Shown one piece after another: positions 1-64,000 of a DNA stretch of 64,000 nt. Every line of letters starts with the position of its first letter. The first letter of the stretch is position 1. The position numbers and the translations under genes were made by a program. The stretch lies in NCBI RefSeq assembly GCF_000353285.1, contig NZ_KB731325.1, positions 324,381 through 388,380 on the forward strand, written 5' to 3'. The notes under the pieces were generated by a model. It made no database searches. It was not told the DNA's origin and saw only the letters and a list, made by a program, of their open reading frames with translations. This DNA comes from Leptolyngbya boryana PCC 6306 (GTDB lineage: Bacteria; Cyanobacteriota; Cyanobacteriia; Leptolyngbyales; Leptolyngbyaceae).

Positions 1-2
1 AC

Positions 3-3000
3 TATTCCTTCATGCTAGTTATGCCTGATATTGTCAGTCGCCCTATGGCTACTGGGGCCTTAGTCACGAGCGAAATTGCCAAAAAAGGTGAGCAGGATAT
101 TTATACTTTTGAAGGCAAAGCTGGTCAACAGCTTTATCTAGATGCAATTAGCGGTTCCTCAATGCAGGTAAGCATTCTTGATCCTTTTGGGCGGCAACTG
201 ACCTCTAAATATTTTCCTACTGATCTCTCTCCCGATCAAGACTTAGTGCTAGGAATGGATGGACTCTACCAAGTTGTAGTGGATGGTTATCTTGAAGGCA
301 TTGGAGCCTACCAGTTCCGACTGCTGGATCGCTCTCAAGCAGAAGAAATTCAAACAGATACTGACATCAGAGGTACATTTGATCGAACTGGAACTGAAGT
401 CAAATCCTATCGTTTCAGCTTGAGCGATCGCCAATATACTTTCTTTGATGGGCTAGGCGGTAGTGGTGGATGGACACTCTTCAACGCTAGTGGACGACCC
501 GTAGCGACCGGAAGAACCGATAATATTCGAGAGTTGTATCTAGAAAGTGGCGATTACTGGCTAATTATCCAGGGAGAAGGCTCTGGGCAGTTCAATTATG
601 GCTTAAGAGTAATCACGCCAGAAATTGCACCACCTCAAAGCATTCAACTTGGAGAAACAGTAAAAGGTGCCATCCTTGAAAAGGGTGAGCAAGATAACTA
701 TACGTTTGTTGGACAAGCTGGACAACAACTCTTTTTCGATGTTCCTCAATCCAACCCAGTTACGGTTACAATCTATGACCCCGCAGGTCGCGGAATTTTC
801 GTTCGTTACTCTTCTGATAGTCCATCTCCAATTGTTTTGAACACAAGCGGAACCTATCGGGTTGAGGTTGATGGATACGAGAGAGCCACAGGTAATTACA
901 CGTTCCGTTTACTTAATAAAGCCGCTGCGATTCCTATTTCATTCGATCAGACTACTGTCCAAAATTTTGAAAGTGCTGGATTGCAAGATTCCTACCGTTT
1001 CACGATTTCAGAACGCCAATATGTATTCCTTGATGGAGTTGCTGGCGTTGGCTCTTGGCAGCTGTACGGTCCTTCCGGCAACAGAATCGATGGAAGAGAG
1101 TTGCTCACCAACTGGGAAGGATATTTAGAACCTGGTGAGTACTGGCTATTGACTCAGGGAAATAGCAACTCTTCTTTGGGATACCAATTTCAATTAATCA
1201 CACCTGAATTTGCACCCGCTCAACCTAAACTCTGGCAAGACACGATTACAGGTACAATCTCGAAAAAAGGAGAAAGAGACGCTTACACTTTTCAAGGAAC
1301 TGTAGGACAGCAATTATTTTTGGATGTTTTGCAATTCAATGCAACCATATTCGTAGAAATCTTTGACCCAATGGATCGATCTCTGGGTCAGTTTAGTTTG
1401 AATCACGACCAAGGGCTATCTTACAATTCTCAAGGGCTATCTTTCTCTGCTTTGCCGCTTTCAGGGACTTATCGCGTGGTGGTTGATGGAGAAGGGGAGG
1501 GAGTTGGAAACTACAGTTTCCGATTTCTGCAGAGGCAAGATGCAACTTTAGTGAATATTAACAGTTCAATTCCAGGCTCCTTTGATGCGACGGCTTCACC
1601 TAATGCGTATCGCTTTACGCTCGATTCCAATCGGAAGATTCTGATTCAGAGAGAGTCCGGTGAGGGAGTTTGGGAGTTGTACAGTCCAAACGGTAGGCGT
1701 CTAACGACCCAATCACTCAGCTCTAGTACAATGCAAGATCTAGTTGCAGGTGAATACTGGATTATTGTCCAGAAATCTGGTAGCACAAGCAACTATACAT
1801 TCCGAATTCAAGATCTAGGAGATGGAACGGTTGCAACACCTTCAGGTAGCCGAGTGACATTCGGTACTCCTGTTAATGGCTCTATTACATCAAGCACTCC
1901 AGTTCAAACATTTCGTTTTGATGGAACAGTTGGACAGCAGATCTGTCTAGATATGATCGAGGGAACTCCTCGTCAAAGGATCGCAATTTTTGACCCTGCT
2001 GGACAAAAAATTTACGAAGCGGAAACTGTAAACGATTATGGTGGAGTGGTCAGTACCTTAACGCTCTCTGGAACTTATCAGGTTGTTGTTGATAATAGTA
2101 TCGGCACCTACTCTTTCCGCTTATTAGATAAGGCAAGCGCAGAAGCAGTTGCGTTAGATGTAGAAATTTCAGGAACATTCAATAATACAAGTGACAGTCG
2201 CTTGGCTAAATCTTACCGCTTTAATTTAGCTGAACGACAGTATGTGTTTTTTGATGGGCAATCCACCAGCAATGCTGGCTACTGGAGACTCTATGACAGT
2301 GCAGGACGAAGAATTAATGAGAGCTATCTCTCCGGGGACAAGGAGTTCTTTCTAGATGCAGGAAGTTACTGGCTAGTCTTACAAGGCGCACCATCTCAAC
2401 CGTTTGATTATCGCTTCAAACTAATTACTCCTGCTCTTCCAGCAGCATCTTCTTTTAACTTAGGAGCAACAGTATCAGGAGCACTTGTTGAGAAAGGATC
2501 TTACGATACTTATAGCTTTTCTGGGCTTGCAGGACAACAGATATTTGTGGATTTTGTGGAAGGTAATAATACTTCTATCAAAATTTATGATCCAGCAGGA
2601 CAAATTGTCTATGAAGGGCTTGGTGTTTCTGACAGTAACTCATCTCCACCTTATGCTAGCTCGTACTACAATAACCTCGTCTTAACACAAAGTGGTATCT
2701 ACAAAGTTATCATCGATGGTCAGAATGAAATGACAGGTCAATACGCTTTTCGTTTGTTGAATAAAGCTGATGCACCCTTAGTTTCTTTAGATACTGACAT
2801 CGTGGGACAACTGGATTCGACTGGGCGTTCAGTGCGGACTCACCGTTTTACCTTGATCCAGGGTCAGTCTCTCTTTTTTGATGGTCAAGGCGGTAATGGT
2901 CAATGGTGGCTTTACGGTTCTAGTGGTGAGTATGTTACATGGGACTATCTCTCTAGCAATCGAGAACTGTACTTAGGAGCAGGTGACTATTGGCTCGTGA

Positions 3001-6000
3001 TGCAAGGATTAGGTTCTAGTCCTTTTGATTACCGTCTGCGGATTATCACACCTGAGATTGTGACTGCGCCAATCTTTAGACTAGGTGATAGCGTTACAGG
3101 TACGATCGCCGAAAAGGGTTCTTACAATACTCACAGTTTCAACGGAACAGCAGGACAGCAAATCTTTGTAGATATTCTTGAAAGTAAAGTAAATTCCACT
3201 ATCAAGATTTATGATCCAACGGGTGAGCTTGTATATGATGGTGTCGGAAACGCTGATTTTGGGCCAGACTATAGGAGATCCAACTATGGCGAGTCACACT
3301 CTAATTACGGGTTGGTTCTGAAGCAGAATGGTCTCTACAAAATCGTTGTTGATGGCAACGATGAATCGATTGGAAATTATGTGTTTCGCTTGTTGAACCG
3401 GGCAGATGCTTTCCCCATTTCGCTTAATACTATTATTGAAGGTGATTTTGACGTAACAGGGCAGCAGGCAAAATCTTACCGCTTTAGTCTGACCAATCAG
3501 CAATATCTATTCTTAGATCGCCTTCAAGGCACGGGTAGCTGGACAATCTATGGATCAAATGGAGCGAAAGTAAAGTTCGGCTCTTTTCCTAATGATGCAG
3601 AGTTTGACCTGAGCGCAGGAGACTACTGGCTTGTCATGCAGGGAACAAGCTCATCGGACACTCACTATCGCTTTAGTTTGATCACTCCAGAAGGGGCAAC
3701 TTCTCACATTACACTTGGTCAAACCGTCAATGGAACGCTATCTGAGAAAGGTTCTCGTAATACACACTACTTCACTGGGACTGCAGGACAACAGCTTTTC
3801 TTCGATGCAGTGAAGGGAAATTACAGTTCTGCAAACATTACAATCTATGATCCAATAGGCGACGTTTTCTTTACCAGTCTCTATTACTATGATGATTACG
3901 GATTTAGTAATAGTAATTTGACCCTGACACGTGATGGAGATTACCGGATTGTAATCGATGGAAATGGGGAAACAATCGGAGATTACTCATTCCGGTTGCT
4001 CGAAAAATCACAAGCAACAGAGATTCCATTTAATTCAATCACTCCTGGATCATTTGGTGCAACTGGTCGCGAATCTAGACTATATCGGTTTACTGCTACC
4101 GCAGGTCAGTCTTTATTGTTAGCTACGACTGCAACGAATGGAACTTCTGAAAGATGGAGACTTTACGCACCTAGTGGAGAGCAAATTACTGAGGGTGAAC
4201 TGAATAAAAATTATGAATGGACACTCTCTACATCTGGAGAATATCTGTTAGCTTTCCAGGGATCTGGAAACATCAATAGTGGATTCCAGTTTCAGATAGC
4301 ACAAATTCAACGCCAAACTAGCGAACTCAAATTTGGTGTAGTTGTGTCAGAAGCGATTTCAGCCGTTGGGCAACAGAAGCTCTATACCTTTTCTGGTCAG
4401 CCTGGACAGAAGATATTCTTAGACGCTCTGTCAGGATCTTCGCTTCGCTATCAGCTTTACACGCCCTCCGGAGTTTTGGTTTACGACAAGGCAATCGGAG
4501 ACGACAGTGGGGTTACGACACTCACTGAGGCAGGAACGTATCAGCTTGTTGTAGAGGGCAGTGGAACTACGATCGGAAATTACAGTTTTGCAGTCACGGA
4601 TCTTTCTGGATTAGCTCCTTTGCCGTTTGGAACTTCTGTCACTGGAACTATTAACTCGACACAGCAAGTACAGTTCTACCGAATTGAAGGAAAGAACGGG
4701 CAGATTCTGAATTTTGACGCAAGTGCCAATCGTTGGGATAACGGCTCTTGGATTCTGTATGGATCAACTGGAGAAATCCTAAAGCAGTTCTACTCCAGTT
4801 CTGACACTCCAGATTTTCGGATCACCTTGCCAAGTTCTGGCGATTACACTTTGGCACTGTTCCGCTCTGGCACTAACCCATTCAATTACAGCTTTACAGT
4901 TACGGATCTCACGCCTACTTCTGTCACAGTTTCTGGACTTGACACGCTGGTTGGAGAAACGACATTTAGCAGTCGTCAAGGGAGTATTAGCGCGAATCAG
5001 GTTGTAGAGCAATTCTTTACCGCATCTTCTGGAACTCGCGTCTACTTCGATAGCAAGAATGCAACTCATACCAATGTACGAGTTCAGGTTCTCAATCCGG
5101 ATGGATCGACTGTTTTTTCGACCTTAGCTTCTACCGAAGTAGGACCAATTCTACTAGAGCAAACTGGATTATACAAAATTCGTATTCAGGGTGTGACACC
5201 CAGTAGTACTGGAAATTATCACTTCTCGTTGATGGAAGTTCAAACGAAACCCGCAACAATTCAAGATAATGTCCGGCGATTGACCCTTAATGCAGAAATC
5301 ACGAAGCCACTTGATCCAGGCTATACAACCGATATCCTCTCGTTTGAAGGCAAAGTTGGACAAAGGCTACTCTTTGATGGAATTCTTCCAGATGGAGCAT
5401 CCTTCCTTTATGGAAATGTCATCGCAAAATTAATCGGTCCTAGTGGTCAGACTGTGTTTGATTTGCAGGCAAGTTCTTCTTCTACGGGAGCAGCACGAGA
5501 TTTTGGTCCTTTCACGTTAACTGAAGCGGGAACCTACAACTTGATGATTGTGGGTCAGCAATCCGCAAAGGTCGATTATCGGTTCAAGATGCACGACCTC
5601 TCTGCGGCACAGGAGCTTCAGACCAATCGAGTCTATGCCAATAATCTCCTCCGTGGAACCGATACTACGCTTTACAAAATTTCTGGCAAAGCGGGACAAC
5701 GACTGTATTTCGACTCGATTCAAGGGCGCAGCAGCGATTTCTGGACGCTTCACCGACCTGGCGATGCGAAAGAGGTGTTTTCCTATCCCTATAGCTTGAG
5801 CAGCGATTTCAGCTATGTCTTGCCCACAGACGGGGAGTATATTCTATCTATTCGAGGAAATTCGACTACTCCTGGAACCTATCGCTTTGCAGTCTCGACA
5901 ATTCAAGATGCACCAGCGATTCTTACACCAGGAACAGGAGAGTCTGGAGGAACCGCTGAAGAAGGGTTAGGGACGTACTCCGTTCAAATCAAAGTCAGCG

Positions 6001-9000
6001 ATGGCAAGGGCGGTAGTGATATTCAGCCCTTCCAGGTCAAAGTGCATCAAAATCCTGGTAACGCAACTCCCACGATCGTTTCAGAAGCGATTACCAAAAC
6101 CTTTGTGAATCGTAGCTATACCTATGATGTTGACGCGATCGATGCAGATGGTGAGGTGCTGTCTTACAGCTTGGCAGAAGCACCGCAGGGAATGTTCATT
6201 GATAATGAAACCGGAGTCATTACTTGGAATAGTCCGATTGCTGGAACCCATCGTGTCAAGATTCGGGTCATGGACACGAACGGTGGCATCGATTATCAAG
6301 TATTTGATTTAATTGCCAGCAGTGCTGCAAACGGACAAGTGGTCGGCAATGTCTACAATGACTTAGACCGCGATGGCAACCGGAAACTAACGAATCCTAA
6401 TAATCTCACCCCGTATACCGGAATCACGCCAGGTGAGCAGTTTGCAAATATTTATACTGCTTATGATTTAGGGGTGCCCGCAGGATTGCCCTACGAGATT
6501 GCGGGAATGACTTTCTATCGCGACGCGACAGGCAAGATTGATCCAAACACCATGCTCGTTGCCGCTGCTGCACATAGCTGTGGAGGAGTCATCTTCAAGG
6601 TTAAGGTAAAGCGTGGAGATGGGGGACATATCATTGGCTTTGATGATGATAACGATCCATCGACTCCCTATGTTGGTGAATTTTTCAGTTACGCACCCTA
6701 TATCAGTTCAGGATTAGGTTACGGACCCGACAACAAGCTGTTTTACTCGACTGCCAAGGGTCCTTACAGTGGGCTAGGATTTGTTCCGGTGGATATTCCT
6801 GGTGCAGGTCAACTGAAAGCAACGAGCCAAGGATCTGGTCAAGGCTTCTTCAACTTAAATTACGCGAACGGTTCATTCAGCAATCCGATTCAAACATCCT
6901 TGCTGCCCAGTTACTCGTCTGCTTTCGTTTACCTACCTGTCACAGCACCTGGATTTGACACTGGTGCAAGCATTTTAGTTGGAAACTCCGATGGAGATGG
7001 CTTCATCGCTTATCAAGTTGATAGCCAGGGCAATCCAATTCTTGCGACTGCGACGCCTTTCCTTAGCGATATTGACAATCCACTCGGTGCAGTTGTTGAT
7101 CCAATCACTGGAGACATTTTGTTGTCTTCTGCTGGAAGAGAGTCGAAAGACGATCGCGGCAACGACCGGAATGCAATTCTAGCTGTTAGAGGTTTAGGTC
7201 GCCCGGTTGGAAATGAGCCTGGATTAGGCGAATGGTTAGTCTACGTTGATCGCAACCAGAATGGACAACGCGATGTCAGCGAAGAATTTGCATACACAGA
7301 TGCTCAAGGGCGCTATAGCTTTAACCTAGAAGTAGGAACCTATCAAATTCGCCAAGAGCTTCAGCGAGGTTGGACACAGACTGAGCCGCTCAATCCTATT
7401 TATCATCAGGCAACGGTTATTGCCAATGAAATCCGCTCTGGATTCGATTTTGGTAATTATGGTGCACCTGCAGATGCGCCAAACGAAGCACCTGTTCTTA
7501 GCAGTGACGCGATTCTCACTGCTTTAACTGAGCAACGATACCTGTATCGGGCAAAGGCTTCAGATATTAACGGAGATGAGTTGACCTTTGACCTCGCTGT
7601 TAAGCCTGAAGGAATGGCGATCGCACCCAACGGCACTGTTTCCTGGGTTCCTGGTGCTGATCAAGTCGGTGAGCATAGTGTTATCCTGCGGGTGAGTGAT
7701 GGTAAGGGTGGGGTAACACTGCAATCCTTTATTGTTAAAGTCGAACAAGGAAATCGTGCGCCTGTCATTACCTCCCGGATTCCTGAGTATCAACCGCAGG
7801 TTGGAAAAGCGTATCGCTACCAAGTCGGCGCGATCGATTTAGATCAAGATAACTTGACCTATTCGTTGATGCAGAATCCATCGAGTCAGTCGGTGACTCC
7901 AACAGGCGTGTCGATCGATGCTCGCACTGGACTTTTGACTTGGACTCCTAACGCGAATCAGGTGGGCGGGGCATATATCTGGGGACCGGAGCGCGACTTA
8001 GTTCAACCTTGGCAAGTGACGGTCAAAGTGAGTGATGGCAAAAGTGGAGAAACCTACCAGCAGTTGAGTTGGACTGTTGATCCTGCACAAGTCAATCGCG
8101 CACCGAGTATTACCTCGAAACCGCGAAGCAGTGTACAAGTTGGCAGCGATTATCTCTATGAAATCAAAGGGACTGATCCAGATGGGGACAGGCTGATCTA
8201 TCAATTAGTGACGGGTCCTCAAGGGATGACCCTGCAAGATGGAGTCGTGCGGTGGAATCCAACGGCTGCTCAGACTGGAACCCATAATGTGGTTGTCCGA
8301 GTCAGTGATGGAGTCTTGACAAGTCAGCAGGCTTGGACAATTCAGGCATCGAATTTTGTTGTCAACCATGCACCCATTATTACTTCGGCTCCCACTCAGT
8401 TAGTGGCAAACGTCGAGAAGCCTTACAGCTACAATCTCGTAGCAACGGATGCGGATAACGATGTGTTGCTCTGGAGCTTGGAGCGATCGCCAAAGGGTAT
8501 GATCATCGATCCGCAATCTGGGGCACTCCGCTGGCAGCCAACTGAAGATCAAATTGGAATCCACAAGGTCAGTGTGCGCGTTCTTGACCGCTTCGGAGCT
8601 TCGTCAACCCAGATCTTCGAGCTACAAGTCACAGGGATTAATGCACCGCCTCAAATCGTTTCTACTCCACCGACGATCGCGGGAGTTGGGCAGACTTACT
8701 CTTATCAAGCGATCGCAACTGATCCTGAAAATCAGCCCATTAATTTTGTGCTTGGAAGAGCGCCTGCTGGAGCCGTTTTACATCCTCAGACTGGGGTGCT
8801 GACTTGGACTCCTCAGGCTGGTCAACTGGGATCACAAACGGTTGAGATTCAAGCGATCGATGATGAAGGCGCGATCACGACACAGACGTTTACAATTCAA
8901 GTACAGGCAGAGATTGTGAATCGTGCGCCATCAATTACGTCTCAGCCAACATTTGTTGCAGATTCCAGCGCACCTTACACCTATCAAGTTAAGGCAACTG

Positions 9001-12000
9001 ATCAAGATGCAGGCGATCAATTGACCTATCAGCTTTTAGCAGGACCCAGTGGCGTTCAGATTGATGCTCAGACGGGACTGCTCTCCTGGGCAACACCAGA
9101 AGTTGGAACGTATAAGATTGTGGTCGGCGCAGTTGATCGCTTAGGACTTGGAGCCGCACAAGGATTTACACTGACGGTTCGAACGAATCAGGCACCTGTG
9201 ATTGAATCGATTGCGCCAACGGAGGCAACGTTAGGTAAGACTTACCGCTATGACGTGATTGCTAGGGATCAGGATGGGGATGCGCTGAAATATGCCCTAG
9301 ACGATGCTTCGATCGCGAAAGGGATCAAGATTGATAATCTCGGCAGAATTGTCTGGAATCCGACAACGGCTCAGTCGGGGCAACACCTCGTACGATTGAC
9401 TGTTACAGACGCTCAGGGTGCGATCGACGAAGATACCTTCACGATCACAGTTCAGGCAGATATTGAAAAGCCAAAGGTCAATTTAGTTGCAACTCAGACG
9501 CTTGCGAATGTGGGAGAAACGGTTACTTTCCGGGCGACAGCAACAGACAATGTGAGTGTGGCAGGGCTGACGCTGCTAATTAATGGAAAAGCGGTGATTT
9601 TAGATGCCCAAGGATTTGCTTCAGTGAAGCTCGATCAGACAGGCAATATTACCGCACTAGCAACGGCGATTGATCAGGCTGGGAATACAGGCAGTTCTGC
9701 GCTGCTGAATGTGGAAGTCTTTGATCCCACTGCGATATTTAATCCAGTCTTCAAACTTGATCTGTCTGGAATTCCTGATGGAGTCGTGACAGCACCCACG
9801 GAAATTAAGGGATCAGTCGGTGGGGATGGATTTAGCCGCTATGAATTAGCGATTGCACCAATCAACAGCGACAATTTCCGTGTGATTGCGTCTGGAACGA
9901 ATGCGGTCAATAACGGTACGCTAGGCACAGTTGATCCATCCCTGCTGCAAAATGATGCCTACACGCTGCGACTGCTCGTTTATGGCACGAATGGAAGCGT
10001 GACTTATCTCGAAGAGACGGTGAATGTCGCAGGAGAATTGAAGTTGGGCAATTTCCGGCTCTCGTTCACCGATTTAGCGATTCCGGTAACAGGGATTCCG
10101 ATTTCCCTCACTCGTACTTATGACACGTTGACCTCGAATCAGTCGGATGATTTCGGTTATGGCTGGCGTATGGAGTTTCGTGATACGGATTTGCGGACGA
10201 GTCTGAGGAAGCCGACTGAGGAAGAGGCTTTGTTAGATCGTTATCCTGCGTTTGACGATCGCACAAAAGTATTCATCACACTCCCTGGTGGCAAGCGCGA
10301 GACCTTCTCGTTTAAAGCCAAACAAGTGACTCAGATCGATGGTATGCCACTGGGTCAGTTTGCAAGTTACTTCTACGAACCAACCTTCGTTTCAGAAAAG
10401 GGCAGCACGAGCAAGTTATCGATCGAGTTCAACAACTACATTAGAACCGATGCAAACGGCAGATACATTGGACAGCAAGGGCAACCATTCAACCCAGCGG
10501 ATCGTCTCTTTGGTGGCGTGTATGTGCTGACGACGAAGGATGGCACGCAATATCGCATTGATGCCAAGACGGGCGACTTGCTGACCGTGAAGGATACAAA
10601 TGGCAATACATTGACCTATACCGATGATGCGATCGTCTCTTCCACGGGGCAAAAAGTGACGTTTGAGCGCGATGCGGCTGGGCGAATTGTGTCGGTGAAA
10701 GACCCAACTCAGGAATACATTCGCTATGAGTATGACGCGAATGGTGATTTAGTGAGCGTGACAGATCGCGAAAAGAATGTGACGCGCATGGTGTATGACA
10801 CGTCTTATGACGATCCGAACTATGCGAATGATGCAACGACGATCGACCCGACTCGCACCAAGAGATCGCACTTTTTACGCGAAATCATCGATCCACTGGG
10901 TCGAGTGGGAGCCAGAAGTGAATACGATGAGAACGGACGACTGAAGCAGATTGTCGATGCCAACGGGAAAGCGGTCGAGATGAGCTATGACCTCAACAAC
11001 GATCGTCAGGTGGTCAGAGATCAGCTGGGCAATGAAACAGTTTATGTTTACGATGATCGCGGCAATGTTCTGACTGAAATCGATGCGGAAGGCAAAATCA
11101 CGCAGCGAAAATATGATGAGAACAACTGGGTGACGGAGGAAACGATTGTTTCAGATCGCTCAGATGACAATTTCAACGATGATGTCGTGATTGGTTTCAC
11201 GACACGCTATGAATACGATGCGAAAGGCAATAAATTATCTGAGGAAACTGGCATTGTTACCAGACGAGATCGCCAAGGTAATCTGATTTCTGAGACTAGC
11301 TTGGGCTTGAAGACCTATAGCACTTATGGCGACAAAGGGCGGTTGTTGAGCGAAACCGATGCGCTGGGGCGGACGATGCTGAATCGCTATGATGCACGCG
11401 GAAACTTGACTCAAGCAGAAGATGCACTGAAGCAAACAAGTAGCTACATCTATGAGAGCAACGGCTTGCTCAAAGGCTTGACCGATGCCAATGACAAGGC
11501 AACCAGTTTCAGCTATGATGCACGAGGCAATGTCAATCAAGTCAAAGATGCTTTAGGGTTCACCACCGATTACACCTACAACGATCGCGGCGATAAGCTG
11601 ACTGAGATGCGCTACCGCAAGAAAGCGGATGGCACGATTGAGACGCTACTCACGACGTGGACGTATGATAGCGAAGGTCGCGTCAAAACCATGACCGATG
11701 CCGAGCAAAATCGTACAGTTTATGGTTATGACAACCTGGGGCGACAAATCTGGGTACTCGATGCACGGGGCTACGTCACCGAATCAAAATACAACACCAA
11801 AGGTGAACTCGAAGCGAATCTATCTTCAGATGGCACGGTATATCGGTATGATGCTGCAACTGATGCGCTGGTCGTTGTTCAAGCAGGTACGGGAACACGC
11901 CGCCAGGTGACGTACAACTATGATGATGCAGGACGCAAAATCTCGGAAACCGATGCGCTCAATCGTACAACTCGATACCTATACGATAAAGTAGGTCGCT

Positions 12001-14690
12001 TGATAGAAGTGATCCTTCCAGATGCGACTCCGAACAACTGGGATGATAATCCCCGCACCAAAACCGAGTATTACAGCGATGGGTTGGTCAAAGCTCAAAT
12101 CGATGAACGGGGCAATCGCACTGAGTTCCGTTACGACAGCGCGGGACGGCAGGTTGAGATTATTTATGCAGATTTGACCCCAAATGATCTCAGCGATAAT
12201 CCTCGCACCAAGTATGAGTACGATCGTGCAGGTCAACAAAGTGCAGTCATTGATGCGCTAAATCGTCGTACTGAATATCAATACGATGACCTTGGACGAT
12301 TGAAGAAGACAATCTTCGCTGACAAAACATTTGTTGAAACTGAGTACGATAAGCTCGGTCGTCGGATTGCCTCGATCGATCCAAATGGCAAGCGGACTGA
12401 ATATGAGTATGATGCGCTCGGGCGGTTGATCGGAGTCAAGAATGCGCTCAACGATTGGACGCACTATGACTATAACGAGAGTGGCAACTTGATCTCTGTC
12501 ACCGATGCTGAACAGCGGATCACGCGCTACGAGTACGATAAGCTCGGTCGTCGGACTGCCACAATCCTGCCGCTCAATCAGCGATCGACCATGCTCTACG
12601 ATGCGGTTGGTAATACGAAGAGCATTACCGACTTCAATGGCAGAACAATTACTTATGACTATGACTACTCAAATTGGTTGACGCAGAAGAACTTCCAAGA
12701 TGGCTCTAAAGTTGCCTACACATATACTCTGAATGGGCAGCGGGATGCGATCGCCTTTAAGAATGCGAATGGGGCTACGACTGAACTGTACAACTGGAAT
12801 TATGATGAGCGAGATCGCTTGATCAAGCGCACCGACACGATCGGTATGGGCAGTAATCAGACCACGCGAGAGATCGAGTACGGTTACGACGTGGCAGGCA
12901 ACAAGACTTGGACAAAGACAGCATCGGGCACAACGGCGTATACTTACGACGAGCGAAATCGTCTCGATACAGTCCTGCAAGATGGAGTGCTACAAGCAGA
13001 CTATACGTACGATGCAATCAACAACCTGATCAGCACTAAATTTGGTAATGGAACCGAAGAGGTCCGCGAATATGATGTGCTCAACCGTCTCAAGTCCCTA
13101 GAAAATCGCAAGCTGACTGCGGCTGGAACGGTCGAATCGGTCATCTCCAGATTTGACTACACCTCAGATAAGGTGGGCAATCGGACGACAGTGACAGAAC
13201 TTAGTGGGCGGAGCATGACCTACACCTATGACGATCTGTATCGTCTGACCAAAGAGGTTATTGATGAGACAGGAACGATCGATGATCGCACCATCGAGTA
13301 CAGCTACGATCGCGTCGGCAACCGCCTCTGGAAGAAAGAAACGCTCGACAGCGCGACGACTCAAACCGATTATCAGTATGACAGGAACGATCGTCTAGAG
13401 TGGGAAAAAGTGAACGGAAACACAACCGTTAGCTATACCTACGATGCACACGGCAGTACGTTAACCAAGACGGAAAACGGCACGAAGACGAGCTATGTTT
13501 GGAATGATGATAAGCGGTTGATTGCAGCAACGATCGAAGATGCAAATGGTGTGGTGCAGCAGTTGCAATATCGCTACAACGATGATGGCATTCGGGTTGC
13601 ATCGATCGTCAATGGGCAAGAAACGCGCTTCCTGCTGGATGAAGTGCAGCCTTACGCTCAGGTGCTAGAAGAATACGCACCAAACGGAACGGTTGCAGTA
13701 TCATACGTCTATGGGAATGATCTAATCAGCCAGACGCAAGGAGGACAAACTACTTACTATCACGTTGATGGACTGGGCAGCACGACGGAATTGACGGATA
13801 CGACTGGTAACGTCGTCAGCCGCTCCCGTTATGATGCCTTCGGGAATGGAGTCAGGAATGAAGGAGCGATCGCGAACAAATACCTGTTTACGGGTGAGCA
13901 GTTTGATTCGACTTTGGGCGATTACTATCTGCGCGATCGATTCTATGACTCCAGCACTGGAAGATTTACGAGACGAGACACATACGCAGGGCGCTTATAT
14001 GAGCCATTGACGCTTCACAAGTACATTTACGGCAATGCTAGCCCAGTAAACCTTGTCGATCCAACAGGATTTTCTTCTCAAGATCCTGAAGAGCTATCTC
14101 GATCTCAGATTGGAACCCTAGTTGAAGTCGCGATCGCTAGTCAATACACCATTGATCCAGATTTCATTGGTGACAATATCTATACTGGGACGAATACTGC
14201 AATTGGGTGTGGAGTAGGTAAAAATAGATTGTTGTGCCCAGATATTCTAAACTACGACCAGAAGCATTATATGGAAGTAAAACCGTTCACCCCCAGAGGA
14301 CAGAGGGAGGCTTCGAGAAAAATGGGGATTTATAAGGCATCACTACAACCAGAATATATGCCAAACACAACATGGAAAGCAATTCCCAATATTGGATCGG
14401 TAATTATCGTAAACGGTAGTCTTACTGCCATCTACTACAATGACAATGGCGTACTTTACTATACTACGAGAAACAATCTTGCTGATGCCATCATTGCACT
14501 CGGCGCTTTGACTGCGGCTGCTAGAAAACAGCTTAAAAAATGGCGTGAAGGTGGAGAGCCTGAAACTTCTCTCAGTCCCGGATTCCAACCTTCACTGTCG
14601 TCAACCACATCGTACATTCAGCAAGCTAATGTTTCTCTAATCGCAGCCATCGCAGCAGCATCGATAGTAGCGAGATATGGTTGGATCTAA
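3..14690 (+). CDS. Giant RHS-repeat polymorphic toxin, 5' end outside window
   Basis: Very large surface or secreted RHS protein; at least 4892 residues are visible. The frame is open to the left edge and the first ATG (12) has no signal peptide, so the true start lies upstream. Order seen: PPC-like beta repeats (about residues 15-1960), He_PIG/cadherin-like domains (about 2015-2090 and 2490-3150) with two SdrD-B-like segments (GNVYNDLDRDG; YVDRNQNGQRD), an Ig-like domain, then RHS/YD repeats from about 3360 to 4660. The conserved core (YDAFGNGV, YLFTGEQFD, YYLRDRFYD) ends in DPTGF at about 4683. The last 204 residues form the variable tip. There D4744 and E4755-V-K4757 (PDIL, MEVKP) fit a PD-(D/E)xK nuclease. 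Family knowledge: such tips are delivered toxins. No codirectional immunity gene follows. Nuclease activity is inferred. Confidence 0.93.
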   Translation, partial: YSFMLVMPDIVSRPMATGALVTSEIAKKGEQDIYTFEGKAGQQLYLDAISGSSMQVSILDPFGRQLTSKYFPTDLSPDQDLVLGMDGLYQVVVDGYLEGIGAYQFRLLDRSQAEEIQTDTDIRGTFDRTGTEVKSYRFSLSDRQYTFFDGLGGSGGWTLFNASGRPVATGRTDNIRELYLESGDYWLIIQGEGSGQFNYGLRVITPEIAPPQSIQLGETVKGAILEKGEQDNYTFVGQAGQQLFFDVPQSNPVTVTIYDPAGRGIFVRYSSDSPSPIVLNTSGTYRVEVDGYERATGNYTFRLLNKAAAIPISFDQTTVQNFESAGLQDSYRFTISERQYVFLDGVAGVGSWQLYGPSGNRIDGRELLTNWEGYLEPGEYWLLTQGNSNSSLGYQFQLITPEFAPAQPKLWQDTITGTISKKGERDAYTFQGTVGQQLFLDVLQFNATIFVEIFDPMDRSLGQFSLNHDQGLSYNSQGLSFSALPLSGTYRVVVDGEGEGVGNYSFRFLQRQDATLVNINSSIPGSFDATASPNAYRFTLDSNRKILIQRESGEGVWELYSPNGRRLTTQSLSSSTMQDLVAGEYWIIVQKSGSTSNYTFRIQDLGDGTVATPSGSRVTFGTPVNGSITSSTPVQTFRFDGTVGQQICLDMIEGTPRQRIAIFDPAGQKIYEAETVNDYGGVVSTLTLSGTYQVVVDNSIGTYSFRLLDKASAEAVALDVEISGTFNNTSDSRLAKSYRFNLAERQYVFFDGQSTSNAGYWRLYDSAGRRINESYLSGDKEFFLDAGSYWLVLQGAPSQPFDYRFKLITPALPAASSFNLGATVSGALVEKGSYDTYSFSGLAGQQIFVDFVEGNNTSIKIYDPAGQIVYEGLGVSDSNSSPPYASSYYNNLVLTQSGIYKVIIDGQNEMTGQYAFRLLNKADAPLVSLDTDIVGQLDSTGRSVRTHRFTLIQGQSLFFDGQGGNGQWWLYGSSGEYVTWDYLSSNRELYLGAGDYWLVMQGLGSSPFDYRLRIITPEIVTAPIFRLGDSVTGTIAEKGSYNTHSFNGTAGQQIFVDILESKVNSTIKIYDPTGELVYDGVGNADFGPDYRRSNYGESHSNYGLVLKQNGLYKIVVDGNDESIGNYVFRLLNRADAFPISLNTIIEGDFDVTGQQAKSYRFSLTNQQYLFLDRLQGTGSWTIYGSNGAKVKFGSFPNDAEFDLSAGDYWLVMQGTSSSDTHYRFSLITPEGATSHITLGQTVNGTLSEKGSRNTHYFTGTAGQQLFFDAVKGNYSSANITIYDPIGDVFFTSLYYYDDYGFSNSNLTLTRDGDYRIVIDGNGETIGDYSFRLLEKSQATEIPFNSITPGSFGATGRESRLYRFTATAGQSLLLATTATNGTSERWRLYAPSGEQITEGELNKNYEWTLSTSGEYLLAFQGSGNINSGFQFQIAQIQRQTSELKFGVVVSEAISAVGQQKLYTFSGQPGQKIFLDALSGSSLRYQLYTPSGVLVYDKAIGDDSGVTTLTEAGTYQLVVEGSGTTIGNYSFAVTDLSGLAPLPFGTSVTGTINSTQQVQFYRIEGKNGQILNFDASANRWDNGSWILYGSTGEILKQFYSSSDTPDFRITLPSSGDYTLALFRSGTNPFNYSFTVTDLTPTSVTVSGLDTLVGETTFSSRQGSISANQVVEQFFTASSGTRVYFDSKNATHTNVRVQVLNPDGSTVFSTLASTEVGPILLEQTGLYKIRIQGVTPSSTGNYHFSLMEVQTKPATIQDNVRRLTLNAEITKPLDPGYTTDILSFEGKVGQRLLFDGILPDGASFLYGNVIAKLIGPSGQTVFDLQASSSSTGAARDFGPFTLTEAGTYNLMIVGQQSAKVDYRFKMHDLSAAQELQTNRVYANNLLRGTDTTLYKISGKAGQRLYFDSIQGRSSDFWTLHRPGDAKEVFSYPYSLSSDFSYVLPTDGEYILSIRGNSTTPGTYRFAVSTIQDAPAILTPGTGESGGTAEEGLGTYSVQIKVSDGKGGSDIQPFQVKVHQNPGNATPTIVSEAITKTFVNRSYTYDVDAIDADGEVLSYSLAEAPQGMFIDNETGVITWNSPIAGTHRVKIRVMDTNGGIDYQVFDLIASSAANGQVVGNVYNDLDRDGNRKLTNPNNLTPYTGITPGEQFANIYTAYDLGVPAGLPYEIAGMTFYRDATGKIDPNTMLVAAAAHSCGGVIFKVKVKRGDGGHIIGFDDDNDPSTPYVGEFFSYAPYISSGLGYGPDNKLFYSTAKGPYSGLGFVPVDIPGAGQLKATSQGSGQGFFNLNYANGSFSNPIQTSLLPSYSSAFVYLPVTAPGFDTGASILVGNSDGDGFIAYQVDSQGNPILATATPFLSDIDNPLGAVVDPITGDILLSSAGRESKDDRGNDRNAILAVRGLGRPVGNEPGLGEWLVYVDRNQNGQRDVSEEFAYTDAQGRYSFNLEVGTYQIRQELQRGWTQTEPLNPIYHQATVIANEIRSGFDFGNYGAPADAPNEAPVLSSDAILTALTEQRYLYRAKASDINGDELTFDLAVKPEGMAIAPNGTVSWVPGADQVGEHSVILRVSDGKGGVTLQSFIVKVEQGNRAPVITSRIPEYQPQVGKAYRYQVGAIDLDQDNLTYSLMQNPSSQSVTPTGVSIDARTGLLTWTPNANQVGGAYIWGPERDLVQPWQVTVKVSDGKSGETYQQLSWTVDPAQVNRAPSITSKPRSSVQVGSDYLYEIKGTDPDGDRLIYQLVTGPQGMTLQDGVVRWNPTAAQTGTHNVVVRVSDGVLTSQQAWTIQASNFVVNHAPIITSAPTQLVANVEKPYSYNLVATDADNDVLLWSLERSPKGMIIDPQSGALRWQPTEDQIGIHKVSVRVLDRFGASSTQIFELQVTGINAPPQIVSTPPTIAGVGQTYSYQAIATDPENQPINFVLGRAPAGAVLHPQTGVLTWTPQAGQLGSQTVEIQAIDDEGAITTQTFTIQVQAEIVNRAPSITSQPTFVADSSAPYTYQVKATDQDAGDQLTYQLLAGPSGVQIDAQTGLLSWATPEVGTYKIVVGAVDRLGLGAAQGFTLTVRTNQAPVIESIAPTEATLGKTYRYDVIARDQDGDALKYALDDASIAKGIKIDNLGRIVWNPTTAQSGQHLVRLTVTDAQGAIDEDTFTITVQADIEKPKVNLVATQTLANVGETVTFRATATDNVSVAGLTLLINGKAVILDAQGFASVKLDQTGNITALATAIDQAGNTGSSALLNVEVFDPTAIFNPVFKLDLSGIPDGVVTAPTEIKGSVGGDGFSRYELAIAPINSDNFRVIASGTNAVNNGTLGTVDPSLLQNDAYTLRLLVYGTNGSVTYLEETVNVAGELKLGNFRLSFTDLAIPVTGIPISLTRTYDTLTSNQSDDFGYGWRMEFRDTDLRTSLRKPTEEEALLDRYPAFDDRTKVFITLPGGKRETFSFKAKQVTQIDGMPLGQFASYFYEPTFVSEKGSTSKLSIEFNNYIRTDANGRYIGQQGQPFNPADRLFGGVYVLTTKDGTQYRIDAKTGDLLTVKDTNGNTLTYTDDAIVSSTGQKVTFERDAAGRIVSVKDPTQEYIRYEYDANGDLVSVTDREKNVTRMVYDTSYDDPNYANDATTIDPTRTKRSHFLREIIDPLGRVGARSEYDENGRLKQIVDANGKAVEMSYDLNNDRQVVRDQLGNETVYVYDDRGNVLTEIDAEGKITQRKYDENNWVTEETIVSDRSDDNFNDDVVIGFTTRYEYDAKGNKLSEETGIVTRRDRQGNLISETSLGLKTYSTYGDKGRLLSETDALGRTMLNRYDARGNLTQAEDALKQTSSYIYESNGLLKGLTDANDKATSFSYDARGNVNQVKDALGFTTDYTYNDRGDKLTEMRYRKKADGTIETLLTTWTYDSEGRVKTMTDAEQNRTVYGYDNLGRQIWVLDARGYVTESKYNTKGELEANLSSDGTVYRYDAATDALVVVQAGTGTRRQVTYNYDDAGRKISETDALNRTTRYLYDKVGRLIEVILPDATPNNWDDNPRTKTEYYSDGLVKAQIDERGNRTEFRYDSAGRQVEIIYADLTPNDLSDNPRTKYEYDRAGQQSAVIDALNRRTEYQYDDLGRLKKTIFADKTFVETEYDKLGRRIASIDPNGKRTEYEYDALGRLIGVKNALNDWTHYDYNESGNLISVTDAEQRITRYEYDKLGRRTATILPLNQRSTMLYDAVGNTKSITDFNGRTITYDYDYSNWLTQKNFQDGSKVAYTYTLNGQRDAIAFKNANGATTELYNWNYDERDRLIKRTDTIGMGSNQTTREIEYGYDVAGNKTWTKTASGTTAYTYDERNRLDTVLQDGVLQADYTYDAINNLISTKFGNGTEEVREYDVLNRLKSLENRKLTAAGTVESVISRFDYTSDKVGNRTTVTELSGRSMTYTYDDLYRLTKEVIDETGTIDDRTIEYSYDRVGNRLWKKETLDSATTQTDYQYDRNDRLEWEKVNGNTTVSYTYDAHGSTLTKTENGTKTSYVWNDDKRLIAATIEDANGVVQQLQYRYNDDGIRVASIVNGQETRFLLDEVQPYAQVLEEYAPNGTVAVSYVYGNDLISQTQGGQTTYYHVDGLGSTTELTDTTGNVVSRSRYDAFGNGVRNEGAIANKYLFTGEQFDSTLGDYYLRDRFYDSSTGRFTRRDTYAGRLYEPLTLHKYIYGNASPVNLVDPTGFSSQDPEELSRSQIGTLVEVAIASQYTIDPDFIGDNIYTGTNTAIGCGVGKNRLLCPDILNYDQKHYMEVKPFTPRGQREASRKMGIYKASLQPEYMPNTTWKAIPNIGSVIIVNGSLTAIYYNDNGVLYYTTRNNLADAIIALGALTAAARKQLKKWREGGEPETSLSPGFQPSLSSTTSYIQQANVSLIAAIAAASIVARYGWI
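60..4330 (+). repeat. Tandem repeat array of about 205 residues (about 615 bp) inside the giant RHS gene
   Basis: Seven to eight copies of a two-domain unit are visible by eye. One half opens with a motif like TGTISEKGxxxTYxFxGxAGQQxFxD. The other opens with a motif like GxFDxTGxxxxxYRFxL and closes with GDYWLVMQG and a YxFxLITPE linker. Copies begin near residues 15, 218, 413, 620, 818, 1028 and 1237, so the period is about 205 residues. Degenerate single PPC-like domains continue to about residue 1960. DNA identity is modest, so the array is old rather than freshly amplified. Confidence 0.8.
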
Positions 14691-14759
14691 GGGTCTGTTT
14701 GGTAAGAGCTACCACCGGAAACTGCTTAGGGATGAACCATCTATGTATATAGGCATGAG

Positions 14760-15374
14760 CTAGATATGACAATTCAAGGCGGTAACTATGTGATCTGAAT
14801 AACGAGCTAGAATTTCTCTTACTGTCAACCCCCAGGCAGCTTCTTCTGGTGTCTCTGAATCATTAGCGTTCAGCAAACTTCTTTTTAGTGTTTGTATACC
14901 TACTTCGCTACCTGCCTCATACCACTTTCCATCTGGAGTAACAATTGCATAAGGTATGACTGGCGGTAGAGTCAAGACTAGACAGGGATAGGAAATCGCT
15001 GGCGTATCTTCTCCTGGCTCTGCCTCAATTGATTCGTATGAGTCCCATTTTCCTAAGGGATTAATTGTTGTCATACGGTAAAATCCGTTTTCATCAACAC
15101 CCGTAACTTCATCGTCGTACCAGTCCAAATTTAACTTTGCCAATGTCTCGATATCATCATGTGGAACTTCCCATTTTCTTGCTAGTTCTTCAACCTCCTG
15201 CTGTGAAAGCGTTGATAAATATTGGATTTCTTTCAATAAATCTTTCTGGTCAAGATACTCTCTGTACGGTTCAACATTCAGGTCAGAGTAAAAAGGAGCT
15301 AGCATTTCCCTGACTTTCTCCCGAACATTAACTGTATGCGGAGACATAATTACCAGAGTCATAAAATGAGTCAT
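14760..15374 (-). CDS. Phage/actinobacterial MSHFTVLVI-type protein of unknown function
   Basis: 204 residues. The start MTHFMTLVIM, the centre TTINPLGKWDSY, the segment YAIVTPDGKWYEAG and the extreme C-terminus CHI resemble a family of uncharacterised proteins known from actinobacteria and their phages. Those typically start MSHFTVLVIG, have an NPxxKWDWY centre and TPDGxWHEKG, and end in DCHI. I recognise the pattern but no function is known. The gene lies inverted directly after the active RHS toxin, where an immunity gene would be expected, so it is either that immunity gene flipped or an unrelated insertion. The ATG at 15374 gives the family-like N-terminus. Confidence 0.7.
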   Translation of the reverse strand: MTHFMTLVIMSPHTVNVREKVREMLAPFYSDLNVEPYREYLDQKDLLKEIQYLSTLSQQEVEELARKWEVPHDDIETLAKLNLDWYDDEVTGVDENGFYRMTTINPLGKWDSYESIEAEPGEDTPAISYPCLVLTLPPVIPYAIVTPDGKWYEAGSEVGIQTLKRSLLNANDSETPEEAAWGLTVREILARYSDHIVTALNCHI

Positions 15375-15489
15375 TCTTGATTTCGCTAACGAGAGAACTG
15401 TGCTTTAAATTCTGCCTTAAATTTCACTATTTGCTTTAAAAGAAAACTCTGCTTCCAAAAGGAGCAATTCTAAGATCCCTTTTAGCACG

Positions 15490-16410
15490 TTGCGCTCCCG
15501 TTATGATGCTTTCGGTAATGGGGTTAAAAACGAGGGGGCGCTCTCAAATAAATACCTATTTGCGGGTGAGCAGTTTGATTCGGGTCTGGGCGATTACTAC
15601 CTTCGACAACGTTACTACAGCAGTGAATCTGGACGATTTCTCAGAAGAGACACTTTTCAAGGCACGATCGAGATTCCAAAGTCTCTTCAAAAATATGTAT
15701 ATGCTGATGCAAACCCAACAAACCTAATCGATCCATCAGGATTGACTACGCTTACCGAATTTGCAGCGTACAACACTACGCTCGGTGCGCTTATTGGCGG
15801 ATCGATGGGAGCATTAGGCGGAATTGCATCAGGAGGAAGCCTGAGTGACATTTTGAAAATGTCTGCTAGTGGTGCTTTGGGCGGGGCAGCAGCAGGATTC
15901 TCACTCGGATTCATTAGTCCATTAGTAGGAGCAGCGATCGCATCCGTAGCGGGGACTGCTTCCTGGGGAGGAATTTTAGCGGGAGTGATTGGAGGAGCAA
16001 TTAGCGGAGCATCTTCAAGCCTAGCGGTTCAAGGATTGAACATCGCTACAGGTCAGCAAGAAGAATTTGAAATTGAATCACTATTGGTAGCCACAACGGT
16101 AGGAGGAGCATTTGGAGGAGTCTTCCTTCGCTCCGCTGCACCAACTGCGGGTCAACAATTCACGCATTGGAGTAATGGGACACCCCCAGGATTTAGAGAA
16201 GGTGGAAAATATTGGGTACAACTAGGACGCGACACTTGGCAAAACTGGCAACGTACAGGAAGAGGAGATTGGGCAAAACTGATGGGGCAACCTGTCTATC
16301 CAAAATCAAATGGAGTTTCAGTGACAGTAATCGATGCTAAGCGAATCACTTATCCAGAGGGGCATGAGATCTGGAAAGGACTTCTGGGACAACGGATTTA
16401 TAGACCATGA
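15490..16410 (+). CDS. Orphan RHS tip 1: glycine-zipper/membrane-type toxin
   Basis: This displaced RHS C-terminus has no RHS repeats upstream. Homology to the giant protein begins exactly at CTCCCGTTATGATGC (SRYDAFG, nt 15495) and runs through the core to DPSGL. The variable part then contains a long Gly/Ala-rich hydrophobic region (LGALIGGSMGALGG, then SPLVGAAIASVAGTASW, GILAGVIGGAISG), typical of membrane insertion. It ends in a W-rich domain (KYWVQLGRDTWQNWQRTGRGDW) I do not recognise. The nominal TTG start at 15490 is probably not used; the module looks like a silent donor. The next gene overlaps its stop by 4 bp (ATGA) and encodes a membrane protein, the likely cognate immunity. Confidence 0.82.
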   Translation: MRSRYDAFGNGVKNEGALSNKYLFAGEQFDSGLGDYYLRQRYYSSESGRFLRRDTFQGTIEIPKSLQKYVYADANPTNLIDPSGLTTLTEFAAYNTTLGALIGGSMGALGGIASGGSLSDILKMSASGALGGAAAGFSLGFISPLVGAAIASVAGTASWGGILAGVIGGAISGASSSLAVQGLNIATGQQEEFEIESLLVATTVGGAFGGVFLRSAAPTAGQQFTHWSNGTPPGFREGGKYWVQLGRDTWQNWQRTGRGDWAKLMGQPVYPKSNGVSVTVIDAKRITYPEGHEIWKGLLGQRIYRP

Positions 16411-16847
16411 TGAAATGTTCTAAAAAGTTACGCACAGATTGGCTGCCTTTGGTCAGCTTACTTGGAATGATTGGTGTGCTAGTACTCTTGTCGTCTTACG
16501 TACAACTCTCTTTTTTCAGAGATGCGTTGCAATCAAGAGCCTGGAAGCAGTTAGCATATCTCTGGGTAATAGGACTCTGGATTGATCTGCTCAACCTTAC
16601 CACAGCCATCTTGTCTGCAAAAAACAAGACGCAATCATCTGCCACGCCAGGACTAGCATTATTTTGCTACAGTTTTTCTACACTTCTGTATGGAAGTCCA
16701 ACGATACTGAAAGCAGAAGCAATTACAGCTTATTCTCAAATCGATGAAACGCTCTCGCTCAGTTTTCTGAAAACAACAGAATTTATTTTATTGAGTTGTT
16801 TTCACTTAACTGTCACTTACATAGCAGCTAAGATGCGGCGTAACTGA
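16407..16847 (+). CDS. Putative membrane immunity protein for orphan tip 1
   Basis: 146 residues with four predicted hydrophobic segments: LVSLLGMIGVLVLLSSYV, LAYLWVIGLWIDLLNL, a third around ALFCYSFSTLLYG, and FILLSCFHLTVTYIAA. The N-terminus is basic and the tail KMRRN. I do not recognise a family. The ATGA overlap with the orphan toxin tip implies translational coupling, which is how toxin and immunity pairs are usually laid out. An integral membrane protein would fit protection against a toxin acting at the inner membrane. The immunity role is inferred from position only. Confidence 0.6.
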   Translation: MMKCSKKLRTDWLPLVSLLGMIGVLVLLSSYVQLSFFRDALQSRAWKQLAYLWVIGLWIDLLNLTTAILSAKNKTQSSATPGLALFCYSFSTLLYGSPTILKAEAITAYSQIDETLSLSFLKTTEFILLSCFHLTVTYIAAKMRRN

Positions 16848-16962
16848 AGAAATTATGTACTCATATTTCGATGGCAAGCGAGACTCGCGACTTGATTTCC
16901 CCAAAGAAATGTTTATCATTTTTCTTCTGAGTTCACGTTCCGCTTTGGTTCCCTGATTGACG

Positions 16963-16986
16963 CACATTCAACTCCCGTTATGATGC
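16963..16986 (+). repeat. 24-nt cassette leader/junction, copy A
   Basis: CACATTCAAC followed by TCCCGTTATGATGC. The same 24 nt occur on the opposite strand at 22627-22650. The first half (TFN codons) does not belong to the RHS core of the giant gene, where GTCAGCCG precedes CTCCCG. Looser similarity (GCTTTGG) extends upstream in both copies. It marks the exact 5' boundary of two orphan RHS tips. Confidence 0.7.
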
Positions 16987-16999
16987 GTTCGGGAATGGA

Positions 17000-17890
17000 G
17001 TGAAAAATGAGGGGACGATCGCGAACAAGTATCTGTTTGCGGGTGAGCAGTTTGATTCGAGTCTGGGCGATTACTATTTGCGCGATCGCTTCTACGACGT
17101 TGGAGCTGGACGATTTCTACGTCGAGATGTTTACGAAGGTTCGCTCGACGATCCTTTGTCGTTACACAAATACACCTATGCACATTCAAACCCAGTTATC
17201 TACACCGATCCATCTGGATTTATTACTAGGGCTGAGCTACTAGCAGCGTTTAAAGTAGCTGATATCCTGTTTACATTAGCTTATCCCGATCCCCTCAGCG
17301 TTGCGATGCTAGTAGCGTCTCCACCAGGAGTTCCTGCGGGTTTTGCAAAAGGTTTGAATAAAGTATTTGGAGGGATAGCACGGGGACCAATGTTTGCGAG
17401 AATGGCTCAAGGTACAGCAAGAATTAGCGATACCTTGGAGGATTCAGCCCTAGCAGCGCGTTCGTTTATGGCTTCTAAGGGATTTAAACCGCCCTTCATC
17501 AGTGACGAGTATCTACAGGGATTAAAGTCATTTCTCCCCTCTAGAACTGTTGGTAAAGTCGTTGATTTTGTATCAGAAGGAAAAAATGGACTCGTTTTAG
17601 TTGAAGCAAAATCTCAACTGACGACTGCACAACTTGCTTCCTCAATCAATCCAGGAGGAAAGATGGTTGGGACAAGCAATGCTCTTGAGGCAGTTTATAA
17701 GCGTGGGGGAGCAGCTTTCCCAGGAATTGAAAGACAGGTCATTACTGCAACTGATTTGTCCAAAATCCCGACTGGAGCAACTGGTAAGCTCTCTAAAGTA
17801 CCAACTGGCGCTGCTGGAGAATTTCAGGTGTACCAGAATGGAGTACCAGCAATGCCGAATGGAGTACCTGTATTTCTACAACAACTTTGA
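17000..17890 (+). CDS. Orphan RHS tip 2: PD-(D/E)xK nuclease-like toxin
   Basis: The GTG at 17000 is the first usable start, but RHS homology begins upstream at 16973 (SRYDAFG) just after an in-frame TGA (16958). There is therefore no real start at the homology border. After the core (YLFAGEQFD, YYLRDRFYD, DPSGF) comes a hydrophobic linker, then VVDFV with D189 and LVEAK with E202-A-K204, the spacing of a restriction-endonuclease-fold active site. The C-terminus has a short internal repeat (KIPTGATGKLSKVPTGAAG). This is a different warhead from the other tips. Nuclease activity is inferred from the motif. The following gene at 18015 is the candidate immunity. Confidence 0.78.
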   Translation: MKNEGTIANKYLFAGEQFDSSLGDYYLRDRFYDVGAGRFLRRDVYEGSLDDPLSLHKYTYAHSNPVIYTDPSGFITRAELLAAFKVADILFTLAYPDPLSVAMLVASPPGVPAGFAKGLNKVFGGIARGPMFARMAQGTARISDTLEDSALAARSFMASKGFKPPFISDEYLQGLKSFLPSRTVGKVVDFVSEGKNGLVLVEAKSQLTTAQLASSINPGGKMVGTSNALEAVYKRGGAAFPGIERQVITATDLSKIPTGATGKLSKVPTGAAGEFQVYQNGVPAMPNGVPVFLQQL

Positions 17891-18014
17891 AATTCCTAAC
17901 ATAGCTGCTTAACTGAAAAGGGCAATATTGTCGTATGAGTTTTTAAGACTGGGATGGAAGGCCCCTAAACCCGGACTTCACAACCTTACTTAGATGTGAA
18001 AACCGTTTTCGTGG

Positions 18015-18689
18015 ATGAATGAGGTAAAGATGATAAATGAGTTGAAAATTTTAGAGGAATTGGGCTTCTACGCTTACGAAGATCCAAATTTAGTTCCAAT
18101 CATCCAAGCATTGCAAATCAAGAACAATTCACTCTGGTTAATAGATGGAAGATATGAACAGCTAGAGATGCAATTGCCGCTAGTTGACAATGAGTTAATG
18201 GAAAACATTGATAGTGCTTTGTATTTGTACCAACCTCTACCCGTACAACGTTGTTTCTCTATTGATAGAGAAGATTTGTATGAGTATCCGCCGACAATTT
18301 TTGAGAACCAGTATTTAAACAGTAGCCTTAAAAAATGTGATGTCAATGTTGATGAAGTGGATGAGTATGAAGATTCACATGGTAATGTTCATTTGATTAC
18401 CAATTTAGGAGATTTTTTAATCTGTCCTGGTAAATTTAGGTCATCGTGTACTGGAACTTTCCAGAAATGGCAGGTTGTCATCTCAAAATCACTTGCAATG
18501 CTTAATGAGCTTCTATCAAGGATAGACAGTTCTGAGAGATTTTATGTGTTGCACGAAGAAGACCAGGAGAGAATTACGATCGTACTCTTAAATCCTGCTT
18601 TATTTGACTTTCTTCGCGCAACCAAAAAGAGCGAGCAGCGACATCTACCTCAGCCCATTAAGGAATACTTCAAAAACTTAAGTTCGTGA
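18015..18689 (+). CDS. Putative immunity protein for orphan tip 2
   Basis: 224 residues, acidic, soluble, with no signal peptide or membrane segment and no family I recognise. Segments such as YLYQPLPVQRCFSI and an acidic DVNVDEVDEYEDSHGN stretch are visible. An acidic surface is common in proteins that block nucleases. The gene lies 124 bp downstream of the nuclease-like orphan tip on the same strand, which is the only support for an immunity role. The ATG at 18015 is preceded by a purine-rich stretch, though the internal ATG at 18030 is also possible. Confidence 0.55.
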   Translation: MNEVKMINELKILEELGFYAYEDPNLVPIIQALQIKNNSLWLIDGRYEQLEMQLPLVDNELMENIDSALYLYQPLPVQRCFSIDREDLYEYPPTIFENQYLNSSLKKCDVNVDEVDEYEDSHGNVHLITNLGDFLICPGKFRSSCTGTFQKWQVVISKSLAMLNELLSRIDSSERFYVLHEEDQERITIVLLNPALFDFLRATKKSEQRHLPQPIKEYFKNLSS

Positions 18690-18750
18690 AGCGCAGGTTG
18701 ATTTGCAAGTTAAATTTCAGGCTTGCTTACCATTAAGGTATATTTAACTC

Positions 18751-18777
18751 TTTGCGGTTGAGCAGTTTGATACAAGG
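18751..18777 (+). pseudogene. Decayed RHS core remnant
   Basis: TTTGCGGTTGAGCAG followed by TTTGATACAAGG matches the core sequence TTTGCGGGTGAGCAGTTTGATTC that encodes FAGEQFD, with a few substitutions. It lies between the + strand and - strand arrays, with no flanking core, so it is a leftover of a further tip or of the rearrangement that inverted the array. Confidence 0.55.
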
Positions 18778-19599
18778 CTATTCATTGGCATTTAACCACA
18801 TTTTTAGCCCTTCATGAGCGCTAATTGCTCTTTCAGAGGAGATATTTTCAAGAGCGTTTAATCTACAACGCACCTGCTCCAAGATTGCAGAAGGTTTCAT
18901 GTAATACAAGATAGACAATCCATTCAGAAGGATATCCATCTTCATGGAATAATCAGCGATATCAGTATCAGAGCCATAAACGTCTATGTATCTCTCAAAG
19001 TCAGCGATTCCTTCCGATAATGTTTTCGGATTGTTGGCTCTTAGAGTCTCTGCAAATAACTCATCGTTTCTCCTAATAACATTTTCGCTGAGAAGCAATC
19101 CTCCACGCTCGAAACTTTCTACAATTGAATTCATCATGCAAGTAATACTGTCGTACCGTAGAACACATTCGCCAACCGAATCAACATAAACGATATGTGC
19201 TTCAGTTTGATAATCACGACCTAGCGTAATTCCCCAAAAAACACGACCGCATGATACTAGAGGTAAGACGTTATATCCTTTGTAAGTCGGTGGATTATCA
19301 TCACACCAGTCCCAATTCTTCTCCGCAGCAACCATCTCGATTGTATTAAAGTGAAATGGCGCAAAAGAATAACAATTGAAATCAGGATGTCCGTTGAAGT
19401 CAGCATAGCCATTTCGCCATTCATAAAGCGTATAAAAGTCTGGCGGTAGCTCATACTGCAATGTACCCAAAACCGATTGAAGTTCTGTTGGAGAAATTCC
19501 TGGAACGAATTTCTCAGCAAAATCGGGTATAAATTGCTGAAAATAGTGCAGGAAAGCGTTTCCTACTTCTGGTAATTTTTTCATGGGAAAGATGGTCAT
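18778..19599 (-). CDS. SMI1/KNR4 (SUKH) family immunity protein
   Basis: SUKH-fold protein. The characteristic stretch ELPPDFYTLYEWRNG is followed by FAPFHFNTIEMVAAE and LVSCGRVFWG, the usual SMI1/KNR4 landmarks. About 273 residues from the ATG at 19599 (MTIFPMKKL); a GTG at 19647 would add 16 residues. SUKH proteins are established immunity partners of nuclease toxins. This one directly follows the NucA/NucB-like RHS tip on the same strand, so it is the likely cognate antidote. The C-terminal third (after about residue 175) is helical and not part of the usual domain. Confidence 0.82.
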   Translation of the reverse strand: MTIFPMKKLPEVGNAFLHYFQQFIPDFAEKFVPGISPTELQSVLGTLQYELPPDFYTLYEWRNGYADFNGHPDFNCYSFAPFHFNTIEMVAAEKNWDWCDDNPPTYKGYNVLPLVSCGRVFWGITLGRDYQTEAHIVYVDSVGECVLRYDSITCMMNSIVESFERGGLLLSENVIRRNDELFAETLRANNPKTLSEGIADFERYIDVYGSDTDIADYSMKMDILLNGLSILYYMKPSAILEQVRCRLNALENISSERAISAHEGLKMWLNANE

Positions 19600-19669
19600 G
19601 GTTTTCTTACTAGCAGTACATCTTTGCATGAGCAAGATGCTATTCACTTTTACGCCTTATGCAGAATGA

Positions 19670-20641
19670 TTAGCGAGGACCGTAAACATTAACGATTTGA
19701 GCATTTCTATCTAGACCAAAAGAAATACCTAGCGCAGGAACAGGAATGTTTAAGAACCAGCTTCTACTCTGGTTAACCTCAAACTGAGTAACATCTGCAC
19801 GATCCCAGAAAGTTTTCAACCACCGTCCCTGCCGACGGTTAGTGTTAAGACTCAGTTGATGGACAGAGACTCTACCAGCATTGTAATTAGTCTCGCCGCC
19901 CTCGATTACCTTAGCGTAAGGAAATTCATCACGATCGTTGAGTGCTGCATTGAGATTTTGCCCTTGGGGTATGCCACGTAACCATGCACGATCGTGTTCA
20001 TTTCTGGAACGGCGTAAAGCAGGTGATATCGGTAATGAAAAACCTGTTCCGCTTTCGTTGCCATGTGTGTAACCGTATCCCATAACTGCCCTGAATTGGT
20101 GATCAGTTGTTTCTGCCACATCATTACCCCAAAAGACTACAGGAATACCAAACTGCCTGTTTAGATTCCTTGCCATTGCCATTGAGGTCGCTGCTGCAAG
20201 AGCAAACGATCCAGCAAGTGCCGCTGCCACTGCGATCATATTACTACGAGTAGTCTGATAAAGCCGCACTGCCGCAGGTAATCGGTAAGTTGCTTCTAGA
20301 TCTGCTCGAATTTTTTCTGTCACTGTGATCTCTCCAATGAACAAACCTGAAGGGTCTGTGTTTGTTATTGGGTTGCCAGCAGCATAGACATATTTGTTCA
20401 AATTTTTCAAATCTCCTAATCTTGCTTCGTAGATATCCATTCTGCTGAAGCGTCCTGTTTGTGCGTCGTAGAAGCGATCGCGCAAATAGTAATCGCCCAA
20501 ACTCGAATCAAACTGCTCCCCTGCAAACAGATACTTGTTTGCAATCGCCCCCTCATTCCGTACTCCATTCCCGAAAGCATCATAACGGGAGCGACTCACC
20601 ACGGCTCCACTCGCATCCGTCAACTCAGTCGTACTGCCCAA
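19670..20641 (-). CDS. Displaced RHS C-terminus (tip 3) with NucA/NucB-like DNase
   Basis: 323 residues from the RHS core (GSTTELTD, SRYDAFGNGVRNEG, YLFAGEQFD) through DPSGL (97-100), then a hydrophobic stretch (about 136-156) and the toxin domain. The motif DEFPYAKVIEGG (238-249) followed by N-x-x-RRQG (266-272) matches the DE(Y/F)P(F/Y)A-x(3)-GG and N-x-QG signature of NucA/NucB deoxyribonucleases. Unlike the other orphans this one extends further 5' into the RHS core, but that part is out of frame (20642-20960). It is therefore a truncated, frameshifted RHS gene whose tip is intact. A SUKH immunity gene follows. Confidence 0.85.
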   Translation of the reverse strand: MGSTTELTDASGAVVSRSRYDAFGNGVRNEGAIANKYLFAGEQFDSSLGDYYLRDRFYDAQTGRFSRMDIYEARLGDLKNLNKYVYAAGNPITNTDPSGLFIGEITVTEKIRADLEATYRLPAAVRLYQTTRSNMIAVAAALAGSFALAAATSMAMARNLNRQFGIPVVFWGNDVAETTDHQFRAVMGYGYTHGNESGTGFSLPISPALRRSRNEHDRAWLRGIPQGQNLNAALNDRDEFPYAKVIEGGETNYNAGRVSVHQLSLNTNRRQGRWLKTFWDRADVTQFEVNQSRSWFLNIPVPALGISFGLDRNAQIVNVYGPR

Positions 20642-21003
20642 TTCATCGACGAGATAATACGTCGTCGCACCGCTCTGAGTCTGTGAAACCAGTCGGTTCC
20701 CGACACATACGATACCTGCGATACGCCCTGCGTGCCAGACATCACATACTCTTCCAGCACTTCCGTATACGGTTGCACTTCATCTAGCAGATAGCGCGTT
20801 TCTTGCCCATTCACAATTGAGGCTGCCCGAATGCCAGCATTGTTGTAGCGATACTGCAACTGCTGCTGTACCTGACCTTGAGCATCCTTCACCGTTGCCC
20901 CAATCAGCCGTTTCTCCTGGTTCCAGACGTAATCAGTTTCGCCTGCCGCATCCTTCTTGCTGAGGGTAATGAATAGCAATCGCGCTTCGCCCCTGTGGAG
21001 CAT
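20620..21003 (-). pseudogene. Frameshifted upstream part of RHS tip 3
   Basis: Residues from about LSKKDAAGETDYVWN to GVSQVSYVSG align with the giant protein (LTKTENGTKTSYVWN, then VQPYAQVLEEY and VSYVYGNDL). After GGAACCGAC the frame is lost: adding one A (GGA AAC CGA CTG GTT TCA CAG) restores NRLVSQTQSGATTYY and joins the 19670-20641 frame. A 1-nt deletion near 20691 therefore broke the gene. RHS homology stops near 20958. The MLHRGEARLL start upstream of it belongs to non-RHS, HIP1-rich sequence. Confidence 0.8.
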
Positions 21004-21090
21004 TGGTTATGGGAAAATGGGGAGAGCGATCGCGCTCATCGTGGCGGAAGAAGGAAAATGAGCGAGATCAGAGGGGTGATCGCGCTTTGT
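20975..21090 (+). repeat. HIP1-type GATCGCGCT motifs at 50-bp spacing
   Basis: AGCAATCGCGCT (20975), AGCGATCGCGCT (21025) and GGTGATCGCGCT (21075) start exactly 50 bp apart. The sequence between them is purine-rich but not clearly repeated. The block marks the broken 5' border of RHS tip 3. No ORF or RNA is evident here. Confidence 0.4.
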
Positions 21091-21166
21091 GGGTGAAAGG
21101 AATGGTTGAATGGTGCGTCATGCTGTGCTGACATACCTTGCGAGAGCGGGGCGATCGAACTACGCT

Positions 21167-21805
21167 TCAGCCTGAGATCTGCTGATGATCTATAAAAATA
21201 AAGTCCTCAATATCTGGTATGGACCGATATTCCTTTGACAACGAAAACTCGTCTTCAATATAATTATATCCTTGTATAGCTCTATCCTCATTCATTCCAA
21301 GTAATGGTGCGAGGTGTAATATCCCGTCTTCACCCAGGTAATCAGTTTCTCCTTTCTTAATAGAACTCAGAACTTCTATAATCTCTTCCAAAGTAGTTCC
21401 ACTAATGGAGTAAGATAGAAGGCTTTCGGGATTGCCTTGAAATCTTCTTTGCACTTCTTCATTGAACTTCTTAAATCCGAAAGTAAATGAGTTTTGAGGA
21501 TCAGAACAAAACTCATCGTATACCTGCCCATCCTTATAAAGAAAATAGAAAAACTCCACTCCGCTAAATACAATAAAAGCAAAAACTGAAGTATTTAATT
21601 GACTTGAGATAGAGGAAACAATATTGGCTATGTATTCATAAAGTTGAGGATTTTGATAGTTTTCTGCCATTTCATCATAAACACTAATCCATCCGCCTTC
21701 TGGTGGAGAAATGTAGCACTTACCTGAAGATAGTTGTTCAACTATTTCCGACACATCTACTTGTGAATCGGACCATACTTGATAGTTTACAAACCATGCG
21801 CCCAT
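21167..21805 (-). CDS. Putative immunity protein for orphan tip 4
   Basis: 212 residues, strongly acidic, soluble. It starts MGAWFVNYQVW and has a GGWISVYDEMAENYQ segment, a hydrophobic strand FAFIVFSGVEFFYFLYKDGQVYD and an FGFKKFNEEVQRRF helix. I recognise no named family. It begins 16 bp after the stop of the orphan RHS tip 4, which is the standard place for an immunity gene. The function is inferred from that position. Confidence 0.6.
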   Translation of the reverse strand: MGAWFVNYQVWSDSQVDVSEIVEQLSSGKCYISPPEGGWISVYDEMAENYQNPQLYEYIANIVSSISSQLNTSVFAFIVFSGVEFFYFLYKDGQVYDEFCSDPQNSFTFGFKKFNEEVQRRFQGNPESLLSYSISGTTLEEIIEVLSSIKKGETDYLGEDGILHLAPLLGMNEDRAIQGYNYIEDEFSLSKEYRSIPDIEDFIFIDHQQISG

Positions 21806-21821
21806 AATATCTTGTAAATTG

Positions 21822-22613
21822 CTAAACTAATCCAAACGTCCGAACAGCGCGTGCCGAGGCTTCTTGTGTCTGTGCTATCAATCTAGCAAATTCCAACACA
21901 ATAGCAGATCTAATGGTAAACCAAAATAATTCATCATCGCCAAAAAGCTCTTGGTAGCTAATAACTCCTTGCATAGGTGGTAAAACCAGCACAGTAACTC
22001 CGTTTTCCATTCTCATTATTGGCGGAGCAACAAATGTTGAACCCCCTGACCATATTTCATCAGTTTTTCCTAAATATGTTAGGGCACTATTCATGGGATC
22101 AATATATTTGCTCCTTATTTCGCGTATCTTTTTATTTCTGTCTCTAATAGTGCCTATTTCATAAAAACTCCTCTCATCAAAATCAATCAAGTCTGGTTTT
22201 TTGAGTCTTGCTGATCTTGAAACCACAGAATATGGAATGGTTGCTCCATTGATTCCTATTTGTGTCCAAAGTTTTTCAATTTTTAGCCCTTGGCTAGCAA
22301 TCCTTCCCTGTCCTGGTGATGATTGTGGATTTTGACTGACAAAAATAGCTGCTATACGATCGTGAACCAACTGTCCTGTCTGAGTTGTAGCTAAACCACT
22401 AGGGTCAATTTGATGCACAGGATTTCCATGAGTGTAAAGGTACTTATGCAGTGTCAAGGGTTCGGCTAATCTGCCTTCGTAGGTGTCGCACCGAGTAAAT
22501 CGTCCGGTACTGGTGTCATAAAACCGTTGCCGCAGATAGTAAGCGTCCAAGCCCCGGTCAAATTGCTCCCCTGCGAAGAGGTACTTGTTGGCTGTAATGC
22601 CCATTCCGCTCAC
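21822..22613 (-). CDS. Orphan RHS tip 4: variant restriction-endonuclease-fold toxin
   Basis: RHS homology starts at SRYDAFG (near 22641 on the - strand), directly after an in-frame TAA and the shared 24-nt leader, and runs to DPSGL (70-74). The toxin part opens TGQLVHDRIAAIF, like other Tox-REase domains that start with a G-x-x-H-x-x-I helix. It contains KPDLIDF with D141 and SFYEIGTI with E152. The usual E-x-K lysine is replaced by G154; nearby K161/K162 could substitute. No start codon lies at the homology border; the nominal start is internal. It appears to be a silent donor or a partner for recombination. Confidence 0.78.
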   Translation of the reverse strand: MSGMGITANKYLFAGEQFDRGLDAYYLRQRFYDTSTGRFTRCDTYEGRLAEPLTLHKYLYTHGNPVHQIDPSGLATTQTGQLVHDRIAAIFVSQNPQSSPGQGRIASQGLKIEKLWTQIGINGATIPYSVVSRSARLKKPDLIDFDERSFYEIGTIRDRNKKIREIRSKYIDPMNSALTYLGKTDEIWSGGSTFVAPPIMRMENGVTVLVLPPMQGVISYQELFGDDELFWFTIRSAIVLEFARLIAQTQEASARAVRTFGLV

Positions 22614-22626
22614 TGTTTTGCCAAAG

Positions 22627-22650
22627 GCATCATAACGGGAGTTGAATGTG
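22627..22650 (-). repeat. 24-nt cassette leader/junction, copy B
   Basis: On the - strand this is identical to 16963-16986, including the 10 nt (CACATTCAAC) that are not RHS core. It is preceded by an in-frame TAA. About 100 bp further out lies the start of a tyrosine recombinase gene on the + strand. This is a possible exchange or capture site. Confidence 0.7.
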
Positions 22651-22751
22651 TATTAACGAGACCCAAAGCTAAAATTTAATCCAGCAAATTCAACAGATGC
22701 ACTTTTTAGGTGTTACGCCTGATTTATCGTGATACTTCGGAATTCTTCATT

Positions 22752-23678
22752 ATGTTGGCAGTCTCCTCCCTTCCTCAACCTCAAGTCATTCCATTTCCTA
22801 CAGTTTTCCCCATCGGACTGCCAACTCGCCAACCACTTGCGATCGCACACACAACCGAAGACCTGATTGAGCTTTGGCTACATGATAAAAGTCCGAATAC
22901 ACAGGACAACTATCGCCGTGACCTGCGGTATTTTCTGGAATTTATCAATCACAAATCACTGCATCTTGTGATGTTGAATGACTTGCAAGCGTTTGCTGAT
23001 TTCCTCATTGAAAAAGGGTATGCCTCTGAAACGCGGCGCAGACGTTTAGTTGCCATCAAATCCCTCCTCACCTTCGGACACGATCTTGATATTCTGTCGC
23101 GCAACGTCGGGCGGACACTCAAACTTCCCAAAGTCAAAATCACGATCGCTGAACGAATTCTCACCGAAGTCCAAGTCTTTGCCATTCTTGAGCAGACTAA
23201 AACCACACGAAACTATGCTTTGCTACGTTTTATGTACGCAACTGGAGCGCGAGTTTCTGAGATTTGTAATTTACGATGGCGTGATCTTCGAGAAGCAACA
23301 GAGGATCGCGGACAAGTAACTCTCTTCGGCAAAGGCCAAAAGACTCGGATGATCATTTTCAGCGCCGAAACTTGGAAATGTTTAAAAGCACTGAGAAATG
23401 ATGCCAGCGAGGATAGCTATGTGTTTCAAGGGCTCAAGGGAAAAGCGCTGCATCGCACCCAAATTGCTCGTATTTTGACCCAAGCCTGTCAACAAGCAGG
23501 CATTGGTATGAAAGTATCTCCGCACTGGTTTCGTCATTCTCATGCCTCTCACGCTCTCGAGAGAGGTACTCCGATTACCCTGGTTCAGAATACACTCGGT
23601 CATGCTAGTTTGGCGACAACTGGAATCTATCTGCATGTGCGTCCTCAAGATTCGAGTGCGCTCTATCTTGCAGTCTGA
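22752..23678 (+). CDS. Tyrosine recombinase/integrase, XerC/D-like
   Basis: 308 residues from the ATG at 22752; an upstream GTG at 22710 would add 14. The N-terminal SAM-like core-binding domain is at about 33-118. The catalytic domain has all expected residues: R167 (ATGARVSE), K194 or K197 (GKGQKTR), H258 and R261 (HWFRH), H284 (LGHASLATT) and Y293 (GIYLH). It is intact and of normal length. The gene lies immediately beyond the RHS cassette array, facing away from it, and ends 128 bp before the likely start of the parvulin gene. A role in rearranging the cassettes is possible but unproven; a housekeeping Xer or an element integrase are alternatives. Confidence 0.92.
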   Translation: MLAVSSLPQPQVIPFPTVFPIGLPTRQPLAIAHTTEDLIELWLHDKSPNTQDNYRRDLRYFLEFINHKSLHLVMLNDLQAFADFLIEKGYASETRRRRLVAIKSLLTFGHDLDILSRNVGRTLKLPKVKITIAERILTEVQVFAILEQTKTTRNYALLRFMYATGARVSEICNLRWRDLREATEDRGQVTLFGKGQKTRMIIFSAETWKCLKALRNDASEDSYVFQGLKGKALHRTQIARILTQACQQAGIGMKVSPHWFRHSHASHALERGTPITLVQNTLGHASLATTGIYLHVRPQDSSALYLAV

Positions 23679-23806
23679 ACCAGAAAGATGATCTCAAATT
23701 TTCACCCCATACCGTGCATTTTGCCGCCAGACCGGGAATGCTGAGAACGCAACCTCAAGCCCTTCTCCAGGCTCCGGTGCTGCTGTTTCTTCTTTTTGGC
23801 ATTTCT

Positions 23807-24559
23807 ATGGCTCCCGTTCTTCAACTCGGAGATCGCACGATCGATTCTGCCGAACTTGTCCCCCTGCTGGTGCAATATCAACTCTTGCCGCAACTGCTGC
23901 GTGAATTGACGATCGATAGCGTGATCGCAGCCATCACCTTGACCGAGGAAGAACGATCGCAAGCCGAAGCCCAATTTGATCAGCAACATCAACTCAATGG
24001 AGACACAGACCGCCAAGCCTGGACGCAGCAACGTGGAATTGCTGCCACTCAGTTGGAGCAGATCATGACTCGTCCGTGGCGGATTCAGAAATTCAAGCTT
24101 CTCACCTGGGGCAATCGCTTAGAGTCTTACTTCCTGACCCAGAAACCCCAGTATGACCAAGTAACTTACTCACTATTACGTACCCCTGATCCAGAAATTG
24201 CTCAAGAACTCTACTTCCGCATCAAAGCGGGGGAGCAAACCTTTGCTGAACTTGCCCGTGAATACTCTCAAGGCCCAGAAGCCGAAACGGATGGTGTGAT
24301 TGGTCCCGTTCCGATGAGCCAACCCTACCCTGCTCTTGCGGAGCGACTGCGCCACAGCCAACCTGGACAGATTCACCCGCCCACTCGTATGGGTGAATGG
24401 TTTGTGCTCCTGCGCTTAGAGGAAATTACGTCTGCCCAACTCGACGAAGCAATGCGACAAAAGCTGCTCGATGAACTGTTTGAAGCTTGGATTACTGAAG
24501 CTTTATCCCAACAAGCTAAACCCGCTCAATCCGCCCCCGCTCTTGCCCTCAGTGCTTAA
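23807..24559 (+). CDS. Parvulin-type peptidylprolyl isomerase of a type I secretion operon
   Basis: A PpiC-type parvulin domain is recognisable at YFRIKAGEQTFAELAREYSQGPEAETDGVIGPV and GEWFVLLRLEEI. Before it lies a helical N-domain (GDRTIDSAELVPLLVQYQLLPQLLRE). The family normally begins a few residues before GDRTI, so I take the ATG at 23807 (250 residues). Starts at 23714 or 23738 would add a hydrophobic leader that could be read as a signal peptide. In cyanobacteria this parvulin class is commonly encoded directly upstream of HlyB/HlyD-type exporters, as here (next gene 9 bp away), and probably assists folding or presentation of the substrate. Confidence 0.85.
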   Translation: MAPVLQLGDRTIDSAELVPLLVQYQLLPQLLRELTIDSVIAAITLTEEERSQAEAQFDQQHQLNGDTDRQAWTQQRGIAATQLEQIMTRPWRIQKFKLLTWGNRLESYFLTQKPQYDQVTYSLLRTPDPEIAQELYFRIKAGEQTFAELAREYSQGPEAETDGVIGPVPMSQPYPALAERLRHSQPGQIHPPTRMGEWFVLLRLEEITSAQLDEAMRQKLLDELFEAWITEALSQQAKPAQSAPALALSA

Positions 24560-24568
24560 CCGACTCGC

Positions 24569-27511
24569 ATGACTTCCACCGCAATCTCCATTCCTGCTTT
24601 TCTTGCCCGCACCCCTCCGTTTGACCGCTTAGATGCCGCTACGATCGCCCAAATTGCTCCCAAGATGCAACAGTTACGCTATCGAATGGGACAAGCGATC
24701 GTCTTGCGTGAAACCTTACCGGCTCAAATTGTGATTCTGCATTCGGGGACAGCAAGACGAGTTGCCTATTCATCGCTCTCACCTGTGCCTGACACTCTAG
24801 AACGACTCAATTCAGGTGCGATTATCGGATGGAACAGTCTGATTCGAGGAGTGGCTTGTGAAACGGTTCTTGCCTCGACTGAAGCGATCGGACTTGCATT
24901 CAGTGCCAGAGAATTCCGAGCTTTATTACAGCAACATCCAACATTCGCCGAGGCATTTCACATTCAACCGAGCCTTAGCGAACTATATGACCTAGTAGGG
25001 GCTGAACTACATCGAAGTGCGATCGGAGAAGCAAATTTAGCCGAACTAACTCAGAGATCGTTCAGTAACGCGATCGCACTCCATCTCCCCCAAGGCAATT
25101 ATCCAACGGATGACCTTAATCCAGAACTCCTCTGGTTGCTGAGTAGCGGAACGACAAATCTTGAAGTTGGCAGCCGAATTGAAGGCGAATCGATTCAAGT
25201 GAGTAGTGAAACGGCTCGGTTAATTGGCGTTTCTCGATCGCTGTTCATTCCCCCTCAACCTGAGTCTCGGATCGAATCCGCAAAACCGAGTCTGGACGTT
25301 TCTGAGATTCCTTATGCTCCAGATCGTCCTCCAGAACTTGAAGAAGACACTCCACAGCGCAAAGTCAAATATCCGCACGTTTCGGGGCGCGGACCTGTGG
25401 ATGGAGCGCTGGCTTGTTTTCAAATGCTCAGTCAGCTTTGGGGACTCCCGTTTCGTCGCGATGTGCTGAGACGTGCTTTAGTGCAGCAGCTTCAACGTGC
25501 TGGAACAGTTTCACTGCAATTCTGCGGTGCGATCGGAGAATTGATGGGTTTAACTGCACAACTGGCAACGATTCCCGCAGTTGCAATCAGTAGAGTCCAA
25601 ACTCCCATTCTGATTGGATGGCAAGATAGTTTTGCTATCGTCTACAAAGCTACCGAAAAAGAACTGGTCATTTCAATTCCTGAGCAAGGGATTCGACGGA
25701 TGAAACCCGAATCTTTTGCAGATCTCTGGGAGGAAGAAGGTGAGATTTTACTCCTCCAACCGACGAAAGAAACGCCGAAACGCAAATTTGGACTGCACTG
25801 GTTCATCCCCTCCGTCATTCGTCATCGGCGCGTGTTGATCGAAGTTCTAATTGCTTCGTTCGCAGTGCAACTTCTAGGGTTAGCCAACCCACTGTTGACT
25901 CAAACGATTATCGATAAGGTAATTGTGCAAAACAGTGCGGATACACTCAACATTCTGGGTAGCTTACTGATTGGCTTAGCAATCGTGGAAGGAGTCTTAA
26001 CGACACTCCGCACCAACTTATTCGTCGATACTACCAATCGCATTGATATGAGCCTTGGCAGCGAAGTGATCGATCATCTCCTTCGCCTTCCGTTAAGATA
26101 CTTTGAAAAGCGCCCGGTGGGTGAACTCTCCACACGGATTGGAGAGCTAGAAAACATCCGGCAATTCTTAACTGGAACCGCTTTAACAGTTGTCCTTGAT
26201 GCTGTTTTCTCGGTTGTCTACATTGCGGTAATGGTTTGGTACAGCTTGCTGTTGACGGTCGTGGCGCTGTCAACGGTTCCATTATTTGCATTGCTGACCT
26301 TAACTGTTGCACCCATCATTCGCCAGCAAACCCGTACTAAAGCAGAGCGCAATGCAGAAACGCAATCCTATCTTGTTGAAGTCGTTTCTGGAATTCAAAC
26401 GGTTAAAGCGCAAAATCTAGAACTGAGATCGCGTTGGAACTGGCAAAATTTGTATTCCCGTTACATTGCGGCAGGGTTCAAAACGGTTGTGACTTCAACC
26501 ACCGCGGGGAGTCTCAGTAACTTTCTCAATCAACTCTCAAGCTTGCTATTACTATGGGTGGGAGCCGCATTAGTTTTGAAGGGAGAGTTAACTCTCGGTC
26601 AGCTGATTGCATTTCGCATCATTGCAGGCTATGTGACAAATCCATTGCTGCGCTTGATTCAGTTGTGGCAGAACTTCCAAGAAACGGCATTATCGCTGGA
26701 ACGACTGAGCGATATTCTTGATACTCCCCAAGAAATTGATCAAGGCAATCGCAATAACATTCCCATGCCTGCAATCGCTGGAACTGTGAAGTACGATAAT
26801 GTCTGTTTTCGCTTTGAGAAAAGCCCGAATCGTCAACTCAACAATATTTGCTTAGAACTGCCTGCAGGTCAATTCATCGGAGTTGTAGGACAAAGTGGGG
26901 CGGGTAAAAGTACGCTCACGAAAGTGCTGAATCGCCTCTATGACCTCGAAGAAGGGCGGATTCTAATTGACGGCTATGATATTCATAAAGTTGAACTCTA
27001 TTCGCTACGCCAGCAGATTGGAACGGTACTTCAAGATACGCTCCTCTTTGATACGACTGTTCAGGAAAACATTGCGTTAACCAATCCTGATGCCACGCCT
27101 GAAGAAATTGTTCGAGCCGCAGAAATCGCTTTTGCCCATGACTTCATCATGGATTTACCCCAAGGATACAACACTCGTGTCGGAGAAAGAGGTTCAGCCC
27201 TCTCTGGAGGACAACGACAACGCATTGCAATCGCTCGAACCGTCCTGCAAAATCCCAATTTACTGATTCTCGATGAAGCGACTTCTGCACTCGATTACCA
27301 TTCGGAACGTCAAGTCTGTACCAATTTGATGCAAGCCTTTCGTGGACGCACTGTGTTTTTCATTACTCACCGCTTGGCAACGATCCGCAATGCCGATGTG
27401 ATTTTGATGATGGATAAAGGAACGATCGCAGAAATGGGAACGCATGATGAATTGATGGAACTACGTGGACAGTATTTCTGCCTCTATAACCAGCAAGAAA
27501 CGCAATTGTAG
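24569..27511 (+). CDS. Type I secretion ABC exporter (HlyB/HetC-like) with cNMP-like and degenerate C39 domains
   Basis: 980-residue inner-membrane exporter. The N-terminal cyclic-nucleotide-binding-like domain is at about 15-145. A C39 peptidase-like domain follows (about 270-400), in which the catalytic Cys is missing: GPVDGALACF stands where DCG is expected. It probably binds substrate without cutting it. A six-helix exporter domain (about 425-700) is followed by the ATPase: Walker A GQSGAGKST (about 774), signature LSGGQRQR (about 877), Walker B LLILDEATSALD (about 898). The gene lies between a parvulin and a HlyD gene, giving a complete inner-membrane type I unit. An outer-membrane TolC partner is not in the window. 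Confidence 0.93.
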   Translation: MTSTAISIPAFLARTPPFDRLDAATIAQIAPKMQQLRYRMGQAIVLRETLPAQIVILHSGTARRVAYSSLSPVPDTLERLNSGAIIGWNSLIRGVACETVLASTEAIGLAFSAREFRALLQQHPTFAEAFHIQPSLSELYDLVGAELHRSAIGEANLAELTQRSFSNAIALHLPQGNYPTDDLNPELLWLLSSGTTNLEVGSRIEGESIQVSSETARLIGVSRSLFIPPQPESRIESAKPSLDVSEIPYAPDRPPELEEDTPQRKVKYPHVSGRGPVDGALACFQMLSQLWGLPFRRDVLRRALVQQLQRAGTVSLQFCGAIGELMGLTAQLATIPAVAISRVQTPILIGWQDSFAIVYKATEKELVISIPEQGIRRMKPESFADLWEEEGEILLLQPTKETPKRKFGLHWFIPSVIRHRRVLIEVLIASFAVQLLGLANPLLTQTIIDKVIVQNSADTLNILGSLLIGLAIVEGVLTTLRTNLFVDTTNRIDMSLGSEVIDHLLRLPLRYFEKRPVGELSTRIGELENIRQFLTGTALTVVLDAVFSVVYIAVMVWYSLLLTVVALSTVPLFALLTLTVAPIIRQQTRTKAERNAETQSYLVEVVSGIQTVKAQNLELRSRWNWQNLYSRYIAAGFKTVVTSTTAGSLSNFLNQLSSLLLLWVGAALVLKGELTLGQLIAFRIIAGYVTNPLLRLIQLWQNFQETALSLERLSDILDTPQEIDQGNRNNIPMPAIAGTVKYDNVCFRFEKSPNRQLNNICLELPAGQFIGVVGQSGAGKSTLTKVLNRLYDLEEGRILIDGYDIHKVELYSLRQQIGTVLQDTLLFDTTVQENIALTNPDATPEEIVRAAEIAFAHDFIMDLPQGYNTRVGERGSALSGGQRQRIAIARTVLQNPNLLILDEATSALDYHSERQVCTNLMQAFRGRTVFFITHRLATIRNADVILMMDKGTIAEMGTHDELMELRGQYFCLYNQQETQL

Positions 27512-27520
27512 GATAAGACG

Positions 27521-29035
27521 ATGACCGTAAGCCCCAACTTTGAACCAAATCAATCGGGTAGTGAGGCGAATACTCCTCCAGCAAAACCACCCCAAAAAAC
27601 GAAGTTACCTCGATTTGAGCATCCAAGTGTATTGCAACAATCGAATTTCTGGTCACGAGCAATTCTGTGGACCTTTATAGGCGGACTGGGATTAGGGCTG
27701 GTGTGGGCTTGTACCGCAAAGATCGAAGAAGCAATCCCGGCACAAGGAAAGCTGGAACCGCAAGGGGCAGTCAAAGAAGTTCAGATTCCAGTCAATGGAG
27801 TCGTGAAAACAATTCTGGTCAAAGATGGACAGCGGGTGAAGCAGGGTGAAGTGCTTTTGACGATCGATCCTACAACTCCCAAAGCACAGCTTGAGTCATT
27901 GCAAAAAGTTCGCACGACTTTACTGCAAGAAAATGCCTTTTATCGATCGCAGTTAGCAGGAACCGGAGGGGCTACAACGACGATTGTAATTCCTCCGCAA
28001 TTTCTGAGCTTGACCCGCAGCAGAGCTGCGCTACTTGCAGATACGGTGTTGATCCGTGCTCAGTTAGATGGTTCAGGTGGAGAAGCGTTAACGGCAACAC
28101 AGCAAGAACGCTTACAATCGAATCAAGCAGAACTATCAACCCGTGCAATCGCAGCACAATTGGCAGGTGATCAACTCGATCGACAGCTGGCTCAAACCGG
28201 AGTCAAACTCGAATCTGCTCGGCGAACCTTAGCACTGAATCAAAAAATTCTGGCAGATGTAGAACCCTTAGCAAGAGATGGAGCAATTTCTAAGATTCAA
28301 TTACTGAAGCAGCAGCAGGAAGTGGAATCAAATCAATCTGAGGTCGCGCAACTCGAACAAGAACAACGCCGCTTGCAATTCGGCATTCAAGAAGCTCAGG
28401 TGAAAGTTGAAAATACATTGGCAGTCGATCGTAAAGATCTCACTCGACAACTCTCGGAGAACGAGCAGAAGATAGCAGAGATTGATAGCCAGCTCACGAA
28501 AGCGATCGTTGAGAATGATAAAAAACTGGCAGAAATTGATAGTCAGATGGCTCAATCGAAACAGACTTTGCAATACGGTGAGTTACGTGCCCCGTCTGAT
28601 GGCATTGTCTTTGAACTAAAAGCGAATGTACCAGGCTATGTAGCAAATTCAACTGAACCTGTCCTGAAAATCGTGCCCGAAGACGCGCTGGTAGCAAAAG
28701 TTTCAATTACGAATCAAGATATTGGTTTTGTCCGCGAGGGAATGTCTGTCGATGTGCGAATTGATTCGTTCCCGTTTAGTGAGTTTGGTGATATCAAAGG
28801 CACATTGTCCTGGATTGGCTCAGATGCACTGCCCCCAACGCAGGTTCAGCCGCTATATACGTTTCCTGCCAAAATCAAGCTTGATCGTCAAGCGCTCAGC
28901 ACAAATGGTCGATCTATATCCTTGCAGTCTGGGATGTCGTTGAGTGCAAATATCAAAATCCGTAAGCGCACTGTGATGAGTATCTTAACTGATCAATTTG
29001 CCAAGGTGTCAGAAAGTCTCAATCATGTGCGATAG
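27521..29035 (+). CDS. HlyD-family membrane fusion protein
   Basis: 504 residues: a Pro-rich cytoplasmic N-terminus, one membrane helix at about 47-65 (AILWTFIGGLGLGLVWACT), then a lipoyl/barrel start (AQGKLEPQGAVKEVQIPVNGVV, IPAQGKLEPQG) and a long coiled coil at about 200-345. The second half of the barrel follows (LRAPSDGIVF in consensus; here GELRAPSDGIVFEL) and then the C-terminal beta domain. It bridges the ABC exporter and an outer-membrane TolC channel. It begins 9 bp after the exporter gene in the same operon. Confidence 0.93.
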   Translation: MTVSPNFEPNQSGSEANTPPAKPPQKTKLPRFEHPSVLQQSNFWSRAILWTFIGGLGLGLVWACTAKIEEAIPAQGKLEPQGAVKEVQIPVNGVVKTILVKDGQRVKQGEVLLTIDPTTPKAQLESLQKVRTTLLQENAFYRSQLAGTGGATTTIVIPPQFLSLTRSRAALLADTVLIRAQLDGSGGEALTATQQERLQSNQAELSTRAIAAQLAGDQLDRQLAQTGVKLESARRTLALNQKILADVEPLARDGAISKIQLLKQQQEVESNQSEVAQLEQEQRRLQFGIQEAQVKVENTLAVDRKDLTRQLSENEQKIAEIDSQLTKAIVENDKKLAEIDSQMAQSKQTLQYGELRAPSDGIVFELKANVPGYVANSTEPVLKIVPEDALVAKVSITNQDIGFVREGMSVDVRIDSFPFSEFGDIKGTLSWIGSDALPPTQVQPLYTFPAKIKLDRQALSTNGRSISLQSGMSLSANIKIRKRTVMSILTDQFAKVSESLNHVR

Positions 29036-29126
29036 TAGCCTTATAGGTATCAATTCTCCTATATATGTTTAAAATCAAGCACCATAATCCTTGAACATTC
29101 AAGCGTTACTTAATATTACACGACTT

Positions 29127-29339
29127 TCACGTAAGCGATTTCTTACTATTTCTCAAAGCGCTATCGAAATTGTTCTGGTATTGCTTTGCAATCAGTTTAT
29201 ATTGTTTTGGATAAAAGTGTTCTCGAATCAGTTCAAAGGCTGATAGAAATCGTTGCGCTTGCTCTGGGGATTTGAATTGCAGCATTCGTCGCTCTCGCAC
29301 TCTTGCCGGTTGACGCGAATTCTCTGCTCTATCGTTCAA
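29127..29339 (-). pseudogene. Relic of IS6-family transposase (C-terminal fragment)
   Basis: 70 residues opening NDRAENSRQPARVRERRMLQFKSPEQAQRFLSA, the conserved C-terminal block of IS6/IS240-type DDE transposases (NNRAEVSHQPTRxRERxMRxFKS in the family). The first two thirds, including the first two catalytic Asp residues, are absent, and no terminal repeats are visible. It is an old truncated copy. Confidence 0.78.
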
Positions 29340-29383
29340 TTCTTTGTATTATTGATGCTCCCCGCTCCGCATCACTCGTTAAA

Positions 29384-30681
29384 CAATAGTCCGGACAGAA
29401 TTTTGACAAGAAAGCTACCCGTCGCTTAGGGTGCAAATAATCACAAACGCACCGGATGGATAGCTATGGAAGCCATTGTACAAAGCCTGCTTGCCGAAGT
29501 GGGCAATTTCGCAAACCGCAAACGAAATTCTTAGTGACTTTATTCACAACGATGTTGGTCGTGTGTGGCAAAGTTAACTTCACCAATCTGAGCCGCTACA
29601 GCAACTTGAGCGAACGCACCTACCGCCGCCAGTACCAGCAAGACTTCGAGTTTGCCCCGTTGAATCAGGCGTTGGTTGCTGAGGCAAGTCGAGCAGGCCC
29701 GGTAAGGCTTGCGGTCATGGACTGCTCGTTTGTTAGCAAGAGTGGCAGAGCGACGTTTGGATTAGATCGGTTTTGGAATGGATGTGCTAGTCGAGTGGCA
29801 ACCGGATTAGAGGTGTCAGTGGTCGGTGTGGTTGATGTCGAGGGTGAACAAGCCTATGCGTTATCGGCTGAGCAAACCTATGCCCAATCGAGTTTGCCGG
29901 AGTTTAGCCGCATGGATCAATACCTTTATCATCTAGATCGTGTACGACCTCACCTGCCGCCGGAAGTCGAATACCTCGCAGTCGATGGAGCCTATGCCAA
30001 AGAAAGCTTTGTCACTGGAGCCGTGGATCTAAAGTTGCATGTCATCAGTAAACTGCGATGTGATGCCAATCTTCAGTTTCTCTACACCGGTGAACAAAAG
30101 CGACGCGGCAGACCGCGCAAGTATGCGGGCAAGGTTGATCTGAGTGATGTGAGCCGCCTCACGTTGGTCGAAACGGTGCAGCCGAACGTTGACCTCTACA
30201 CGGCAGTCGTATGGCACGTCTCGCTCAAACGCACGATTCGCCTTGCCTATCTCGTCGAGCATCGCCATTCGACTCGTGTTCGCACTTGTCTGTTGTTTTC
30301 CACCGATATTGAGCAAGACACAAGGCAGATTGTTCAGTATTACAAGCTGCGGTTTCAAATTGAATTTCTGTTCCGCGATGCCAAGCAGTTTACAGGATTG
30401 GAGGATTGCCAAGCGCGTGACGCAGCAAAGTTAGCCTTTCATTTCAATGCCAGTCTCACCGCACTGAATCTCGCCAAGTTCGAGGCAATCGAGCAGCATT
30501 CAGGAACTGCGCCGTTTGTCTTTTCAATGGCAAGTGTGAAACGCCGTATGCTCAATCAGCATTTGCTTGACCGATTTATTTGCAACTTAGACTTGGAGCC
30601 GAGCCAAATTAAATCGCATCCCAATTACTCAACCCTTTGCAACTACGGCATCATCGCTGCCTGATTCTGTCCGAACTATTG
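29384..30681 (+). mobile_element. IS4-like insertion sequence, complete
   Basis: 1298-bp element. The left end CAATAGTCCGGACAGAAT (29384) and the right end, read in reverse complement as CAATAGTTCGGACAGAAT, are imperfect terminal inverted repeats. GTTAAA lies directly outside both ends (29378-29383 and 30682-30687), a 6-bp target duplication. It carries one intact transposase and sits next to an IS6 relic. The clean ends and duplication suggest a fairly recent insertion. Confidence 0.88.
29456..30664 (+). CDS. IS4-like DDE transposase
   Basis: 402 residues. The DDE triad is visible as D89 (VMDCSF), D177 (AVDGAYAKESF) and E303 in YKLRFQIEFLFRDAKQ. The Y(2)R(3)E(6)K-type spacing around the last acid is the IS4-family hallmark. 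The ORF fills the element between the inverted repeats and has no frameshift, so it should be active. The ATG at 29456 lies 72 bp inside the left end. Confidence 0.9.
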   Translation: MDSYGSHCTKPACRSGQFRKPQTKFLVTLFTTMLVVCGKVNFTNLSRYSNLSERTYRRQYQQDFEFAPLNQALVAEASRAGPVRLAVMDCSFVSKSGRATFGLDRFWNGCASRVATGLEVSVVGVVDVEGEQAYALSAEQTYAQSSLPEFSRMDQYLYHLDRVRPHLPPEVEYLAVDGAYAKESFVTGAVDLKLHVISKLRCDANLQFLYTGEQKRRGRPRKYAGKVDLSDVSRLTLVETVQPNVDLYTAVVWHVSLKRTIRLAYLVEHRHSTRVRTCLLFSTDIEQDTRQIVQYYKLRFQIEFLFRDAKQFTGLEDCQARDAAKLAFHFNASLTALNLAKFEAIEQHSGTAPFVFSMASVKRRMLNQHLLDRFICNLDLEPSQIKSHPNYSTLCNYGIIAA

Positions 30682-30687
30682 GTTAAA

Positions 30688-31070
30688 TGCACATACTTAA
30701 AACAATATGAATGAGACCTGTTTGCTTGCCACTTTATAATCTTTGCGACACAGCTGGTTTTCACGGGATCGTTGAGCGATTTTTCGATCGAGCAATGTTG
30801 AAGCGGATGAGAAATTGTGTCGAACATGAGCAGGGAAATTGCAATCAACAGATTGAGCCGTCTCTCAGTTTAACGAACTCTTAGCACTATGAGTTTTGAG
30901 ATCGAGCAAACTCGCTTCCAGCACTTGAAATAGCAACCCAATAAAACAATCACATGACCAACGCACAACATTGAAGAATTTTCTCATGTGTAGAAAGTCT
31001 AAATAGTTAACGACGTTTGTTCATCCTCTCAATTCATCGATTGGGAGAAATCTTTCTTGGAGATTCAACT
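30688..31070. other. Intergenic stretch without recognisable gene
   Basis: About 380 bp between the IS4-like element and the first small gene of the next cluster. There is a 65-codon reading frame on the - strand that overlaps the IS end, but its composition looks random. I see no RNA gene. An AGGAGAT-like site (TTGGAGAT, 31058-31065) precedes the ATG at 31071. Confidence 0.5.
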
Positions 31071-31328
31071 ATGAGTTACGCTTCCGATGATTCTCACAAC
31101 GTTCCAGTTCTCAATCAACAGGTCACATTACCGCAGTTTGCTTTTTTTCAGGTTATGAAAGTGAAGTCAACTGGAGAAATTGCCACGATTATGGGCATGA
31201 AGTACAACTTTAGTAGCCAGCCATCTGAAAACTGCGATGGAGAATGGCTTTATCTACTAGTTGGCTTAACACAATCGACAGCAACTTGGTGGAAATTTGA
31301 CCAGCTTCGGAGCCTTGATCGTCGTTAG
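31071..31328 (+). CDS. Small protein of unknown function
   Basis: 85 residues from the ATG at 31071, chosen because TTGGAGAT lies about 6 bp upstream. The frame also runs back to 31017 but has no binding site there. Visible text: FAFFQVMKVKSTGEIATIMGMKYN and GEWLYLLVGLTQSTATWWKFDQL, with a W-rich C-terminus and no membrane segment. It reads like a compact beta domain of the kind that recognises a ligand or partner, but no family is recognised. First of a run of small unknown genes on the same strand. Confidence 0.6.
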   Translation: MSYASDDSHNVPVLNQQVTLPQFAFFQVMKVKSTGEIATIMGMKYNFSSQPSENCDGEWLYLLVGLTQSTATWWKFDQLRSLDRR

Positions 31329-31408
31329 AACTTCCCGCAGTACTTCCTTGAGCCGAACGCCCAGTGGAGTAATTTTTTCTCAAAGTCGTTTAGCATTCCA
31401 AGCAACTG

Positions 31409-31636
31409 ATGAATCAAGATCTTTCTCAAGAATTGGCTGCTCGTCCACTCAGCACAATGAAACACCTACTGATCTACATTCAAGAGACCGCGATCGATTC
31501 AGAACAGACTCCGATTGCTCCTGATGAAGTTGCAATTGTCGCGAATCTTACCATTCAACGGCTAGTATTGCAGTATCCGTTTCTTGATCAAACCATCCAA
31601 GAAATTCTAGACGATTTACGCTTTAGCAAATGTTAA
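31409..31636 (+). CDS. Small helical protein of unknown function
   Basis: 75 residues, acidic, predicted helical (ARPLSTMKHLLIYIQETAIDS, then DEVAIVANLTIQRLVLQYPFLDQTIQEILDDLRF). No known motif. It sits between two other small unknown genes on the same strand. Possibly a regulatory or adaptor peptide of the cluster; no function is claimed. Confidence 0.5.
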   Translation: MNQDLSQELAARPLSTMKHLLIYIQETAIDSEQTPIAPDEVAIVANLTIQRLVLQYPFLDQTIQEILDDLRFSKC

Positions 31637-31704
31637 ACGCTTGAACTACAAACCAATCAGAACACGGCAAGAAGTTCAAATACTTCATTGAAATTGGAGA
31701 AGAA

Positions 31705-32289
31705 ATGTCTAACCAGAAACGGCACTCGCGCGCGCCTAAAAAACAGCTAACTGAAAAACAAATTTTGCTTGACCAACGGAGTCGATCGATTAAAGCATCG
31801 CTGCTAAGAGTTCTGTCACTTGATATAGCAGCACTCTATCAGATTAATTCTCAAAGACAAGGCGACTCTTTAAAGCTTCGAGAATTAAATTGCAATGTTC
31901 GAGATACTTCTACTGTGAAGCCAACTAGTTCAAGTATTGAGGATAAGCATGAAACGTCACATCATCGTTTACCTCAGGAAAGAATTGAAGAACAATCACC
32001 CGAATCTGACCAGCAGCCAACCCTGAACCAACAAACAGATGGTCTTCAGGAACAAGCAACAATAATGCTGCTCATTTTTCGATTACTTGCGTTCTTCATT
32101 GGTTTACTAGTTCATCATGTCATTCAATCCTATCTCTCTACTCAATCAGTCACTTTACTCGGAATCGCGATCGCAATTAGCAGCATTAGCGTTCTTTTAA
32201 CAGTGATCTTTATGCCTTGGAATCGCAAACTGCTGTGGAATCTGTGTAGTCTATTTGCAGGGCTGTTGTTCGCAGTCATTGTGTTATGA
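31705..32289 (+). CDS. Unknown membrane protein with Gln-rich linker
   Basis: 194 residues. The basic N-terminus (SNQKRHSRAPKKQLTEKQ) and polar middle are followed by three hydrophobic helices at the C-terminus: MLLIFRLLAFFIGLLVHHVI, LLGIAIAISSISVLLTVIFM and LLWNLCSLFAGLLFAVIVL. A GGAGAAGAA site precedes the ATG. The stop overlaps the next start by 4 bp (ATGA), so the two are coupled. No family is recognised. Confidence 0.6.
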   Translation: MSNQKRHSRAPKKQLTEKQILLDQRSRSIKASLLRVLSLDIAALYQINSQRQGDSLKLRELNCNVRDTSTVKPTSSSIEDKHETSHHRLPQERIEEQSPESDQQPTLNQQTDGLQEQATIMLLIFRLLAFFIGLLVHHVIQSYLSTQSVTLLGIAIAISSISVLLTVIFMPWNRKLLWNLCSLFAGLLFAVIVL

Positions 32290-32717
32290 AACGATCTACT
32301 AAGCAACGAGTCTTTCAAATTTGGATAGTGATTGTTGTACTGATTGCGATTGCGATCGCAGCAATTCGCTTGATAGGGGGACACCATTTTCAATCTATCT
32401 TGTCACTCACGCGCTCACCCAACCTGATTGACAATCAATGTGTAGAAATCATTACTCCTGATGCGCTACTCAATCAAAGTCAGATTTTGAAGCTGATTAG
32501 TCTAGCGGAGCCGACAAGTAAAGTAAGAGTACGAGCAATTCTTAAAGCTCCTTACTGCAAGTTAGAATCGATCTCAATTCGAGCAGGCGTTAAATCTGAG
32601 CGGGAAGCTTATCTCTTAAACTATGATCCAACGCTTTGGGTGGTTGTTCTCTACGAAGGCAACACTTTTGTTGGCGTTCGGATTGCGCCACGCAAAGACT
32701 CATGTCCTTCTGGATAA
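32286..32717 (+). CDS. Unknown single-pass membrane protein
   Basis: 143 residues with one N-terminal hydrophobic helix (FQIWIVIVVLIAIAIAAIRLIGG) acting as signal or anchor. An extracytoplasmic domain of about 110 residues follows, with two Cys in CVEIITPDALL and APYCKLESI that could pair, plus one near the end. It is translationally coupled to the preceding membrane protein. No family is recognised. Confidence 0.6.
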   Translation: MKRSTKQRVFQIWIVIVVLIAIAIAAIRLIGGHHFQSILSLTRSPNLIDNQCVEIITPDALLNQSQILKLISLAEPTSKVRVRAILKAPYCKLESISIRAGVKSEREAYLLNYDPTLWVVVLYEGNTFVGVRIAPRKDSCPSG

Positions 32718-32768
32718 CTGCGAAATCGAGTCAAGTGATTGTCGATCGAATATCTAACCGGATAGGCT

Positions 32769-33254
32769 ATGAACGAAGGTTTCTTTATTCAAGTGATCGA
32801 AGTAGCAGATTCTCCATTTGCTGAACTATTAGAACGATTTCCAGAGGGATTTCCAGCACTAATGTTGGCAGACCAAATTAGCGGCAATCTTTATCCTGCA
32901 CGATTCAAGAGATCGAAAAGTGGTGACATTTTTTGGTTATTGGATCGCCAACAATTACGACTCGATCAATGGGTTGCTTTAGACATTCTACATGGACAAT
33001 GTATTGAGTGCGTTTGGATCAATTGGGAGTTGTACGCTGAACTGACAGGTGAACTTAATTCAGAAGAGCGCTCTAACGATGAGGAATCCCTATACCCAAT
33101 ATTGGTAGAAGTTCCGAATATTCCGCTCGTTCTGTTTGGAAGCTCCTTTGGCATCTCTGAACGTTGGGTCGAAAAAAGTGATCCTCGAATTCAACGCATG
33201 ATCCAGGCTCAGAAAGTTCTACGCTTCACAGAAAGCCAAATCGAACCACTGTAA
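32769..33254 (+). CDS. Soluble protein of unknown function
   Basis: 161 residues, acidic, with no membrane segment. It opens MNEGFFIQVIEVADSPFAELLERFPEGFPALMLADQ, then LDQWVALDILHG and FGSSFGISERWVEKSDPRIQ. No known domain is recognised. Last gene of the + strand run of small unknowns that precedes the replication module; a phosphoesterase gene follows on the opposite strand. Confidence 0.55.
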   Translation: MNEGFFIQVIEVADSPFAELLERFPEGFPALMLADQISGNLYPARFKRSKSGDIFWLLDRQQLRLDQWVALDILHGQCIECVWINWELYAELTGELNSEERSNDEESLYPILVEVPNIPLVLFGSSFGISERWVEKSDPRIQRMIQAQKVLRFTESQIEPL

Positions 33255-33285
33255 TGAGGTTTGAGCAGGATTTATCACAGATCAT

Positions 33286-33783
33286 TCAATTGTTTCCCAA
33301 CAAATTCACCACCTTTGCCTGAACCATATTGTCTTTCACGTACAAAGAAGCAACGGAAATTGGCAACTTAAACCGCCGCGGTCCTGCACTCCCTGGATTT
33401 AGAAAAAGCACACCTTCTCGCTCTTCAATACTAGGCTTGTGGGAATGACCACTAATTACAACTTGAATACTTGCTGTTTTCGGATCAACCTTGAGGTCTT
33501 TGACAGTGTGTAGCAGGTGAATTGAAACATTTTCGATCGCGATCGTTTCTATCTCCGGAATAGTTTGTGCCCATGCTCCTATATCATTATTTCCCCGCAC
33601 CGCAACGACCGGAGCAATAGTCCTGAGTTCTTCAAGAATTTCTGGCTTACCAATATCTCCCGCATGAAGAATTAAATCAGAACCCATTAGCGCCTCGATT
33701 GCTTCTGGACGAAGCAACCCGTGCGTATCCGAGATGACGCCAATCTGAGTTCCGATTTTTCGTTGCTGCTTGCCGTTGACCAT
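33286..33783 (-). CDS. YfcE/MJ0936-type metallophosphoesterase
   Basis: Calcineurin-like phosphoesterase of the small YfcE/MJ0936 class. The metal-binding motifs appear in order: ISDTHG, HAGDIG, RGNND, ISGHSHKP, then LNPGSAGPRRF. About 165 residues from the ATG at 33783, normal for the family; an upstream TTG at 33822 is less likely. Substrates of such enzymes are phosphodiesters, and the natural one here is unknown. It is divergent from the dnaX-like gene, sharing about 100 bp of upstream sequence. Confidence 0.88.
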   Translation of the reverse strand: MVNGKQQRKIGTQIGVISDTHGLLRPEAIEALMGSDLILHAGDIGKPEILEELRTIAPVVAVRGNNDIGAWAQTIPEIETIAIENVSIHLLHTVKDLKVDPKTASIQVVISGHSHKPSIEEREGVLFLNPGSAGPRRFKLPISVASLYVKDNMVQAKVVNLLGNN

Positions 33784-33888
33784 ATTTGAGAAACTGTACC
33801 CTTCGTAGCTCAGATTGAACAATCTCTATTTTAGCTCTGATCCCAGAGCAGAAATTCGTACTCAAGCTATATCATCTACGGAGTTTTT

Positions 33889-35241
33889 ATGACTTATCAA
33901 TCCTTCCATCAGAAGTACCGTCCTCAAACATTTGCAGAATTAGTTGGGCAAAATGCGATCGCACAAATCCTCACTCATGCGATCGAGCAGTCTCGCATTG
34001 CTCCGGCTTACTTATTTTGTGGTTCACGCGGCACAGGTAAAACATCCAGCGCCCGGATTTTGGCAAAGTCGTTGAACTGCCTTCAAGCTGATCGTCCAAC
34101 CCCAAATCCTTGTGGTGTTTGTGAAGCCTGCCAAGCAATCTCTCAAGGCAATGCTTTGGACGTGATTGAGATTGATGCCGCCAGCAATACTGGAGTCGAA
34201 AACGTGCGGAACTTGATTGAACGCGCCCAGTTTGCTCCGGTGCAGTTGCGGATGAAGATTTTCGTTTTGGACGAGGCGCATATGCTCAGTACCTCTGCAA
34301 CCAGCGCCCTACTCAAAACACTAGAGGAACCACCAGAGCAAGTGGTCTTTATTCTAGCAACGACGGAGCCGCACAATCTTTTACCCACGATTGTTTCGCG
34401 ATGCCAGCGATATGATTTTCGACGTATCAAACTTGAGCCAATGGTCAAGCACCTAGCAACGATTGCAAACCAAGAGCAGCTTACGATCGATGATTCAGCC
34501 CTGAATTTAATTTCTCGACTGTCGCAAGGTGGATTACGAGATGCAGAAACGCTATTGGAGCAATTAAGCTTATTTGGCAGCACAATTACGACAGAACAGA
34601 TATGGGAAAGTGTTGGAGCTGTTCCTGATGAACACCTAGTCGATTGGGCTGAAAGCCTCTTGCTACCGCAGGTTAGTTCGACCGAAACCCTACTTGTTCA
34701 GATGCAACAATTATTTCAGCAAGGGCAAGAACCGATCGCAATTGTTCAAGGGCTATTACGACTGCTGAAAGATTTGCAGATTGCTCAAACGTTACCTCAT
34801 TCCCCTAAGCTTTCGAGTGTGATGCCTGAGATATGGCAGCGATTAACCAACATGAATTCGATAAATTGCATCCGTCTTGCTGAAGTGAGATCGCAGTTGC
34901 GACAAGCTGAATTTCAGCTATGTCAAACGAGTCAACCAACTCTATTCCTAGAATGTCTAATACTTGATTTGATAGCTATTCCTGCTTTAGGCGCACCAGC
35001 ACAAATTAATCATTCCTTACTAGATCTAACCACAACCTGGCAACAAACTCTTAATCAACTTTCAGTCAATCATCGTCCTATCTTTCGACAAGCACAACTC
35101 GTTCAATGCAGCTCAAAGGGCGCAACGATTCGTTTTCGAGCAGCGTCGTTTTTGAACCTAGCGACAAATTATCAAAGCGAGATCGAGCAGGCATTATCGC
35201 AAGTTCTCGCCTATCACGTTCCTGTTCAACTCTGCACTTAG
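33889..35241 (+). CDS. dnaX: DNA polymerase III gamma/tau-like clamp-loader ATPase
   Basis: 450 residues. Starts FHQKYRPQTFAELVGQ, Walker A GSRGTGKTS (45-53), zinc-module cysteines C64, C75, C78, C81, Walker B FVLDEAH (126-131), sensor-1 ATTEPHNLLPTIVSRC. It is gamma-like in length: there is no long tau extension or intein, unlike many cyanobacterial chromosomal DnaX proteins. Followed 12 bp later by a HolB-like gene, so the clamp loader is built as a unit on this element. It is probably an accessory copy in addition to the host dnaX, which cannot be checked from this window. Confidence 0.92.
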   Translation: MTYQSFHQKYRPQTFAELVGQNAIAQILTHAIEQSRIAPAYLFCGSRGTGKTSSARILAKSLNCLQADRPTPNPCGVCEACQAISQGNALDVIEIDAASNTGVENVRNLIERAQFAPVQLRMKIFVLDEAHMLSTSATSALLKTLEEPPEQVVFILATTEPHNLLPTIVSRCQRYDFRRIKLEPMVKHLATIANQEQLTIDDSALNLISRLSQGGLRDAETLLEQLSLFGSTITTEQIWESVGAVPDEHLVDWAESLLLPQVSSTETLLVQMQQLFQQGQEPIAIVQGLLRLLKDLQIAQTLPHSPKLSSVMPEIWQRLTNMNSINCIRLAEVRSQLRQAEFQLCQTSQPTLFLECLILDLIAIPALGAPAQINHSLLDLTTTWQQTLNQLSVNHRPIFRQAQLVQCSSKGATIRFRAASFLNLATNYQSEIEQALSQVLAYHVPVQLCT

Positions 35242-35253
35242 GGAGATAAATCG

Positions 35254-36396
35254 ATGTCTGTTGTCAAACCACCAATCGGGCAATCAAGCGCAATCACAAA
35301 GCTACAGGCTGCTATCACCCAAAATCGGCTTGCCCCCGCTTATCTATTCACTGGTTTCGATGGGGTAGGGCGTAAACTTGCAGCTCAATGGTTGTCTCAG
35401 CAACTTCTCTGCCATCAAGATGTGCCCCACCCGGACATTTTATGGATTGAGCCAACTTTTACAAAAGATGGGCATCAGTATACTCATTCTGAGGCTGAAC
35501 GGAATGGGCTGGCTGCTAAATCGCGATCGCAGATTCGCATTGACCAAATTCGGCAAATTATTACCCTCTTACAGCAACCTCCGCTACTTGCCTCGCGATC
35601 GCTCGTCGTAATTGATGGAGCAGAAACCATGACCGAAGCGGCTGCGAATGCACTTCTGAAGATTCTTGAAGAACCCGGACGCGCTACTCTCATTCTGATT
35701 ACTCCGACTTCAAACCATCTACTGCCAACGATTCGTTCTCGTTGCCAAACTATCCATTTCAAGCGGTTGCCTTTTGAGTTACTCACTCAGGTTATACAGG
35801 AGTCTTGCCCAGAACTACTAAAGCACCCAGACTTGATTCGCTTTGCTCAAGGCTCTCCTGGACGAGCGATCGCAGCATGGAAAAATGCACAGCAGATTCC
35901 AACTACCATAATTCACATGCTGAATCGGAGCGATCGCCCCATTTGGGATTGCCTTTCTCTATCACAGCAAATTCAAGCGCTCGACTTTAGCCTACAACTA
36001 TGGCTGTTGAATTTCTTACAATTCCAATCTTGGCAGCAATCTCGTTGCAGCAAAATCTTCCATCAATTTGAACAGACTCGAACTTATTTATCGCAACACT
36101 GCCAAGCACAACTGGTGTGGGACTGGTTGCTTACCTCATTGCCTAAAACTCAATGGCAACTTCCAGCCATCATGGAATCGCCATGTCAGCACCTTTCTTC
36201 ACAAATGGCTTCATTGCCAAAGTCTGAAGTTGCAACCAAATCAGTAAGTGTCGTACAGCAAGCTCCTGCTGAACCTTCTACTAGATTTGGAGGGCGGCAA
36301 ACTGACTTATTTGAGGCGATTGCACTCAACAAGCAATCTCCTAACCCTTCAATCGATTATGGCAACTCTTCCTCCAGTTTTGTTCAATCCCATTGA
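35254..36396 (+). CDS. holB: DNA polymerase III delta'-like subunit
   Basis: 380 residues of the clamp-loader AAA+ class: AYLFTGFDGVGRKLAAQ (a degenerate Walker A, with R-K where K is expected), QIRIDQIRQI, VIDGAETMTEAAANALLKILEEP and a TIRSRCQTIHF arginine-finger motif. A broken P-loop and retained SRC finger fit delta' rather than gamma. The C-terminus after about 330 is low-complexity. Its last 38 bp overlap the next gene in another frame. Partner: the DnaX-like product directly upstream. Confidence 0.87.
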   Translation: MSVVKPPIGQSSAITKLQAAITQNRLAPAYLFTGFDGVGRKLAAQWLSQQLLCHQDVPHPDILWIEPTFTKDGHQYTHSEAERNGLAAKSRSQIRIDQIRQIITLLQQPPLLASRSLVVIDGAETMTEAAANALLKILEEPGRATLILITPTSNHLLPTIRSRCQTIHFKRLPFELLTQVIQESCPELLKHPDLIRFAQGSPGRAIAAWKNAQQIPTTIIHMLNRSDRPIWDCLSLSQQIQALDFSLQLWLLNFLQFQSWQQSRCSKIFHQFEQTRTYLSQHCQAQLVWDWLLTSLPKTQWQLPAIMESPCQHLSSQMASLPKSEVATKSVSVVQQAPAEPSTRFGGRQTDLFEAIALNKQSPNPSIDYGNSSSSFVQSH

Positions 36397-36688
36397 AAAG
36401 ATCCAGTTTACAGAACTACTGCAAACCCTTGATCCAAATTACTTACCTTACATCCTTTCAACGGGATGTGGCATTGATTCCCTATCTCGGCTCATCAAGT
36501 ACATCGAGAATCTAATCGGCGTTCATGCTGTTGTTGGAGGAGAATTGATCGAAACTTGTCGCTTGATGCAGTCAATTTATCTGCATCATACCAGTCACCC
36601 TAAAATGCGCTCTGTTGCCAACCTAATTCTGCTTCAGGCAAATATTCGTAATCACAAATATTTATTGAAAGGAATAAAGAAAAATTAA
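36359..36688 (+). CDS. Small unknown protein overlapping the holB-like gene
   Basis: 109 residues from the ATG at 36359 (MATLPPVLFNP), which gives a well-behaved sequence beyond the overlap: LLQTLDPNYLPYILSTGCGIDSLSRLIKYIEN, then helices GVHAVVGGELIETCRLMQSIYLHH. The frame extends back to 36248, but that part lies fully within the holB-like gene and is rejected. All-helical and unrecognised. The overlap implies coupled translation with the clamp-loader genes. Confidence 0.6.
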   Translation: MATLPPVLFNPIEKIQFTELLQTLDPNYLPYILSTGCGIDSLSRLIKYIENLIGVHAVVGGELIETCRLMQSIYLHHTSHPKMRSVANLILLQANIRNHKYLLKGIKKN

Positions 36689-36757
36689 AAGTCCTTCTGG
36701 TATGTAAAAAACTGTCTAGCGACAAAGATAGAAACTTCAGATAAAGGAATTTCTTCA

Positions 36758-37597
36758 ATGTCTTATTATGGCGATTCCAAAGACCTTGCTCGAAAGCTGG
36801 CGCTCGATCCCACTCACGGGGTTTCCGTTAAAGCAGTAAATCAAGTCAATGCCCTCTATAACGAGTATCGATCGCTCTGCTACGGCTTCCGCACACTCGT
36901 TTGGCGGTACACTCGTCGTCGGTTGTTCTGGCTGCACCTGCAAAACGGCGATCTGGTAGACTACGAAATTGCAGGGACACGCGGACGCAAAGATCCCTAC
37001 ACCGGAAAGTATCTCTACCCAGAATACGATCAGCAACGTTTGTGGGAGGACATTTTCGCGCCTGCCTGGGAAGGCGTTGCCGAGGTGTTCGAGGAACAGT
37101 ACCTCTCGCAACTCGAAACTCGTGAGAGCCTGCTGGAAGATCAAGCCAGTAACGCGCCAAAGGTGCTGAAGAAGAGGATTCAGAAGATTCTCAAGGATGC
37201 GATCGCACGTCACGACAAAGAGGTATCGCTTGGTGCAGCTTGTGTGATCGATCGCGCTAAAACGAGCTATCGCGTCGGCTCAGGACAGCCTCCGACCACG
37301 CACAATCTCACTGAAACTGAGCGCTGCAATCTGATGCGTACCTACCTGCTGGCAATCAATCAAGAGCAGCTTGATCAGTATCAGGAACGTGCTGCGAATC
37401 AAGTGCCTTTAGATCACGCAGACACGCTGAATGGACGTGGACAGCTTTCAAACGTACCCGACTACCGACCAAGAGTAAAGTCCACGTTTGACCCAGAAGT
37501 AGTGCGGCAGAAGTTGCAAGCTCAAATGAGCCAGCAAGCGGATCAACTACTGATGGCAAATGGTTCTCCAGAGCTAGTAACTGCCGCGATCAAATAG
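36758..37597 (+). CDS. Unknown conserved-looking accessory protein
   Basis: 279 residues, rich in charged helices and aromatic residues: VNQVNALYNEYRSLCYGFRTLVWRYTRRRLFWL, then GTRGRKDPYTGKYLYPEYDQQRLWEDIF and LETRESLLEDQASNAPKVLKKRIQKILKDAIARHDKE. No known domain is recognised. An AAAGGAA-type site lies about 10 bp upstream of the ATG. It is closed off by a strong terminator 35 bp downstream, so it ends the first transcription unit of the replication region. Confidence 0.65.
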   Translation: MSYYGDSKDLARKLALDPTHGVSVKAVNQVNALYNEYRSLCYGFRTLVWRYTRRRLFWLHLQNGDLVDYEIAGTRGRKDPYTGKYLYPEYDQQRLWEDIFAPAWEGVAEVFEEQYLSQLETRESLLEDQASNAPKVLKKRIQKILKDAIARHDKEVSLGAACVIDRAKTSYRVGSGQPPTTHNLTETERCNLMRTYLLAINQEQLDQYQERAANQVPLDHADTLNGRGQLSNVPDYRPRVKSTFDPEVVRQKLQAQMSQQADQLLMANGSPELVTAAIK

Positions 37598-37631
37598 TTC
37601 GCAACAAACTTCCAACACCTCATTCCCTTAA

Positions 37632-37656
37632 GGCTGACTTCGGTCAGTCTTTTTCT
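37632..37656 (+). terminator. Rho-independent terminator
   Basis: Stem GGCTGAC / GTCAGTC (37632-37638 and 37643-37649, one G-U pair) with a TTCG tetraloop, followed directly by TTTTTCTTT. A textbook intrinsic terminator on the + strand downstream of the gene ending at 37597 and just before the DarB-like gene. Confidence 0.85.
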
Positions 37657-37680
37657 TTGTGTTCTTTAGTCCTACCAATC

Positions 37681-40600
37681 ATGACAGACCTATTTACCTG
37701 GATTCAAACGAATGATGTTACTGGTTCAATTTCACGATCGCTGCAATCTGCCACTCGCATTCCACAAGATCGCTTATTGAGTCAACTTTCACTCACTCGC
37801 TCTCAGCGTCAAAAAGTCAAGGATAGTATCAAAGCCATTCAGCTTCTCAAACAATTGCGGACAGCTAATCGACTTCCTACGATCGATGAGCAAATCCAGC
37901 TATGTCTTCATTTAGGGTCTGGGCTGAGTGCAGATCTTTTCGTTGACCCACCGAAATCAGAATGGGCAAAGCTGGCGACTGAACTGAAAGCGCTATTGAC
38001 TCCTGAAGAATTCGCTCAAATGCGGGGGACAATGACCACAGCTTACTATACGCCACCTGCAATCGCTCAGTGCATTTATGAAGGACTCATTCGACTCGGT
38101 TGCAATGGCGGAGAATGGTTAGAACCAACGGTTGGCACAGGGCTATTTATCGGACTCGCACCCTCGGATTGGTCATGCCGTTGGACGGGCGTTGAGATTG
38201 ATTCGATCAGTGGCAGCATTTGTCAGAGACTCTACCCAGAAGCAACCGTTTATCTTCAAGCTTTGGAACGGACTCGATTGGCTGTCAATCATTTTGATGG
38301 CTGTATTGGGAATGTCCCTTACTCGGAAGTTACGCCCTATGATCCGCAGTTTGTCAATTGGTCGCTTGATGGGTTGCACAACTATTGTTTAGCGCGATCG
38401 ATTCAAGCCGTTCGTCCCGGTGGAATCATTGCCGTTCTGACTTCGGTTGGCACACTGCAATCAAAACGCAGTCAAGCATTTCGTGAACGAATTAGCAGCT
38501 TAGTTTGCCTGTTAGGCGCTTTCAAACTTCCGATGACTGCTTTCCGTAGTTTCAGTCATACCGATGCCCCCGCAGATTTGCTGTTTTTTCAAACGCTTGC
38601 ACCGGGAGAAGATGGCAACGCTGAAGAATGGATTGATTTAGTCGAAAGCCCCATTCTGAATCCAGAAACGCAGGAACCGCTTTTGCTCAATCACTACTTT
38701 CGCACTCATCCGAATCATCTACTCGGTGAACTTGCGATCGATAAGCTCTACGCCAGCCCTCGACTCTCACTCCAACCGATTCATTCCAATTTACCAGAGG
38801 TGCTAAGTTATGCTCTGCGTGATCTACCAGAAAATGTTTACAGATCGCGCCCCCTTCACGTTACGCTCAGTTCCAGTTCACGAGATTCTCTGCCCATTCC
38901 TCCAGATTTGCAAGCCTCGGTCAAACCATTCGCCTACGTCTGGTATCGGGATCAGCCTTATCAATGCCGCGACGGGCAGCTTCGCCAAGTGGCGGTGAAA
39001 GGCATGAAGCGTAGACGGCTGTGGTGGCTGATTCAGATTCGCGATGCAGTGCGACGAGTGCTGAATATTCAATGGGAATCAGATGACGATCGCGAACTAG
39101 AACAAGCTCAAATCATTCTTAACCAACGCTACGACGAATTTATTACGCCGTACGGCTGGCTGCATTCTCAGGGCAATGAACTTGCGTTTGGAGATGATCC
39201 AGAATACCCGCTACTGCTGGCGTTAGAAGTTTGGAATCCAGATCGTCCAGAAGAAACAGAAAAAGCCGATTTATTCTTCAAGCGCACTCTAGTTCGAGTA
39301 CCTGCGATCGACGAAGTGAAAACAGCAACAGAAGCCCTTGTTCACTCACTTGCCGATCGTGGGGCTGTCGATTTGGCATACATGAGTGAGTTGTATCGCA
39401 AGTCAGAAGCCAATATTGTGTCGGAGCTTCAGAGATCGGGAACGACACCGCTCATTTTCCGCGATCCCGATCTTGACAGTTGGATTATCGCTGAAGAATA
39501 CTTGAGCGGCAATGTCCGACTTAAACTAGAACAAGCAGCCACAGCTTCACAGGAATCTCTTGTTTACTTGGTCAACGTTGAAGCACTCAAGCAGGTGCAA
39601 CCCAAGCCGCTAAAGGCAGGACAAATCTACGCCCGTCTCGGTTCTCCCTGGATTCCAGTCGAGGTGATTGAGGACTTCATTCGTGAAACATTAGGAATTC
39701 AGGAAGCAAGCTCATCCAAGTTGCTGCGGGTGACTCATTCGATTCACAGTGCCCATTGGAAGGTTGAATATCGCGGCGCTAATAACACCTTGATTTCTTC
39801 GCAATACGGAACGAGCCGTGTTTCTGCAATTCGCTTGGTTGAACTGGCATTGAATCAGAAATTGCCTGCGGTGTATGACACGATCGACAAGGATACACGA
39901 GTCAAAAATCGGGACGAAACTCGTCGAGCCTTGCTGAAACAAGAACGTCTGAAAGAACTCTTCAAGCGCTGGATTTGGCAAGATTGGAAGCGAGCCACCG
40001 AACTGGTTGAAATCTATAATCGCGACTTCAATTGTTTGCGTCGTCGGCAATATGACGGCACTCATCTTAAAGGCAAGCTGCAAGGCGTTTCAGCAACCTG
40101 GCTAGATCGTCTCTACAATCCGAAACGGGCTTATCAACTGAATGCGATTTGGCGAATTATTAGTAGCAGCAATACCCTGATCCAGTACCCAACTGGGTCT
40201 GGGAAAACAGCGATAGCGATCGTTGCCGCTCAAGAAATGCGCCATCACCACCAATGCACCAAACCTGCTCTTGTCGTCAAAGATCACCTCGTTCTCCAGC
40301 AAGCAGCAGAAGCCGCACAAATCTATCCAGGATTGCGAATTCTCACGATTTCGACTCGTGATCTGGATTCGGCTAAAAAACGGCAGGAACTGGTTTCTCG
40401 TGCCGCAACTGGAGAATGGGACTTCATTGTGATGTCCCAAACGGCATTCAAGATGCTCAGACTGCGAACCGAAACAATTGATTCAATTATTGCAAATGAA
40501 ACTGAGCGCGTTCGCAGCGAAGATGACAAACGCAAGCGTAGCGGGAAACGAGCGGCGAAACAGCTAGAGAAGAAAGTCGATCGCACAGAAGAGAAGATTC

Positions 40601-42603
40601 GAGAACACATCGACTCAGTGCAACGCGACAATACCGTTTACTGGGAAGATTTAGGCATTGATTTACTGCTGGTGGATGAGAGCCACGATTATTTAGGCTT
40701 GGCGACTGAAACACAGATGCAGGGCGTGTTGGGAATTTCGTCTTCTAACTCCGATCGCGCTTCAGATCTCTACTACAAAACTCAGTATTTAGCTCAATTA
40801 CACGGACGAGACAAAGGCTTAGTTCTTCTAACGGCAACCCCGATTCAAAACACACTCGGACAAAGTTGGGTGAACTTAGTTTATCTCTGCCCGCAAGTTC
40901 TTAAAGCCAGAGGGATTCGTCACTTTGACTCGTTCATCTCAACGTTTGCTGAACCAAAAGTTTCTGCTGAGATCACCGCTGCGACAACACTTGAGATCAA
41001 GACACGCTTATCTAGCTGGTCAAATTTACCTGAGTTTCGAGAACTTTGGCTATTAGTCGCAGACATCGTTACTGAGTCGCAACTCGATATTGAAAAGCCG
41101 AGGCCAGATTATCAAACGGCTGAGATTCCCGCAACAGCCGCACAATTGAAGTTTTTCGATTACATTGCAGCACGAGCGAAAAAACTTCAGGGACGGCGAT
41201 CCAAAACGGATAACTATCCACTCATCACCACTCACGTCAAACAAGGTGTCATTGATCTACGCTGTCTACCAAACTCGGTGTTACGCCAATTTCTAGATGA
41301 TACCGAAATTGCAGTCTTGGCAAACGAACGCAGCAAGTTGGAGCAATTCATCGAGGATACCTATCAAACCTGGGCCGAAACACAGACAGAGCGATGTACT
41401 CAATTGCTGTTTGTCGATATTGGTCACGGGTTTATTCATCCGTATCTGAAGCGTCGTTTAATCGATCGTGGCATTCCAGAACATGAACTTGCCTTTGCTC
41501 AAGATGCAACTACTGACGAGCAGAAAGCTCAACTGTTTCGCCAAGTGCGCCAAGGCGATGTCCGAATTCTCTGTGGCAGTACGCCGACAATCGGAGTCGG
41601 AACTCAAATTCCAGACCGCCTCAAGGTGCTGCGGCATTTGGATTGTCCACTTCGTCCGACTGATCGCTGGCAGCGTGACGGACGCATTCTCCGACCCGGC
41701 AATATGCACTCAGAGGTCGAAATCGTTTCCTATGTCACGACAGGCAAGCCTTACCAGAACGAAGAGAATAAGCAAATTCAAGGACTTTCACCGGATTCAT
41801 ACCTTTATGAAGTCAATGTCCGCAAAGCTCGGTTTATCAAGGAAGGACTGTATCAAACTGATGAAACTGTAAGAACGATCGAGGACATTGACGAAACGAC
41901 GCTCGATTTTAGCTTGCTCATGGCGACGGCAACCGGAGATCGACGATTGTTAGAAAAAGTAGAGTTGGATAACCAAATCCAAAAACTATTGATTGAGGAG
42001 CAAGATTGGCAAGGAACACAAATTGCGATCGCTCAACAACTCGATCAACTCCCTCACCAAATCGCGAGCGTTCAACAGGCTCTCAACGCCTACCAGCACG
42101 ATGCACAAACACTGATTCCAACACAAGGAGAAGCCTTTCAACTGATGCTCAATGGTTCTCAAATTCCCTACACCACACGAAGTGAAGCGGCTCAAGCCCT
42201 ACACGATATTGCAGCCGATTTGACCCAAAGTAGACGTGCTGCTAAACGAGCGATCGGCTCTTTTGCTGGATTTGAATTATGGATCGAGCATGAACCTATC
42301 TTTCAGTCTACTATCCTACGCTTACAAGGAGAACGCAGCTATGAAACGGAAGTTCGAGAAACCGCCAAAGGAACACTTCAAGCATTAGAACATTGTCCTG
42401 ACCAAATCACAAGAGCAATTCAAACCTGTCATCAAACTCTACAGATGCTAACCGCAGAACTTGAACAAATTCATCCGCTCTTTGGACAATCCTTTGAGAA
42501 AGCGGACGTTCTCAAAGCTGCACTGGAACGGCAAGAGCAAATGAATGAAGCTCTGGGGCTGATGACCGAAGCTCAGATGGATGCAGTTGCTCTGGCTGCT
42601 TAG
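37681..42603 (+). CDS. DarB-like DNA methyltransferase-helicase fusion
   Basis: 1640 residues from the ATG at 37681. The N-terminal third is an N6-adenine methyltransferase fold: SAM motif EPTVGTGLFIG (about 146) and catalytic-type motif IGNVPYSEV (N211). Then LHNYCLARSIQAVRPGGIIAVLTSVGTLQSK, the layout of the N12-class methylase-helicases of plasmids, ICEs and phage P1 DarB. NVPY replaces NPPY, as is usual there. The helicase half has Walker A YPTGSGKT (about 836), LLLVDESHDY (about 995) and motif VI RWQRDGRILRPGN (about 1329), then coiled coil. P1 DarB protects incoming DNA from type I restriction; a similar role here is inferred. First gene of an 11-gene operon-like run. Confidence 0.85.
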   Translation: MTDLFTWIQTNDVTGSISRSLQSATRIPQDRLLSQLSLTRSQRQKVKDSIKAIQLLKQLRTANRLPTIDEQIQLCLHLGSGLSADLFVDPPKSEWAKLATELKALLTPEEFAQMRGTMTTAYYTPPAIAQCIYEGLIRLGCNGGEWLEPTVGTGLFIGLAPSDWSCRWTGVEIDSISGSICQRLYPEATVYLQALERTRLAVNHFDGCIGNVPYSEVTPYDPQFVNWSLDGLHNYCLARSIQAVRPGGIIAVLTSVGTLQSKRSQAFRERISSLVCLLGAFKLPMTAFRSFSHTDAPADLLFFQTLAPGEDGNAEEWIDLVESPILNPETQEPLLLNHYFRTHPNHLLGELAIDKLYASPRLSLQPIHSNLPEVLSYALRDLPENVYRSRPLHVTLSSSSRDSLPIPPDLQASVKPFAYVWYRDQPYQCRDGQLRQVAVKGMKRRRLWWLIQIRDAVRRVLNIQWESDDDRELEQAQIILNQRYDEFITPYGWLHSQGNELAFGDDPEYPLLLALEVWNPDRPEETEKADLFFKRTLVRVPAIDEVKTATEALVHSLADRGAVDLAYMSELYRKSEANIVSELQRSGTTPLIFRDPDLDSWIIAEEYLSGNVRLKLEQAATASQESLVYLVNVEALKQVQPKPLKAGQIYARLGSPWIPVEVIEDFIRETLGIQEASSSKLLRVTHSIHSAHWKVEYRGANNTLISSQYGTSRVSAIRLVELALNQKLPAVYDTIDKDTRVKNRDETRRALLKQERLKELFKRWIWQDWKRATELVEIYNRDFNCLRRRQYDGTHLKGKLQGVSATWLDRLYNPKRAYQLNAIWRIISSSNTLIQYPTGSGKTAIAIVAAQEMRHHHQCTKPALVVKDHLVLQQAAEAAQIYPGLRILTISTRDLDSAKKRQELVSRAATGEWDFIVMSQTAFKMLRLRTETIDSIIANETERVRSEDDKRKRSGKRAAKQLEKKVDRTEEKIREHIDSVQRDNTVYWEDLGIDLLLVDESHDYLGLATETQMQGVLGISSSNSDRASDLYYKTQYLAQLHGRDKGLVLLTATPIQNTLGQSWVNLVYLCPQVLKARGIRHFDSFISTFAEPKVSAEITAATTLEIKTRLSSWSNLPEFRELWLLVADIVTESQLDIEKPRPDYQTAEIPATAAQLKFFDYIAARAKKLQGRRSKTDNYPLITTHVKQGVIDLRCLPNSVLRQFLDDTEIAVLANERSKLEQFIEDTYQTWAETQTERCTQLLFVDIGHGFIHPYLKRRLIDRGIPEHELAFAQDATTDEQKAQLFRQVRQGDVRILCGSTPTIGVGTQIPDRLKVLRHLDCPLRPTDRWQRDGRILRPGNMHSEVEIVSYVTTGKPYQNEENKQIQGLSPDSYLYEVNVRKARFIKEGLYQTDETVRTIEDIDETTLDFSLLMATATGDRRLLEKVELDNQIQKLLIEEQDWQGTQIAIAQQLDQLPHQIASVQQALNAYQHDAQTLIPTQGEAFQLMLNGSQIPYTTRSEAAQALHDIAADLTQSRRAAKRAIGSFAGFELWIEHEPIFQSTILRLQGERSYETEVRETAKGTLQALEHCPDQITRAIQTCHQTLQMLTAELEQIHPLFGQSFEKADVLKAALERQEQMNEALGLMTEAQMDAVALAA

Positions 42604-42618
42604 TTTACTCCCACATCC

Positions 42619-43731
42619 ATGTCCTATTTTGGCGATCGCTACAGTCCTAATCCTGGTATCAATGACACGATCATATGGCTCCTCGATCACGGTTATCCGC
42701 CGCTCCCGATCGCGCCCTATCACGACCCGCACCAATACCCAAAGCTGCCAATTATTCCAAACACTGAACCACTCCCCCGGTTTACTGGGAAAAATCCTTC
42801 CTATCTCAATTTCAATGGCTATCCATCCCTCATCAAACATCAGGACTTTCAGCATCGCCTCCCCAGTTCCAGCGAAATCAAGCGCTGGTTTTGCGATCGG
42901 AGAACGGGAATCGCCACGATGGGAGGATGGAATAACACCGTTTGGCTTGATTTCGACGTGCATCGGTTTCAATCGATCGAAGACTGTCGAACAATTCTAG
43001 AAGCCTATCTAGAGTTTGCACCCTGTCTCAAATTGACCTTCATCGAAATCAGCCAGAGTCAGGGTTGGCATGTTGGAGTGCGCTGCAATCCATTGCCCGT
43101 TTTTTCTAACTTTGCTTTTCAACCCAAAAGCTTTCAAGCTGGTGAGATAATTGGTGAAGGAAAAATCATTGTATTAGCACCAACTCAAGGAAAAAATGGG
43201 CAATATCAATCGATTCAGCGAGTCATGCCGATTCAAATCGAATCACTTGATAGCATTAGCATCTTTGCTCGAACTCGGACAACGCAAACACTACGGGCGA
43301 TCGAGCCTTTGAATATCTTTTCATCATTAACTGATCATCCCATTGCGATCGAACACCTAATTTGCCAGCGAGTGAAATTTCTACTTCAACAATTGAACGA
43401 AATTCCAGTTGGGCAAAGAAGCGATGTTCTCTGCTCGATCACACGAGAAGTTTTCGGCTGGGAGAACTGGCTGCAAAACTATCCCTACCGTTTAGCTCCA
43501 TCGGCTGACACATTCTGTCAGATCGTAGGACAGCGATTAGAGCTAGATGCAGCGAGGATTCAGCGCATTCTCAATAGTCACTCTCACAGTGTTTCGATTC
43601 GGTATTCCATGCCTGCCATTTACCGCTATCTCGGTGAGGCAGGTTGCGATCGACAAGTTCAAAAAGCTGTTCGTTTTTCACACTCATCTTATTTCAAGGA
43701 AAGCTCTCATGACTCAAACCACAAAGCGTAA
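42619..43731 (+). CDS. PrimPol-type bifunctional primase/polymerase
   Basis: 370 residues. The archaeo-eukaryotic primase landmarks appear: NTVWLDFDVHR with D113 and D115 (WLDFD), SQGWHVGVRCNPLP and GEIIGEGKIIVLAPTQG. The N-terminal region (LLDHGYPPLPIAPY) has the typical prim-pol opening. It probably makes primers for the element's own replication. No helicase domain is fused; the rest (about 230-370) is helical. It lies 15 bp after the DarB-like gene and overlaps the start of the clamp gene by 23 bp. Confidence 0.82.
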   Translation: MSYFGDRYSPNPGINDTIIWLLDHGYPPLPIAPYHDPHQYPKLPIIPNTEPLPRFTGKNPSYLNFNGYPSLIKHQDFQHRLPSSSEIKRWFCDRRTGIATMGGWNNTVWLDFDVHRFQSIEDCRTILEAYLEFAPCLKLTFIEISQSQGWHVGVRCNPLPVFSNFAFQPKSFQAGEIIGEGKIIVLAPTQGKNGQYQSIQRVMPIQIESLDSISIFARTRTTQTLRAIEPLNIFSSLTDHPIAIEHLICQRVKFLLQQLNEIPVGQRSDVLCSITREVFGWENWLQNYPYRLAPSADTFCQIVGQRLELDAARIQRILNSHSHSVSIRYSMPAIYRYLGEAGCDRQVQKAVRFSHSSYFKESSHDSNHKA

Positions 43732-44995
43732 ATCAACTAAATCAACGACGGCTAAAACCAAGCCAGTAGAAGTAGAAGCACCTATTGTTGAAGCGCAACC
43801 AGCAATCCCCGAAGGGCGATTAGCAACCGTGCAACAAGCAACGCTTTCAGAACTAACTCAGTTGGTTGTTAAAGCTGTCCCTTCTCAAGGAACGAATCCA
43901 GAACTCAAGTACTTGGTCATCGAAGCTTGTGCCGACACTCAGCAGCTTTTTCTACAAGGATTTGATCTGAAGATTGGAATGCGCGTTTGTCTACCTACGA
44001 ATGTCGCACAATCGGGTAAGTTACTCGTTCCGCCATTACAGTTTTCCAGTCTGATCGAGAAAATGCCAAAGACTGCGATCACGCTGGAAGTCGCGCCTGG
44101 GGTGACTCAACTTCGATTACTGAGCGCGATCGCGCACAGCGAAATTCCTGCTAAACCCGCGACTCATTATCCAAAGCTGCCTGAACCCGATGGCACCATT
44201 GAGCTTTACGAACTGAATGCGAGAGAATTTCAACGATCGATTCGAGCGATCTCAATGTGCGCTTCCAAAGATGAAAGCCAAACACCCCATCACGGCGTTC
44301 AAATTCAACTATGGAAACAGTCTGAACAAATTTGTTTCAGCTTGTGTGCGGCAGATGGTCACGTTTTGGGACTGTATCAAACGACTACACTAGAACAAGA
44401 AACACCAGACTTTAATTGCATTGTTCGAGCCGATGCCCTAACGAAACTCTCTGAACTTTTAGATCTCAATGTCAGCGAAACAGTCGCGATCGAGCTTGAA
44501 AAATCCAAGCAAGCGCCAACCTCAATCGTTCGCTTTCGCTACGGTGAGAATAACGCGCATCACAGCCTGACTGTTCGAGTGTTAGAAGGAAATTTTTCAA
44601 ACTATCGCAATATTTTGAGCAATCTGAGACAGCAAGTGCAAACCACCGTCACGATTGATCAAAGCCAGATCATTAGCTGTTTAGACCGCCATCTAGTTAT
44701 GGTTACGAGCATTAATACAAGAGTGGTTAAATTTACGGCAACTTCAACCGGACTTGATACAGAAAGCAAATCTGCAAGCGGTGGGCACTGCGAATCAATC
44801 TCTGGGCAAATCAATGGAGCTTCTTTGACCACACACCTTAATGCAGCTAACCTTCAGCGAGTGATCCAAAAACTCAACCATACCGAAGCCAAGCTCCACA
44901 TCATTGCTGAAAAGTCACCGCTTCTGATTGCTGCACCTGAGAGTGCTGCTGACCAACCCAGGTTGACTTTTCTACTGATGCCCGTCGAAATCTAG
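43709..44995 (+). CDS. dnaN: DNA polymerase III beta sliding-clamp-like protein
   Basis: 428 residues from the ATG at 43709, chosen because AAGGA lies about 9 bp upstream and everything before it overlaps PrimPol. A basic, Lys/Thr-rich tail of about 30 residues precedes three clamp-like domains: FLQGFDLKIGMRVCLP, KLLVPPLQFSSLIEKMP, NFSNYRNILSN. The C-terminus TFLLMPVEI matches the YLLMPxRL ending of DnaN. It is somewhat longer than the usual 370 or so residues. Together with the DnaX, HolB and HolA genes it gives a full private clamp and loader. Confidence 0.85.
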   Translation: MTQTTKRKSTKSTTAKTKPVEVEAPIVEAQPAIPEGRLATVQQATLSELTQLVVKAVPSQGTNPELKYLVIEACADTQQLFLQGFDLKIGMRVCLPTNVAQSGKLLVPPLQFSSLIEKMPKTAITLEVAPGVTQLRLLSAIAHSEIPAKPATHYPKLPEPDGTIELYELNAREFQRSIRAISMCASKDESQTPHHGVQIQLWKQSEQICFSLCAADGHVLGLYQTTTLEQETPDFNCIVRADALTKLSELLDLNVSETVAIELEKSKQAPTSIVRFRYGENNAHHSLTVRVLEGNFSNYRNILSNLRQQVQTTVTIDQSQIISCLDRHLVMVTSINTRVVKFTATSTGLDTESKSASGGHCESISGQINGASLTTHLNAANLQRVIQKLNHTEAKLHIIAEKSPLLIAAPESAADQPRLTFLLMPVEI

Positions 44996-45005
44996 TAACT
45001 GTCCT

Positions 45006-45971
45006 ATGACTCCTAACTTCAGTTCGATTCGAGATTATTTGAATCAAATGGGTCAATACCCCCTACTGACAGAAGACGAAGAGCAAGAATACGGCACTCA
45101 AATTCAGCAGATGATGACAATCCTCACTCGAAAGCAAGCTCTCGTTCAATCACTCGATCGCGAACCAACGCTGAATGAATTATCTCAGGCACTGCAAATC
45201 TCTACTACTGAGATTCAAGCAATTCTGCGAAAGGGCAATCGTGCTAAATCGAAAATGATCCAGCACAACTTACGCCTTGTAGTGTCAGTCATTAAAAAAC
45301 GCCGCTTGCATTACAGCACAGAAGATTTTTTAGACTTAATGCAAGCTGGCAGAATTGGACTCGATCGTGCAGCTGAAAAGTTTGATCCAAAACTGGGCTA
45401 CAAATTCTCAACCTATGCGGTCTGGTGGGTGCGGCAATTTATTGCGCGTGAGGTGATGGACAACGGGCGTTCTGTTCGTATTCCGGTTCACCTCTATGAA
45501 AAGTGGCATCGGATGCACAAGGTTCATCGACAGCTAACAATTCGCCTTAGTCGTAGCCCAACGCGAGAAGAACTCGCCGCTGAACTCGAAGTGTCGATCG
45601 AGCAATTAACCAAGCTACAGGAGACGTTTCAATCGATTGATTCTCTCGATCGTCCCATTAATTCTGATTCGGATGATCCATTAATCAATTTCATTGATGA
45701 GCAAATCGACACGTCAGCCTATGAAACACCAATAGAATCTGTTGATCGAATGCTTCTGCGCGACTCGATCGAACAAGCACTGGAAGGCTTAACCCAAAAG
45801 CAGCAAACTGTAATACGACTAAGGCTTGGGCTAGATAGCGATCCGATGACACTTGAGCAGATTGGGCAAATTCTCAATCTAACTCGTGAGCGCATTCGTC
45901 AAATTGAAGCTAAAGCTAAAAAAATTCTCCAGCGTAATCCAAACCTTCAACAGTACTTTCTCAATAAATAG
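45006..45971 (+). CDS. Sigma-70 family (RpoD/SigA group) sigma factor
   Basis: 321 residues. Region 1.2 (IRDYLNQMGQYPLLT), region 2 (NLRLVVSVIKKR, DLMQAGRIGLDRAAEKFDP, FSTYAVWWVRQFI), region 3 (VRIPVHLYEKWHRM) and region 4 (TLEQIGQILNLTRERIRQIEAKA) are all present; region 1.1 is missing. This is the group 2 layout common in cyanobacteria, here on an accessory operon. It lies 10 bp after the clamp gene. It could direct host RNA polymerase to the element's own promoters; that role is inferred. Confidence 0.93.
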   Translation: MTPNFSSIRDYLNQMGQYPLLTEDEEQEYGTQIQQMMTILTRKQALVQSLDREPTLNELSQALQISTTEIQAILRKGNRAKSKMIQHNLRLVVSVIKKRRLHYSTEDFLDLMQAGRIGLDRAAEKFDPKLGYKFSTYAVWWVRQFIAREVMDNGRSVRIPVHLYEKWHRMHKVHRQLTIRLSRSPTREELAAELEVSIEQLTKLQETFQSIDSLDRPINSDSDDPLINFIDEQIDTSAYETPIESVDRMLLRDSIEQALEGLTQKQQTVIRLRLGLDSDPMTLEQIGQILNLTRERIRQIEAKAKKILQRNPNLQQYFLNK

Positions 45972-45979
45972 CTTTCTCA

Positions 45980-46459
45980 ATGCCTATGACTTCTTCAACA
46001 GATGATTCAATTTCGCCGACTGAGCCAGATGTGAATGGCTCAGATTCGAGAGAACTAACTACTTCAACCGAGCCTGAAAATGCTGATTCTCTGCCCTCAC
46101 TGCTATTTCTTACCTTCACACTCTTGCCTGATGATCAAGATCCAAATGGGCGACTCATTCTGCCTGGAATTCACAGTCCTGATGAAGTGGCTCACTTGCT
46201 TCCAATGTTTCGAGAAAACCAATTGGATGAGGTGCGATCGCATCTTCCAACTTGGATTTCTGAATACGGACAAGTTCTTGCTCAACGCCAAATCGATCGA
46301 GCAAACGCCGAAGCTGCTAAACCCAAGCTAGACCCAACTGCAAAACAGAAATCCTCGTCCTTCAACCAACGCCCTGAGCATATAGAATCGAGCAAAAAGC
46401 TAACCCCAGCCAAGGAAGTGAAAGGGACACAGCGCAGTTTATTTGACTTACCATCATGA
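45980..46459 (+). CDS. Unknown acidic protein in PRTRC-like cluster
   Basis: 159 residues. The Ser/Thr/Glu-rich disordered N-terminus is followed by LLFLTFTLLPDDQDPNGRLILPGIHSPDE and helices MFRENQLDEVRSHLPTWISEYGQVLAQR, with a Lys/Ser-rich tail. Its place at the head of PRTRC-type genes is that of PRTRC protein E, whose LxFxVTLLPxxxxDNGRxxx-like start it loosely recalls. This assignment is weak. It overlaps the next gene by 4 bp. Confidence 0.55.
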   Translation: MPMTSSTDDSISPTEPDVNGSDSRELTTSTEPENADSLPSLLFLTFTLLPDDQDPNGRLILPGIHSPDEVAHLLPMFRENQLDEVRSHLPTWISEYGQVLAQRQIDRANAEAAKPKLDPTAKQKSSSFNQRPEHIESSKKLTPAKEVKGTQRSLFDLPS

Positions 46460-46923
46460 CGACACCAAACGAATCTACAGAGCCAACAATTTCAGTGTTC
46501 TACGATGGCGATCGTTCAGCGATTCAACTTCCAGCCGCGATCGCGAACAATGACGAAGCTCTCAAAAGCACCCTCAGCGCCTATGGAATTGCCAGCGCCC
46601 GAACTGCTAAAGTTCAACGAAACGAAGATGGCACAATTACTTTGATCAAGCAGGCTGGACAAAATGGAGCGTCACTTGCTGCAATTCGGCAAATTTTGGA
46701 AGAGGCTCCTGCTCATCAAAATCCAGCGATCGCACTTTATCTGCAACTCCGCTATCAAAACTGGCAAAATGCTCTCACTCCGGAGTGTTTACTCATGATG
46801 CAAGAAAACATTCGCCAAGCCATGCACGAGGGCGAGATCGAGCAAAGAACGATTCAAACTGCATTGAGTCAACTCGATCGCAGAACGCCCTTACCTCTAT
46901 CTCGACCCTTCTCTGGCTTTTAA
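46456..46923 (+). CDS. PRTRC system protein C-like
   Basis: 155 residues. The first 75 residues (ISVFYDGDRSAIQLPAAIANNDEALKSTLSAYGIASARTAK then TLIKQAGQNG) follow the plan of PRTRC protein C: a short beta-rich domain with a LP-x(n)-L-x-x-YP-x-L-A-x-A core and a closing AGxKG. A helical extension follows (QNWQNALTPECLLMMQENIRQAMHEGEIEQ) that ordinary protein C lacks. Assignment rests on pattern and gene order. It overlaps the preceding gene by 4 bp and precedes the next by 3 bp. Confidence 0.5.
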   Translation: MTTPNESTEPTISVFYDGDRSAIQLPAAIANNDEALKSTLSAYGIASARTAKVQRNEDGTITLIKQAGQNGASLAAIRQILEEAPAHQNPAIALYLQLRYQNWQNALTPECLLMMQENIRQAMHEGEIEQRTIQTALSQLDRRTPLPLSRPFSGF

Positions 46924-46926
46924 GCG

Positions 46927-47787
46927 ATGTCTTACCCGCCTCCCACAGTTCAAACCGTTCTTCCCATTTTGCCAATTCCGTCACTTTATGGGCATGAACT
47001 GGATTGGCTCAGAGCAATGGTTGTTGATCCAGACATTGCTCTAAGCTATTTAGAAACGGCTGAGTTACACCTCAAGCTGCGTTTTCTCTATCAGCATTTC
47101 TTCCCATTTGAATTTCGTCTGAGTACTGCAAGGCGTTACTGGGAGTCTGAGCAGCACAGTGAGGAAGAACTGGAGTTTTTTGCATTGATTCACGATCGAC
47201 TTTTTTACCTACCTGTTGATGGTGATGAAGGTCTATGTACTGGCATTCCGATCTACTCAATCACGCCTGACTATTGGTACGACGAGTATGAATGGGAGGA
47301 GCTTGATATCCTAGAAAAACTCTTGCTAGGACTGTCCGAGCAGGTCGAGTGGGACATGGTTGAGCAAACATTTTTCGCAGTTCCGCTTTTGGCTCCGATC
47401 TCACCGAGCCAAATTGACTGGCAAAAATTCAAGCTCAATTGTGAATCAATGCCCGAGCCACTAAACTATTTTCACCTTGCAGTTCAGATGTTTGATCGCG
47501 ATACTAACAATCCATTCATTGACAATCACGATTATGAATATGTCGATTTTTGGACGTGGAGTGTAGAAGCGATCGAGGAGCTAACTTATTACTATCGTAG
47601 AGCAATTCAGGCTCAGCAACACGTTCAAGTTTTAGTCGATTGGCTCACAGAGCGCCCTGCTCGGCTGATTCAACTGTTAGAACTTTGGAACCAGTCAGCA
47701 AAATCAATTCCGGCAGTTCCCAATATCAAAATTATGACCGCATCAGAGCTAAATCAGAATTGGTCAATTAGGCATGAATTTAGATGA
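46927..47787 (+). CDS. PRTRC system protein F-like
   Basis: 286 residues, acidic and aromatic. The start PVLPIPSLYGHELDWLRAM and the segment GIPIYSITPDYWYDEYEWEELDILEKLLLGLSEQVEWDMVEQ resemble the PRTRC protein F plan, where PVIYTL-like text is followed by a helix bearing GLGxxVL. It lies between the C-like and B-like genes, the position of F in known PRTRC cassettes. No catalytic motif is visible. Moderate to low certainty. Confidence 0.5.
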   Translation: MSYPPPTVQTVLPILPIPSLYGHELDWLRAMVVDPDIALSYLETAELHLKLRFLYQHFFPFEFRLSTARRYWESEQHSEEELEFFALIHDRLFYLPVDGDEGLCTGIPIYSITPDYWYDEYEWEELDILEKLLLGLSEQVEWDMVEQTFFAVPLLAPISPSQIDWQKFKLNCESMPEPLNYFHLAVQMFDRDTNNPFIDNHDYEYVDFWTWSVEAIEELTYYYRRAIQAQQHVQVLVDWLTERPARLIQLLELWNQSAKSIPAVPNIKIMTASELNQNWSIRHEFR

Positions 47788-47805
47788 TTACCTCCAAATA
47801 GCAAT

Positions 47806-48543
47806 ATGACCATTTCATCCAATCTAATTCCTGAATTACTAGCTGATGCCCCGCGTCCGCTTATCAATGCTCAGGCAGAAATCATCTTTGCTGAGGATCA
47901 ACTGCTTTATCATTATCGCGGCAAGAAAGGCGAACATCAGTATAAAGTGATCAGCCCATCAGCCGTTAAGCTTGCATTTGATCATCAAGAAGAAGATAGC
48001 GGTTGGCTTTCATCCAATGTTGTGCGACTTGGAAAAATGGGCGATCGACACTGGCTGATTCAAGTGCATCCACCTCAACGCTACACACTAACCCTGCTCC
48101 TGGATTCTCAATTTCGTCCTGTCGTTCAAGAGCGTGTTACCTTGACAATACCGCTACCTGGATTCGTTTTGTTTGCGATCGAGGCTCAAGTCTACCTTTG
48201 GGCGATCAAACAGAGCTTTGAACCCACGATTTCACTTTATCAGCCTCCACTCCCGAATGCAGCAAGTAACGGACTGCTGTGTTTTGGGCAGAATGAAAAA
48301 CCGTTCGCAAATTCTCAAACGATTGATCGAATTTGGCAAACGTGGTGGGAGGGACTTTTCAACAGCCATCAAACAAACGGTAAATCAAAGCAATCTGAAG
48401 ATATTCGATGGCAGTTGTGGAAGATCGCGAACTCAACGAAACGGAAATATCCCCTGAATGATCTATGCCCTTGCACTTGGAAAACTTGTGACGAGGCTTG
48501 TCACGCTATTTTGAATCACTCACCCCATTCTTGGCAACTATGA
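47806..48543 (+). CDS. PRTRC system protein B-like
   Basis: 245 residues. LLYHYRGKKGEHQYKVISPSAVKLAFDHQEEDSGWLSSNVVRLGKMGDRHWLIQVHPPQRYTL follows the core of PRTRC protein B (AVxxAF, DSGWLPPxVVRxG, PPxxxxL). The C-terminal part has CPCTWKTCDEAC, a cysteine-rich stretch that might bind metal. Its stop overlaps the start of the JAMM gene (ATGA), giving coupled synthesis. The biochemical role of PRTRC B is unknown. Confidence 0.65.
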   Translation: MTISSNLIPELLADAPRPLINAQAEIIFAEDQLLYHYRGKKGEHQYKVISPSAVKLAFDHQEEDSGWLSSNVVRLGKMGDRHWLIQVHPPQRYTLTLLLDSQFRPVVQERVTLTIPLPGFVLFAIEAQVYLWAIKQSFEPTISLYQPPLPNAASNGLLCFGQNEKPFANSQTIDRIWQTWWEGLFNSHQTNGKSKQSEDIRWQLWKIANSTKRKYPLNDLCPCTWKTCDEACHAILNHSPHSWQL

Positions 48544-49127
48544 CTCACTCACTGATCGGCTATCACTTTATTCATCAAGATAGCTTACCTCAACACTATG
48601 GCAGCATTCGAGATTACCTAATTGCAGGCAACGGTATTTTTATCCGTGCTGAACGACCTGACTTCAGCGCAATCATTCTAGTTCAATCGCTCTTGATTCC
48701 AGGGCTGAAATCAATCGCACCACGCCTTACGCTTCGTCGTCCTCGGATTAGTGCGAATTTAGTTACTCAAATGATTGGAATTGCAAACTCTCCTCGCCCC
48801 TTCGTCGAAACGCTATTCTATTTTCATTGGAGCCAGGATGAATGGAAATTAACTGTACCGTCTCAGATACAGACTCGCAATTCAGTTCAGCCAATTCTCT
48901 CTGAAGCATCCGACAATGATTATCAGACAGCGACGATCGAGGTTCATAGCCATCCGCCAAATGCAACGACCTTTTCAGCCGATGACACTCAAATCGCGAC
49001 AGGCTTTCGGATTTTTGCCATCTTAGCGGACGTGGATACAGTTCCCAAGTTGATTACTCGTGTTGGCATTGATGGAATGTTTTGGTCAATTCCAGCGCAT
49101 TGGGTTTTCGAGGTTTCAGAGTTTTAG
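48540..49127 (+). CDS. PRTRC system protein A: JAB/JAMM-domain protein
   Basis: 195 residues from the ATG at 48540. The metalloprotease-type motif is visible as H136-S-H138-x7-S146-x-x-D149 (HSHPPNATTFSADD), the exact JAMM spacing. It is followed by FRIFAILADVDTVPKLITRVG. JAB proteins cleave isopeptide or peptide bonds of ubiquitin-like proteins in known cases. Paired with an E1-like ThiF gene directly downstream (9 bp), it recalls bacterial Ub-like conjugation and removal, though no Ub-like protein with a clear Gly-Gly tail is obvious among the neighbours. Confidence 0.8.
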   Translation: MTHSLIGYHFIHQDSLPQHYGSIRDYLIAGNGIFIRAERPDFSAIILVQSLLIPGLKSIAPRLTLRRPRISANLVTQMIGIANSPRPFVETLFYFHWSQDEWKLTVPSQIQTRNSVQPILSEASDNDYQTATIEVHSHPPNATTFSADDTQIATGFRIFAILADVDTVPKLITRVGIDGMFWSIPAHWVFEVSEF

Positions 49128-49136
49128 GTAACGCTC

Positions 49137-49964
49137 ATGCACATTATCAACACTGACTATCTAGAAGCTAAACCGATTTGGCTTGGCGAATTTGACCGAG
49201 TATTACTGGTTCTCATTGGATGCGGTGGCAATGGCTCATACATGGCAGAAACGATCGCCAGGTTTTGCCGATTACTAACACAGCAAGGAAAACGCGCTCA
49301 AGCTTTATTCATTGATCCACAGTCCGTTGAAATCAAGAACATTCCCAGACAGCGGTTTAGTGATGCGGAAATTGGACTCAACAAGGCTCAAGTTTTAGCG
49401 GCTCGTTATTCGTTGCTGTGGGGAGTGGAAATTCTTGCTTATCCAACACTTTTCAATGCTGACCTACTCCAAGGATATTATAACTGGCTGATTTTCCTGA
49501 TTGGCTGTGTGGACGACGGACCTGCTCGAAGTGAGATCGCACAATCTCTAAATCAAAACTCTTCCTCTGATTTGCCGAAACGCTGGTGGCTAGATTTAGG
49601 TAATCATCGAGAATCCGGGCAAATCTTACTAGGCAGCGCTCCTACACCAAATCATCTGAGATGGGCATTTCAAACCCCTTCGCACTGTCTTACACTGCCA
49701 TCTCCAGCTCTGGTACATCCTGAGATCCTTCTGCCTAGACCAGAGCAGCTAACCCATGCACCAATGAGTTGCGCGGAGATTGCCATACTGAATGCTCAAT
49801 CTCAATCGGTTAACGGAATGTGTGCCGCGATCGCATCTGACTACCTCAATCGACTGTTATTTGGACAGTTAAAGAAATGGGCAACGTATTTTGATTTGGA
49901 GACAGGAACCACTCAAACTCGGTATAACTCCCCGCAAACGATCGCGCAGTTTATGAATCGGTGA
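49137..49964 (+). CDS. PRTRC system ThiF-family (E1-like) protein
   Basis: 275 residues. The Rossmann nucleotide-binding motif LIGCGGNGSYMAE (27-38) is followed by ALFIDPQSVEIKNIPRQRF (the D and R contacts of ThiF/E1 enzymes), NKAQVLAARYSL and FLIGCVDDGPAR. The usual CxxC zinc pairs are absent, as is common in PRTRC ThiF. Known ThiF enzymes adenylate the C-terminus of a Ub-like protein. It is placed between JAMM and HolA-like genes with 3- to 9-bp gaps. Confidence 0.83.
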   Translation: MHIINTDYLEAKPIWLGEFDRVLLVLIGCGGNGSYMAETIARFCRLLTQQGKRAQALFIDPQSVEIKNIPRQRFSDAEIGLNKAQVLAARYSLLWGVEILAYPTLFNADLLQGYYNWLIFLIGCVDDGPARSEIAQSLNQNSSSDLPKRWWLDLGNHRESGQILLGSAPTPNHLRWAFQTPSHCLTLPSPALVHPEILLPRPEQLTHAPMSCAEIAILNAQSQSVNGMCAAIASDYLNRLLFGQLKKWATYFDLETGTTQTRYNSPQTIAQFMNR

Positions 49965-49967
49965 ACC

Positions 49968-50918
49968 ATGCCAGGTTACTACTTTTATGGCAATGATGAG
50001 TTTGCAATCGAGCAAGCCATCTATACGCTCAAACAGTCGCTCAATATTAATTCTCTCAATAGTTCTATTGTCCGAGAGTCAAAAGATCGTGAGTTACGCC
50101 AAGCGCTCGAAACTGCGTTGACTCTACCATTCGGGTCTGGAGATCGTTTTATTTGGGTGCGAAACTTCCCTGCCATTGCATTCGGTCACGCGCTCTACCC
50201 GTTGCTCAAAGGAGTCTTAGCCGCTCCGCTAAGCACAACACATCTGATCTTCAGCAGTTCTGATGCACCAACTCAATTATTCAAGCAATGCACCCAGATC
50301 CGAAAGTTCGATCGCCTCCCACCCTGGCAAACTGACCAGATTCATAAATGGATTCAAACTACTGCAATCCAATTCGGTTTAAGGCTTCGTTCAGATACGA
50401 TTCAAGTTCTTCAGCAAGCGATCGGGAACGATTCTCGCGCTTTACACCATGCGCTCGAAACGCTCGTTCTTTACAGCAACGGCGATGACACTCAGCTAAT
50501 CCCGGCTGTCGTTGGAAACTTAATCACTTCAACGACAGCAACCGCGCTTGATCTTGCTCAAGCCCTGCTGGAGAGCAATCGAGAAAAAGCTTTGCGACTA
50601 TTGGCGCAATTGATGACCCTGAATGAACCTGTTCTCAAAATCATTCGGACGTTAGCAAGTCGATTTCGACTGTGGCTTTGTGTGCGATCGCTGATCGAAG
50701 CAGGACAACATAACAATGCTCAGATCGCCCAAATCGCCGAGATTCGCAATCCTAATCAAGTCTACTTTTTGCGCCAAATGCTGGGAAGTACATCAACCGA
50801 TCGTTTATGTAATTGTCTGAATGCAATTTTGCATACAGAGTTTGAAATTAAATCAAGTTCGAGCAGTTCATCAAATGTGCTGCACTTGCTTGTATTTGAA
50901 ATTTGTGATCAACCCTAG
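49968..50918 (+). CDS. holA: DNA polymerase III delta-like subunit
   Basis: 316 residues. PGYYFYGNDEFAIEQAIYTLKQ opens it like cyanobacterial HolA. Then come SGDRFIWVRNFP, LIFSSSDAPTQLFK, the C-terminal helical domain with TATALDLAQALLESNREKALRLLAQLMTLNEPVLKIIRTLASRFRLWL, and NPNQVYFLRQML. Delta opens the sliding clamp. It closes the operon-like run, so all three loader subunits (DnaX, HolB, HolA) and a clamp are encoded within 17 kb. Linking HolA to PRTRC genes with a 3-bp gap is unusual. Confidence 0.83.
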   Translation: MPGYYFYGNDEFAIEQAIYTLKQSLNINSLNSSIVRESKDRELRQALETALTLPFGSGDRFIWVRNFPAIAFGHALYPLLKGVLAAPLSTTHLIFSSSDAPTQLFKQCTQIRKFDRLPPWQTDQIHKWIQTTAIQFGLRLRSDTIQVLQQAIGNDSRALHHALETLVLYSNGDDTQLIPAVVGNLITSTTATALDLAQALLESNREKALRLLAQLMTLNEPVLKIIRTLASRFRLWLCVRSLIEAGQHNNAQIAQIAEIRNPNQVYFLRQMLGSTSTDRLCNCLNAILHTEFEIKSSSSSSSNVLHLLVFEICDQP

Positions 50919-51034
50919 GCAATCCCTTCAAAATGCTTCTGAAGATAGAGGAATAAGGTTTTAGAAATTTTTTCAATAAAAGAATCACTCACGAGTACAA
51001 TAGCTTTTTGTTGTAGTGTGAGGGTAGTTCAATC

Positions 51035-51634
51035 ATGGCATTTTCAATTTTGGCAGAAGACACCAGAGCAAAACTTGAGCAGGAACGCGATCGCTTAATC
51101 AACGAACGCGATGCAATTATTGAAGCGGCTGTCACACAGGCAACCGCCGAGATTGATCAGACATTACAACAGATCAACCATTTATTGGGAAGTGATAGCC
51201 CTACTGAGACAGCAAGTACCAGTAAAAAAGCACCTACACAATCTAAGCCCAAAGCAGCCACACAATCTAAGCCTAAAGCAGCACCCAAATCTCAGAAAGC
51301 TGCCGCAAAAGCGAAGCCCGTTGAAGTCGCATCAGAGCCGAAGGAATCAAAGTCTACTGCGACCACACAATCTTTGACCCTCAAGCGTACCTTCAAATCA
51401 ATGACACCGACACAGGCAGTGCAGCAAATCATGCAGGGGGCAAGTGAGCCGATGACCACCGATGACGTGATCGGCTCGCTGTATCAATCGGTGAAAGAAG
51501 CGGATCTGAAAACTGCTCGAAAGAGTGTTGCCCTAATTCTCGGAAGAGGTTCCCACCAAGGCATTTATGAGAAAGTGCAGGAGAACCCTTCTCGCTATCA
51601 AGTAATAAACCTCCGGCAGAGCCGAAGGCTTTAA
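51035..51634 (+). CDS. Coiled-coil protein with Lys/Ala-rich linker and winged-helix-like C-domain
   Basis: 199 residues. A coiled coil (about 8-50: RAKLEQERDRLINERDAIIEAAVTQA) is followed by a Lys/Ala/Pro/Ser linker with short repeats (TQSKPKAA, about 65-115) and a folded C-terminus of the HARE-HTH/winged-helix kind (MTPTQAVQQIMQGASEPMTTDDVIGSLYQS, then RKSVALILGRGSHQGIYEKV). Histone-H1-like linkers of this type bind DNA without sequence preference. Its last 9 or so residues and stop appear to come from the end of the adjacent IS200 element. Confidence 0.65.
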   Translation: MAFSILAEDTRAKLEQERDRLINERDAIIEAAVTQATAEIDQTLQQINHLLGSDSPTETASTSKKAPTQSKPKAATQSKPKAAPKSQKAAAKAKPVEVASEPKESKSTATTQSLTLKRTFKSMTPTQAVQQIMQGASEPMTTDDVIGSLYQSVKEADLKTARKSVALILGRGSHQGIYEKVQENPSRYQVINLRQSRRL

Positions 51635-51689
51635 CGTATGTGCGCCGCTCAAAGCGGCAGTTCAGCACCTCCTGAAGGAGGCATTCGGG

Positions 51690-52124
51690 CTACTCGTTGA
51701 AGAAATTCAATTGATCCACCCGCTGATCTTCTTTTTCTTGATCCCGGATGTACTGGCGCACTAATGCCTCATCACGTCCCACCGTCGAGACATAGTATCC
51801 TCTTGCCCAAAAGTGTTGTCCCGTAAAGTTCTTCCGCCGCCCCTGATACGTTCTCGCAATGCTAATCGCACTTTTGCCTTTGATGTATCCCATCACTTGC
51901 GACACCGAGTACTTCGGTGGAATTGAGATCAGCATATGCACATGATCGCTCATCAAATGTCCTTCCTCAATCCGACATTCCTTCTGCGCTGCCAACTCTC
52001 GGAACAATTCGCCTAAATGCTGCCGTAGCTCGTAGTACAACGCTTTTTTTCGATACTTGGGGATGAATACCACATGATATTTGCACTCCCACTTCGTATG
52101 ACTTAAACTTCCGATATCTTTCAT
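51690..52124 (-). CDS. tnpA: IS200/IS605 family Y1 (HUH) transposase TnpA
   Basis: 144 residues from the ATG at 52124. The HUH motif is H-V-H in MSDHVHMLI, and the single catalytic tyrosine is in the QYIRDQE helix region (Y preceding IRDQ). Typical flanks are CKYHVVFIPKYRKK, YSVSQVMGYIKGKSA and GQHFWARGYYVSTVG. Length is normal and the frame intact. It moves single-stranded DNA using end hairpins. An upstream frame extension to 52148 is rejected because it lies in the leader hairpin. Confidence 0.93.
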   Translation of the reverse strand: MKDIGSLSHTKWECKYHVVFIPKYRKKALYYELRQHLGELFRELAAQKECRIEEGHLMSDHVHMLISIPPKYSVSQVMGYIKGKSAISIARTYQGRRKNFTGQHFWARGYYVSTVGRDEALVRQYIRDQEKEDQRVDQLNFFNE

Positions 52125-52127
52125 TTT

Positions 52128-52169
52128 GAGTCTCCTTGCACGAATCACTGTGTTCGTGCAAGGAGACTC
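52128..52169 (-). promoter_or_regulatory. RBS-sequestering hairpin in tnpA leader
   Basis: Perfect 17-bp inverted repeat (GAGTCTCCTTGCACGAA at 52128-52144, its complement at 52153-52169, 8-nt loop) ending three bases before the tnpA ATG. The tnpA ribosome-binding site AAGGAGA is inside the stem. IS200 transposases are known to be silenced by such leader hairpins. Confidence 0.85.
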
Positions 52170-52260
52170 TTTCTTAGATTCCCGGAACTGTCAAACTTTG
52201 TGAGTCCCCCAGCCGAGCTGGGGGTTTACCGAATTAATTAAAGCTTGAGACTCGTTTTTG

Positions 52261-53496
52261 CTAGTTGAACCAAGCCGCGAAGCCGAAAAAGCGTCCACCA
52301 AACACAGATAGAAGTTGTTGCCAAATATTAGCATCGGTCTGCTTACCTAGTTCCAGGTAGGGCGCAGGTGCAGTGCCTTGTACCCATAGCACTAAGTCTA
52401 AGTTGCGCGGCTGCGTAAACACTTTGTTGAGATTGATCCCTCGAACTTCACGCGATCTCCAGAATGGAACGAGTTTTTTGCCCGCTAATAATTCTTCCGA
52501 CTCACCGACAAAACTGAGCCAGCTATCAATCATCGCTTGGGTCACGACAGCATTAGGAATCACACCCTTCTGCTTCGGATTCGGCAACCATTCTCGATCG
52601 TTATCTTTCTCCGCGACAATCAGCCTCCAAGAGTCGCGACTGAGCGCCAGTGTGGTTTGTAGATGCTGTAGTGCAGTTGTCAGTCGCTGTGGCTCCAGAA
52701 CCGGAAAATTGATCAGATGAAAGAATGCAACAACATCGACCAGATCGAGATTGTCGCCGTACTGAAACACCTTACGACCGTTTGCTAGAAACGGATAAGG
52801 AGTTTGTGGTTTGGTGAACATCAAATGTGCCGTTGCATCAAACAATTGCTGCTCATCGTAGGCGAGAACTGTTTCCCCGATCGCGGCTAATAAGTTGCAG
52901 TATCCCCGCAGCCAAGCGACATCTCCGGCATCGAAGTTGATCGTAAAAGCTTTTGCAGTTTGCTCAGTCGCTCGAATTCCGGTGATGCGAGTGAGAACAT
53001 TCCAGAAGGATTCAGTATTGTCGAGCTTGCCATCCCCGTTGAAGTCCATCCGGGTTAGTCCCAGTCGGATCGGCAGCTTGATGGTGGGATCTTGAATCGG
53101 ATCAAGCGTTGATCGTACTTTTGCAAGATCAGTCAGCAAGGTCTGAAGTATCTGCCGCGTCTCTTCATAGGTGACAGTTTGCGGATTGGGATTGGTTGGG
53201 ACAGGTAGACGCAGAATCGGAAAAAAGCTAGTGAAGGTATTTTGGCGGAGTCCATAGCGATAGAGCGACTGCATCAGTCGTTCTGTTCCGTCCATCAATT
53301 GCAGTATACCGACACTGAAGCGAGTGAGATCGTCGTTGGGGGTTTGTTGTAATTTCGTCAGCAGCGCAGTTTCGCCTGCTCGGAATTTGCCATGAATCAG
53401 ATAAGATTCAAATTCTGGCGTTGCAGATTGACCACGCAAAGCGAAGGGAAACGCCAAGGAGATCAGTAACAAAATCAAACAGAGAAAGATTTGCAT
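52261..53496 (-). CDS. Secreted protein with single EF-hand-like loop, unknown function
   Basis: 411 residues. The N-terminal signal peptide (FLCLILLLISLAFPFALRGQS) is followed by a helical domain. One calcium-loop-like motif, DFNGDGKLDNTE, lies at about residue 175, with FRAGETALLTKLQQTPNDDLTRFSVGILQLMDGTERL before it and AWLRGYCNLLAAIGETVLAYDEQ after. Likely periplasmic. I do not recognise a named family. Transcribed opposite to the main run, downstream of the IS200 element. Confidence 0.65.
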   Translation of the reverse strand: MQIFLCLILLLISLAFPFALRGQSATPEFESYLIHGKFRAGETALLTKLQQTPNDDLTRFSVGILQLMDGTERLMQSLYRYGLRQNTFTSFFPILRLPVPTNPNPQTVTYEETRQILQTLLTDLAKVRSTLDPIQDPTIKLPIRLGLTRMDFNGDGKLDNTESFWNVLTRITGIRATEQTAKAFTINFDAGDVAWLRGYCNLLAAIGETVLAYDEQQLFDATAHLMFTKPQTPYPFLANGRKVFQYGDNLDLVDVVAFFHLINFPVLEPQRLTTALQHLQTTLALSRDSWRLIVAEKDNDREWLPNPKQKGVIPNAVVTQAMIDSWLSFVGESEELLAGKKLVPFWRSREVRGINLNKVFTQPRNLDLVLWVQGTAPAPYLELGKQTDANIWQQLLSVFGGRFFGFAAWFN

Positions 53497-53576
53497 AAAA
53501 GCTCACAGGTGATCTGAGAAGCGAGGATGCTTTGTTATAGCTGCCGTCGTTTCTCAAAACTGAAAAGATGTGCCAG

Positions 53577-54098
53577 TTACTCGATCGTAGTCAAAGCCGT
53601 TTGATAAGCAGTCTGAACTTCAGGACTGAAGCACGCGAAAATCACTTTCTCGATCGTGCCATTGTCTTGCAGAAAGCTGACTGTTTCGCGGATCGCGATC
53701 GTACAAGCTTGCTCGATGGGATAGCCATAAATACCGCAGCTAATCGCTGGAAATGCAACCGTTCTCACGTGATGCAGAGTTGCCAATTTCAAGCTTTCAC
53801 GGTAGCAAGAAGCCAGTAGTTCGGGTTCTCCTTGCGTGCTATCTTGCCAAACCGGGCCGACCGTATGAATCACAAACTTTGCGGGTAGCTGATAGCCTTT
53901 GGTAATCTTGGCTTGTCCAGTTTTACAGCCTCTGAGCATTCGACATTCTTCGAGGAGTTGTGAACCTGCGACGCGGTGAATTGCTCCATCCACGCCACCG
54001 CCACCCAAAAGAGATGTATTTGCAGCATTTACGATCGCATCGACTTCAAGTTTGGTGATATCTGCAATTCTAATTTCAAGTTTGTCGATCGCAGCCAT
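53577..54098 (-). CDS. Macrodomain protein, YmdB-type ADP-ribose/O-acetyl-ADP-ribose hydrolase
   Basis: 173 residues, one complete macrodomain. The ADP-ribose-binding motifs are [24 protein letters not shown] (about 21-44), [11 protein letters not shown] and [13 protein letters not shown], in the MacroD/YmdB arrangement including the catalytic-type Asn and Asp of [14 protein letters not shown]. Such enzymes remove ADP-ribose from Asp/Glu or hydrolyse O-acetyl-ADP-ribose. Single gene, intact. It lies about 6 kb from a WGR-domain gene, another domain linked to ADP-ribosylation. Confidence 0.92.
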
Positions 54099-54264
54099 CT
54101 GGATTTCCTCTCAATGCAACGAAGCAGAAGCTCTACCTTATGAGAATCATAGCCGAAGCAATCTCGCACTCGAAATCCTAATGATAAGAAGAAAATTAAT
54201 ATAGTTCATTTGTATTGATTTATCCAGACAATAGAAGTATTCTAAGAACAGAAAAACCAAAGTA

Positions 54265-55521
54265 ATGATTCATTCTGCACAGCAGCAGTGCGATGTGTTT
54301 CAGGATTTAGCCATGCTAATTCTCGACCCGCCTTCGCAAACTCAACCTGTTGCAGAATCACAGCCTGCTTCGACTGCTAAAACTTCCAAAGCACCGACTG
54401 GTTTCACAATTCGGACGATCGAACGAGATTTACGTCTGTTTCACGAGGAGCGAATGTATTACGCAGAGATCAAAATCTGTGGCGGTGACTCACGAGTTGC
54501 TGCGATCGATGTCGAAGACTTCGCCCCACCTAGCGAAGTTCTGATTGCATGGCGAGCATTAGGGCGTAAAGCAAAACCGCCACAAATCAAGGTCTTTGAA
54601 GAACTGAAGCAAGCGATCGCAGATCTCACTGAAGAACGGCGCAAAATCTATGCTGAATGCACGATCGATCTACTCCCGTATCGTGCGATTCCTGGTTCTA
54701 GTTTTGGTCACTTTATTGATCGATTTCGAGCGTTGCAAGGGCTGAGTGTCGAAAAGCTCAATCAGGTTTTGGCAGCGTATCGATCGTCAAAAGAACGGTG
54801 GTTGCGTGAGGAAATTCAGCCGATGATCGCGGCAGGCCAACTGTGTGATGAGCAAACTCAGCGTCGATTAGAAGTCTATGCAAGACGCTATCCCAAAATC
54901 GAGAAAATTCAGCAGCGATTCGGTGTTCAACTGAAAGGTCCGTTCCGCCTTGAAAGCTTTCAAGATGCAGTTCAACGCGATACAGCCTTGAAGCAATTGG
55001 ATTTGGAACGATCGCAAGCGCAATTAATGCTGACTCAATCTCAAGCAGAACAGCAAAAAGCAGAAACGGAAATTCAAATTGCACAATCTCAGGCAAATGC
55101 AGAACTGAATGCCTTACAGCAGGCATTCAGCTATCAACAGCAACAGATTAGAGGTGCGATCGATCAAAAGATCGTTGAGCTACGGAGTCAAATTCTCAAA
55201 CTGCTCATTCACAACTTGCGAAAGCTTCTGAACAAAGACTACTGCCCTGGCAAACTTCCAACTGGACTAAAGCAACAGTTTCAAAGTTTGGCAGAAAGTG
55301 CTGCTGTTTTGTCTGAGCATGATCACTCACTTGCGGAGGTGCTGACTCACTTAAATCAAGTTCAATCAACTGCAACAAATCAGCGTTCTGAACATGATTT
55401 GCTGCGATCGCAAGCCAGCGATTTGTTAGCCGATCTCGAAGTAAAACTTCAAACTCCAGACCTCGATCGGATTGAATCAGAAGGCATTGATCGATCCGAT
55501 TGGGTCGTATTCGGCGAGTAA
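54265..55521 (+). CDS. Coiled-coil protein of unknown function
   Basis: 418 residues. The disordered N-terminus is followed by GFTIRTIERDLRLFHEERMYYAEIKICGG (a DUF-like start), then a helical region and a strong coiled coil at about 245-310 (LDLERSQAQLMLTQSQAEQQKAETEIQIAQSQANAELNALQQ), and a final helical part. No membrane segment or catalytic motif is visible. The IsrB-type element lies directly after its stop and separates it from the Ycf35-Ycf46 operon, to which it may once have belonged. Confidence 0.6.
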   Translation: MIHSAQQQCDVFQDLAMLILDPPSQTQPVAESQPASTAKTSKAPTGFTIRTIERDLRLFHEERMYYAEIKICGGDSRVAAIDVEDFAPPSEVLIAWRALGRKAKPPQIKVFEELKQAIADLTEERRKIYAECTIDLLPYRAIPGSSFGHFIDRFRALQGLSVEKLNQVLAAYRSSKERWLREEIQPMIAAGQLCDEQTQRRLEVYARRYPKIEKIQQRFGVQLKGPFRLESFQDAVQRDTALKQLDLERSQAQLMLTQSQAEQQKAETEIQIAQSQANAELNALQQAFSYQQQQIRGAIDQKIVELRSQILKLLIHNLRKLLNKDYCPGKLPTGLKQQFQSLAESAAVLSEHDHSLAEVLTHLNQVQSTATNQRSEHDLLRSQASDLLADLEVKLQTPDLDRIESEGIDRSDWVVFGE

Positions 55522-55544
55522 CCATTCAACTTGGAGAGTAACTG

Positions 55545-55736
55545 TCACGTACCCCGCGCTGAAGCGACGGGGCTTGAATAAGCTCAAGCCATAGAGCGAA
55601 CTTCGAGACTAAACACGCGACTAGCTCAGTCCGAAAGGACAACTGAAGATTCTAGTACGTGGCAGTACAACCGACACTAGGAACGCCTCCCTAATTTCTA
55701 GCCGCTCGGAATCTCAGTAGCGAAGGGAAGTACACA
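55545..55736 (+). ncRNA. Omega RNA/HEARO-like RNA upstream of IsrB
   Basis: About 190 nt without an ORF between a stop codon and the IsrB start. Several stems are readable: CCCCG-CGCT-GA-AGCG-A-CGGGG (55552-55572), CTTGAATAAGCTCAAG next to it, GTCC-GAAA-GGAC, and GTACGTGGCAGTAC. HEARO RNAs are known to lie directly upstream of IscB/IsrB genes and act as their guide RNA. The guide part would be its 5' end, reaching into the flanking sequence. Fold and limits are inferred by eye. Confidence 0.65.
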
Positions 55737-56777
55737 ATGAGGCTTATCGCCATGCAATCTGTACCAGTTGTCGATAAAAATCAGCGTCCCTTGATGCCAA
55801 CGACTGCACAACGCGCAGAACGTTGGATCAAATCTGGGAAAGCAACGCCATTTTGGAAGCGCGGTGTGTTCTGTGTTCGACTGAACGTAGAGCCTTCATC
55901 CCGATTCACTCAACCGATTGCAGTCGGGATTGATCCGGGTTCAAAGCGCGAAGCGTTCACGGTTAAGTCAGCAACTCGCACCTATCTCAACATGCAAACT
56001 CATGCTGTTGACTGGGTGAAAGCGGCTGAGGAAGCTTCGACGAATATGCGACGTGCGAGACGGTTTCGTAAGACTCCATGCCGCAAGCCTCGGTTTAACC
56101 GGAAGCGGGGTGGAATTCCACCTTCTACGAAAGCGCGGTGGCAGTGGAAATTACGCATCTGTCATTGGCTGACAAAGCTGTTCCCTGTCATAGCTTTCGT
56201 CGTCGAAGACATCAAAGCGAAGACCTTCAAGAATGGTCGCAAGTGGAACATCATGTTTTCCCCGCTTGAAGTGGGTAAGAAGTGGTTCTATTCAGAGTTA
56301 GAGCGAATTGCAATTCTTCATACCTTGCAAGGTCACGAAACCGCAGAACTTCGGAGTCAGTTAGGACTCAAGAAATCAAAGCAGAAGTTATCAGACAAGT
56401 TTGAAGCGCACTGTGTTGATAGTTGGGTATTAGCGAACTGGTACACCGAAGGACACGATAAGCCTGATAACACTCAGTTAATCGTGATCATTCCGCTCCG
56501 GTTTCACCGTAGACAATTGCACCGATTTCAACCAGGTAAAGGTGCAATTCGTTCACCCTATGGTGGAACGATCTCGGAAGGGTTCAAGCGCGGTGGAATT
56601 GCTAGGCATCCAAAATACGGCATTGTCTACATTGGCGGCGCGTCTAAAGGTCGGGTAAGTCTGCATTCCCTCGAAACAGGTAAGCGGTTGACTCAGAACG
56701 CGAAACCTTCAGATACCAAGTTTTTGTCTTTTAACTCGTGGCGATTCTATGTCCCTGCCGAACAGGTAGGGGGATAA
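55737..56777 (+). CDS. isrB: IsrB: RNA-guided RuvC-only nickase
   Basis: 346 residues. PLMP domain at the N-terminus (RPLMP, 17-21; AERWIKSGKATPF), then RuvC-I VGIDPGSKR with D66. The Arg-rich bridge helix is MRRARRFRKTPCRKPRF (about 104-120), RuvC-II FVVEDIKAK has E157 and RuvC-III EAHCVDSWVL has D228. Between RuvC-II and RuvC-III there is no HNH domain, and total length is about 350, which separates IsrB from IscB. Known IsrB proteins nick the non-target strand under omega-RNA guidance. The frame is intact and the predicted catalytic residues are all present. Confidence 0.88.
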   Translation: MRLIAMQSVPVVDKNQRPLMPTTAQRAERWIKSGKATPFWKRGVFCVRLNVEPSSRFTQPIAVGIDPGSKREAFTVKSATRTYLNMQTHAVDWVKAAEEASTNMRRARRFRKTPCRKPRFNRKRGGIPPSTKARWQWKLRICHWLTKLFPVIAFVVEDIKAKTFKNGRKWNIMFSPLEVGKKWFYSELERIAILHTLQGHETAELRSQLGLKKSKQKLSDKFEAHCVDSWVLANWYTEGHDKPDNTQLIVIIPLRFHRRQLHRFQPGKGAIRSPYGGTISEGFKRGGIARHPKYGIVYIGGASKGRVSLHSLETGKRLTQNAKPSDTKFLSFNSWRFYVPAEQVGG

Positions 56778-56844
56778 AGCCCCGCGTTGTGTTTTCCTCC
56801 CAGACCTGAAGGTGCTGGGTTTCCAACACTATCGGAGATTTCTT

Positions 56845-57366
56845 ATGAGCCACTTTGCAACGATTAGCACTCAACTGAACAACCGAGATGCTCTGATCGA
56901 AGGATTGAGAGCATTACTGACTGAAAAAGGAATTGCTGCCGAAGTTGAAGTTCATGACCATCCGACTGCACTGATTAGCGACTACGATCGACGCAATCAA
57001 GCCCAAGCCGAAATCATCATTCGTCGCCAACATCTGCACACCCCCCAACGTCAAGCACAGTTGGATGTCGGTTTCCGATGGAATGAGCAGCAGGACTGCT
57101 TCGCGCTTGTAGCTGATGCTTGGGACTTTAACCAAAATGCGCTCGGTTTAGCCTTTCTGAGAACGCAACGCCAAAAAGGCACCCTCAGCCCGATCGAGCA
57201 TTTTCGTGAAGAAGTGCAGTTTCACCATGACGAAGCAGTGATTCAGCATAACTATCCGGCACATCTTTGGACTCGTGAAGATGTCGTACTAGACGATGGC
57301 TCGATCGAAACGACGCTGACCCAAGTTGTTCAGATCTCAAGCGAAACCGTTGGCAGTGCTTGGTAA
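56845..57366 (+). CDS. Ycf35/DUF1257 family protein
   Basis: 173 residues from the ATG at 56845, with GGAGA about 7 bp upstream; the frame back to 56812 crosses the IsrB element end and is rejected. The start MSHFATISTQLNNRDALIEGLRALL and the centre DVGFRWNEQQDCFALVADAWDF are hallmarks of the DUF1257/Ycf35 family of cyanobacteria and chloroplasts. Function is unknown. It heads a five-gene run with DUF2997, Ycf46-like, Ycf34-like and WGR genes, and the IsrB element sits immediately before it. Confidence 0.87.
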   Translation: MSHFATISTQLNNRDALIEGLRALLTEKGIAAEVEVHDHPTALISDYDRRNQAQAEIIIRRQHLHTPQRQAQLDVGFRWNEQQDCFALVADAWDFNQNALGLAFLRTQRQKGTLSPIEHFREEVQFHHDEAVIQHNYPAHLWTREDVVLDDGSIETTLTQVVQISSETVGSAW

Positions 57367-57384
57367 TTCATTGGAGGTAGATCA

Positions 57385-57576
57385 ATGACTCAGATCAAAA
57401 TTGTCCGCAAACGGGGACAAGCTATGAAAGTCGAAGTCATGGGGCATCAAGGAGCAAGCTGTACCCAACTGACAAAGCCGTTAACTCAACTGGGTGAAAC
57501 CGAAGTGGAACTGAAACCCGAATACCATGAACAACCCGTTCAAGTGAACACTGATATCTCGATTGGAGGCTGGTAA
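57385..57576 (+). CDS. DUF2997 family small protein
   Basis: 63 residues. QIKIVRKRGQAMKVEVMGHQGASCTQLTKPLTQLGETEVELKPEYH has the pattern of DUF2997: a strand, a short G-x-x-C-x-x-L-T helix (cysteine in GASCTQLT), then a strand. It is regularly found next to DUF1257 genes in cyanobacteria. GGAGGT lies 8 bp upstream of the ATG. Two genes on lies the Ycf46-like ATPase, 2 bp after its stop. Function is unknown. Confidence 0.8.
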   Translation: MTQIKIVRKRGQAMKVEVMGHQGASCTQLTKPLTQLGETEVELKPEYHEQPVQVNTDISIGGW

Positions 57577-57578
57577 TA

Positions 57579-59270
57579 ATGGCATTCGATGTTGCGCAAC
57601 TGAAGCTGTATTTCAACGCCAAAATGTCTACGATCGCGATCGATACCCGAACTGCGTCGGAACCGGATCTCATTTTGCGATCGCTCGTCACAGAGTATGC
57701 CATCCCGAAGAACTTACAGGTGCTTCACTGGGATGCGTCGCTAGGCGTGAGTGGACTTGAAACGCTGACCCCGCAGTACAAAGGCAAACAACTCACCGGA
57801 GTGGTTGCTGTCCCAGGCGTGAAAATCGCGACAAATCTCCACATGGTTGAAGCGGTGTTGCGCTACATCGAATCTGCTTGTCAAACTCAAGCTAAAGGTG
57901 AATCCGATCAACAATCTCGCCCGACTCTATTTGTGCTACGAGATCTTTACCGCTACATTGCAGCTAGGGACTCAAATCCCGCTTTTGTGAGACTGTCGGT
58001 ACGTGTGTTTAATTTGCTGAAGCGATCGCAAAACTCCTTGATCATTTTGCACGATGGTTTGCGAACACCGCCAATTTTCCAAGATCTGGTGGTGGATATG
58101 CAAAATCCCTTACCCTTAGCGACGGAAGCTGAGGCAATCTTCGAACACAGGCTCAAAGCCCTTCAACGCAGTGCTAAAGCTCAATCTCAATCGTTTGAAG
58201 TGAACTTGTCCGAAGACGATCGCAAACGTCTCATTCGCGCATTGCTCGGCATGACTCCCGAAGGCATAGATGACGCGATTCAACTGGTTGCAATCAAGCG
58301 TAAACGACTCGAAGCACAGTCGATCGATGACATTCTCGAAATCAAAAAGCAACAGTTTGCAGCACGCGGAATTCAATATGCCAAAGCACCCGATGTTCCA
58401 GTGAAAGGAATGCCCGTGCTGCAATCTTGGGCAATCACACAAGCGGCACTTCTAGAACCAGAAGCACAGGAAAGCTGGAATCTACCTTTTCCGCGAGGTG
58501 TTTTACTCGTAGGCTACGGTGGAACGGGTAAAACACTCGGAATTAAGTGTCTTGCGAAAGAATGGGGACTGCCGATTCTGATCCTCGATACCAGTAAGCT
58601 CGTGCAAAAAGAACTTGGAGCATCAGAAGAAAATCTCAGACAAACGATCGCAGCAGCCGAAGCAATGGCTCCCTCGATTCTGTTCATTGATGAAATGGAC
58701 AAAATGTTCGATGGTGGAACTGGCAGCGAATCTGATGGCGGGACAACAAAACGGATGTTTGGCTACTTCCTGCAATGGTTTCAAGAACATACCTCAGCGG
58801 TCTTCGTAGCAGCAACAGCAAACCGTCCCGGATGTTTCAAACCAGAACTTTTACGGCGATTCTCTGAGGTGTATCACGTTCCATTACCAAATTTAGCGGC
58901 TCGTCGTGAAATCTTCCAAGTTCAGATGCAACGCTACAAATTGCTGAGTCCTAATGCTGATCTCGAAAATCCAGCCGTTCAAGCCTTAATCGAACCGCTT
59001 GCCCGTCACACCGATCGCTATACCGGAAGCGAAATTCACGACATCGTGTTTGCTTGTGCGGCTCAAGCCTATGCTCAACGCCGACCTGGACAAGTCACGA
59101 TCGAAGATCTCCACGCGCAAATTGAACGCAAACCACCGCGATCCCTAGGTGATGCTGAAGAACTTGCAGCCCTCGATCGTTGGGCACGAAACGGACAAGC
59201 ATTATGTGTTGCACCGGAGATCGAGGAGCAAATTGAAAGCGATCGCACTGTCGTTTGGGAAGAAAACTAG
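57579..59270 (+). CDS. Ycf46-like AAA+ ATPase
   Basis: 563 residues. An N-terminal helical/Rossmann region of about 280 residues (FNLLKRSQNSLIILHDG) precedes one AAA+ domain: Walker A GYGGTGKT (about 312), Walker B ILFIDEMDKMF (about 367), sensor-1 AATANRP, arginine region PELLRRFSEVYHVP, sensor-2 GSEI. This is the layout of Ycf46, a cyanobacterial and chloroplast AAA protein whose role is linked to CO2 use or photosynthesis regulation in Synechocystis. Start 2 bp after the DUF2997 stop, so coupled. Confidence 0.88.
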   Translation: MAFDVAQLKLYFNAKMSTIAIDTRTASEPDLILRSLVTEYAIPKNLQVLHWDASLGVSGLETLTPQYKGKQLTGVVAVPGVKIATNLHMVEAVLRYIESACQTQAKGESDQQSRPTLFVLRDLYRYIAARDSNPAFVRLSVRVFNLLKRSQNSLIILHDGLRTPPIFQDLVVDMQNPLPLATEAEAIFEHRLKALQRSAKAQSQSFEVNLSEDDRKRLIRALLGMTPEGIDDAIQLVAIKRKRLEAQSIDDILEIKKQQFAARGIQYAKAPDVPVKGMPVLQSWAITQAALLEPEAQESWNLPFPRGVLLVGYGGTGKTLGIKCLAKEWGLPILILDTSKLVQKELGASEENLRQTIAAAEAMAPSILFIDEMDKMFDGGTGSESDGGTTKRMFGYFLQWFQEHTSAVFVAATANRPGCFKPELLRRFSEVYHVPLPNLAARREIFQVQMQRYKLLSPNADLENPAVQALIEPLARHTDRYTGSEIHDIVFACAAQAYAQRRPGQVTIEDLHAQIERKPPRSLGDAEELAALDRWARNGQALCVAPEIEEQIESDRTVVWEEN

Positions 59271-59279
59271 GAGGCTGCG

Positions 59280-59489
59280 ATGTGTATTTGTGTGAATTGC
59301 CAATTTGTCGATCGCTGCATTGCATATTACCAAGTTGAAACCAGTCATCAAAAACCTCATCAAAATCTATCTCCTGATTTTCAGCCGCGTCAGCCTCAAA
59401 TCAGAGTTCATCGGCAACCCGCGCAGATGGAATTCGACATTGTGAATTGCGGCAGTTTCCAAGCACAAGAAAATTTGTCAAACGTTTGA
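59280..59489 (+). CDS. Ycf34-like Fe-S protein
   Basis: 69 residues. The opening MCICVNCQFVDRCIAYYQVETSHQKPH is the Ycf34 signature, with C2, C4, C7 and C13. A further Cys lies in the C-terminal FDIVNCGSF. Synechocystis Ycf34 binds an Fe-S cluster through such cysteines. Shorter at the C-terminus than the usual 80 or more residues. AGGAGG lies 6 bp upstream of the ATG, and the gene is 9 bp after the Ycf46-like gene. Confidence 0.85.
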   Translation: MCICVNCQFVDRCIAYYQVETSHQKPHQNLSPDFQPRQPQIRVHRQPAQMEFDIVNCGSFQAQENLSNV

Positions 59490-59500
59490 GGAAATTTGTC

Positions 59501-60304
59501 ATGACTTCCGATCAGTTTCCAGATCTTTCGAGTGCGATCGCCTCGGTTCATCTGATTTGTGTAGACAGTCGTAGCAATCACAACAAATTCTGGCAAGGCT
59601 ATGTTTTACTCGATGGGACAGTATTTGCAAAATATGGACGAGTGAATTACAAGGGACAAACCCACTCCTATGTCTGCGGCAATATCGTAGAGGCACAAAC
59701 GAAATTACAACAAATTGTGCGGGACAAAAAAGCCAAGGGCTACATGGAGGCAGAAGTCGATCGCACTCCCAATCAATCGATCAATTTTGAAGTTCTTGGC
59801 AAACGCGCCAAATCGCTCAAAGCGCAAATTCATCACCTCGCAATCGATGCCGCGATTATTCACGAACAGACCTCAATTCGATTCAATCCAGAGAAAGGGC
59901 AGTACCAAACTGGATTAGGGGCAGTGACTCATCAAACGGTGGCTCACGCTCAAACCGCCCTTGATCGCGTCTTGTATGCTCAGGAATCACGAAATAGACA
60001 GGACTTAGCTCAGGCGGTTGAGGCTTATTTGCGCTTGATCCCATTGCCTGTAGGCATGTCGCTGAACCCTACAGCATTAATCGGAAACATAAATCAGGTT
60101 GAAACTCAGCGACACGTTCTAGAAACTCTGAAAACAGGACTCGATCGCATTGCTGAAATTCGCAGACAAATCCAGGTTGAACTCGCTGCCCAAGTTGTTG
60201 AGCAAACGGAGCGATCGTTCTGGATGAACTGGGGTGAAACAGAAGTAGCCGGAATAGAAATTGAATTCAGCGACACGCGCTCAGATTGTGTATTGTGGGA
60301 CTAA
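59501..60304 (+). CDS. WGR-domain protein
   Basis: 267 residues from the ATG at 59501, with GAGGAAA upstream; the frame back to 59447 overlaps the Ycf34-like gene. Residues about 12-80 (HNKFWQGYVLLDGTVFAKYGRVNYKGQ, then EAQTKLQQIVRDKKAKGY) match the WGR domain, with YGR in place of WGR. A helical domain follows. WGR domains occur in PARPs, bacterial MolR and DNA-linked proteins and probably bind nucleic acid. Last gene of the Ycf35-Ycf46 run, 11 bp after the previous stop. Confidence 0.8.
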   Translation: MTSDQFPDLSSAIASVHLICVDSRSNHNKFWQGYVLLDGTVFAKYGRVNYKGQTHSYVCGNIVEAQTKLQQIVRDKKAKGYMEAEVDRTPNQSINFEVLGKRAKSLKAQIHHLAIDAAIIHEQTSIRFNPEKGQYQTGLGAVTHQTVAHAQTALDRVLYAQESRNRQDLAQAVEAYLRLIPLPVGMSLNPTALIGNINQVETQRHVLETLKTGLDRIAEIRRQIQVELAAQVVEQTERSFWMNWGETEVAGIEIEFSDTRSDCVLWD

Positions 60305-60427
60305 ACGGAAAAAATTCTAATGATCCATGCCCTTAGATAAGTCTAATATCTTGGACTTTTCCGGTGGATCGGTACTTCCAAAGGCAGTACCAGTCTGGAT
60401 TTGCGCCCATAATCTAAAATTTGGGGT

Positions 60428-60718
60428 ATGCTGGTTTCACGTCGATTCATGGCTTACCCAATGAACCTGCCTGTCTCTGCTTCTACATTCGCTGAATGGC
60501 TGCACTTCCAGCGACATAAGAAGGGTATTCGCCAGAAAGAACTGGCGAAGGCGTTGAACATTAGCCACAAAACAGTGAGCGCGTGGGAGACAGGCTACAG
60601 CATTCCAAAACTCAATCCTGAGCAAACTAAAATTCTCTGTGAAATGTTGGAGTGCTCGTTTGAGGAGTTAGCAGAAGCGTTTGCTCAGTCTCAAGCCATT
60701 GAGCGTGTTGCTTCTTGA
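60428..60718 (+). CDS. XRE-family transcriptional regulator
   Basis: 96 residues with one Cro/CI-type helix-turn-helix: LHFQRHKKGIRQKELAKALNISHKTVSAWETGYSIPKL. The rest is a short helical tail (LCEMLECSFEELAEAF). Three in-frame ATGs (60428, 60449, 60461) are possible. It lies between the Ycf operon and the PLD-helicase gene and may control either. Confidence 0.85.
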   Translation: MLVSRRFMAYPMNLPVSASTFAEWLHFQRHKKGIRQKELAKALNISHKTVSAWETGYSIPKLNPEQTKILCEMLECSFEELAEAFAQSQAIERVAS

Positions 60719-60728
60719 GGTCAGAAAA

Positions 60729-60758
60729 TTGATTTTTGATATTACATTTTGTTACAAT
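60729..60758 (+). promoter_or_regulatory. Possible sigma-70 promoter
   Basis: TTGATT (60729-60734) and TACAAT (60753-60758) are separated by 18 bp. No ORF follows on the + strand before the convergent helicase gene, so it would drive a short RNA or be chance in AT-rich sequence. Confidence 0.3.
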
Positions 60759-60851
60759 GCGCCACTCGATTTTAAAAATGGCATCGAAGTGCAGCTCTCT
60801 TACGATCGAATCTGAAGTTGCCCTAGAATTGTAACTTTACAAAAGCAAGGG

Positions 60852-60887
60852 TTCTTGTGTAATCCATCAACAGTAGTTACACAAGAA
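60852..60887 (-). terminator. Hairpin downstream of the PLD-helicase gene
   Basis: Perfect 11-bp inverted repeat TTCTTGTGTAA (60852-60862) / TTACACAAGAA (60877-60887) with a 14-nt loop, 22 bp after the helicase stop on the - strand. On that strand it is followed by CCCTTGCTTTTG, a poor T-tract, so it may be a weak terminator or an operator. Confidence 0.4.
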
Positions 60888-60909
60888 TAGAATTGCCTTC
60901 TAAATTGCT

Positions 60910-63900
60910 CTATTTATTGATGGACGGGAGCACTTGATTCAGAATGTTCTCTAGCAGCGGGTCTCCAGAAAGCATCAACCGCAGCGAAGGTTGCTCATCA
61001 TACTTTGCTGGATTAAAGGTAATGAGATGGTGTTGATGCAGATCGCTCAATTTCCATACGTCTTGGCTGACTTGCTCAAACTTAAAGCCTTGGGATTGTA
61101 GGAGTTTTGAGGTTGTCAGCAACGTCTTGATTTCGTCGATCGACATCGGAGCCGATGCCATCGGTTGTCGCATGATCAATAAGTCCGCCTGCACATCCAT
61201 CTCGACCATTTCATCAATTTCGGGACGCAACGGCGGCGATTCTAAAACTGTTTCAAACTCAGACAACAGCACGTCTTCTTCTTCAGGATCAGCGCTGTTC
61301 AACGCTCGCTCGATAAAAGTCGGGACTTTCGCCAGAATCGGCTGAAGTTTTCCTACGACCGTTGAGAACGCATCAATGCGATCGCGCAATTTACGATACA
61401 CTTTTGCTTCAACAGTCCCGTCGTAGTAAAAGTTATGAATTCGCACGGTTGGATAGCGCTGACCAATACGATCGATTCGTCCAATGCGTTGCTCGACTCG
61501 CATTGGATTCCAGGGCATATCATAGTTGATCAAAACACCGCAAGTTTGTAAATTTAAACCTTCACTGGCAGATTCAGTACACAGAAGAATTTTAATCTCA
61601 CCTTTGCGGAAGCGCTTCTTGATGTCCTCTTTCGGTACTATTGTCCATTCATTGTTGCGGTAAAGCTCTCCGCCTCGTCCAGAATAGCAAGCGAGTTGAT
61701 TTCCAAAGCTAGAGCGCAAGAACTCGCGCAAATAGTCCATCGTGTCGGTGTATTGTGTGAAGACGATCGCGCTATCACGGGTGTTTAACTCTTGTCGCAG
61801 TTGAGTCAAAAATTGAGCGCACTTGGTGTCTTCGCCTGTGTTCTCAAACTGTTGGAGTAGGTCTTGTAAATATTCAATTTCTCGTGGATGGACTGGCTCG
61901 AAGAATGTTTTTAAGCCATCGATTACCGCATCTTCAGCTTCATCAAGTTCCAGCAAATCATCGGGAGTAAGGCTTGTTTGCTGTCCAGTTTGTAGGTCAC
62001 TCAATCGACGGGAGAGCGATCGCTCGATCGCATAAAACGAGCTAGTGAGCCGTTTGCGATACAAAGTCATCAAAAAGCCTAATGCTTTGCGGTTTTCTTT
62101 CTGGGCTAGACGGTAGAAATGACGTACATAATCACTTACTGCCCGATACAGTTCAGCTTCGCGGGTCGATTCTAAAACCACCGCATTGTCCCACACCTCC
62201 CGCACTGGAACATCTTTTTCGAGAACGCCCAACTTGTAATACTGTCTGAGTGTATCGCGGGTGTGGCGAAACATGAGATCCTTGAGCGGGGTGTTGACTG
62301 TGAGAAATTGTCGAGAGGCGGTGATGAAGGCTTCCTCTTTAGTTTGATTTGGGGTAATGCGGATTCGTCCTTTTTGCCAGATATCTTCGAGCTTGTAGGC
62401 TAGGAGTCGATCGCTTTTTGTTAGATGTTGCTGCAATCGTGGACAGGGTTGACCGCCTTGAGTAAAGTAATCAGTAGACATCTGCTGCCAAAAGTTCAGG
62501 ATGTGTGAATCGACTTCGCTGGCGATGTGTTTGAAGTAGTCGCAGAAGTTATCTGCATACTGCCAATGTCCTTTCAGTCCGAGTAGGTTGAGTAGATCAA
62601 AGACCTCGATCGGGTCAATCTGCATCGGGGTGGCTGAGAGTAGCAATAAAGCTTTAGTTCTATCCTTTAGCTTTTGCATCAACTCTAATAGTCGATTCGG
62701 GGTTTCCTTGCGATTCTGAGGCGATTTGCGACGAGCATGATGGGCTTCATCGAGAACCACCAAATCCCACGGTTCGGAGTCTAGAAGTTCTTGCATTCGT
62801 TCTTTGCGGCGCACGAGATGACTGGAAGCCAGAATCAAGTTCTGTGTGTTCCACGGATTTTCAGCGAGGGGAATGGACTGCTTGAATGGGTCTCGCAGTT
62901 CGCCTTGGGCTAAGCTCCAGAAGTGCAGATTGAATTTTTCACGCAGTTCGTCTTGCCATTGGGGTTGGACACTGGTGGGAGCGAGAACTAAAATGCGCTG
63001 TGCTTTTTTCGAGAGAATTAGATAACGCAGAATTAAGCCCGTCTCGATCGTTTTTCCTAGTCCAACTTCATCGGCAATCAATCCGTTGCGCGGAAACTCT
63101 TCGGCATAGCGACGGAGAATTTTGATTTGGTGAATCCAGGGCTGGATCGGAATTGTTTTGAGCGTGAAATCGAGGCAACCTGGATGCTCGTGTAGTGTTG
63201 CGAGTTTCTCGAACTGCTCGATTTCGTGCTGATAGTCTTCAAGTTGAGGGACTGTGGGCTGAATTTCCAGAGGGACTTCGGGTGCAATCTCTCTTTGATC
63301 AAACTCGATTTCTTGGCTCCAAGTAGGCTTATGTTTCGGAACATACTGCAACAGTCGCCGCTTTACGGCTTCTGGAACTTCAAACACTCGGACATTTGCG
63401 GTTTGATTGTTCCAGAGCTTCTCAAAGCGATCGCGCTCTAATTCCACCCGCTCTAAATCTCGTCCACCCTCCCAAGCCAGATAGACATGAAAAGATTCAA
63501 CATTGGCATACCAGCCGCCGATCGATTCATTATTCGAGCCGCTAAAAGCTAGACGATCGCCGTTACTGTCAGTAATAATGCCAACTTTTTCATGGAATAG
63601 ACGATTTGGATCAAGCTGTTCGCTGCTATTTTCAGGTATGCCATCGGATTTAAGCGGAACGGCAATGCGAATATCGAGATAATGGTTTTGGATCAGCCAG
63701 CTTAGGATCTCAAAGTGTTTGAGTTGGGCAAAGTTGTTGGGGGGTTGGAGATCTTGAGTTAAGCGATCGCTTAATGCAGATCGAAGTTCATAACCTTTCT
63801 GAATTGCTTGTAGGTCAGTCGGACTAAATTGGCAACCCATGATTAGTCGCATTTGTCCAGCGTTGTCGAGCATTGCGCCGAGTCCACGGGCGACTTTGCT

Positions 63901-63999
63901 GAGAATCGCACTGTTGAAAAATCCGGCTTTGCGATCGTACTTCACCGCGCATTCCAAGGCTGGAATATAGAAATCAGCAACGGGATTATTTTCGTCGCT
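60910..63999 (-). CDS. PLD-domain SNF2-type helicase, 5' end outside window
   Basis: At least 1029 residues. The frame stays open to the right edge (codons for NPVADFYIPAL precede the nominal TTG at 63957), so the start is missing. N-terminal phospholipase-D-like domain: VKYDRKAGFFNSAILSKVARGL, NRLFHEKVGIITD (HxK) and FSGSNNES. Then the SNF2/DEAD-like ATPase: ADEVGLGKTIETGLILRY (Walker A), VVLDEAHHARR, LLSATPMQ, with motif VI RVEQRIGRIDRIGQ. Proteins of this build occur in restriction and phage-defence loci next to DNA methylases; the neighbours that would decide this lie beyond the window. Confidence 0.88.
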   Translation of the reverse strand, partial: SDENNPVADFYIPALECAVKYDRKAGFFNSAILSKVARGLGAMLDNAGQMRLIMGCQFSPTDLQAIQKGYELRSALSDRLTQDLQPPNNFAQLKHFEILSWLIQNHYLDIRIAVPLKSDGIPENSSEQLDPNRLFHEKVGIITDSNGDRLAFSGSNNESIGGWYANVESFHVYLAWEGGRDLERVELERDRFEKLWNNQTANVRVFEVPEAVKRRLLQYVPKHKPTWSQEIEFDQREIAPEVPLEIQPTVPQLEDYQHEIEQFEKLATLHEHPGCLDFTLKTIPIQPWIHQIKILRRYAEEFPRNGLIADEVGLGKTIETGLILRYLILSKKAQRILVLAPTSVQPQWQDELREKFNLHFWSLAQGELRDPFKQSIPLAENPWNTQNLILASSHLVRRKERMQELLDSEPWDLVVLDEAHHARRKSPQNRKETPNRLLELMQKLKDRTKALLLLSATPMQIDPIEVFDLLNLLGLKGHWQYADNFCDYFKHIASEVDSHILNFWQQMSTDYFTQGGQPCPRLQQHLTKSDRLLAYKLEDIWQKGRIRITPNQTKEEAFITASRQFLTVNTPLKDLMFRHTRDTLRQYYKLGVLEKDVPVREVWDNAVVLESTREAELYRAVSDYVRHFYRLAQKENRKALGFLMTLYRKRLTSSFYAIERSLSRRLSDLQTGQQTSLTPDDLLELDEAEDAVIDGLKTFFEPVHPREIEYLQDLLQQFENTGEDTKCAQFLTQLRQELNTRDSAIVFTQYTDTMDYLREFLRSSFGNQLACYSGRGGELYRNNEWTIVPKEDIKKRFRKGEIKILLCTESASEGLNLQTCGVLINYDMPWNPMRVEQRIGRIDRIGQRYPTVRIHNFYYDGTVEAKVYRKLRDRIDAFSTVVGKLQPILAKVPTFIERALNSADPEEEDVLLSEFETVLESPPLRPEIDEMVEMDVQADLLIMRQPMASAPMSIDEIKTLLTTSKLLQSQGFKFEQVSQDVWKLSDLHQHHLITFNPAKYDEQPSLRLMLSGDPLLENILNQVLPSINK

Positions 64000-64000
64000 A

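What the first reader, a model, noticed from the sequence alone, without database searches (positions are those of the whole stretch)
55545..56830. Intact IsrB element with omega-RNA leader
A 346-residue PLMP-RuvC protein without HNH and with all RuvC acids, preceded by about 190 nt of structured RNA, is a compact RNA-guided nickase. The guide should come from the 5' flank near 55.53 kb. Such intact HEARO-type loci are of evolutionary (Cas9 ancestry) interest.
Basis: partly seen in the sequence, partly recalled or inferred. Interest (0 to 1): 0.65.

Follow-up and report, generated by a model that had tools for sequence, protein, structure and literature searches.

The report
IsrB element at a start codon
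This is an intact small mobile element that encodes an RNA-guided DNA-nicking protein related to the ancestor of Cas9; it has slipped in exactly between a gene's ribosome-binding site and its start codon, and its relatives tend to sit at the same kind of spot.

Summary
Window 55544-56844 is a 1301-bp element: a guide-RNA scaffold (55544-55751), an isrB gene (55752-56777, most likely 341 aa; 346 aa from an upstream ATG that the closest relative lacks) and a hairpin right end. The protein matches the solved nickase DtIsrB better than any IscB, has all RuvC residues, no HNH, and DtIsrB's two TAM-reading residues. The RNA is a weak HEARO match (33 bits, cut-off 83), but an alignment of 34 leaders supports a 53-pair structure by covariation. 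A congener has the empty site, which fixes the ends: guide = the 20 nt before 55544, TAM = ATGA at 56845. That ATGA is the start codon of a DUF1257 gene; the element split it from its ribosome-binding site and brings a new one (GGAG, 56834). Family-wide, 33 of 48 distinct insertion sites lie at such gene starts, against 145 of 1505 background ATGA. I propose that, since the guide lies outside the element, these elements need a host promoter, and a start codon supplies one without killing the gene. The element itself is an ordinary IsrB; the siting is the interesting part. Activity and expression are untested.

The parts
55524..55543 (+). predicted 20-nt guide region (host DNA, outside the element); contains the displaced ribosome-binding site GGAG 55533-55536 of the downstream gene
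   Evidence: no conservation seen upstream of 55544 in the relatives' leaders (56 aligned; printed output was cut, about 30 leaders read); empty site in congener L080 reads ...TGGAGGAAC TATGAG; 20-nt length taken from the DtIsrB complex (PMC9581776)
55544..56844 (+). whole IsrB element, 1301 bp
   Evidence: junctions from the empty site in L080, with one base of ambiguity; left end GTCAC recurs in relatives
55544..55751 (+). omega-RNA (HEARO-like) scaffold
   Evidence: Rfam HEARO E 8.5e-5, below cut-off; 53-pair structure with 93.5% of cells paired, 34 pairs with changes on both sides, 0 of 500 shuffles
55552..55572 (+). left subterminal hairpin
   Evidence: fold of the left end; its pairs covary in the alignment
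55752..56777 (+). isrB, 341 aa (alternative start 55737, 346 aa)
   Evidence: dN/dS 0.041 against L059 over 330 codons
56799..56819 (+). right-end hairpin
   Evidence: fold of the right end
56834..56837 (+). GGAG, Shine-Dalgarno-like core supplied by the element, 7 nt before the ATG
   Evidence: sequence; 23 of 48 distinct element ends carry such a core against 309 of 4976 internal windows
56845..56848 (+). ATGA: predicted TAM (NTGA) and start codon of the downstream gene
   Evidence: empty site; ATGA right end in relatives; R312/Q315 match DtIsrB R323/Q326
54265..55521 (+). upstream host gene (418 aa); its stop codon ends 22 nt before the element
   Evidence: both flanks lie side by side in L080
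56845..57366 (+). downstream host gene, DUF1257, 173 aa from this ATG
   Evidence: 79% identical homologue aligned over residues 1-173 in congener G006

Best explanation
An intact, single-copy IsrB (OMEGA nickase) element. Shown by sequence: ends, omega-RNA, isrB, right end, exact insertion between a gene's ribosome-binding site and its ATGA start codon. Inferred: transcription of the host operon runs through the flank into the element, so that the last about 20 nt of flank become the guide of the omega-RNA. IsrB binds this RNA and nicks the non-target strand of the uninterrupted allele (guide sequence followed by ATGA) on a sister chromosome or an element-free copy; repair from the occupied copy restores the element. 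The occupied allele is safe because guide and TAM are 1.3 kb apart. The element ends in a ribosome-binding site so that the downstream gene is still translated. Because the guide is outside the element, no promoter inside it can make the full RNA; sense insertion just before a start codon places it behind a host promoter, which would explain why the family favours start codons. The confidence below is for identity, anatomy and RNA-guided nicking; promoter capture alone I put at about 0.4.
For: IsrB identity. Intact and selected: dN/dS 0.041 against L059, dS near saturation. RNA. Empty site; the congener G006 has no match to this protein. TAM: DtIsrB cuts TTGA and ATGA targets (NTGA), cyanobacterial CwIsrB and DsIsrB read NTG (PMC9581776, passages and sections 5, 7, 8); R312xxQ315 corresponds to R323xxQ326. 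No exact second target for the 13 guide bases next to the TAM: of 14 places in the genome within two mismatches of TTGGAGAGTAACTNTG, the only one within one mismatch is the element's own flank. Start codons: 33 of 48 distinct sites gene-start-like, 27 of 39 with the automatic right-end rule only, against 145 of 1505 background ATGA; with gene-interrupting positions set aside, start:intergenic 30:9 against 87:308. Pfam domains in 8 of 10 downstream proteins tested, four of them with a domain that begins within the first 40 residues. Element-borne Shine-Dalgarno core: 23 of 48 against 309 of 4976.
Against: No expression or nicking data. HEARO cut-off not reached in the window or in 15 relatives. 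No mobilising transposase found: the element has none; 73 IsrB loci (flanks up to 2.5 kb) gave no match to three TnpA proteins of this genome, and the genome's four TnpA loci share only 10-11-nt chance-level matches with the element's ends, so it may be stranded. Nine two-mismatch places keep an NTG next to the guide match (the backward control pattern gave 7 places), so weak off-targets are not excluded. Promoter capture is only one reading: a TnpB family with the same tetranucleotide on the other strand also shows some start-codon excess, 6 of 17 against 34 of 280, which fits plain avoidance of damage. The displaced flanks are not enriched for Shine-Dalgarno cores (6 of 49 against 110 of 1505, p 0.26), and element cores are about as common at sites without a gene (6 of 15) as with one (17 of 33). 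15 of 48 sites are not gene starts; a second classifier put 10 of 49 inside ORFs. One full-length locus, L015, has GATC where the others have ATGA and was left out of the counts.
Confidence: 0.8

Rival explanations
1. The start-codon siting is only survivorship: insertions before any ATGA happen at random, and those just before a start codon hurt least, so they remain. No promoter capture is needed.
For: A TnpB family with target TCAT (ATGA on the other strand) in genome G063 also shows 6 of 17 gene-start sites against 34 of 280 background (p 0.016). Element Shine-Dalgarno cores do not depend on whether a gene follows.
Against: IsrB stays enriched when only harmless positions are compared (30:9 against 87:308), and exceeds the TnpB control (34 of 49 against 6 of 17, Fisher p 0.02; one genome, one family, uncorrected).
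Confidence: 0.4
2. The element is a stranded relic: IsrB and its RNA are intact, but no transposase moves it and the guide no longer has an empty allele to act on. (Compatible with the identity given above.)
For: Single copy of protein, RNA and right end in the genome; no TnpA with matching ends found.
Against: dN/dS 0.041 against L059 speaks for selection on function in the lineage; it says nothing about the last steps in this genome. Trans-mobilisation or a TnpA outside this search is possible.
Confidence: 0.35
3. Domesticated regulator: the RNA-guided complex binds host start sites and regulates genes rather than maintaining a transposon.
For: The guide is the translation-start region of a host gene.
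Against: The RuvC catalytic residues are kept; no second site within one mismatch of the guide pattern; relatives sit before unrelated genes.
Confidence: 0.05

Closest known systems
DtIsrB of Desulfovirgula thermocuniculi (PDB 8dmb)
   Same: PLMP, split RuvC, bridge helix, no HNH, TI domain with RxxQ TAM readers, 5' guide RNA, NTGA TAM
   Different: about 30% identity; scaffold here 208 nt, DtIsrB RNA 284 nt with its 20-nt guide
CwIsrB and DsIsrB, cyanobacterial IsrBs with group-B2 RNAs (PMC9581776)
   Same: cyanobacterial origin, NTG TAM; pseudoknots between hairpin loops and between a loop and a strand near the RNA's 3' end, as in the published IsrB models in general
   Different: their sequences were not held here, so orthology and RNA subgroup were not tested
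HEARO RNA, Rfam RF02033
   Same: model aligns end to end exactly from the left end 55544
   Different: 33.4 bits against a cut-off of 83; insertions of 22 and 16 nt and one gap of 46 model positions
IscB
   Same: PLMP, RuvC, RNA at the 5' side
   Different: no HNH; NCBIfam IscB model 86 bits against a cut-off of 175
TnpB elements with TCAT target (genome G063)
   Same: same target tetranucleotide
   Different: guide at the other end of the element (recalled); target read on the other strand; fewer start-codon sites

Membership tests
IsrB | PLMP domain at the N-terminus | tested here: met
   PLMP motif at residues 13-16; L14 M15 P16 invariant and P13 nearly so in 24 sequences
IsrB | RuvC I-III catalytic residues | tested here: met
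   D61 and E152 invariant; H220 and D223 in 23 of 24, missing only in L002, which has an in-frame deletion there
IsrB | no HNH domain between RuvC II and III | tested here: met
   67 residues between E152 and H220, collinear with DtIsrB; model pLDDT 78, best fold 8dmb
IsrB | arginine-rich bridge helix | tested here: met
   RRXRR Pfam 108 bits; helix 85-105 in the model
IsrB | TI domain reading NTGA | tested here: met
   R312/Q315 aligned to R323/Q326; ATGA at the empty site. Binding itself not measured
IsrB | 5' omega-RNA with guide from the flank | tested here: met
   covariation, left boundary; expression not tested
IsrB | RNA-guided nicking of the non-target strand | not testable with these tools
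   needs biochemistry
HEARO RNA RF02033 | Rfam gathering score 83 | tested here: not met
   33.4 bits in evalue mode, none at gathering
IscB | HNH domain | tested here: not met
   NCBIfam cut-off not reached
autonomous IS200/IS605 element | own TnpA | tested here: not met
   isrB is the only ORF of 80 aa or more that lies wholly inside 55544-56844 on either strand
group-B2 omega-RNA (CwIsrB, DsIsrB) | same stem order and pseudoknots as the published models | tested here: inconclusive
   pseudoknot 205-209/244-248 covaries; 171-174/201-204 pairs in 95% of cells but changes on one side only; the published models are figures that are not held

The most novel reading that the evidence does not exclude
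IsrB elements are start-codon specialists: the ATGA TAM and an element-borne ribosome-binding site let them sit between a gene's leader and its start codon, borrowing the host promoter to make a guide RNA whose 5' end lies outside the element while keeping the host gene, even a biosynthetic one, translated. Guide location (5' for IsrB, 3' for TnpB) would then dictate where an RNA-guided element can live.
Probability: 0.4. Interest if true: 0.68.

Novelty: new member of a known kind. Interest (0 to 1): 0.47.

Why it matters
IsrB is among the simplest relatives of the Cas9 line, and how an element with a nick-only enzyme and no promoter of its own for the guide persists is, to my knowledge, open. 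Start-codon siting gives a concrete, testable answer and a rule for finding likely active copies: a GTCAC left end in a gene's leader and a right end that closes on an ATGA start codon, often after a GGAG-like core.

Tried and rejected
Rfam at gathering scores found nothing in the window and no HEARO in 15 relatives; in evalue mode 4 of 7 relatives showed HEARO at the left end (L065, L027, L010, L004), three (L059, L033, L051) did not. RNAalifold alone missed the outer stem, two short stems and the pseudoknots; I added them from the HEARO alignment and a column-pair scan of the same alignment, so the structure was partly chosen on the data that test it. That the displaced flanks are ribosome-binding sites in general: not supported (6 of 49), although it is clear in this window. 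That element Shine-Dalgarno cores are tuned to gene sites: not supported. TnpB loci of G038 (20 fetched) and of G051, G082, G072, G079, G066 and G052 (36 fetched) were not used as controls: other left ends or no clear boundary; two loci with TCAT (L199, L200) were not scored. Genome G055 has a second PLMP-RuvC family (33-34% identity over residues 4-146, not checked for HNH) whose copies end in another motif, and one 39% identical over residues 1-231 (3 copies, 95-97% identical to one another, also not checked for HNH) that ends at ATGA with following ORFs of 192, 4 and 260 aa. Literature: searches gave listings only (titles, counts, starts of abstracts); none pointed to start-codon insertion of these elements, which is no proof that the texts lack it. 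In PMC9755519 (passages) and PMC9581776 (passages and sections 5, 7, 8) the term 'start codon' does not occur. From memory, the 2009 paper that named HEARO reports integration next to ATGA or GTGA; it is not held, nor is the 2016 ISC paper, so the ATGA preference itself should not be called new.

Rows dropped before the counts: of 73 loci (L001-L073, L001 being the window's own) 57 were full length; 6 of these were left out (L015 without ATGA at the expected place; L032, L042, L043 without a recognised right end; L045 cut off; L063 without a recognised left end), leaving 51 sites; L030, L036 and L018 were removed as repeats, leaving 48. In 9 of the 48 the right end was picked by eye (L003, L041, L044, L046, L048, L049, L050, L052, L065); for L041 this replaced the automatic choice. 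Left ends were picked among several candidates in a few loci. The automatic rule looks for ATGA, so it cannot itself prove ATGA: it matched 43 of 57 loci. In the ORF scan overlapping ORFs could be missed, so I rely for that point.

Full report
What is there. The window lies in a 7.26-Mb genome in five contigs, probably cyanobacterial to judge by the labelled IsrB relatives; the genome itself is unnamed. A 346-aa ORF runs from 55737 to 56777. Pfam calls it RRXRR (108 bits). Its best solved relative is the OMEGA nickase DtIsrB (E 2.9e-39), well ahead of IscBs; a profile of the window protein and 23 relatives reaches 2.5e-59. Relatives align from the second ATG at 55752, and the closest (L059, Kastovskya adunca, 87%) has no ATG at 55737, so 341 aa is the likelier product.

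IsrB and not IscB. In 24 sequences D61 and E152 are invariant; H220 and D223 are missing only in L002, which has a deletion there. The stretch between RuvC II and III has no room for HNH and is collinear with DtIsrB. An AlphaFold2 model from the alignment (pLDDT 78, pTM 0.67) matches DtIsrB best by Foldseek (E 2.9e-24) and by VIA-align (Z 22.7, 292 residues, 5.6 A); several IscBs come within about one to three Z units, so the fold alone does not separate them; the missing HNH does. R312 and Q315 fall on DtIsrB R323 and Q326, which read the third and fourth TAM bases (PMC9581776 section 7). Against L059 dN/dS is 0.041 over 330 codons, with dS near saturation.

The RNA. Rfam's HEARO model aligns end to end from 55544 to 55735 at 33.4 bits, E 8.5e-5, below its cut-off of 83. 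I therefore aligned 34 leaders, the window's and 33 others. RNAalifold gave 31 pairs, 25 of them with double changes. With an outer stem, two short stems and two pseudoknots added, the 53 pairs are formed in 93.5% of cells, 34 have changes on both sides, and none of 500 shuffles reaches any of the five measures; sliding by one to three columns drops pairing to 34-45%. The outer stem is the weakest (78.9%), with one pair broken in 29 of 34. The pseudoknot of columns 205-209 with 244-248 has four of five pairs with double changes; the other (171-174 with 201-204) is paired in 95% of cells but varies on one side only, so covariation does not prove it.

The ends. A congener (G006, locus L080) has the same neighbourhood and no match to IsrB. 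Its site reads ...TGGAGGAAC TATGAGTC; the window reads ...TTGGAGAGTAACT, then GTCAC...TTCTT, then ATGAGCC. The element is thus 55544-56844 with one base of ambiguity. It begins 22 nt after a stop codon and ends exactly before the ATG of a DUF1257 gene, whose homologue aligns from residue 1. It separates the gene from its GGAG (55533-55536) and offers another GGAG (56834-56837) seven bases before the ATG. The predicted guide is 55524-55543 and the TAM ATGA 56845-56848, in line with NTGA for DtIsrB and NTG for two cyanobacterial IsrBs. Of 14 places in the genome within two mismatches of a 16-letter guide-plus-TAM pattern, only the element's own flank comes within one; nine of the two-mismatch places keep NTG, and the backward control pattern gave seven places.

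Start codons across the family. From 73 loci I could define both ends in 51, of which 48 are distinct (rows dropped are told under Tried and rejected). In 33 of 48 the ATGA begins an ORF of at least 60 aa with little open frame before it in the rebuilt empty site; 145 of 1505 other ATGA in the same flanks do so. With the automatic rule alone it is 27 of 39. A second classifier that sets gene-interrupting positions aside gave 30 start to 9 intergenic against 87 to 308, with 10 of 49 sites inside ORFs. Eight of ten downstream proteins tested have Pfam domains, among them a LeuA-like one (domain from residue 9) and an OMP-decarboxylase/phosphoribosyltransferase one. A Shine-Dalgarno core lies at the right place in 23 of 48 element ends, against 309 of 4976 internal windows; it is about as frequent where no gene follows, so it looks like a fixed part of the element rather than a local adaptation.

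Why. The guide lies outside the element, so a promoter for the whole RNA must too. I infer that sense insertion just before a start codon supplies one. As a control I took a TnpB family of genome G063 whose target is TCAT, the same tetranucleotide on the other strand: 6 of 17 measurable copies (of 20 fetched) lie at a start codon, against 34 of 280 background. That is less than IsrB (p 0.02, uncorrected, one genome, perhaps younger copies) but more than background, so avoidance of damage explains part of the pattern. A multi-copy IsrB-like family in G055 also ends at ATGA, before an ORF of 190 aa or more in 2 of 3 copies.

Mobility. Apart from isrB the element has no ORF of 80 aa or more and so no transposase. 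The genome has four TnpA genes, none with clearly similar ends, and a single copy of the protein, the RNA and the right end. It may depend on an unseen TnpA or be stranded. The nick-and-repair maintenance model is inference by analogy with the published OMEGA nucleases (recalled).

Verdict. The start-codon siting with a built-in ribosome-binding site is the part worth following. The search listings I saw pointed to no paper on it, but listings show little text and two key older papers are not held.

Noticed in passing
51690-52148 (-): IS200-like Y1 TnpA; a copy with the same Pfam score lies at G000:C2:224447.
   Followed up: partly
53577-60304: The interrupted operon (418-aa gene, DUF1257, AAA ATPase) is flanked by a Macro-domain gene (-) and a gene with WGR and a weak PARP-regulatory match (+), which may hint at an ADP-ribose link.
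   Followed up: no
L002:2513-3412: An isrB with an in-frame deletion that removes the RuvC III H and D but keeps the ORF: possibly a natural dead IsrB.
   Followed up: no
L028 and L030: Two cyanobacteria (Scytonema, Brasilonema) carry IsrB before the same downstream gene start with different left flanks.
   Followed up: no
L004, L032, L058: Relatives of this IsrB (55-69% identity) in MAGs labelled Gracilibacteria, Kiritimatiellae and Lokiarchaeota: transfer or binning error.
   Followed up: no
   Followed up: partly
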